Virus record (IMG/VR): IMGVR_UViG_3300032214_000039
Location: 1-31,080 of that record
Origin: a virus
Strand: one strand, 5' to 3'
Length of the DNA stretch: 31,080 nt
Below the pieces are notes generated by a model that ran no database searches, was not told where the DNA came from, and saw only the letters and a list, made by a program, of their open reading frames with translations. Below, piece after piece: positions 1 to 31,080 of this stretch (the first letter of the stretch is position 1; every line of letters starts with the position of its first letter). The position numbers were made by a program, and so were the translations under genes.

Positions 1-194
1 AGGAAGTCGCAAAGTACTTCGTCGTCTCGGTCGCGACTGTGCGTACATGGCTGCGTAACGGCACCATCCCGAAACACACCTACCTCAAGGTGGGTAACAC
101 CTACAGGTTCAACCTGCCCGACGTGGCAGCGGCACTTGTCAACGCACCGAAAGAACCGGTGCAGTTGGAACTCGACCTCGGCAACGATAACTAA
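1..194 (+). CDS. Helix-turn-helix (MerR/excisionase-like) DNA-binding protein, 5'-truncated
   Basis: The reading frame is open from position 3 (gaa) and stops at TAA 192-194. About 63 residues are visible and the start lies left of the window. The segment EVAKYFVVSVATVRTWLRNG followed by IP, then YLKVGNTYRF and LPDVAAAL, has the typical layout of small excisionase/MerR-type winged helix-turn-helix proteins: a recognition helix 'SVATVRTWLRNG', a hairpin wing 'GNTYRF', and a last helix after 'LPDV'. Such proteins bind DNA as regulators or recombination directionality factors. The C-terminal tail is acidic. The stop lies 10 bases before the next start, so the two genes are probably co-transcribed. 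Whether it acts as a repressor, an excisionase or an early regulator cannot be decided from this fragment. Confidence 0.6.
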   Translation, partial: EVAKYFVVSVATVRTWLRNGTIPKHTYLKVGNTYRFNLPDVAAALVNAPKEPVQLELDLGNDN

Positions 195-204
195 GGAGAA
201 CGAC

Positions 205-1110
205 ATGAGTGAAATGACCCTTTTCGGCGGCGGCAACCCGCTGGTTAACAGCGACCTCTTCAAGTCGCTGCGTGACATGAACAAGACCCTCGCTGGTGGC
301 GGCGGTGGCGGTGGCAAGCGCATCTCGATCAAAGGCAACAAGTTCCGCCTCTTCGTTGATGGTGAGCAAGTCTCCGTGTCCAAGGACGACCACCTGAATA
401 TCGTCGTGGTCAACGTTGCTCCGGTCTCGCGTACCTACTACGAGGGCACCTATGACCCGAACAACACCTCGGCTCCGACCTGCTGGTCGGCTGACACCAA
501 GACCCCCTCGCCGGATGTGCCTGCGGATCAGAAGAAAGCCTCGCGCTGCACCGACTGCCCGATGAACGTCAAGGGCTCGGGACAGGGCGACAGCCGTGCC
601 TGCCGCTACAACCAGCGTCTGGCTATCACTCTTGAAGGCAAGCCTGACGAAGTCTACCAGCTGCAGCTCCCGGCCACGTCGCTGTTCGGTGACGGCAAGA
701 ATGGCAAGATGCCAATGCAGGCGTATGCCAAGTTCCTTGACGCGCATAACACGCCGATCATCGCGGTCATGACCAAGATGTCGCTGGATGAAAACTCGGA
801 GACCCCGAAGCTGTTCTTTAGCCCTGTGCGTCCTCTGACCGAGGAAGAACTGCACGCGGCTGTTGCGGCTAAGGACACCGAGGATGCCATCAAGGCCGTC
901 ACGCTGACCGTCTCGCAGACCGACGGCGTCAAGAAGAAGGACTCCGCGGCGGGGACCAAGAGCTACAACCCGGCCAAAGAGAAGATCATCGTCGATGACG
1001 AGGACGAGATCGAAGAGCCTAAGAAGGTAGAAGCCAAGAAGACGGCAGTGGCCGGTGCAGGTGCTAAGCCTGACCTCTCGGCTATTGTCACGGAATGGGA
1101 CGACGAGTAA
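205..1110 (+). CDS. Putative single-stranded-DNA-binding-like replication protein with Cys cluster and acidic tail
   Basis: The start is ATG 205, preceded by GGAG at 195-198 with 6-base spacing. An in-frame ATG at 136 lies inside the upstream gene and has no ribosome site, so it was rejected. The product is 301 residues. A Gly run near residues 32-38 is followed by a beta-rich central part. A Cys set (C..., CTDCP, ...C at roughly residues 94-135) could bind zinc or a metal. The last third is charged and low in complexity, ending in a very acidic tail (EWDDE). A folded core with a flexible acidic C-terminus next to the primase-helicase suggests a phage SSB or replication accessory protein. This is inference from architecture and neighbourhood, since I do not recognise a precise family. 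A plain hypothetical protein remains possible. Confidence 0.65.
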   Translation: MSEMTLFGGGNPLVNSDLFKSLRDMNKTLAGGGGGGGKRISIKGNKFRLFVDGEQVSVSKDDHLNIVVVNVAPVSRTYYEGTYDPNNTSAPTCWSADTKTPSPDVPADQKKASRCTDCPMNVKGSGQGDSRACRYNQRLAITLEGKPDEVYQLQLPATSLFGDGKNGKMPMQAYAKFLDAHNTPIIAVMTKMSLDENSETPKLFFSPVRPLTEEELHAAVAAKDTEDAIKAVTLTVSQTDGVKKKDSAAGTKSYNPAKEKIIVDDEDEIEEPKKVEAKKTAVAGAGAKPDLSAIVTEWDDE

Positions 1111-1124
1111 TCCTTAATAGGCTC

Positions 1125-1164
1125 GCCGCGACGGGGGATAAAAACAATCTCACCTCGTCGCGGC
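1125..1164 (+). promoter_or_regulatory. Long inverted repeat (hairpin) ahead of the primase-helicase gene
   Basis: GCCGCGACGGGG (1125-1136) is complementary to CCTCGTCGCGGC (1153-1164). This gives a 12-bp stem with one G-T type mismatch around a 16-base A-rich loop. It sits in the 78-base gap between two genes and ends 15 bases before the GTG alternative start and 24 bases before the ATG start. No T tract follows, so it is not a standard terminator. It could be an operator for a dimeric regulator or an RNA hairpin that controls translation or processing. Confidence 0.5.
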
Positions 1165-1188
1165 ATCCCAACAGGTAGAGTGGCGGCT

Positions 1189-4047
1189 ATGGATACAACG
1201 ACGTTCTTGCAGGATGTGCTTGGCACCGCAGGCTCCTACTGCGTTCTCGCGCTTAATGAGGGCAGACGCATCCAGAAATTCTATGACACCATCGAGCAGC
1301 TTGAGCATGCTGCGCTGAACTTCGACGAGAATGGTTTCGATGCCTACTACGCCCTCGGCACGTTCGAGGAAGCAGGCTCCCGCGAAGCCGATAACGTCAA
1401 ACAGATGCGGTCGTTCTTCATGGACCTCGACTGTGGTGTTAACCTCAAGACGGGCAAACCCAAGGAGTTCCCTGACCAGCACACTGCCATCTTGGCGCTC
1501 AAGGAGTTCGTGAAGACCACCGGGCTGCCTAAACCGTTCTTGGTCAACTCGGGCTACGGTGTGCACGTTTACTGGCCGCTGACCGCGCCCGTGGACTTCA
1601 TGGCGTGGCTCCCGGTAGCTGAGAAGCTCAAGGCGCTGGCCAAGGCGAAGGGGTTCAAGGCCGACGAGGCTGTGACCGCCGATGCCGCCCGGGTGCTGCG
1701 AGTGCCGGGGACGCATAACCACAAGGGCGACGATCCCAAGCCTGTCAGCTTTTTCGGCATTGCTGAGCCTACCCCAGTGCAGTTCTTCGACTTTGCTGCA
1801 CGGCTTGAGACCGTGGCTGGTAGTCTGCCGACTAGCCTGCCCGCTCGGCGCTACTCCCCTGCGGTGACAAACAGCGCTATGATGGATGCCCTGATCGGTA
1901 AGCGGGAAGCCTCGTTCAAAGCCATCATGCAGAAGACTATGGCTGGCAAGGGCTGCGCCCAGCTGGCCTACTGCATCGAGAACCGCGCCGATCTGGCTGA
2001 GCCTATGTGGCGCGCGGCGCTCTCTATCGCCAAGCACTGCACTGACATGGCCAAGGCCGTTAAGGCTGTCTCACAGGGTCACGCCGAATACGACGAAGAC
2101 GAGGCGATGTGGAAGGCCGACCGCATCAAGGGGCCGTATCTCTGCACGCGCTTCGAGGAGTACAACCCGGGTGGGTGCCAAGGCTGCCCCAACTGGAACA
2201 AGATCAAGTCGCCCATCGTTCTCGGCCAGCAGTTCACCGAGGCTACGCCCGAGGACAACACCCTCGTCGTAGCGGACCCAGAAGCGCCCGAAGCACCGCC
2301 GAGGGTCTATGAAATCCCGAGCTACCCGAACCCCTACTTCCGCGGCAAGGATGGCGGTGTGTTCATCCGTGTCATTGACGACGAGGGCGAGGTCAGTGAG
2401 CGGATTGTCTGGCACCACGACCTCTACGTCGTGCGCCGCCTGTATGACCCGGAGCAGGGTGAAATCATCGAGATGCGGCACCATCTGCCGAGGGATGGAG
2501 TGCGGTCGTTTGTGGTGCCGCTCTACGTCGTCACGTCGAAGGAAGAATTTCGGAAAGTCCTCGCCACCAATGGCGTCATAGCGATCAACAAGGAAGTGGA
2601 TACGATCATGAGCTTTACACAGAGCATGGTTAAAGACCTGCAGATCACTACGCAGGCAGACAACGCACATCGCCAGTTTGGCTGGCTGCCCGACTTCAAG
2701 GGCTTCGTCCTCGGGGACAAGGTGGTCTACGCAGACCGCGTCGATTTTAACGCACCGTCAGCCGCAACTCGTGGGATGATCGAGTTCTTTGAGCCGTCGG
2801 GCTCGCTCGACGTGTGGCGTGAGGCGGTCAACTTCTACAACCGCCCCGGCTTCGAGCTGCACCAGTTCATCACCTGCGTCGGTTTCGGCTCGGTGCTGAT
2901 GAAGTTCTTGCCTATCAACGCAGCGCTCCTGCACATCTGGTCGAAGGACTCCGGTTTCGGCAAAACGCATGCCCAGTATGCGGCGCTCTCGGCGTGGGGC
3001 GATCCTCGCAAGCTGCTCCTGCAAGAGCGGGACACCCATAACTCTCGTATGAACCGCGCCGATGTGATGCACAGCCTGCCCGTGTGTATGGACGAGATCA
3101 CCAACATCAAGCCGCACGACGCCTCAGACATGATCTACCAGATCACCGGGGGCCAGCAGCGCAACCGCTTGGCATCGACGGGCAACACTGAACGCTACCG
3201 CGGCGATCCTTGGAACCTGCTGTTTATAACCTCGGCAAACTGCAGCCTGATCGACAAGGTAGCCATGGCCAAGGCCATGCCGAAAGCAGAAGCACAGCGG
3301 GTGTTGGAGATCGAGACGAGCAGGCTCTTCGTCGAGAAGGCCGACAAGCGCCAGACTGACGAGTTCAGCGCCAAAATCCAGAGCAACTATGGCCACGCAG
3401 GCATCCTGTTCGTGCAGTACGTGATGGCCAACATCGCCGAAACTAAATTGCTGGTAGAGACCCTCCAGCGCAAGATTGATGAAGCCGCAGACCTTGGCCC
3501 TGAGAACCGCTTCTGGTCGGCAGCCGTCGCCACCTCCCTCGCCGCTGCGGTGATCTGTAAGCACCTCGAGCTCTTGGACTACGACATCCCCACCCTGCGC
3601 GACTACGTCATCAAGAACATCCTCAAGGCCAACAAGACGGTCAGCGCTGAGATGTCTCTCGACCCGATGGACCTTGTGACGGCCTACACCTACCAGAACT
3701 TGGGCCGTATCCTGCAGATCAAGTCCACCATCGACCGTCGCAGCAAGGGGAACGATAACGGCCTCGACGACCTCGTGGTGCCGGATCAGCAGCCTAAGAC
3801 CGCCGACATCGTCGGGCGCTACGAGACCGATCTGCACGTGCTGTATCTTCTGCCAGCGCCGTTCAAGGTCTGGCTGGCTGAGCAGCAGGTCAACTACAAC
3901 TCGGTTTTCGCGGAGCTCAAAGCCAAGTACAATGCCAAGAAGTCGAAGGTCCGGCTGACCAAAGGCACCAAGCTACAGATGCCCGTCGCCGATACCATCG
4001 AGGTGCCGATTGTTCTGGGCGACGTTAATGGCGAAGAAGGTAAATGA
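1189..4047 (+). CDS. Primase-polymerase (AEP-like) / superfamily helicase fusion, replication protein
   Basis: The product is 952 residues from ATG 1189. A GTG at 1180 would add three residues, and neither start has a strong ribosome site. Numbered from 1189, the N-terminal domain shows archaeo-eukaryotic primase motifs: FFMDLDCG with D79/D81 as metal ligands, SGYGVHVYW (residues 121-129) with the catalytic His, and a downstream Asp before RVLRVPGTHNHK (about 168-179). A Cys cluster follows (C319, C330, C333), probably a zinc knuckle. The C-terminal half carries a P-loop, DSGFGKT (K592), and a Walker B-like CMDEIT (D635/E636), as in phage DUF927/D5-type replicative helicases. The likely job is to prime and unwind phage DNA at the fork in the cytoplasm. 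It overlaps the next gene by 20 bases. Confidence 0.85.
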   Translation: MDTTTFLQDVLGTAGSYCVLALNEGRRIQKFYDTIEQLEHAALNFDENGFDAYYALGTFEEAGSREADNVKQMRSFFMDLDCGVNLKTGKPKEFPDQHTAILALKEFVKTTGLPKPFLVNSGYGVHVYWPLTAPVDFMAWLPVAEKLKALAKAKGFKADEAVTADAARVLRVPGTHNHKGDDPKPVSFFGIAEPTPVQFFDFAARLETVAGSLPTSLPARRYSPAVTNSAMMDALIGKREASFKAIMQKTMAGKGCAQLAYCIENRADLAEPMWRAALSIAKHCTDMAKAVKAVSQGHAEYDEDEAMWKADRIKGPYLCTRFEEYNPGGCQGCPNWNKIKSPIVLGQQFTEATPEDNTLVVADPEAPEAPPRVYEIPSYPNPYFRGKDGGVFIRVIDDEGEVSERIVWHHDLYVVRRLYDPEQGEIIEMRHHLPRDGVRSFVVPLYVVTSKEEFRKVLATNGVIAINKEVDTIMSFTQSMVKDLQITTQADNAHRQFGWLPDFKGFVLGDKVVYADRVDFNAPSAATRGMIEFFEPSGSLDVWREAVNFYNRPGFELHQFITCVGFGSVLMKFLPINAALLHIWSKDSGFGKTHAQYAALSAWGDPRKLLLQERDTHNSRMNRADVMHSLPVCMDEITNIKPHDASDMIYQITGGQQRNRLASTGNTERYRGDPWNLLFITSANCSLIDKVAMAKAMPKAEAQRVLEIETSRLFVEKADKRQTDEFSAKIQSNYGHAGILFVQYVMANIAETKLLVETLQRKIDEAADLGPENRFWSAAVATSLAAAVICKHLELLDYDIPTLRDYVIKNILKANKTVSAEMSLDPMDLVTAYTYQNLGRILQIKSTIDRRSKGNDNGLDDLVVPDQQPKTADIVGRYETDLHVLYLLPAPFKVWLAEQQVNYNSVFAELKAKYNAKKSKVRLTKGTKLQMPVADTIEVPIVLGDVNGEEGK

Positions 4048-4246
4048 CCTAGACCCCGACGGCGTGCGCATCATCGTGCCATGGCGAGAGCTGCATGTGG
4101 GGGGCTCACTCTTTGTCCCCTGTATCAACACCGAGGCTTGCGAACGGCAGGTTCAGGATGTGGCTCAACGGTTAGGCATCCGCCTAACATGCAGGCAGCG
4201 GATAGAGGCCCAACACTTGGGGTTGCGGATTTGGAGAACCACATGA
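4028..4246 (+). CDS. Small conserved phage protein of unknown function
   Basis: The product is 72 residues from ATG 4028, which lies inside the last codons of the primase-helicase gene in another frame. An upstream ATG at 4010 in this frame would extend the overlap and is less likely. The protein has a beta-rich start (RIIVPWREL, GGSLFVPCINT), a helix with AQRLGI, and a basic end (CRQRIEAQHLGLRIWR). This mix suggests a compact nucleic-acid-associated fold. Similar short proteins beside replication genes in aquatic phages are known to me only as hypothetical. It is the last gene of the rightward unit before the terminator. No function can be assigned. Confidence 0.6.
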   Translation: MAKKVNDLDPDGVRIIVPWRELHVGGSLFVPCINTEACERQVQDVAQRLGIRLTCRQRIEAQHLGLRIWRTT

Positions 4247-4305
4247 TATTGTGCGCCTGACAGAAGAGCTTGCCGCCCGCTCGCCTCCTGTCGTTCTCCT
4301 TACTG

Positions 4306-4332
4306 GCCCCGGCTTCGCGCCGGGGCTTTTTT
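4306..4332 (+). terminator. Rho-independent terminator of the rightward replication unit
   Basis: GCCCCGGC (4306-4313) pairs perfectly with GCCGGGGC (4319-4326) around a TTCGC loop. Six T residues follow at 4327-4332. The T run is on the plus-strand side only. It therefore ends rightward transcription and stands exactly where the two convergent units meet, since the leftward polyvalent gene stops at 4334. In the leftward direction the hairpin has no U tract, so leftward termination there would be weaker or absent. Confidence 0.92.
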
Positions 4333-4333
4333 C

Positions 4334-7300
4334 TTAGAAGAGCTGGAAGCCCTGATTATACATCGACTCCAGATCGACGAGCCCTTCGCGTACCGCAGGG
4401 CTAACCGAGACACCCTTGAGCATCTCCCCCGACGTGCGCTGATGGCTCTTGAGGGACCGCTTGAGGAACTCACCGTCGATGACTGCATCGGGGAAGCTCT
4501 GGGCTACGCCTTCGTTAAACGAGCGGATGTCCTCCAGAACTTCCTGCGCCCCGTCGATGTCACCTTCGCGCAGCGCGATGTAGTACAGCTTGGACAACCG
4601 CGAACGCTTTTCTGAGACGGCGTTGCTGATCTTAACCTTAAGCTGGTTGATGTCCTGCTGCAGGGTGGCCTTCGTCGGCGTGAAGCCGAGCATCTGGCCG
4701 AGCAGATCGCTGGACCCGAGATCGCCAGTGATGACGTCACCGCGACGGGTTTCGATGGCACCGCCCTCGGACAGATAGCGCCCGGACTTGATGAAGTTGC
4801 GGATAGCTGCGGGGACCATGTTCTCGATGCCGCGCACCATGTCGCCTTCGTCGCCAGTCATGGCCTTGTAGAACTCCGACACACCACGACCGAACTGCGT
4901 TGCAGTGGACCATGCCGGACCACCAAGATTGGCCACGAGGGTTTCTTCCGCGGACGGGTCGGTGTTGTAGCGGTTCTCACGGATCAGGAGCCCGGTCAGA
5001 CCGATACGCGACGAGATGTCGAGCCCAGAGATGTCAGACAGGAAGCCCTTGTAGAGCCCCGCGCCGAGGTAGCGGCGCGTCAGCATGTCTGCGTCTTCTT
5101 CGTCGTCATCGAGGAACGCGTTGGCCACCGTGGACACAAGCCCATAGAGCGGCACGCCTGCGATACCTGCAAGGGCGAAGGACGACAGCTGCAGCCCCAC
5201 AAGCTGATTAAAGGCCGTGCGACGATCCTCCGGCGTGAAGTCCGGGTCGTTGCTACCCAGCGTCAGCTGCTTTGCCAGCTTCATCTGTAGATAGAACATG
5301 GACAGGCCGTAGTTCTTAAACATCAGGGCTACGCGACCGATACCCTTCTGGGCCCAGCGCGGTGCAGTGGCGAGGGTGGCACCGCCACCGGTCTCAGTCG
5401 CCTGATACACAGCGCGTTCGGCGGCGCGGGTGCGCCGCTCAGCCTCGGTAAGACCACGCTCAGCCTCAGTCGGCTTGTTCCGCAGGCGGGCAAGCTCGAG
5501 GTTATAGGCCGCGACAAGAGCAACCTGCCGGTTGGCCCGTTCGACTTGGTGGAACATGGCACCGGAGACAGCGGCAAAGCGATCTCCGAAGCTCCGGGCA
5601 CGACCGACATCCTCGGCACCGATGCTATCGTAGTAGATCGAGCGGTTCAGCTGGCCGTTCTTGGATGCGACGTCAACAAGCGGTGCGAGCTCCTGCAGCA
5701 TCGGGCGAAGCTCCGGTGCAATGTCATCGCGCAGGACGTACTCGTTGTTGCTATTCAGCACGAAGTAGTTGTCGATGGACGGCATCGACCGGACCTTGGT
5801 CGTATTCTGACCTTGGAACTGTGCTGGCAGCTCGATCTCACGGCTGAGTCCGCTGTTCAGGAACAGCTTGTAGGCATTACCGATTGCAGCGGCAGACGAC
5901 CGGCTACCATAGCGCCCAGACAGATACGGGTAGAGTACGACTGGAACCGACGACAAGTTCACAAGCGCCGACGACACGTTAAGGCCGATGGTGAAGGTGA
6001 AGGCACCCCGGTTAACAGTCTGCACCATGCGCTCGAACATATCCGCAGGTGGGTTGGTAGCGAAGTTGGCCCGCGCTACGAGTTCCTCGATCACCGCAAC
6101 TTTGTTCTGGTCGCTGGAGTTTCTCGCCTGATCTTGAATGGCGTCCGCTACGGCCCTGATCTTGTTGCTGTAGGCATAGCGCACGCCCTGACGCCCGAGG
6201 CTGTAGCCCTTGACGCGGAGAGCCTCGAGCGAGTCCTCCATATAACCGCGCGTGTTCTTACGACGCTGCAGGGACTTGGCGAACGACGTTTCCGGCAAGG
6301 CGTCCACGAAGAGCCGAGTAATCTCCTGCTGGATGCTCGACGCCGTGGCTGCATCCACCCCGGTGTTAGCGAGGTTCGACCGGATGATGGACAGCGTATC
6401 ACGCACAAACAGAGAGTCCGGCGTGCGCCCCTGCCGCACCACGTCGAGCGTGGAGTAGTAGTTGAAGATCGGCTTGCCGTCGGGGCCCTTGGTTACTTCT
6501 GCCATAGCCTCGAGCTCTTTGGCTGCACGGTCACGCGCACGGGGGCTATCGTAAGCCTCCTTCACCGGCTCGGTGGTGCCGGTCTCGGGGTCAAAGGCGC
6601 TGTACTCCAGCCAGAAGTCACCCTTACGCGCCAACGGGAAGTACGGCTCGATGCGGTTCATGTCGAAGAACTTGGTGTAGATGCTCTTCTTGACCTCGGC
6701 AGCCAGCTCAGGGTTCGACGACAGAATGAAGTCGATCTTGCCCGAGAGTGCCTCACGCAAGCGCTCGTACTGCTTGCGATACAGCTGGCGCATGTTGTTG
6801 TAGAGGTCACGCCCGTCCTTGCCGATAGCGGCCCAGTCTTTCTGCAGCGTGTCGTACATACGCATCTTATCGGAGTCGGCACCGTACTTCTTGAGTGCCT
6901 TCTCACGGGTCAGCGACGGGTCAACCTGATTAACGGTGGAGCGCGTGACGATGCGGTCAAACAGCGGCTTGAGGTTGGGGTTCTTCTTCACCCATCCCTG
7001 CGCGATCTGCAAGACACCGTCTACCTCTTGGTCAGACTTGATGGCTGCGGCGTCCATCTGCTGGATGCCGTCCTGTAGATCATACGCCCCGTCGATCTTA
7101 TAGTGCGAGGCCACGTCGGCCAGAGGCTGCATGCCCATGAAGCCGAGAATGGTACGTTTCGCACCCCAAGATGCACCGGCCAGAACACCAGAGGCATCGT
7201 CACCGAACTGCTGAGCGAACTCCTTGGTGCGGCCCGGGAAGGAGCCGTCGACCTGTGCCACGCGGTTAAGGATCGTTGCGCCCTCGTCCGGCGTAGAAAT

Positions 7301-10300
7301 CTCGGTCATGCTGATCGGGAAGTCGAGTATCTGCATGACCATCTGGTCGGTGAGATCAAGGGCGTTGCTCAGCGGTCTCGGCTGCATTCCGATCAGCCTG
7401 CGGACCAAGTTAATAGCATCGTTTGCAAACTGCCACAGCGCCGAAAAACGACCGCCTTGCGGGTACAGACCAGCAAGTTCTTGCTGGAAGGAAGGTACCG
7501 AGAAGGCATCGGCCATGAACTCCATGACGTCGCTCGACCCGTTGCTCGTGGAGAGCATGGGCTTGACGTTCTTAAAGAGCTTTTCCATGCGCTTGCGCAG
7601 CGGGGACGCGGGGTTCCGCATCTCGTTGATCGTGGCGGCGTGGGTCATCTCGTGCAGCAGCGTCTCGATGCTGAGCCCCGTGTCCTCGTTCAGAAGGATT
7701 TCGCTGGGCTTGCCCGGGAATGCGCGACGGTACTGCCCGCTCAGCGCTCTACCGCTATCGTCCTTGAGGTCTTTGATGATCTGCACCGAGGTGCCCTGCG
7801 AGAAGGGTGCAAGGGCCTTAATGATACGCTTGATGCGGTCGTTCGGGGCGTACATCTGCAGCGCGCGCAGCGCCATCTCGAGATTACCACGGCGCAGCTG
7901 ATTGACCACCGCCGGGTGCAGCGGAGAGCCAAGGTCCAGAACTTCCTGCGGGCGGTTGAACTTTAGCCCGAGAATTTTATCCACCACGAGGTCGATCTGG
8001 TCTTCTGCGGTCATCTTCCGCGTGCCGACGACGCGGGGCTTGATCGGCGCTTTGGTCTCCTGCACAGCGGCGAGAAGGTTATCGAGGCCCCCCATCCGCG
8101 AACGGGCGGCGTCAGCTGCGGCCTTAGCCTGCGCTTTCTTGGTGGTGTCCTCGGTCGCCTGTACGGTCAGTTCCTGCTCGAGTGCAGCTCTTTCCTCGGT
8201 GTTAGCCGCACGGCCACCGATAGCGGTGGAGCCGGGCAGAGACGATATCACCTTGTTCGGTACCTTGGCCTCTTGGGCCTTGCGGTACTTACGCTGCAGG
8301 TCACGCACCTTGGCCTGAGCTTGGGGAGACATGTTGGCTTCCACCCAAGCCAGCGCCTGCTTGGCGCGTTCTTGCGTCATGCCGGAGAAGAACTCGCGCT
8401 CAACAGGGCTGATTGTCTCGTCACCTGCGGGCAGCGCGCCGGTTTCGGCTTCGAGCGCTTTCTGGTTTTTGAACCGCTGGTTTTCTAGCGTAGCGTCGGC
8501 AACGATGAACTCGAGCGCGTCGATGGGGCGCTTGAACTGCGAGAAATACATCTGCGCATTCTCGGCAGGGGCCGCGCCTTTCTTACCCTTCTTGACTGCG
8601 CCGGGCTGGAACAGGTCCAGCACCTTGCGCTTGTCTTCCGATGTCGTCGGGTCGTCCAGAACCAGTGCGTCTGGGATCGAGTAGTCATTGATGAGCGAAG
8701 CCAGTTCTGGCTTATCTGCCATGCGTGCGGCCCACGCGGCCTCAAGTTCGGTCTGCGCAGCCGAATTGGCCGCGACCTCACGGACATCGCGCATGGGGGC
8801 CAGCTGACGCTCAGCGTCACGGACCTGCATCTCAGTCGGGGAGCCTGTAAATGCCGGGGCGGTCAGTGGAGCGGGCTGTTCTCCTGCTGTCGCTGCAGTA
8901 CCCACAGGCACCGGCACACTTCCTCCCAGTCCTCCGCCTGCAGGTGCTTCAACCCGGGCGGGGCCTCCAGTGTCGTCAGCGGGCCGTCCGCCTCCTTCCA
9001 CGCTTTGTCCACCACTCGGAGCGCTAACTCCCACTTCTTCTGGCTCAACCGCTGCAGCCTCTGGGACATTCACGACCTCCTGCGCGGGGGCGGCAGCCGT
9101 AGCAGCCGCGGCAGCCTCTGCGGCCTTGCGGTATTTGGGTTCCGGGGCCGCGACAGGTTCCACTGCCGTTGCTTGTGCGGGCACAGCGGTCTGGGCGGCG
9201 GCTTCCGCCGCTTTACGATACTTGGGCTGGGGAGCGGCTTCGGGCGGCGTATCTACCGCCGGTACATCCGCTTTAGCAGCGGCCTCGTTTGTGACTGGCA
9301 CTGCCGCGCCGGGTACCGCGGTCACCGTGGCTTTCGGCACATCGGTGGGTTCGGTCTTGATCGCGGGCTCAGCTGGGGCTTCTGCGGGGGTGGCAGGTGT
9401 TGCGACTGTGGCCCCGCGAATCGCGGATACTTTGAACGGCAAGGTCAGGGCGCGCTCTTTGCCCTTTTCGTATTTCGACACCGCACCAACGCTTTCGAGC
9501 TTGCGCATGATGCCGTTGGCGGCGGGGTAGCTGAGCCCAAGGGCCTTCTGGATTACGCCGACGGTAGCCTTGCCCTCAGCTTCAATAGCTTCGACCGCAC
9601 TGAGCATCTGGGGATCGCTGCCGATAGAGTTGGCAGTAGCCGTAGCCTCGAGCGACAGCGGAGGGACGTTTACGCCGGGACCACCACGAACCGCGCCCGC
9701 CGGTGCGGGCGGAACAACGACGTCAGGGGTTTGTGCAGCAGCCAGAGGGTCAAGCGTACCCGGAGCAGGCAACGCACCAGTAGCGGCTTCTGGGGCAGGC
9801 AGCGCGAGGGTGGGTGCCTTGGCTTCTTCTTGTGGGGCGGGTGGGGTAGCGGTGCGGCTACGACCCGGCAGAAGATCGAGAAGACCCTGCACCAGAGCAC
9901 CGACGCCTGCGCCGTAACCGAGGGCTTCGCCCGTATCCGAGAAGGTGCCTTGCTCAGGATTGTAGACGCCCTGCTCGATCAGGTTCTGGGCGATAGTCGT
10001 CGCGGCTTCCTGTGCGCCCTCAACACCGCCTTCGGCGGCTGCGCGGGTCAGGCGGTTTACGATGGTGCCGGTAGCAGGCTTACCGAGGACCTTGATGAAC
10101 TTGATTGGCAGCAGTTCAAGTGCGCCGACAGGAGCGCCTAGCAGGGCAGCAGCGCCACGTTCTTCCTCAGTAGCGCCCTCCGCGCGAGCGCGTTCCGAAG
10201 CCTCACCAGCACCAGCGCCGACAGCGAGAGCGGGGGCCGCAAACTGACCACCGGGTATAAGCGACGTCAGGCCCAGTGCACCAAAGGAGCCGAGGGCCTC

Positions 10301-10684
10301 GCCGAAGGTGCCGCCAACCGTTCCTTCCATGCCCACATCAGCCTGCGGCTTGTAGCCATAGGCAATGCTGCGGATGCCTTCACGCGCCGGGGCTTCATAC
10401 CGTTCCGGCAGGGCTGCTGCGCCGCCGAGCAGGGCGGACTCAAACATACCGACGGCACCGCGAGCGATGCCCTTGGGGATTTCCCCGAGGTAGTTAAGGA
10501 CGCCTTCACCCTCATTGGTGATTTGCTGCCCGTACTTGGTCTCGTAGTCTTTGGCGAAGGAAAACTCGCGGTCCCGCAGGACTTGGTCAATGCGAATTTG
10601 TTCGTCAACCGTGGGTTCATCACCGCTAATAGTGAAACGATAGGGGCGGTTACTAAACTCCCCGCGCTTGACGATCTCGGCCAT
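4334..10684 (-). CDS. Very large polyvalent virion-associated protein with zincin protease and FtsK-gamma-like winged-helix segments
   Basis: The product is 2116 residues, starting at ATG 10684 behind a GGGG sequence. In order: an N-terminal region (1-100); a Gly/Ala-rich hydrophobic stretch (about 100-270) of the kind seen in ejected internal proteins; an Ala/Pro-rich linker; a winged-helix-like segment (about 358-416) resembling the FtsK gamma domain; low-complexity Ala/Pro repeats with KYRKAAEAAA twice (about 485-525); a zincin site HEMTH (H1011, E1012, H1015) with EFMAD (E1055-D1058) as the likely third ligand; and a long helical C-terminal half with hydrophobic segments near 1560-1590 and 1830-1860. 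This is the architecture of phage polyvalent proteins, thought to be packaged and injected. It is the last gene of the late unit. The peptidase assignment is fairly sure, whereas ejection is inferred from family behaviour. Confidence 0.8.
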   Translation of the reverse strand: MAEIVKRGEFSNRPYRFTISGDEPTVDEQIRIDQVLRDREFSFAKDYETKYGQQITNEGEGVLNYLGEIPKGIARGAVGMFESALLGGAAALPERYEAPAREGIRSIAYGYKPQADVGMEGTVGGTFGEALGSFGALGLTSLIPGGQFAAPALAVGAGAGEASERARAEGATEEERGAAALLGAPVGALELLPIKFIKVLGKPATGTIVNRLTRAAAEGGVEGAQEAATTIAQNLIEQGVYNPEQGTFSDTGEALGYGAGVGALVQGLLDLLPGRSRTATPPAPQEEAKAPTLALPAPEAATGALPAPGTLDPLAAAQTPDVVVPPAPAGAVRGGPGVNVPPLSLEATATANSIGSDPQMLSAVEAIEAEGKATVGVIQKALGLSYPAANGIMRKLESVGAVSKYEKGKERALTLPFKVSAIRGATVATPATPAEAPAEPAIKTEPTDVPKATVTAVPGAAVPVTNEAAAKADVPAVDTPPEAAPQPKYRKAAEAAAQTAVPAQATAVEPVAAPEPKYRKAAEAAAAATAAAPAQEVVNVPEAAAVEPEEVGVSAPSGGQSVEGGGRPADDTGGPARVEAPAGGGLGGSVPVPVGTAATAGEQPAPLTAPAFTGSPTEMQVRDAERQLAPMRDVREVAANSAAQTELEAAWAARMADKPELASLINDYSIPDALVLDDPTTSEDKRKVLDLFQPGAVKKGKKGAAPAENAQMYFSQFKRPIDALEFIVADATLENQRFKNQKALEAETGALPAGDETISPVEREFFSGMTQERAKQALAWVEANMSPQAQAKVRDLQRKYRKAQEAKVPNKVISSLPGSTAIGGRAANTEERAALEQELTVQATEDTTKKAQAKAAADAARSRMGGLDNLLAAVQETKAPIKPRVVGTRKMTAEDQIDLVVDKILGLKFNRPQEVLDLGSPLHPAVVNQLRRGNLEMALRALQMYAPNDRIKRIIKALAPFSQGTSVQIIKDLKDDSGRALSGQYRRAFPGKPSEILLNEDTGLSIETLLHEMTHAATINEMRNPASPLRKRMEKLFKNVKPMLSTSNGSSDVMEFMADAFSVPSFQQELAGLYPQGGRFSALWQFANDAINLVRRLIGMQPRPLSNALDLTDQMVMQILDFPISMTEISTPDEGATILNRVAQVDGSFPGRTKEFAQQFGDDASGVLAGASWGAKRTILGFMGMQPLADVASHYKIDGAYDLQDGIQQMDAAAIKSDQEVDGVLQIAQGWVKKNPNLKPLFDRIVTRSTVNQVDPSLTREKALKKYGADSDKMRMYDTLQKDWAAIGKDGRDLYNNMRQLYRKQYERLREALSGKIDFILSSNPELAAEVKKSIYTKFFDMNRIEPYFPLARKGDFWLEYSAFDPETGTTEPVKEAYDSPRARDRAAKELEAMAEVTKGPDGKPIFNYYSTLDVVRQGRTPDSLFVRDTLSIIRSNLANTGVDAATASSIQQEITRLFVDALPETSFAKSLQRRKNTRGYMEDSLEALRVKGYSLGRQGVRYAYSNKIRAVADAIQDQARNSSDQNKVAVIEELVARANFATNPPADMFERMVQTVNRGAFTFTIGLNVSSALVNLSSVPVVLYPYLSGRYGSRSSAAAIGNAYKLFLNSGLSREIELPAQFQGQNTTKVRSMPSIDNYFVLNSNNEYVLRDDIAPELRPMLQELAPLVDVASKNGQLNRSIYYDSIGAEDVGRARSFGDRFAAVSGAMFHQVERANRQVALVAAYNLELARLRNKPTEAERGLTEAERRTRAAERAVYQATETGGGATLATAPRWAQKGIGRVALMFKNYGLSMFYLQMKLAKQLTLGSNDPDFTPEDRRTAFNQLVGLQLSSFALAGIAGVPLYGLVSTVANAFLDDDEEDADMLTRRYLGAGLYKGFLSDISGLDISSRIGLTGLLIRENRYNTDPSAEETLVANLGGPAWSTATQFGRGVSEFYKAMTGDEGDMVRGIENMVPAAIRNFIKSGRYLSEGGAIETRRGDVITGDLGSSDLLGQMLGFTPTKATLQQDINQLKVKISNAVSEKRSRLSKLYYIALREGDIDGAQEVLEDIRSFNEGVAQSFPDAVIDGEFLKRSLKSHQRTSGEMLKGVSVSPAVREGLVDLESMYNQGFQLF

Positions 10685-10695
10685 GTTGTACCCCG

Positions 10696-12606
10696 TTACG
10701 TTTTTGTGCGGACGTCAATGGCCTCGCCAGACTCCGCTTCGGCACCACCACCATACAGCTCGTTTTCGAGTCCGGCAATCTGCGCTTTGGTACGGGCGTA
10801 CTCATCAGCACTCTGCGGGAGCGGGACCCCGGTGGGGGCGAGGGAGTCAAGACGACCATACAGGGTATCAAGCATGGAGATTGTATCCTGCCGAGCGTAG
10901 CGTCCAAGTGTCGCTGCCTGATAAGCCGTGAGCCCGCCGCCACCAGCCGCTGCCTTAGCACGTGCTGCGCGAGACTGCTCGAGGGCACCGAGGAGTTCGA
11001 GACGGTCTTTGTCATACTGATCCCGTGCACCGCGCACCGCTTCTACGCCCTTGAGCCCGGCTTCGCCGAGAGCGCCGCCGAGCGTCGGCTGCGTGGACGA
11101 CATGAGGTTCAGACCGACCTGCGCCAGTGCCAGCCACTTGTCCTGCTCAGCCGCCTTCTCACGCTTCTGCAGCATGCTCATGAGCTCTTGCTCATAGGAC
11201 GACATGCCACCAGCTCCGCCAGCTCCGCCAGCTCCGCCAGCTCCGCCAGCTCCGCCAGCTCCGCCAGCTCCACCGGACGGCGCGTCGGGCTGCACTGTGG
11301 GTGTAGTTTTACCTGCCGTATCGCCTGCGGGAACGGCCCCACCCTTACCCTCTTCCTTGGCTTTCTTCGCCTCCTCCGCCATAGCCTCGGGCGTAGCGGC
11401 TTCCGCGGCAGCGCGATCTTTAAGGATTCGCTCCTGCTCCTCGGTCGTGCGACCGCCGAGACCGCCAAGCAGATCGTCAATGAAGGGACTTCTAAGCGGA
11501 TCGCCCGCGGGGTTAGCCTGCGCCTCTTCAAACGCCCGCTGCCTGCCACCCTTGGGCCGTTCCGGCGCACGTTCCGCCTGTATGGCGGCCATAATTCTAG
11601 CTGTCCGGTCGAGTTGGTCTTGGTAAGCGGCTTCGCCCGCGCCCATCGCGGCTGCGGTATTCGCCATATCCATTATGGAGGCCCCACCGACTTCTCGACC
11701 GAGTTCCTCAAACACAGGGCCACGAGCTATCGGGGTTTCTGCACGGGCTACTGGAGCTCCCATCGCGCGTTCATCGAAGCCTTCGCCGCCGGGGATACCT
11801 CTCTCAGTGCGGACACGCTCGTTCTCTGTCAACACAAGCGCACTGGGCACCTGCGAGTACGGGCCAGTAGCCGGTAGCGGGGACAGAGGCGAAGCCGGAG
11901 CTGCATCTGCGCCGGGCATAGCAGGCATAGCCGGAGCGCCAGCAATAGAGGGAAGCCCTGCCGGAGGTGCACCAATGGTTTGCGCCGAGATCGACGGCAC
12001 AGTCGGCATATCAATAGCAGCGGGAGTGGCCAGCGGGCGCGAAGCACCGAACGCGAACTGCTCTTCTTGGAACCGGCGATCCAGATCAGTCTGCGACGGG
12101 AAAGTCGCACCGTCTCCGACGGGGTCCATAGCCATCATGCGGTTACGCTCGGCGCGCTGTGCTGCACCGGCCTCGATCCGTGCGGCTTCTTCCTCACCGA
12201 GAGCATCGAGGTACTGAGAAACCGACATGCCCGCGCGGTTCGCCATAGCGATGACCGTCGGGTCGGTCTCGGCTTTACCACCGGCCTTCATCTTTTTCAC
12301 AAAACCGCCAGCGTACATAGCCTGCACGCCTGTGTTCTGCGTCATGTCAGTGCTCGGGGCCATAGCCCGGGCCATATCGGCGATGCCGCCCTGCGGGACG
12401 CCTGCGGCTGCGACAGCCTCTTGAGCTACCGTGCCACCGTCGTCCTTAGACTGTTGTACCGTGAAGTCGTCCTGCATGCGCTTGCGGCGCATGATCTCCC
12501 CAAGAACGAGGAACTGCGGGGCGTTACCCGAGGGTGCCTGCATCTCCCGCACGAGCTGGTCCTGCGAGAAGTTTTTCAGCTGGTCTTGGAGTTGGACGAT
12601 GTTCAT
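10696..12606 (-). CDS. Gly/Ala-rich virion-associated protein, probable internal virion protein
   Basis: The product is 636 residues. Its ATG (12604-12606) overlaps the stop of the upstream gene as TAATG, so translation is probably coupled. The N-terminus is helical, the middle is rich in Ala, Pro and Gly, and FVKKMKAGGK (about 102-111) matches a short motif seen in other structural genes of this unit. A pure Gly-Gly-Ala run (about 445-465) comes from a 9-bp tandem repeat. The C-terminal third (about 470-600) is strongly helical and may form a coiled coil. It lies between the repeat-rich virion protein and the polyvalent protein, the usual place for internal or ejection proteins of podophages. 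I do not recognise a named family. The stop is 11 bases before the polyvalent start. Confidence 0.7.
   Translation of the reverse strand: MNIVQLQDQLKNFSQDQLVREMQAPSGNAPQFLVLGEIMRRKRMQDDFTVQQSKDDGGTVAQEAVAAAGVPQGGIADMARAMAPSTDMTQNTGVQAMYAGGFVKKMKAGGKAETDPTVIAMANRAGMSVSQYLDALGEEEAARIEAGAAQRAERNRMMAMDPVGDGATFPSQTDLDRRFQEEQFAFGASRPLATPAAIDMPTVPSISAQTIGAPPAGLPSIAGAPAMPAMPGADAAPASPLSPLPATGPYSQVPSALVLTENERVRTERGIPGGEGFDERAMGAPVARAETPIARGPVFEELGREVGGASIMDMANTAAAMGAGEAAYQDQLDRTARIMAAIQAERAPERPKGGRQRAFEEAQANPAGDPLRSPFIDDLLGGLGGRTTEEQERILKDRAAAEAATPEAMAEEAKKAKEEGKGGAVPAGDTAGKTTPTVQPDAPSGGAGGAGGAGGAGGAGGAGGAGGMSSYEQELMSMLQKREKAAEQDKWLALAQVGLNLMSSTQPTLGGALGEAGLKGVEAVRGARDQYDKDRLELLGALEQSRAARAKAAAGGGGLTAYQAATLGRYARQDTISMLDTLYGRLDSLAPTGVPLPQSADEYARTKAQIAGLENELYGGGAEAESGEAIDVRTKT
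11211..11273 (-). repeat. 9-bp tandem repeat coding a Gly-Gly-Ala run
   Basis: The unit CAGCTCCGC (plus strand) occurs six times exactly and a seventh time with one change, with no spacer. Because the unit is three codons long, gain or loss of copies changes the length of the Gly/Ala linker without breaking the frame. Confidence 0.95.
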
Positions 12607-14630
12607 TACTGGAATGCCCTATAGAGAGACAAGCCGGAGAGTCCGGCACCGAGCGCTTGCTGGAGCGGGTTAGTGTAGACCGAGTTCGTAGCGGTGGTCG
12701 TGCTGGCGTTTGCCACCGGCAGGCCCCGAAGAATGTCCGAGTAGAACCCAAGCTGTTCTTCTGGGTAACCCTGCTGGCGCAGGAAGTCTTGGTATCCAAT
12801 ATCAAGCCCGGCTTGCGCCTCGCCCTGCTGGGCGCGACCAATAGCTTCCAGCATCTGGGCATTCTGAATTTGCGCCGCGCGGCTTTGCTCGCCCAAGTTG
12901 GCCAGCTGCCCAGCCTGCCCTGAGTAGAATCCGAGAGCGTCGAGCCCGAACTGCTGTGCGGCACGGTTTTCCCCGGCCTGCGCACCTTGGACCCGTGCCA
13001 CCTCTCCAGCCTGTGCGGCTTGGATACGTGCGGCCTCATCGAGGCTGATACCCTGTGTACGGGCAAGCTCAGCGGCTTGCGCCTGCTGCACTCGGGCAGC
13101 CTCGTCAATGCTGATGCCTTGGGTCCGTGCAAGTTCCGCTGCCTGCGCCTGTTGGACGCGAGCCTGCTCCTCTTGCGACATTCCCTGCACCCGGGCGGCT
13201 TCGCCAGCCTGTGCGGCTTGGATACGCGAAGCCTCGTCGATGCTGATGCCTTGGGTCCGAGCGAGTTCTGCTGCGCGAGCTTGTTGTACCCGCGAGGCTT
13301 CTTCGACGCCGATACCTTGGGTACGTGCAAGTTCGGCAGCGCGTGCTTGTTGCACTCGGGCAGCCTCTTCGATCCCGACGCCCTGAGTGCGAGCCAGTTC
13401 GGCAGCGCGAGCCTGCTGCACTCGTGCCATTTCTTCCTGCGACATACCTTGGACGCGGGCAGCCTCGCCAGCCTGAGCCTGCTGAATACGTGCTGCTTCC
13501 TCGACACTGATACCCTGAGTGCGGGCCAGTTCGGCGGCACGGGCCTGCTGGACACGGGCGGCTTCTTCGATACCGATACCTTGGGTCCGCGCAAGTTCTG
13601 CGGCACGAGCCTGCTGGACACGGGCAGCCTCTCCGGCAATCCCGCTCTGCACCCGGGCGGCTTCGCCAGCCTGAGCCTGCTGCTGCGCCATACGTGCCGC
13701 ACGATCCTGTTCAAACATACGCTGGGCATCGCCATACGCCGTCGAAAGCCCCTGTGCTTGGAGTGCGCCTTGGCGTTCCAGAAGATCACGCTCTGCAAGA
13801 CCCTCCTGAACCGCGGCGCGTGAGCCCCCAAAAGCGCCTGCCTGAACCGCGCGAGTGCTTCGCCCTTGCCGAGCAATATCATAATCTTCCTGCGCCCGGC
13901 GCTTTTGAACGTCCACCACATTTTGCATGTAGGGGTCCATGTAACGAGCCGCGTCGCTCCCTGCGAACTCACCCGCGGGGCCAAAACCAAATTCGCGGTA
14001 TCCCGCCTCGGAGAACTCTGAGAACGGCTGGGCTTGGGCCTCACGGAAGTCGGCGAACGGCGTAGCTTGGCCTGCTTGGAAGCCACCAAACTCGCGACCT
14101 TGTGCCTCGCGGAAATCGGCAAACGGCGTAGCCTGCCCAGCTTGGAACTCCGCAAACGGACTAACAGCAGCCTCGCGGAAATCACCAAACGGTGTGGCCT
14201 GCCCAGCTTGGAACCCACCGAACTCACGCCCCTGCGTGGCTTGGAACCCCGCGTAGGGTGCCGCCTGCCCAGCTTGGAACCCAGCAAAAGGTTGTGCTTG
14301 GCCTGCTTGGAACCCACCGTACTGCGAAAACTGATAGGGAGCCATAGAGGCTAGGCCCATAGCACCTTGCGCAGCGCCCCGTGTCATACCGGCGGCTTCG
14401 TTCAAATAGGGCGTGCCCGCCGCTGCAAGATTGCGGGTAGCCTGCTGCGAAGCACCGATATCACCAAACTGGCTCGATTGCGCGACACGGGGGGCCCCAT
14501 AGGTCTGATAGGGCCGCAAAGACTGTGCCTCGGCACGTCCGAGCATCCGCTCGAAGTATGGCTTGAACTCGTCAGGGATGTTCGTCTGCGTAATTGTCTG
14601 CTCCGTCGGAGCACTGCTTCCCTTACCCAT
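12606..14630 (-). CDS. Repeat-rich virion protein with two 11-residue-period arrays, probable internal virion protein
   Basis: The product is 674 residues. The ATG at 14630 overlaps the end of the upstream gene by 8 bases. After an N-terminal domain (1-105) come ten 11-residue units of the type GFQAGQATPFA (106-215), with Phe at two fixed places. A helical region follows (about 216-334). Then come ten 22-residue units (335-554) of the type AARVQQARAAELARTQ plus GIGIEE, each made of two 11-residue halves (xARxQ...E). The second array should form a long right-handed (hendecad) coiled coil. The C-terminal 120 residues look globular and end hydrophobic (GLSLYRAFQ). Neighbours are virion proteins. 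A long rod inside or on the particle, or an ejected fibre-like protein, fits the sequence but is not proven. Confidence 0.75.
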   Translation of the reverse strand: MGKGSSAPTEQTITQTNIPDEFKPYFERMLGRAEAQSLRPYQTYGAPRVAQSSQFGDIGASQQATRNLAAAGTPYLNEAAGMTRGAAQGAMGLASMAPYQFSQYGGFQAGQAQPFAGFQAGQAAPYAGFQATQGREFGGFQAGQATPFGDFREAAVSPFAEFQAGQATPFADFREAQGREFGGFQAGQATPFADFREAQAQPFSEFSEAGYREFGFGPAGEFAGSDAARYMDPYMQNVVDVQKRRAQEDYDIARQGRSTRAVQAGAFGGSRAAVQEGLAERDLLERQGALQAQGLSTAYGDAQRMFEQDRAARMAQQQAQAGEAARVQSGIAGEAARVQQARAAELARTQGIGIEEAARVQQARAAELARTQGISVEEAARIQQAQAGEAARVQGMSQEEMARVQQARAAELARTQGVGIEEAARVQQARAAELARTQGIGVEEASRVQQARAAELARTQGISIDEASRIQAAQAGEAARVQGMSQEEQARVQQAQAAELARTQGISIDEAARVQQAQAAELARTQGISLDEAARIQAAQAGEVARVQGAQAGENRAAQQFGLDALGFYSGQAGQLANLGEQSRAAQIQNAQMLEAIGRAQQGEAQAGLDIGYQDFLRQQGYPEEQLGFYSDILRGLPVANASTTTATNSVYTNPLQQALGAGLSGLSLYRAFQ
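12969..13628 (-). repeat. 66-bp (22-residue) tandem repeat, ten copies, coiled-coil coding
   Basis: Ten consecutive 22-residue units fill residues 335-554 without spacer. Two types occur: type A (AARVQQARAAELARTQ...) and type B (AARIQxAQAGEAARVQ...). Their order along the protein is A A B A A A B A A B, which points to duplication of blocks larger than one unit. Confidence 0.93.
13986..14315 (-). repeat. 33-bp (11-residue) tandem repeat, ten diverged copies
   Basis: Ten consecutive 11-residue units (residues 106-215) keep Phe/Tyr at positions 2 and 10. They alternate between GFQAGQATPFA-like, DFREAQxxPFA-like and xFxxxxGREFG-like versions. The aromatic spacing is not that of the coiled-coil array further along, although the 11-residue period is the same. 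Confidence 0.85.
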
Positions 14631-15066
14631 CGCTCAACTCCATCCTGTAGGCTATATATTCAGGTTCCCACCCGTATTTAGCCAACCATCTTCCCCAAGC
14701 CTTGCGACCGAATCCTTCGAGGTGCGTGCACCCGTTGTCTCGCGCGTACTTACTCATAGCACGTTGCACCATGGGAAGCCACTCCGCCATGCGAGTTCCG
14801 CCGATCCAGTCAAGCGCCATACCGCGGTGCGGGCCCGGGTAGCCCACAATCCTGCTTGTTATAGCCGCAACGACTTCGTCGTCGTCCAGCACGACCCAGA
14901 GGACATATGTGTCCGACATTATGCCGTCGTACACGTCCTGCATGGAGAACTTGCCGCGGGCGGTGTCAACAGAGCGTTTTAGCACGCGCGTCACATCTGC
15001 CCATACGGCGTTAACGAACGCCTTGGGTACCGGGGTGTAGACCAAACGGGTGGTCACATCCTTCAT
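14623..15066 (-). CDS. GNAT-like (acetyltransferase-fold) phage protein
   Basis: The product is 147 residues. The ATG (15064-15066) overlaps the previous stop as ATGA. A beta strand with LWVVLDDDEVVAAITSRIV, then a helix around MVQRAMSKYARDNGC, then LEGFGRKAWGRWLAKYGWEP matches the common pattern of short phage GNAT-like proteins found among podophage structural genes. The canonical acetyl-CoA loop (Arg-x-x-Gly-x-Gly/Ala) is not obvious, so catalytic activity is doubtful and the fold may serve a structural or unknown role. It sits between two virion genes and overlaps both. Fold assignment is moderate and function is unknown. Confidence 0.6.
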   Translation of the reverse strand: MKDVTTRLVYTPVPKAFVNAVWADVTRVLKRSVDTARGKFSMQDVYDGIMSDTYVLWVVLDDDEVVAAITSRIVGYPGPHRGMALDWIGGTRMAEWLPMVQRAMSKYARDNGCTHLEGFGRKAWGRWLAKYGWEPEYIAYRMELSDG

Positions 15067-16142
15067 GCAACGGCCTTTTTCTTGAGCACCTCGGGTGCCT
15101 TATTACCGGCGGAGTTCACCGCGGACAGGAACCCACCACCAAACTTCCTCTCGAGTGCGTCAGTGGCATCCTTGCGGAGCACGAACTCGCCGTCGGCGAG
15201 GAGCACATCTTGTTCGCCATCAATCGTGGCAGGCACCTTGTCGTCTACGCCGGAACCATCGCCGGGGCCGCGGACCATACCGTTCTCACCGTTAGCGAAG
15301 CGCTCGCGGGTGTCATCGAACTCACCGGACTGCACGGAGTCTACTAGATCGCGCAGTGCATCCTCGCCATACTTGGCTACGAACTTACCGAGGGCGATCT
15401 CTGGCTGCGGGTGCTGACCCTTGATGGCGGATATGGCATCGACGATTTCGGTCTTCTCGTTGGGCATCTCCACTTCGCCGCCCTCAGCGAAGGTGCGTAT
15501 GGGGTTATCCCGGTAGTCGACAAGCTCTTGATACGAGGGGTTGCGGGAGATGCCGTAATCAAACTCGGGGTCGACACCGGGGGTGTATCCTGCGCCGGGC
15601 ATCTGGGCCTGCATCGGGATTGGCAGCATTTCAGCTGGCCCGCCAGTGCTTGCTGTGGGCTGTGTGCCGACGCTCGGAGGTGGGGTAGCGAGCGCTCCAC
15701 CAATGGCGGAGCCAATACCCTCGGCAGAGCCCATGAAGTCCATGCCACTGCGAAGCCCTGTACCAATAGCGCCCGAGCCAAACAATCCCGGCTGGGTGGT
15801 TGTAGCTGGGGGCATCAAGGCGTTAATACCGCCCGCCGTGCTAAGCGGGGTGCCTGTTGTCATAGCGTTAGCACCGGTACCGATTGTGCTCTGGCCCGGC
15901 AGTGGCTGCTGCAGTGCGCCGCCCGCTGTGCTCCCCATGAGTCCGCCGACGAGCTTACCCCCTACGAAAGAGCCGAGCCCGGCTCGGAGACCCGCACCGA
16001 GATCTTTTTGTTCGATGGCCGTACCGACCCCCTGCCCTATGGCCCCAGCGAGAAGCGGGCTGGCGAGGGCGGCGATGCCGGTGGCACCGGCGATGGCCGG
16101 GGCAAAGGCGGACCCAAGAAAGCCCAAGATCATCGGAAGCAT
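15063..16142 (-). CDS. Gly/Ala-rich virion structural protein with conserved GDGSGVDDKVPA / DGEFVL motif
   Basis: The product is 359 residues. AGAGGG lies 6 bases before the ATG at 16142. The first 100 residues are a hydrophobic Gly/Ala stretch with possible membrane-active helices. The middle is Gly/Pro/Thr-rich. The C-terminal third holds FAEGGEVEMP, then MVRGPGDGSGVDDKVPATID, and LLADGEFVLRKDATDAL. The Gly-Asp-Gly...Asp-Asp-x-hydrophobic-Pro-Ala block followed by 'DGEFVL' is, from memory, a hallmark of virion proteins downstream of the tail-stabilisation gene in HMO-2011-type podophages. The membrane-like start would suit a protein that enters the host envelope on infection. The exact role is unknown. 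Confidence 0.7.
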   Translation of the reverse strand: MLPMILGFLGSAFAPAIAGATGIAALASPLLAGAIGQGVGTAIEQKDLGAGLRAGLGSFVGGKLVGGLMGSTAGGALQQPLPGQSTIGTGANAMTTGTPLSTAGGINALMPPATTTQPGLFGSGAIGTGLRSGMDFMGSAEGIGSAIGGALATPPPSVGTQPTASTGGPAEMLPIPMQAQMPGAGYTPGVDPEFDYGISRNPSYQELVDYRDNPIRTFAEGGEVEMPNEKTEIVDAISAIKGQHPQPEIALGKFVAKYGEDALRDLVDSVQSGEFDDTRERFANGENGMVRGPGDGSGVDDKVPATIDGEQDVLLADGEFVLRKDATDALERKFGGGFLSAVNSAGNKAPEVLKKKAVA

Positions 16143-16186
16143 GGCAGTCCCTCTAGCGAGTTTGGTACAACTTAGCAGATGCCGCG

Positions 16187-16438
16187 TTACACGACAATCC
16201 GAAGCTCTCCTGTCGATGTTTTATAGACGTCCCCGGCGATGAGCCCTCCGGCGATAGCGGCGGCATTGTTGGCGTACACCGGCAGCGCGGTCAGCGTTAG
16301 CGTAGTGAATAGGGCGTCGCCGGGGTTGTTGACCTGTTGCACAAAAACCGAGAAGGCGCGGATGACCTGCGCCATATATTGCCGGTTATATTCGCCCGGC
16401 GGCGTCGGGAAGAACGGTGCTGGTGAGCTGCTGGGCAT
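16187..16438 (-). CDS. Small conserved structural-region protein
   Basis: The product is 83 residues. Its ATG (16436-16438) shares one base with the stop of the stabilisation gene (TAATG), so translation is coupled. A Pro-rich start (PFFPTPPGEY) is followed by a helix (YMAQVIRAFSVFVQQVN) and a beta part ending GDVYKTSTGELRIV. The last part resembles the short 'GDvY...g.l.i' element that closes many tail-fibre or tail-associated proteins. It is probably a small tail component. I do not know a named family, and no transmembrane segment is evident. Confidence 0.65.
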   Translation of the reverse strand: MPSSSPAPFFPTPPGEYNRQYMAQVIRAFSVFVQQVNNPGDALFTTLTLTALPVYANNAAAIAGGLIAGDVYKTSTGELRIVV

Positions 16439-18300
16439 TACTTCCTCCCGTCAGTTCTGATGTCGAGCCTTGGATCGCCAAGCCGCCAAGCGGTGTTGGT
16501 CTGGTTGGACTCCACCTTTAGAGACATGGAACGACCGCGGAGGCGCACATACAGCTCGTTTGTGAACTGCTCCACTGGGATTGATGTGGTCTTCGTGACG
16601 GGGTCTGCGTCCGACGCAAAGTATGCACCGCCGGGAAAGTTGCGGGCCTTGAGCGTGATGGTCGCGGTCGGGGCGGCGTTTGTCGAGTTTCGGAACGTCA
16701 GGTCAGGGATGATGCGGGTAGCAAACATGAACTGATCGCCGTCGCCCATGTCGATAACGCTCGACTCAATGTACGGAGCCAGAGGCAGGGGTGGCGAGAC
16801 ACTGCCGTCATTGAGGCCGCTCTCTTGGTAGTAGACGAACCCGTCGGGAGACAATGCGAGTGGGAACGACAAGATGGTGCGGTCGGCGTAGGCGGTGCGG
16901 GGCATAGTGCCGTAATACCAAACCCGTTGCTCGTAGTTGTAAACCACGTAGCTGTCGTTTTCAAAACTGTTTGTACTCGGGTAGAACCACCAGACCTCGG
17001 AGAAGGAGCTGCAGTGTCCAGCATAAATCTTCAGCTGCTGCAGCGTGTTCATGCCTGAAAAGACATACTCCTTAACGTCGCAAGGGACCTGAGTCACGGC
17101 ACCGTCGTACATGTAGAACTCGTTCCTGCCCATCCAGAAGACGAGATCACCCACGGCAACCATGGAGTTCGGGCTCATGATGGACGTAGCAGACGACACC
17201 TCTTGGATACCGAAGGTAAAGGGGTCCCCGATGTACTGCATCGCGTGAACGGACGTGTCCGTGAAGATGACGACCTGCTGCTTTGTTTGGATGGCACCTA
17301 CGATTGTGGACCCTGTGCCAAGGCGCAACTCTCCGGCGGTGGTCGTAGGCAGGGTCCTCCACTCCGCAGGGTTTTCTTGGTCTGAGAAACGAATAGTCAG
17401 TGGGTCCTGCACACCCGGGCCCCCTTCGGGGTCACAGCCGAAAGCAATGACGTGCCGGTCACGTTCTGACACGATGACGCTCTTGGCAATCGTGGGAGTG
17501 GCCTGAGCCCCGGGCAGCGACGACAGAGGCACCGCGCGTGTCGTCAGCCCCGCGGATTTATCCCAGTAGTAAATGCCACCGTCCTGAACGGAAATGACAA
17601 GGTCTTCGCCGAAGTTGTCCTGTGTCCAGATGCGAAGTTGCGCAAAAGATGAGGTAATAGTGGCACCCGACCCCCACGTCCCTCTAGACCACGTCCCGGC
17701 ACCCCACCCGGTACCGGTCACAGCCGTGTTGAGGCCTGTGTTGATCTGATAGGCACCGATGACCGAGGCCCCACCGTCTCCGCTATCGGATGCGTTGGCT
17801 GTGACGCTAAGGGTGATCTCGTAGGTGTCGGAGTTAGTAACGCTGGTAATCTGGTGTTCGGCATTCAGGACGGTTGCCGTAACGTTGCCGCCAAGGCTTA
17901 CTGCGCCGGAGAATGTCACGAAGTCATTAGGCACCGCACCATGGCCGATGTCTGTTACGACAAGTGTGGAGGACCCGTTTGTGGCAGCAAAGGTCACCGC
18001 CCCTGCAGCCGTCGTCGCCCGGATTGGCGTGATGTCAAAGGGCTTACCGCCCTGCAGGACGTAGTACTTTAAGTTAGTGCCAGACCCCACAAGAGTCGAG
18101 CCATCCAGCGCCGACCATGGGAGCAGAGAGCGCCCCGTACCGAGCATGGCAAATCGGCTATATCTGATCCAGCCGCCAATACTTTCAGGCTTCCCGGCCC
18201 GGAAACGCACGAGGTTTCCATCCCACCATCCGCCCTCGTTGGCGTAGGCGGTGGTCTCGCGGTTGATACCGGGCCGGAATACGAGCTTTGTGAGTGCCAT
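16438..18300 (-). CDS. Phage stabilisation protein (P22 gp10-like tail hub/nozzle)
   Basis: The product is 620 residues from ATG 18300, with AGGAG 6-7 bases upstream. The start (MALTKLVFRPGINRETTAYA, then NEGGWWDGNLVRFRAGKPE) and 'KPFDITPIR' near residue 90 are typical of the packaged-DNA stabilisation/tail-hub proteins of podophages. These form a six-bladed assembly that plugs the portal and extends the tail. Repeated beta-propeller-like segments (GRNEFYMYDGAVTQVPCDV, VWWFYPST) are visible. It is longer than P22 gp10 (472 residues), probably because of a Ser/Thr-rich beta insertion around residues 95-185. The class is well supported by sequence character, but homology to gp10 itself is from memory. 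Confidence 0.72.
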   Translation of the reverse strand: MALTKLVFRPGINRETTAYANEGGWWDGNLVRFRAGKPESIGGWIRYSRFAMLGTGRSLLPWSALDGSTLVGSGTNLKYYVLQGGKPFDITPIRATTAAGAVTFAATNGSSTLVVTDIGHGAVPNDFVTFSGAVSLGGNVTATVLNAEHQITSVTNSDTYEITLSVTANASDSGDGGASVIGAYQINTGLNTAVTGTGWGAGTWSRGTWGSGATITSSFAQLRIWTQDNFGEDLVISVQDGGIYYWDKSAGLTTRAVPLSSLPGAQATPTIAKSVIVSERDRHVIAFGCDPEGGPGVQDPLTIRFSDQENPAEWRTLPTTTAGELRLGTGSTIVGAIQTKQQVVIFTDTSVHAMQYIGDPFTFGIQEVSSATSIMSPNSMVAVGDLVFWMGRNEFYMYDGAVTQVPCDVKEYVFSGMNTLQQLKIYAGHCSSFSEVWWFYPSTNSFENDSYVVYNYEQRVWYYGTMPRTAYADRTILSFPLALSPDGFVYYQESGLNDGSVSPPLPLAPYIESSVIDMGDGDQFMFATRIIPDLTFRNSTNAAPTATITLKARNFPGGAYFASDADPVTKTTSIPVEQFTNELYVRLRGRSMSLKVESNQTNTAWRLGDPRLDIRTDGRK

Positions 18301-18329
18301 GGCAGTCTCCTGTTGGCGGAGATACTACA

Positions 18330-19181
18330 TCACCCGAGAAGTTTAGCCAATGTCTTAGGGCCAGCTACGCCGTCGGCGGTCAGACCGTTTTCAGCCTGCC
18401 ACTTCTTGAGCGCAGCCTCGGTACCCGGCCCGAAGTCACCGTCAGCTGTAAGTCCAAGCTTGGCCTGCATCTTCTTGACCTCGTCACCCTTCGACCCTTT
18501 GCGCAGCGTACCACCCGAGGGGGCAGCGGCAGCCGGTGCAGCGGCTGTGATCTTACCACCAAGTGCAGCCATAGCCTTAGCGTAGCGAGCCTGACGGTCA
18601 GCAAGGCCGATGTCCCCGCCGTTGATCTTCTTGGTCAGGGCAGCCACGTTGCCGGTGTCAGCGATGGCGTTCAGCTTGTTGGTGTTCCAGAACCACAGAG
18701 CCGACGCCAGCGCGCCCTCCTTGGTCTCCACCCACACAGCGGCTTCTTCTGCCGTCAGGTCATAGTCCTTGGCGAAGCGCGTATAGTTGTCACGGCCAGT
18801 GAGCTGCTTGAGGCCGCGGCCACGGAAGCGCCAGCCGTCACCGGGATGGACGTTGCCCAGCTTCGAGGTGCGGAACTCATCCATGTAGACGTAGTTGGCG
18901 ATCTTCTCCGGGTTGCGGGCGTATTCGGCAGCGTTGCGCTTGCCGGGGCCAAAGTAGCGCGGGAAGACCTTGTTCAGCGTTTCCTCACGATAGTTGAGGT
19001 TCTCGCTCATGGCGTTGAAGTCCATCGACTCGTGAGCGCACTGCGAGATAAACCCGGCGATGCGCTGGTCAGTCGTGATGTCGTACTTCGGCAGTGCTTT
19101 GTTCAGCTCCTCGCACCAAGCCTCGACCTCCTTATTGGTAGGGATCATGGCACGCAGCTGGTCTACGGTAATCAGGCTCAT
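18330..19181 (-). CDS. Endolysin: GH19-type glycoside hydrolase with C-terminal peptidoglycan-binding domain
   Basis: The product is 283 residues from ATG 19181, with a TAGGAG ribosome site that includes the stop of the nuclease gene. Residues 1-205 are a GH19 lysozyme/chitinase-like catalytic domain: FISQCAHES with catalytic E51, the second acidic residue E60 in MSENLNY, and FRGRGLKQLTGRDNY (119-133). After an Ala/Pro linker (211-224), residues 225-283 form a PG_binding_1 domain (LRKGSKGDEVKKMQAKLG, GDFGPGTEAALKKWQ). It cuts the glycan strands of the host wall at lysis. No signal peptide is seen, so a holin or another export route among the small membrane genes just upstream is expected. Confidence 0.92.
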   Translation of the reverse strand: MSLITVDQLRAMIPTNKEVEAWCEELNKALPKYDITTDQRIAGFISQCAHESMDFNAMSENLNYREETLNKVFPRYFGPGKRNAAEYARNPEKIANYVYMDEFRTSKLGNVHPGDGWRFRGRGLKQLTGRDNYTRFAKDYDLTAEEAAVWVETKEGALASALWFWNTNKLNAIADTGNVAALTKKINGGDIGLADRQARYAKAMAALGGKITAAAPAAAAPSGGTLRKGSKGDEVKKMQAKLGLTADGDFGPGTEAALKKWQAENGLTADGVAGPKTLAKLLG

Positions 19182-19191
19182 TTAGGTTCTC

Positions 19192-19599
19192 CTATTCGCA
19201 CCAAGATTGCTTGGCATCACCTTTGTAGTGCCGGGCCAGCCCGGCTGAGACGAGACTTTCCGCGAGGCTCTGGTGGTCCAGATAGACCTCGCCCAGCACA
19301 CGGCCACCATACTTGTCCCACTTGAGGATTTTGACATCGACCTCAAGAGCGTTGGCCACAGCGTTCTTGGTGAACGCGCTGGCTTTCTTTGCTAGGGCAG
19401 CCTCGGCATCGCACTGGGCGCGCGGTGCCTTCTCGGGCGTATCTATACCCATCACCCGGATCGAGAGCTTGGGCGGGAGGGGCGACGGGAGAAAATCCAC
19501 CGCAATCTCCACCGTATCGCCGTCGATGACCCTAGTGATTTCGTAGGGCGTAGAAAACGCAGGGGTTGCTGACAGGAGCAGGGCAACGAGCCACCTCAT
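19192..19599 (-). CDS. Secreted staphylococcal-nuclease-like (SNase/thermonuclease) protein
   Basis: The product is 135 residues from ATG 19599, which overlaps the previous stop as ATGA. Residues 1-16 (MRWLVALLLSATPAFS) are a signal peptide. The SNase fold follows: VIDGDTVEI with metal ligands D26/D28, RVMGIDTPE with R48, D53 and E56, and GGRVLGEV with R100. These match Arg35, Asp40, Glu43 and Arg87 of the staphylococcal enzyme, so it should be an active Ca2+-dependent nuclease outside the cytoplasm. The gene ends in TAG, which is also the start of the endolysin's ribosome site. A secreted nuclease in the lysis region could reduce viscosity on lysis or destroy DNA in the periplasm; its role is inferred. 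Confidence 0.88.
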   Translation of the reverse strand: MRWLVALLLSATPAFSTPYEITRVIDGDTVEIAVDFLPSPLPPKLSIRVMGIDTPEKAPRAQCDAEAALAKKASAFTKNAVANALEVDVKILKWDKYGGRVLGEVYLDHQSLAESLVSAGLARHYKGDAKQSWCE

Positions 19600-19823
19600 T
19601 TCTTGGGTCTCTTGATCGGCACCTTCTTGGTGACGGCGTCCAGCACAGCTTCCTGCGCCATGTCCTTACCCATCCCGCCGAGGAGGTCACCGACGTTGCC
19701 CGTGGCCGCAACCTTGATAGCGGTTTCCACCGGGTCAGGCAGGTTCACCTTATCCAGCACTGCGTCTACGGCCTTCTCTTTGAGCTTGCGGCCAACAAGC
19801 ATCCCAACGATGCGTCCGATCAT
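19596..19823 (-). CDS. Small unknown protein of the lysis region
   Basis: The product is 75 residues. Both ends show ATGA overlaps, at 19820-19823 with the gene before it and at 19596-19599 with the nuclease gene. It is mostly helical and amphipathic (GRKLKEKAVDAVLDKVN, MAQEAVLDAVTKKV) with a basic end (PIKRPKK). It has no signal peptide and no clear membrane helix, although the first 12 residues are hydrophobic. Similar short proteins occur beside endolysins in aquatic phages without known function. It could bind the membrane surface. No function is claimed. Confidence 0.65.
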   Translation of the reverse strand: MIGRIVGMLVGRKLKEKAVDAVLDKVNLPDPVETAIKVAATGNVGDLLGGMGKDMAQEAVLDAVTKKVPIKRPKK

Positions 19824-19966
19824 TCGGTGTACTCCTGTGTCGGTGGCTCATCGTTGCCACCTTTGTTACGGTTGTTTCCTGCGGCCATGACGCCGCCGAG
19901 AGCGCCCACGATGAACGAGGCGATGGGGGTCAGCAGCTCGAAGAACTTGCGGTCGTTCTCGCTGGA
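19820..19966 (-). pseudogene. Downstream half of the amber-interrupted membrane protein gene
   Basis: Directly after the TAG at 19969-19967, the same frame stays open for 48 codons to TGA (19820-19822). That stop overlaps the next ATG as ATGA, like every functional gene around it. It reads SSENDRKFFELLTPIASFIV, then GALGGVMAAGNN and a hydrophilic tail. This contains one hydrophobic helix (about 20 residues). It has no ribosome site and no early ATG; only a GTG (19907-19909) and an ATG (19886-19888) lie inside or after the helix. It therefore looks like the second half of one protein and not a separate gene. It would be made only by readthrough, amber suppression, or in phages without this mutation. 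Confidence 0.7.
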
Positions 19967-20101
19967 CTAGCCGAGAGGCTGGGTCACGAAGACGAGGCTG
20001 TATAGGATGGTGAAGATGGTACCAGCCAAGATCACCACCAAGGCGCAGCCGATGAAATACCGCAGCTTGGCTTCCATCATTTCTGGATCGTTCTTGCTCA
20101 T
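19967..20101 (-). CDS. Small membrane protein (holin-like), truncated by an in-frame amber codon
   Basis: The ATG at 20099-20101 overlaps the preceding stop as ATGA. The 44-residue product has a charged start (MSKNDPEMMEAKLRY) and one strong transmembrane helix (FIGCALVVILAGTIFTILYS), ending VFVTQPLG before TAG. The frame continues after the TAG with a second helix (see 19820-19966). From memory, phage proteins of this type run without a break through 'TQPLG-x-S..ND..FF.LLTPIA', so the TAG probably replaces CAG (Gln) by one base change. With one or two helices and its place among lysis genes it is a holin candidate. That role is not shown by sequence alone. Confidence 0.65.
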   Translation of the reverse strand: MSKNDPEMMEAKLRYFIGCALVVILAGTIFTILYSLVFVTQPLG

Positions 20102-20289
20102 TGCGAATCTCCTGTCAGGTCGGTGGCGCACATGCCAGTACGCAGGCAAATCGGGGGCGTGCATTCAAGAGCAGCCCAGTTCTCGGGGTCTTGGCAGGGG
20201 TAGCGGTAGAAGCCGTCCCCGCTGACCCAGAAGATCGCGGCGACGGCGGCCAGAAACGCCACCCAGATCAAGGCTTCCATCTTCATCAT
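20098..20289 (-). CDS. Small single-helix membrane protein with conserved Cys residues
   Basis: The start is taken at 20289 because this ATG overlaps the preceding stop as ATGA. An in-frame ATG at 20328 would run 39 bases further back into the upstream gene. The 63-residue product has a transmembrane helix at about residues 5-22 (EALIWVAFLAAVAAIFWV). A short extracytoplasmic part contains YPCQDPENW, ECTPPIC and GMC, four Cys that could form two disulfides in the periplasm. The 'YPCQDPENW' block is familiar from hypothetical proteins of aquatic phages. A role in lysis (for example spanin-like) is possible but unproven. Confidence 0.7.
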   Translation of the reverse strand: MMKMEALIWVAFLAAVAAIFWVSGDGFYRYPCQDPENWAALECTPPICLRTGMCATDLTGDSQ

Positions 20290-20717
20290 TGCATCGGGTT
20301 CCTTATCAGGTCGTCCATAGCCTTCCACAGGTCTTCGATCTCAGCGTCGTACTTCTCCAGCTTGCCAGCGAGGCCGCTGCTGACGCTGTCTGACTTTTCG
20401 ACCATCGACCGAAGGTCCATCAACTCTTTCTGCTGCTCAAGGATCGTCCCCATCTGGGTCGAGATTGCCGACAGCTTCGGTGCAAGCCCGCGCACGTCGT
20501 TGTCTTGGATCGCTTGCTCCAGAGTTTGCACCCGGCTCTCAACGCCCAAGACGCCATCCACGCTCTCCTCAACGGCCCAGAAGCGGTTGACTGTATCGTA
20601 CCCGACATAGATGGTGCCGCTGATACCAGACAGGGCAGGCAGAGCGGCGGCAAGCCACCATCCCTTTACGTCAAAGCCAGCGATCCGCAGGCCGTTGGTT
20701 TCAGCTTCCTCGCTCAC
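20286..20717 (-). CDS. Membrane-anchored coiled-coil protein of the lysis region
   Basis: The start is a GTG (20715-20717) that overlaps the previous stop as GTGA. The 143-residue product has an N-terminal hydrophobic segment (about 19-40, WWLAAALPALSGISGTIYVG). A long charged helical region follows (about 48-138, with VESRVQTLEQAIQ and LEQQKELMDLRSMVEK), likely a coiled coil. This is the general build of membrane-anchored inner-membrane spanins and of phage proteins that oligomerise at the envelope. It has no Cys. The product may be a spanin-type or holin-associated protein. The family is not recognised. Confidence 0.68.
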   Translation of the reverse strand: MSEEAETNGLRIAGFDVKGWWLAAALPALSGISGTIYVGYDTVNRFWAVEESVDGVLGVESRVQTLEQAIQDNDVRGLAPKLSAISTQMGTILEQQKELMDLRSMVEKSDSVSSGLAGKLEKYDAEIEDLWKAMDDLIRNPMQ

Positions 20718-21463
20718 GAACCATACCCGGCAGCGTAGACATCCTCAACCGACACAGTGCTGGCCTGTAGCAGCCCTTGCAGGCCGATGCCGAAGGCGTT
20801 GGCGGCAGAGATGTTCATGAGGTCAGCCGTGGCGCTGTAGGCCACCGTTGCGCCGTAGAGGCTGGTGCCGCTGTTGGAGGCGTAGGCATCGACAGTCCCA
20901 GTCATGGTCGAGTTGCGAGACGCGGCCAAGAAGGCACCAGCATCGCGGGCGTATGACTGCACAGCGCCGAGAGCGTTGTTGTAGTTGTTCACGTCAGCCG
21001 CCGTGATGGTCATGTCGTTGCTGGACAGGACGGCCTGCACGGCAAGCTGCTCATTGACCGTGTCGGCGTTGGCAGCCATGTTGGCGACGGCCTGCACCTC
21101 GGCTAGAACCGCAGTCGCGGCAACGAGGTTATCGACAGCCGTATCGAGATTGACCATTGTTGCGGCGTATTGATCCTGAAACAACATCTCGGCGTTGTAG
21201 TACGTCGCGTCGATCACCCCCTGAACGTCAGCGTTGTAATCCAGCCGCATCTGCTCAGTGATGGTTGCCGTCTGCATGACGCCCGGTGCGAGGATGTCGC
21301 CGTTGCTTGCGCTGTAGGTCGCCCCGGCAGTCAGGCTTTGGGCGGCGGAAAGCTGGTTAAGGATTGTCTGTGCCGACCCCTGTAGATCGGTCATCGTCGG
21401 ATCGGCGTGAGCGGCGGAAGCGCTCAGACAAAGTAGGGCCACTGTTTTCTTGAGGCAGGACAT
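20714..21463 (-). CDS. Secreted hypothetical protein
   Basis: The product is 249 residues with a signal peptide (MSCLKKTVALLCLSASAAHA). The mature part is Ala/Thr/Asn-rich, helical and acidic (ITEQMRLDYNADVQGVID, AVDNLVAATAVLAEVQ), and ends in a Gly/Tyr-rich tail. It has no Cys after the signal peptide. The start lies 107 bases inside the upstream gene (21357-22070). The signal peptide makes this start convincing, so the overlap is real unless the upstream gene is wrongly extended. Its function is unknown. An exported protein in a phage lysis region could act in the periplasm or in superinfection exclusion. Confidence 0.68.
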   Translation of the reverse strand: MSCLKKTVALLCLSASAAHADPTMTDLQGSAQTILNQLSAAQSLTAGATYSASNGDILAPGVMQTATITEQMRLDYNADVQGVIDATYYNAEMLFQDQYAATMVNLDTAVDNLVAATAVLAEVQAVANMAANADTVNEQLAVQAVLSSNDMTITAADVNNYNNALGAVQSYARDAGAFLAASRNSTMTGTVDAYASNSGTSLYGATVAYSATADLMNISAANAFGIGLQGLLQASTVSVEDVYAAGYGS

Positions 21464-22070
21464 CCGGCAACTCCTCGTTCATGAGTAGGAAGGCGTCCCA
21501 GAACGCCTGATCTTCGGCGTATCCTATCACATAACTATAGGGGTCGTCACGCATTGCGAGATACCCTTCCCGACCGACCAGCAACTTGCCCGTGGCGATG
21601 GAGTAGATCGGGCAGGGCGTCGATGCCAAAGCCATCGCTTTGAAGATGTCAGGGCTGTCGCACATGACCGAGATGCCGCTGACCTGTAGGCCGAGACCAC
21701 CAGCTTCCTGCGGGGTGCCTAAGAGGCGGGCATCCTTGCGGCGGTTGCACTCAGGGTCTTGTTCCATCTTGCCCTCGGCTCTGCCGAAGATGCTAACTTG
21801 GAAGGCCTGCTGGTAGGGGATGAGGCAGCTATCGTTGCCACCGCCACCCATGACTGTCGGCGCTGCTGCTGTCGGCACGGGCGTTGAGAACGGCGCGGAC
21901 CCGGCACCATTGTAGTTCCTCGTCTCGGTGGTGGAGACGTTGTTGCTGTCGATGGTGGAGTTGGTGTTGCCGGAGTTGGTGTTCAGATCGCCCGTGACTT
22001 GAGCGTTGGCCGTGGCTGTCAGTAGACAGAGCAGAGCGCACCCATAACGTCCCGCGTGTCGCCAGAGCAT
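21357..22070 (-). CDS. Secreted Cys-containing hypothetical protein
   Basis: The start is taken at ATG 22070, because it gives a clean signal peptide (LWRHAGRYGCALLCLLTATA, then NAQ). A longer frame to 22139 would only add basic residues inside the upstream lipoprotein gene. The 237-residue product has an Asn/Thr-rich mature start (GDLNTNSGNTNSTID), a Pro/Ala stretch, GGGGNDSCLIPYQ, then a folded part with several Cys (DPECNRRKDARLL, GISVMCDSPDIFKAMALAS, TPCPIYSI) and a basic/acidic end. The Cys pattern suits disulfides in the periplasm. It overlaps the lipoprotein gene before it by 52 bases and the secreted gene after it by 107 bases. Its function is unknown. Confidence 0.65.
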   Translation of the reverse strand: MLWRHAGRYGCALLCLLTATANAQVTGDLNTNSGNTNSTIDSNNVSTTETRNYNGAGSAPFSTPVPTAAAPTVMGGGGNDSCLIPYQQAFQVSIFGRAEGKMEQDPECNRRKDARLLGTPQEAGGLGLQVSGISVMCDSPDIFKAMALASTPCPIYSIATGKLLVGREGYLAMRDDPYSYVIGYAEDQAFWDAFLLMNEELPDVLPQENSGPTLSERFRRSRRSDDDRSTGVGTDNP

Positions 22071-22234
22071 AGCAGTTCGTTGGCCGCGTCTCCGTGCGCC
22101 ATGTAGTAAAGCGTCTCCGCGTTCTGTCTGATCTCGCACTGGCGGTCACCTTTCGGGCAGGCCGTCGTGTAGGCCACGGACGATACAGTAACAGGGCCGC
22201 ATCCAGCGACCAAGAGGACGAGTAGCAGCCTCAT
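22019..22234 (-). CDS. Small lipoprotein with several Cys
   Basis: The product is 71 residues. The ATG (22232-22234) overlaps the previous stop as ATGA. MRLLLVLLVAGCGP is a lipoprotein signal peptide with the lipobox VAGC, cleaved before C12. The mature part has four more Cys and the helix RQNAETLYYMAHGDAANELL followed by RDVMGALC. Small lipoproteins next to membrane-anchored coiled-coil proteins in lysis regions can be outer-membrane spanins. Here the preceding gene (22231-22461) would supply the inner-membrane partner. However, the protein is not Pro-rich like Rz1, so this remains a proposal. Confidence 0.72.
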   Translation of the reverse strand: MRLLLVLLVAGCGPVTVSSVAYTTACPKGDRQCEIRQNAETLYYMAHGDAANELLCSGDTRDVMGALCSVY

Positions 22235-22461
22235 TTGCTCATCCCCTGCAAGATGCGGTCGATCTTGGTGTCGAGGCTGTCGATCCGCGCCAGCACCCGA
22301 TTGATGTCGGAATGCACGTCAGCCCGCGTGGCATAGTCCTCGCGGGTACGGTTCAAGAGGATTTGCAGACGCTTCACTTCGTCCACATGGCTTCTCAGCA
22401 CCCAGCCGACGGCGGCGACGACACCCGACAAGACGGCGCTCCAAATCATTTCGGGTGTCAT
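22231..22461 (-). CDS. Small membrane-anchored coiled-coil protein (inner-membrane spanin-like candidate)
   Basis: The product is 76 residues from ATG 22461, 4 bases after the previous stop. A transmembrane segment (about 5-22, MIWSAVLSGVVAAVGWVL) is followed by a charged helix (HVDEVKRLQILLNRTREDY) and a heptad-like end (INRVLARIDSLDTKIDRILQ). One membrane helix plus a coiled coil directly before a lipoprotein gene recalls i-spanin/o-spanin pairs. Small phage proteins of this build also serve as holin-associated factors. The topology and pairing are inferred. Confidence 0.68.
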   Translation of the reverse strand: MTPEMIWSAVLSGVVAAVGWVLRSHVDEVKRLQILLNRTREDYATRADVHSDINRVLARIDSLDTKIDRILQGMSK

Positions 22462-22465
22462 CAGA

Positions 22466-22765
22466 TCACCAAGGCAAGCCGTTCAGGGTTGCCGGGGTCT
22501 TCAGGGCTTCGATCTGGGCTTCCAGCGATGCCTCTGCGGCGGCTTTGTCCACCGATCCCCAGACCCATGCCAGCACGTCGGCTTCGGTGAGGCTGGCGTA
22601 AGGCTTGAAGCCCGCAGCCGATGCGTCAGGGGTGAAGCCTGCGGTGCCGTAGGCCGACGCGACGTGATCCCCGTCAACGGCAGTCACGCGCCAGTGGGCC
22701 ACGGTCACGCCGCCGTCAGCAGCGTTGCGGTCAAGCTGAGCAATGCTCCAAGTGATCGTCGTCAT
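22466..22765 (-). CDS. Conserved phage protein of unknown function (DUF7936-like)
   Basis: The product is 99 residues. The ATG (22763-22765) overlaps the previous stop as ATGA. The sequence ITWSIAQLDRNAADGGVTVA, AHWRVTAVDGDHVASAYGT, and LTEADVLAWVWG...VDKAAAEASLEAQIEAL with a terminal NGLPW is well known from marine phage and cyanophage genomes. I recall it as a DUF7936-type family, though the number is from memory. The first half is a two-strand beta unit and the second half a helix. It follows the tail fibre, and small proteins in this place are often fibre-associated or unknown. No catalytic residues are evident. Confidence 0.7.
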   Translation of the reverse strand: MTTITWSIAQLDRNAADGGVTVAHWRVTAVDGDHVASAYGTAGFTPDASAAGFKPYASLTEADVLAWVWGSVDKAAAEASLEAQIEALKTPATLNGLPW

Positions 22766-22974
22766 TCTTCAGTCTCCTTCTTGAGCGAGGCGGTCAGCAT
22801 GTTCATGAAGGCATCACGGCCCACTTGAAGCTGGTCGAGGTTGAAGCGCGTCGAACCGATCTTGCGGTCCAAGTCTGCCACATGGTTGATGAGAACCTTC
22901 TGCTCGTCGGTCAGTTGGTCCTCGGTGTAGTCCTGATCGTTGATCGTGATGGTTACTGGTTTTTTCTCGGCCAT
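22762..22974 (-). CDS. Small conserved phage protein (DUF6447-like)
   Basis: The product is 70 residues from ATG 22974, with a strong ribosome site (AAGGAGG about 8 bases upstream). The pattern VTITINDQDYTEDQLTDEQK, INHVADLDRKIGS and FNLDQLQVGRDAFM is a beta hairpin followed by a long helix. It is a familiar small protein of marine phages whose DUF number (6447) I quote from memory. It lies directly after the tail-fibre gene and overlaps the next gene by 4 bases (ATGA). It may be a fibre-linked accessory protein. The function is not known. Confidence 0.7.
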   Translation of the reverse strand: MAEKKPVTITINDQDYTEDQLTDEQKVLINHVADLDRKIGSTRFNLDQLQVGRDAFMNMLTASLKKETEE

Positions 22975-22991
22975 CGTGATCCTCCTTCTGG

Positions 22992-25880
22992 TTAGGGGTT
23001 AAGTTGTGCGCGGAGGCTGTCAACCTCTGCTTTGAGTTCCTGAATGGCTTTCACAAGGGTTGCCACCAAGAAGGACGTATCGACACCCTGATACTGCGGG
23101 TTGCCCGTCTCATCCACAGCGTCTTTCTGACCTGTCACGCAGTCGGGGACAACGGCTTGCAGTTCGTGGGCGATGAAGCCTTGGCCCGCCGATCCGTCAG
23201 CCTTCCACGTGTAGGTCACAGGGTTAAGCTGCGCCACCGTGTCCAATGCGTTCTGCATGGGCGCGACGTTCTCTTTTAGGCGGTAGTCGGAGGAGGTGTT
23301 GTAGGTGGTGGTGGACCCCGTTAAGGTGACCGAACCAACTGCGGTTGTGCCATATGCAAACCTTAAAGCCTGAGTGTTGCCGCTTGCTGCGGTGGTAAGG
23401 CCAAGACAAAAGTCAGTTGCGCTGACGTGTTGCCGCACAGTAGCGCCACCGCAACTTGAACTCGTCGTCCCCACCAGAAATTCTCCGCCGGAGCCGATCC
23501 GGACGCGTTCTGGGATGCCTGCGCCATCAAAAACACCAAAGGCAAGCGCGTTTGTGGACGCAGGAACAAACACCTGAGCAGCGCCAACACCCGATTGATT
23601 TAGCAAAAATGACGGAGCCGTTCCCGAAGCCGTATTCGACGAAACGGTTCCATTTGCGATAATTTTGTAGCCAGACGGGTTACTTGTCGTCCCCACCAAC
23701 AGGTTCCCGCTGGCGTCGATCCTCATGCGTTCTGTGTTGTTGGTGCCGAAGGTCATCGCCGCGGAGCCTGTCACCAACAACTGTAACTGTCTGCTGTCTT
23801 CCGTGCTTACAAGAAGCGTCCCGGAGTCTGCGTACAAGTAACCCGCAGTGTCGTTGCCGTTTTGCATTCCAATGATTGATGAGGTTGTTCCGTTTATGTT
23901 GAAAACGGTCCTTCCTGATGTCGCATAATGGGCGGTGCTTGTCCCAATCCCCACGTTGCCCGATGAGTCGATCCTCATGCGTTCTGTGCTGCCCAAGCTG
24001 AACTTCAGCGGACCTTGGCCACCCGCAACCCAGCCGACGTTGAAGTCCATGCCGCCAGCGTCAGAGTTGCTTGGGGTAAACTCAACCGCCGTCTTGCTGG
24101 TCCGCAGATGCACATCGCCAGAAGAAGTCGTGATCGAACCCACGGAAAGGTCTGCGGACGGGCTGCTTGTCCCAATCCCCACGTTGCCCGATGAGTCGAT
24201 CCTGAGGCGCTCTGTGCCGGAAGTGGCGAACCTGTGCTGTGCGGCATCATTGACTGCGTCCACATAAACACCACCAGAGCGGCTGTAGTGCTGGATGAGG
24301 TTAGCAGTCCCTGAATATGCAGGACCAAATTCAATTCCACTAGCGCCAGCAGCGGACACGACAAGTTTGTACACTGGGCTGGTTGTGCCAATCCCCACGT
24401 TACCCGAGGAGTCGATCCTCATGCGTTCGGCGTTGTTGGTGGCAAGAATAAGGGTATTGGTGCTGGAACTGCCGGAGATTCTCGTTGTGGTTCCGCCCCA
24501 CTCTAGAACAGCGCCATCGGCAAGTCGTGCAGTTCCGTTTACATCAAGCGGGCGCGCAGGACTACTCGTCCCGATCCCCACGTTGCCCGCCACCGAAATG
24601 CGCATCTTTTCGGAGCCACCAGTACCAAGGCGAAGGATGCCTGCCGTTGCGTCTGAGCTGGACGTGCTGATGAAAGCGCCGTTGGAAAACTGCCCAAGCT
24701 GCAAGTAGCCAGAGGCGCTGGTGTTCACACGAATGTCTGAGTTCGTGCCAGCGTTGAGTTCAAGGATCGCACCGGGAGACGCAGTTCCGATGCCGACCAA
24801 GCCCGCAGAGCTGATCCTCATGCGTTCTGTAGCGTTGGTGCCGAAAATCAGAGGCTGGTTCTCGCGGTTGTAGACGTAAGCCTCCCCCGCCGATCCGCAC
24901 ACAAGATCAAAGCCGTCGCTGTTGGCAGTACCCGTCGTGCCGTTGGTGATCTTGATTGTCGGGAAAGAAGCGCCGCTGCGATGAACATGGATCGCACCAT
25001 CTGTCGCTGGGCTTACCCCAATTCCTACGTTTCCGGAGGAGTCAATCCGCATACGTTCAAAACCACTCGTCTCCACAGTCACCGTATCAGCGGCAGGGAA
25101 GCGAATGGAGGTGTTCGTGTCACCCGAATGCACGATCTTGTCGGCAATGGTCACGTCGCCCGAAGCAGTCACCGTGGTGAACGTCCCGGCAGCAGCAGAA
25201 GACCCACCGATAACCGTGCCGTCGATGGTGCCGCCGTTGATGTCCGTGGTGGTCAAGACAGACGAAGCCAGCGTAACAACGCCCGTGCTGTCCGCAATTG
25301 AACCAGCCGAAGTGCCGTCCTTGGCCTTCAGCGTGGTGACTTCGATGTTCGTCGTGTCAACGGTCGTGGCGTTGGCCGTGGTGAACGTGCCGACAGCGGG
25401 AGACGAGCCGCCGATGGTCGTGCCGTCGATGGTGCCGCCCGTGATCTTCACAGAGCTCATAGCGAAGTCATTGGTGATGTTGACCACCGCAGCGCCTGCG
25501 CCTGCGCCGTCCGAGTAGATGATCGCGTTGTCGCCCGTGGCGATGGTGACGTTGCCACCCGAGCCTTGGGTAAACACCACGCTCTGAGCCGTGGTGTTGC
25601 GGACGAAGTAAATCTTCTGTGCGTCGTTGGGCGCGATGGTGATGGTGTGCGTCCCGCTCGGGGTGCCGCCAAGCACAAGCAGCTTATACTGGCCGTCGGA
25701 CAGTGCGCCGTCCGAGGTGGTGAGCGTCGAGGTCGTCCCGCTGAGCGTCAGCGCAACCGAGCCGTTGATGGCCCGGTCAAGGATATCCATGTTCTCGTTG
25801 ACAACATCGCCCCAGACGCCGTCGAGCTCGCCATCGGCTGGCAGTTCGATCCCGAGGTTCGTAGTATATGTGCTAGGCAT
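22992..25880 (-). CDS. Tail fibre/tail spike protein with C-terminal S74 intramolecular chaperone
   Basis: The product is 962 residues, ATG 25880. The N-terminal ~120 residues (LGIELPADGELDGVWGDVVN) are a typical fibre attachment domain. Two copies of GGTIDGTxIGGSS (at about 150-240) precede a shaft with eight copies of a repeat built on ERMRIDSSGNVGIGTSSP. The end is a peptidase S74 chaperone: SSDYRLKENV with the expected Ser-Lys dyad S864/K869, GFIAHELQAVVPD, and a final coiled coil (TLVKAIQELKAEVDSLRAQL). S74 domains help the trimer fold and then cut themselves off before the Ser. The fibre probably recognises the host surface. The gene lies 9 bases after the preceding stop. Confidence 0.9.
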   Translation of the reverse strand: MPSTYTTNLGIELPADGELDGVWGDVVNENMDILDRAINGSVALTLSGTTSTLTTSDGALSDGQYKLLVLGGTPSGTHTITIAPNDAQKIYFVRNTTAQSVVFTQGSGGNVTIATGDNAIIYSDGAGAGAAVVNITNDFAMSSVKITGGTIDGTTIGGSSPAVGTFTTANATTVDTTNIEVTTLKAKDGTSAGSIADSTGVVTLASSVLTTTDINGGTIDGTVIGGSSAAAGTFTTVTASGDVTIADKIVHSGDTNTSIRFPAADTVTVETSGFERMRIDSSGNVGIGVSPATDGAIHVHRSGASFPTIKITNGTTGTANSDGFDLVCGSAGEAYVYNRENQPLIFGTNATERMRISSAGLVGIGTASPGAILELNAGTNSDIRVNTSASGYLQLGQFSNGAFISTSSSDATAGILRLGTGGSEKMRISVAGNVGIGTSSPARPLDVNGTARLADGAVLEWGGTTTRISGSSSTNTLILATNNAERMRIDSSGNVGIGTTSPVYKLVVSAAGASGIEFGPAYSGTANLIQHYSRSGGVYVDAVNDAAQHRFATSGTERLRIDSSGNVGIGTSSPSADLSVGSITTSSGDVHLRTSKTAVEFTPSNSDAGGMDFNVGWVAGGQGPLKFSLGSTERMRIDSSGNVGIGTSTAHYATSGRTVFNINGTTSSIIGMQNGNDTAGYLYADSGTLLVSTEDSRQLQLLVTGSAAMTFGTNNTERMRIDASGNLLVGTTSNPSGYKIIANGTVSSNTASGTAPSFLLNQSGVGAAQVFVPASTNALAFGVFDGAGIPERVRIGSGGEFLVGTTSSSCGGATVRQHVSATDFCLGLTTAASGNTQALRFAYGTTAVGSVTLTGSTTTYNTSSDYRLKENVAPMQNALDTVAQLNPVTYTWKADGSAGQGFIAHELQAVVPDCVTGQKDAVDETGNPQYQGVDTSFLVATLVKAIQELKAEVDSLRAQLNP

Positions 25881-25889
25881 AGGTCATCC

Positions 25890-26726
25890 TCACGCCGCGA
25901 TGTTTGTCCACGTGGTGCCGGGAGATGGCTCCACCCCTGTCCATGAATTTATAGCATCTGGATCGACCTCCGTCCATGCCGAACCGGGAGATGGCGTCAC
26001 ACCAGACCAAGACGTCGGAGGAGTGGGGGAAAGCGGGTCCCACACGGTTCCCGGTACGGGAACAATCTCGCCCCAGATAAAGACGATGCCAATGGCACCT
26101 GATGCCGACACGCCCGTGAGCAAGACATCAGCGCCAGCCTCGATGCCAACCGATCCAACCTCGCCAGTCCCAGAAACACCTGTGACCTCTACGAGCGTGG
26201 GAATGATGATCGTTACGTCGCCGACAGCGCCAGCGGCAGAAACACCTGTAACGGCGACATCCGCACCAGCCTGAGCAACAACGTCGCCCACAGCGCCGGA
26301 GGCAAAAACACCCGCGGGTAGGACAAGGGCAGAGCCCGTCACAACGACGGTGCCCGTCTCGCCTGCGGCGCTCACGCCCGTTGGAAGAACAAGAGCCGTG
26401 CCTGTGACGACCACATCGCCCACAGCGCCAGAGGCGCTTACCCCAGTGACCGCGACATCAGCCCCAGCCTCAACGACAACCGTGCCAACGGCCCCGGATG
26501 CCGAAACCCCAGTGGGTAGAACAAGAGCAGAGCCTGTAACGGTGACAGTGCCGACGGCTCCCGAGGCAGACACGCCTGTCGGAAGTACAAGAGCAGAGCC
26601 TGTAACGGTGACAGTGCCTACAGCACCCGTGGCGGAGACCCCGGTGACAATGACCGGAAGGGCCTCACCCCAAGCCCCCGAGGACCACGCTCCACGGCCC
26701 CAGCCTGTTAGGGTCGTGTTCGCCAT
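25890..26726 (-). CDS. Virion-associated protein made of nine 22-residue beta-type repeats
   Basis: The product is 278 residues. AGGGG lies 8 bases before the ATG at 26726. After an aromatic start (GWGRGAWSSGAWGEALP), residues 28-225 are nine back-to-back 22-residue units of the type TGVSASGAVGTVTVTGSALVLP. Hydrophobic residues at alternating positions suggest beta strands stacked as a solenoid or adhesin-like stalk. The C-terminus (226-278) is a second, Trp/Pro-rich repeat (SPGSAWTEV, SWTGVEPSPGTTWTNI). Proteins with these repeats sit between structural genes and tail fibres in aquatic podophages. A fibre or decoration role is likely. No enzyme motif is seen. Confidence 0.72.
   Translation of the reverse strand: MANTTLTGWGRGAWSSGAWGEALPVIVTGVSATGAVGTVTVTGSALVLPTGVSASGAVGTVTVTGSALVLPTGVSASGAVGTVVVEAGADVAVTGVSASGAVGDVVVTGTALVLPTGVSAAGETGTVVVTGSALVLPAGVFASGAVGDVVAQAGADVAVTGVSAAGAVGDVTIIIPTLVEVTGVSGTGEVGSVGIEAGADVLLTGVSASGAIGIVFIWGEIVPVPGTVWDPLSPTPPTSWSGVTPSPGSAWTEVDPDAINSWTGVEPSPGTTWTNIAA
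26052..26645 (-). repeat. 66-bp (22-residue) tandem repeat, nine copies
   Basis: Nine uninterrupted 22-residue units cover residues 28-225. Units 1 and 2 are almost identical in protein and very similar in DNA, while units 6-9 are more diverged. Two end types alternate: ...GSALVLP and ...GADVAV/LL. Confidence 0.9.
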
Positions 26727-26739
26727 GGAGGACCCCTAG

Positions 26740-27186
26740 TTAGGCGATGCGGATGATCGCGTTGGATGCGTCTGCTGCTGGGAACTGGATGGTGAAGGTG
26801 CCAGCGGTCGAAATCTTGTCAGCACCGAAGTCCAGCACCGCGACAGTCGGGTTGGTGTAGGTATGCGCGGGGGTCGTGTTGTAGATCAACGCACCGCGGG
26901 CCGTGATGGTCGCGGAGGTGAACGACAGGTCGTCGAAGTCGGTGAAGGCAGTGGTCCCGGACGTGGTCGGGCTGATGTTGACCAGAGTACCACCACCTGC
27001 CGAGTAGCTGCCGGAGTTGGCCACTTCATTCGTCGCGGTGTATGCGGTGGTCGCAGCAGTAAACGACGCGCTGTTGGTGTACAGTGCGAGCTTGAAGGTG
27101 TCGCCTCCGGAAGACCGGAAGTCATGGACGCCCTCGAGGAGCTCATCCTTGAAGCTGGTGCACATGTAGTTCCCGGTGAAGGCCAT
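26740..27186 (-). CDS. Conserved phage structural protein
   Basis: The product is 148 residues. AGGAG stands 9 bases before the ATG at 27186. The sequence MAFTGNYMCTSFKDELLEG, DTFKLALYTNSASFTAATTA, FTDFDDLSFTSATITARGAL and TAGTFTIQFPAADASNAIIR is typical of a widespread small beta-rich protein found between neck and fibre genes of many marine and freshwater phages. It is usually annotated as structural or hypothetical. It is Thr/Ser/Ala-rich and has no enzymatic motif. A fibre-tip, decoration or tail-associated role is plausible. Its presence in virions would have to be shown. Confidence 0.75.
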   Translation of the reverse strand: MAFTGNYMCTSFKDELLEGVHDFRSSGGDTFKLALYTNSASFTAATTAYTATNEVANSGSYSAGGGTLVNISPTTSGTTAFTDFDDLSFTSATITARGALIYNTTPAHTYTNPTVAVLDFGADKISTAGTFTIQFPAADASNAIIRIA

Positions 27187-27187
27187 C

Positions 27188-27472
27188 TCAAAGTCTCCTG
27201 ATCTGTTGAGCCACGTCAGCCGCTCCGGCCTGCTCGAGTTTAGCTATGACCGACTCGCGGTCTTCTTTTGCGGCCACCTTAACATAGTGCAGGACGACCG
27301 CCAACAGCTGCTCTCGGAAGGCCCTTGCCTGCATCGCGAGCTCCGGCGGGGCTGTGTCGGCGACGCGGATAATCCGATCAACGCACAGTTCAGCCACCTG
27401 CTCAGGGCTGTGGCCTCCGTTGGAGGACGTCATGACGCTGACGGAGCCGGGAGTGCCCATACCAACGAACAT
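27188..27472 (-). CDS. Small conserved helical protein of the structural region
   Basis: The product is 94 residues. Its ATG shares one base with the stop of the adaptor gene before it (TGATG), giving translational coupling, and its stop is 1 base from the next start region. The N-terminus is flexible (MFVGMGTPGSVSVMTSSNGG). The rest is three helices: SPEQVAELCVDRIIRVADTA, PPELAMQARAFREQLLAVVL, and DRESVIAKLEQAG followed by DVAQQIRRL. Similar proteins lie after neck proteins in HMO-2011-type phages. Function unknown; a small neck or assembly factor fits the context. Confidence 0.65.
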   Translation of the reverse strand: MFVGMGTPGSVSVMTSSNGGHSPEQVAELCVDRIIRVADTAPPELAMQARAFREQLLAVVLHYVKVAAKEDRESVIAKLEQAGAADVAQQIRRL

Positions 27473-28119
27473 CAGCCAACCCCGGACATAGTGCCATCAC
27501 GATAGTCATCGCGCTTAGACCGCAGGTCGATTCCAAAGAGCTGCGACATGGCTTCCATGTAGCGGTTCGTGTAGAGCTGCAGCATATCGGCGTCCCCCTT
27601 GAGGTAGGTATACGCTTCGACAAGCGAACCATACAAGAGGGCGGTTTCGGCGTTGGTGCCGAGCCACGAAGTGCCCGTATCCACGATAGACGGCGGGTCG
27701 TAGTAATAATGTAGCTCGGTGGCGTAGGCAGCGTTGGGCGTAGGCCCGAGGATGAAGTTACCCTCGCTGCCAACCTGATCGCCGTCAAACTGCGCGTAGT
27801 ACTTCGGCAACCCCTGCGTTGATGCGCTCGGATAGGCCTCGCGGATGAAGTTGACGTCCTTGTCGTAAAGGTAACTGTAGTTCCCAGACCCGTCGATGAC
27901 AGCCAACGAGAACACCGACAGGAAGTCGGACGGGCGGGCAAGATACTGATTGCCCGCCGTCATAGCGGCAGTGGCGTTCTTACGCAGCTCGGGGATTTGC
28001 ACCGAGCGATAGATGCGCTCCTCAGCCTGCCGGACAAACGTGGGGATGTTGGAGACAAAGGAGGTTTCCTGAGTCTCGAGATAATCCTGCAGTGCGGCAG
28101 TGAGTTGCGTATAATTCAT
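27472..28119 (-). CDS. Head-tail adaptor/neck protein (phage adaptor-like)
   Basis: The product is 215 residues from ATG 28119, three bases after the previous stop. The helical start (YTQLTAALQDYLETQE, FVRQAEERIYRSVQIPELRK) followed by YLARPSDFLSVFSLAV, VNFIREAYPSAST, FILGPTPNAAYATELHYYY and ETALLYGSLVEAYTYLKGD is the conserved pattern of the adaptor/neck proteins that join portal to tail in many short-tailed marine phages. Family size is about 200-230 residues, so it appears complete. It would sit in a ring below the portal. The name follows from pattern memory and position. Confidence 0.72.
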   Translation of the reverse strand: MNYTQLTAALQDYLETQETSFVSNIPTFVRQAEERIYRSVQIPELRKNATAAMTAGNQYLARPSDFLSVFSLAVIDGSGNYSYLYDKDVNFIREAYPSASTQGLPKYYAQFDGDQVGSEGNFILGPTPNAAYATELHYYYDPPSIVDTGTSWLGTNAETALLYGSLVEAYTYLKGDADMLQLYTNRYMEAMSQLFGIDLRSKRDDYRDGTMSGVG

Positions 28120-28122
28120 CTA

Positions 28123-28611
28123 TCAGCCAGCCTTGCTGTACTTGCCGCCCATCTTGGCAGCGCCCATGCCGCGGCACTTACCGCCCATGGCCATCTTACC
28201 TACGCCGTCAGCGGCGAACGCGGGGACTTTCTTGCCGCCCTTTTCGACCATCTTCAGCTTGCCACCCATGGCTTTGTACACCAGCTTCGGGGGCTGGGAG
28301 TGCTTCATGGCGCGATCAGCTGCGGCGCTGGCGGCATCGTCAAACTCTTTGTCGCTGCGAGTGCGCGGGCGCATGCTGCTCTTGGGGGCCATCTTGCTCA
28401 TGGGGCGAGGCTGCGGGCGAGGCATCTTACCTCCACCACCTCCACCTCCACCGGCGGTGCCCGAAACCCCACTCGCGGCACCCCCCATCGGGGCTGGCTT
28501 GCTCATCGGCTTCAAGTTAGCACCCGGATTTTTGCCCCCGGAGGCGGTAACCTTGATCTTCGAGTTCTTCCGGCGGTTTGCGGCGTCCACGCCCATGACC
28601 TTAGACTTCAT
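28123..28611 (-). CDS. Basic Gly/Met/Lys-rich protein with MGGK motifs
   Basis: The product is 162 residues from ATG 28611, one base after the preceding stop. It is strongly basic and low in complexity: SGGKNPG, an eight-Gly run at about residues 55-62 followed by KMPRPQPRPMSKMAPK, an acidic helix (DKEFDDAASAAADRAMKHS), then KAMGGKLKMVEKGGKKV, KMAMGGKCRGMG and the end AKMGGKYSKAG. The Met-Gly-Gly-Lys motif occurs three times here and also in other virion genes of the window. The charge suggests binding to DNA inside the capsid or to acidic partners. No family name is known to me. Confidence 0.65.
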   Translation of the reverse strand: MKSKVMGVDAANRRKNSKIKVTASGGKNPGANLKPMSKPAPMGGAASGVSGTAGGGGGGGGKMPRPQPRPMSKMAPKSSMRPRTRSDKEFDDAASAAADRAMKHSQPPKLVYKAMGGKLKMVEKGGKKVPAFAADGVGKMAMGGKCRGMGAAKMGGKYSKAG

Positions 28612-28612
28612 G

Positions 28613-28933
28613 TCATTCTCCAGCAGTTGTGACCACGGTCACGGTTCCAACAGACCCTACCATATCCTGAATAGGGTTCCAAACGGGATTCCAGCCGAAG
28701 AGCCCGTTACCCGGAGCGTAGTCTGGGCGAGGGTTCTGCAGTGCCTGTGGGTCGTTGATCTTGACGCGGCCCAAGAAGTTCTGTGGTTGGTCTGGGTCGG
28801 CGATATCGCGGCCCACTCGGAAGCCCGTCTTGACGCCGTTCTGGTACTCCCAGACGAGGTCTGAGAGCTTATAGGTACGCCCACTGCGGTCGCAGATGCC
28901 GAGGGCTTTGCTTCCCCTTGCGTATGCGGGCAT
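28613..28933 (-). CDS. Small conserved neck-region protein
   Basis: The product is 106 residues. The ATG (28931-28933) shares a base with the previous stop (TGATG). The pattern KALGICDRSGRTYKLSDLVW, TGFRVGRDIADPDQPQNFLG, and DPQALQNPRPDYAPGN matches a common short protein of podophage structural regions. Many relatives, as I recall them, have CxxC knuckles where this one has 'CDRSG' and no partner, so any metal site may be lost here. The C-terminus (GTVTVVTTAGE) is beta-like. It lies between two neck/adaptor genes and is probably part of the same connector. Confidence 0.68.
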   Translation of the reverse strand: MPAYARGSKALGICDRSGRTYKLSDLVWEYQNGVKTGFRVGRDIADPDQPQNFLGRVKINDPQALQNPRPDYAPGNGLFGWNPVWNPIQDMVGSVGTVTVVTTAGE

Positions 28934-29619
28934 CAGACACCCCCGATCATCATCGTGTTGAACGGCACAAAGCTGACCGAGGAGCGGTCGCGGTCTTCAC
29001 CGGCTGCCAGCTCGAACTGCTCGTCGTAAATCTGCTTGAGTGGGATCACCCGGTCCATGACCTGCGGCTTCTTCATGGCGATGTAGTAGGCCAGACCCGC
29101 GACGAGGGCGGGTACAAAGCGCGGAGGGATGTTGGTGGTATCTGCGCCGATGCCCGAGGCCAGCCCGTCAATACCTTTCAGACGATAGTAGAACAGAGTG
29201 TAGCTCTGCGAGTTGTCTGGAGTGGGCCAGAACGTAACCGTCGTGCTCGTGGGCAGCCGCTGCACGAACACCTGCGTCGGACGCCCAGTGATCTGCTTGT
29301 TGGTCTGCTGCGCGTAGGTCGAGACAGAGATGCGCTCGAGTGCGGTGTCCGTCTGTGCAGTGCCCGTCCCGGTACGCATCTGGTGCTCAATGATGTCGAT
29401 GGTGCCCGTTGGCAACGTGTATGTCGCGGTCCCGGCTGTCAGAACCTGCGTCCCAGACTCAATGGTGAAAAGGTTGAGGCCGCGGTTAGCCCACTCAAGC
29501 GTGAGCAGGTTCAAGGACCGGCGAGCTGTCTTGAGGTCGTAGCCCGAGCGCATCTCGAGGCCAGCCCGTTCAAAGGCTTCCTCAAATAGTTCCGGCAGAT
29601 CGGGTACGATGACGGCCAT
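28933..29619 (-). CDS. Neck/tail-adaptor protein (conserved podophage structural protein)
   Basis: The product is 228 residues from ATG 29619, three bases after the previous stop. LPELFEEAFERAGLEMRSGY, LKTARRSLNLLTLEWANRGL, TQVLTAGTATYTLPTGTIDI, then GRPTQVFVQRLPTSTTVTFW, and the helical end FVPALVAGLAYYIAMKKP are typical of neck/adaptor proteins of aquatic podophages, which have a helical N-terminus, a central beta domain and a C-terminal helix. It probably forms a ring with the gene at 27472-28119 between portal and tail. The 'TLPTGTIDI' and 'TVTFWPTP' blocks are the most telling. A specific family name is not certain. Confidence 0.72.
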   Translation of the reverse strand: MAVIVPDLPELFEEAFERAGLEMRSGYDLKTARRSLNLLTLEWANRGLNLFTIESGTQVLTAGTATYTLPTGTIDIIEHQMRTGTGTAQTDTALERISVSTYAQQTNKQITGRPTQVFVQRLPTSTTVTFWPTPDNSQSYTLFYYRLKGIDGLASGIGADTTNIPPRFVPALVAGLAYYIAMKKPQVMDRVIPLKQIYDEQFELAAGEDRDRSSVSFVPFNTMMIGGV

Positions 29620-29622
29620 GGT

Positions 29623-29997
29623 TTAGTCCCTGAATTTCGCGGTCTTTTTCGCGATACGTTTCGGCTGGGCCACGAACTGCTTGCCCTTGGCGGTACCCTC
29701 GCGCTTGGCGCGGGTAGTGGCAGCATACTCTGCAGGGCTCAGCGCGTCACGAGCCTTTTTAGGCAGGTAACGCTCACCGGTCTTGCCGGAGGGCTTTCCG
29801 CTCTTGGTGCCCCAGTCTTCCTTGCCCCACTTCGACAAGGACTTCTGAGCGGCGGTCTTCTCACCGGTGTAACCGCCGCCCTTCTCTTTGTAGATTTTCC
29901 CAGCGAGCTGCATGGCCCGGGCGGAGTGTTTTCCGCCCATCTTAGCCTTGGCTTGCGCCTTGGACTGTTCCCAGAGCTTCTCGTTGGTGCGGCCCAT
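29623..29997 (-). CDS. Small basic conserved phage protein (DUF5872-like)
   Basis: The product is 124 residues, ATG 29997, starting two bases after the stop of the small Cys protein gene. The sequence NEKLWEQSKAQAKAKMGGKH, SARAMQLAGKIYKEKGGGY, LSKWGKEDWGTKSGKPSGK, GERYLPKKARDALSPAEYAA and TRAKREGTAKGKQFVAQP is highly characteristic. The same text occurs in many phage and giant-virus proteins, sometimes labelled DUF5872 (number from memory). It is very basic (many Lys), so nucleic-acid or virion binding is likely. It also carries the KMGGK motif seen in neighbouring genes. Function unknown. Confidence 0.78.
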   Translation of the reverse strand: MGRTNEKLWEQSKAQAKAKMGGKHSARAMQLAGKIYKEKGGGYTGEKTAAQKSLSKWGKEDWGTKSGKPSGKTGERYLPKKARDALSPAEYAATTRAKREGTAKGKQFVAQPKRIAKKTAKFRD

Positions 29998-29999
29998 GA

Positions 30000-30143
30000 T
30001 TACTTAAACCCCCGCACACACTTGGAGGCGCGAGCGCAATCGCCCGGGTTGCCACACTGATTGCACGGCGAGAACTCCGCGGCCTGCTCGACCGCGACAG
30101 TGTTCACCTGCGTCTCTACTTTCGGCGTTGTTTTCTTGGCCAT
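30000..30143 (-). CDS. Small Cys-rich (zinc-knuckle-like) protein, 47 residues
   Basis: The ATG (30141-30143) shares a base with the stop of the Ala/Pro-rich gene (TGATG). The TAA (30000-30002) stands two bases before the next ATG. Residues 1-25 are basic then acidic (MAKKTTPKVETQVN...EQAAEF). They are followed by SPCNQCGNPGDCARASKC, four Cys spaced C-x2-C-x4-C-x5-C, compatible with one zinc site, and a basic end (VRGFK). The perfect fit between two coupled neighbours argues that it is real in spite of its small size. Function unknown; a virion or DNA-binding accessory is possible. Confidence 0.7.
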   Translation of the reverse strand: MAKKTTPKVETQVNTVAVEQAAEFSPCNQCGNPGDCARASKCVRGFK

Positions 30144-30751
30144 CACTTCTTCCCTTTCGGTTTAACCTTGCCGCCTTTTTTCATGGCGGCGGGCTGATAG
30201 AAACGGTGCTCAGGGTCGATACCGGGGCGATAACCCGCAGGGGCTGCAACAAATGTCATTGCCGGAGCAGCGGGGGTAGGAGCAGGCGTAGGTGTCTGGT
30301 TGCGCGGAACGGGGATGGTCGCCGAGCGATCCCCTCTATCCCCACCGCGGTCAGCCATGTATCGGTCGGCAGCTGCGCGCAGCTGCTGCATCGGGTTTGC
30401 TTTCGGCCTAATTGACGTCGCAGGAGCCGCAGACGCAGAACCACGAGCCGGTGTAGAAACACTAGTGCTACCGGCCCCAGCCCTAACCGGAGCTACCGCC
30501 GCAGGGGCCGCAGCGCGTGGAGCAGAGGACAGCGCCATAGCCGCACCAGAAGGCTTGATCCCAGCGGCGGTTGAGCCCGCCGCAACAGACCTTAGACCTG
30601 CAGGGGTAGCCACCGTGACGCGGTTGTTTGCAGCGGGAGCCGCAGCGCGTGGAGCGGACGCCACTGCCATTGCAGCGGGAGAAGCCTTGGCGGCGGCTGC
30701 CGACGAATTTGCTGCAACGCTCCGCATACCCGCAGGTGTTGCTACAGACAC
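30143..30751 (-). CDS. Ala/Pro-rich repeat protein, C-terminal segment downstream of a frameshift
   Basis: This frame encodes SVATPAGMRSVAANSS, then SVAAGSTAAGIKPSGAA and similar Ala/Pro/Ser-rich blocks, a helical part (MQQLRAAADRYMADRGGDR), a Pro/Thr stretch, and the end GYRPGIDPEHRFYQPAAMKK followed by GGKVKPKGKK. The GTG at 30749-30751 is only the first possible start in this frame and has no ribosome site. The homologous repeat upstream (30742-31080) lies in another frame, so both parts probably belong to one gene. The basic KKGGKVKPKGKK end resembles the Gly-Gly-Lys motif of other structural genes. The protein is likely a flexible, DNA- or capsid-associated virion protein. Confidence 0.6.
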   Translation of the reverse strand: MSVATPAGMRSVAANSSAAAAKASPAAMAVASAPRAAAPAANNRVTVATPAGLRSVAAGSTAAGIKPSGAAMALSSAPRAAAPAAVAPVRAGAGSTSVSTPARGSASAAPATSIRPKANPMQQLRAAADRYMADRGGDRGDRSATIPVPRNQTPTPAPTPAAPAMTFVAAPAGYRPGIDPEHRFYQPAAMKKGGKVKPKGKK

Positions 30752-30764
30752 AGACTTGGTAGGC

Positions 30765-30788
30765 GTGCTAGTGCTAGTGCTAGTGCTA
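30765..30788. repeat. Hexanucleotide microsatellite, four copies of GTGCTA
   Basis: Four perfect GTGCTA units on the plus strand lie next to the C run (30789-30791) where the reading frame of the repeat protein breaks. In the downstream frame they encode a Ser-Thr run. Confidence 0.95.
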
Positions 30789-30945
30789 CCCGACCAGTCT
30801 TTGTGGTCTCCGCTGTGGGCGTAGCGGCCTTGGGTGCAGACGAAACAGCCTTAGCCGCAGGAGACGCTTTTACGGCTGCCGCCGTGGACCCTGCGGCAAC
30901 AGACTTAGTACCTGCGGGGGTAGCGACAGACACAGCTTTAGCAGG

Positions 30946-31080
30946 TGCGGGGGCGGGAGCACTCTTAGCGGGCGCGGGAGCGGCCTTAGCTGCCGGAGCG
31001 GGAGCACTCTTAGCCGGCGCGGGAGCGGCCTTAGCTGCCGGAGCGGGAGCACTCTTAGCAGGCGCGGGAGCGGCCTTAGC
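30946..31080 (-). repeat. 45-bp tandem repeat, three copies reaching the window edge
   Basis: Three consecutive 45-bp units (31036-31080, 30991-31035, 30946-30990) differ by only one to three bases and encode AKAAPAPAKSAPAPA. The array may continue beyond the right edge. It resembles the Ala-Lys-Pro tails of histone-H1-like proteins. Confidence 0.92.

Follow-up and report, generated by a model that had tools for sequence, protein, structure and literature searches.

A private in-frame TAG in the conserved gene of a two-helix membrane protein from an environmental tailed phage, very probably a recent nonsense substitution, either real or a consensus error

The question raised by this locus is how to explain an in-frame amber codon that splits the gene for a small two-helix membrane protein in an environmental tailed phage (IMG/VR record IMGVR_UViG_3300032214_000039, positions 1 to 31,080; this whole stretch of 31,080 nucleotides is called the window below). 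On the minus strand, the frame opened by ATG 20101 reads 44 codons (MSKND...VFVTQPLG), meets TAG at 19969-19967, and then continues for 48 sense codons up to TGA 19822-19820, which forms an ATGA with the start codon of the next gene, ATG 19823. This interrupted frame of 20101-19820 with its ATGA overlap, pointed out in an initial annotation, has been confirmed from the sequence as real. The view that the second half has no start of its own also holds: beyond the TAG, GTG does not occur before codon 65 or ATG before codon 72, and both of these codons are within the second helix, so that the second half is not expressible as a complete helix by itself. The features concerned are listed below.

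19820..20101, minus strand: gene for a two-helix membrane protein of PHROG 25359 (the focal gene); with readthrough it would have 93 codons and a TGA, and the TAG breaks it at codon 45
19969-19967, minus strand: in-frame TAG, codon 45 of the focal gene; GAG, GAA, GAC or GAT in 191 of 191 close loci
19596..19823, minus strand: downstream ORF of 75 aa, which begins in the ATGA that it shares with the focal TGA; relatives have it at full length
20098..20286, minus strand: upstream ORF of 62 aa, intact, with a hydrophobic stretch at the N-terminus; it shares an ATGA with the focal start
20286..20717, minus strand: intact ORF of 143 aa, likewise with a hydrophobic stretch at the N-terminus
19192..19599, minus strand: SNase-family nuclease; its TAG terminator is common to many relatives
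18330..19181, minus strand: endolysin/chitinase-like protein with a C-terminal peptidoglycan-binding domain

The continuous frame is better than a chance one, because in a protein search of IMG/VR the read-through protein aligned over its full length to relatives, at identities of up to 99%. It belongs to PHROG 25359, a family of unknown function (E 1.1e-14, residues 3-86 against positions 6-88 of the 94-position profile); the match covers nearly the full profile, whereas the copy in the window is broken at codon 45. No Pfam family matched the focal protein. The structure predicted for its closest relative (L011), in which the gene is intact, has a helix at 6-39, a loop and a helix at 46-77, with moderate confidence (mean pLDDT about 70, pTM 0.36), and codon 45 corresponds to the last residue of the loop. 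The gene was intact in all of the approximately 200 close relatives examined, in agreement with the earlier expectation that it normally encodes one continuous two-helix protein.

The residue replaced by the stop was examined in relatives collected by two routes: an IMG/VR search with the read-through protein, from which 80 loci were kept of 165 confirmed, and an IMG/VR pattern scan that required an acidic codon there, which gave at least 120 stretches. Codon 45 was GAG in 110, GAA in 63, GAC in 16 and GAT in 2 of the 191 loci aligned across the site, which represent about 120 distinct gene sequences with some contigs present twice; a stop was found at no position of the gene in any of these 191. 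A wider alignment-based scan, partly overlapping the first set, gave 84 loci (80 kept of 592 confirmed, plus 4 from bacterial genome assemblies), again with no stop inside the gene. In more distant members the site is occupied by Ala, Gly, Val, Asn or Leu and reading continues through the second helix; the exceptions were a few genome-assembly matches that were cut at contig ends or ended early. Two pattern scans of IMG/VR for a stop within this motif, one with TAA/TAG and one with TGA, returned one match each, both being chance matches in unrelated frames, and two annotated phage records covering most of the protein are both intact. No homologue aligned across the TAG ends at that position. 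Judged from these alignments, the TAG is private to this contig among the searched loci, although the window's own or very near records may fall outside the searches. The initial annotation assumed a single-base change from CAG; the single-base change stands, while Gln as the ancestral residue does not, the close relatives all having GAN (Glu/Asp) and never Gln. The minimal change in the aligned codons is GAG to TAG, a single G-to-T substitution by which Glu45 would be turned into a stop.

Comparison with L011 showed 5 synonymous differences before the stop and 12 after it (17 in total), with no missense difference in either half, and elsewhere in the region all genes are intact and, compared with relatives, of full length. 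In a comparison with the 15 nearest equal-length relatives, the window alone carries the stop and 5 synonymous changes; 3 of these 5 fall after the stop, where neutrality would add approximately 8 missense changes (N/S 2.75). We infer from the absence of missense changes that the substitution is recent, and if the stop abolishes function it must have arisen within about the last third of the private branch, an estimate made from small numbers. Readthrough that maintained the whole protein would leave a pattern equally free of missense changes, so that this pattern does not alone exclude readthrough.

From the intact gene in every relative and from the 17 synonymous and 0 missense differences, the recent nonsense mutation that was among the options first proposed gains support: very probably we are dealing with a private and very recent nonsense substitution, real or arising as a consensus error, in a small conserved membrane-protein gene. 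A controlled or host-assisted amber readthrough, which would give one-helix and two-helix forms in the manner of a holin/antiholin pair, is very unlikely. The stop does lie where the loop that joins the two predicted helices ends, and the lack of missense changes after it would suit such a system; on the other side, the TAG is found in no relative, neither in the 191 close and 84 wider-scan loci nor in the motif scans, the focal protein is not known to be a holin, and a literature search showed no precedent of readthrough in holins among the papers it listed. Programmed readthrough typically shows a stop that relatives share, ahead of a conserved frame, and a stimulating RNA structure, and this stop has neither; the fold of the 90 bases from the stop onward is unremarkable (MFE z-score -0.45). 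Controlled readthrough, as earlier suggested, thus has no positive support. Host amber suppression fares no better, because relatives use TAG to terminate genes, no second gene is disrupted, and the search for suppressor tRNA genes that had been recommended yielded no tRNA gene from the window and no suppressor from 20 related loci, a single tRNA-Ala being found in one relative. It is extremely unlikely that the TAG is real and that this one lineage obtains the one-helix form from termination and the two-helix form from readthrough of the amber codon in a host that suppresses it, thereby tuning membrane damage.

That this phage uses a reassigned code, with TAG standing for an amino acid, has a vanishingly small probability. 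Phages with such a code would carry TAG inside many genes, avoid it at gene ends and have a suppressor tRNA. TAG is indeed rare as a terminator in the window, the nuclease being the only other confidently called gene that ends in it, as had been noticed from the start. The same nuclease, however, ends in TAG in most relatives (44 of 60 distinct 3' ends, as well as in the window), TAG also closes the focal gene of 5 relatives, and the focal gene is the only confident gene of the window with an in-frame stop. The residue at the site in close relatives is Glu or Asp. Reassignment was therefore rejected on the basis of the single in-frame TAG, the TAG terminators in relatives and the lack of a suppressor tRNA in the window and the 20 loci; TAG is an ordinary stop in this lineage.

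The preferred reading, a private nonsense substitution, leaves two sources for the change, a real mutation and a consensus error, which are about equally probable and which sequence alone does not separate. An assembly or consensus error, or a minor variant promoted to the consensus while the virus population has the intact gene, is given a probability slightly under one half. The stop occurs in one contig only, as a single-base change in an otherwise perfectly conserved protein, with no further sign of gene decay; in addition, G-to-T is a common artefact of oxidative damage. The window contains no other broken gene, which indicates a contig otherwise of good quality and speaks against an error. 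A real nonsense allele that the sampled virus either tolerates for the present or is in the course of losing has an even chance and draws on the same sequence evidence as the nonsense substitution in general. In-frame stops under purifying selection, without pseudogene decay, have been reported to be widespread in bacterial genes (PMC7918605), and a stop of such kind does not alone show a pseudogene. Against a real allele, the protein is strongly constrained in relatives and its loss should usually be costly. If the mutation is real, the product would consist of the first helix and the FVTQPLG loop without the second helix, and the next ORF, which overlaps the gene, might be translated less. 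The stop itself matters little, being ordinary either way: in one copy, a widespread phage gene is broken or has been misread.

Holins, small proteins with two or three membrane helices, open holes in the membrane and trigger lysis. Two-helix holins, including dual-form holin/antiholin pairs, are small proteins with two hydrophobic helices, encoded a few genes from the endolysin. The focal protein resembles them in its size, its predicted helices and the endolysin gene three genes downstream, and differs from them in having neither a match to a holin family nor evidence for two forms. No sequence match to a curated holin family was found, the PHROG without assigned function being the sole family match. 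A lysis role is plausible by position only, and the name holin is not established because several membrane-protein candidates lie nearby. The loop motif FVTQP-G at residues 38-44 is invariant among 20 diverse members, in which the helices vary, and this suggests a specific role for the loop. An ORF at 3013-3279 of MW202675.1 (Caudoviricetes sp., L207) is 88% identical to the focal protein and is placed like the focal gene, with an SNase-like nuclease and a chitinase/endolysin gene downstream of it, but it has no internal stop and its C-terminal tail is shorter. This intact relative has no CDS annotation in the deposited genome. WJZ48432.1 of Actinomycetia phage DSL-LC01 is 45% identical over residues 6-85 with the same layout of two hydrophobic stretches, but differs in its gene surroundings, in the absence of a stop and in having Val at the site. 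A useful by-product of this analysis is a widespread and strongly conserved two-helix phage family with a nearly invariant FVTQP loop motif, which has been left unannotated in at least one deposited genome.

Several other observations were made in the window. The minus-strand ORFs at 20714-21463 (249 aa) and 21357-22139 (260 aa) overlap by approximately 107 bases in different frames. A frameshift error as the cause was rejected, both ORFs being of full length in about 80 relatives; the overlap looks real in these alignments, with starts that are approximate. At the left end (1-4334) there is an apparent strand switch, with long plus-strand ORFs, including a 955-aa frame at 1180-4047, and the minus strand in use from 4334 on. 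The 674-aa gene at 12606-14630 gave several overlapping partial matches to relatives at 12985-13682, which suggests internal repeats.
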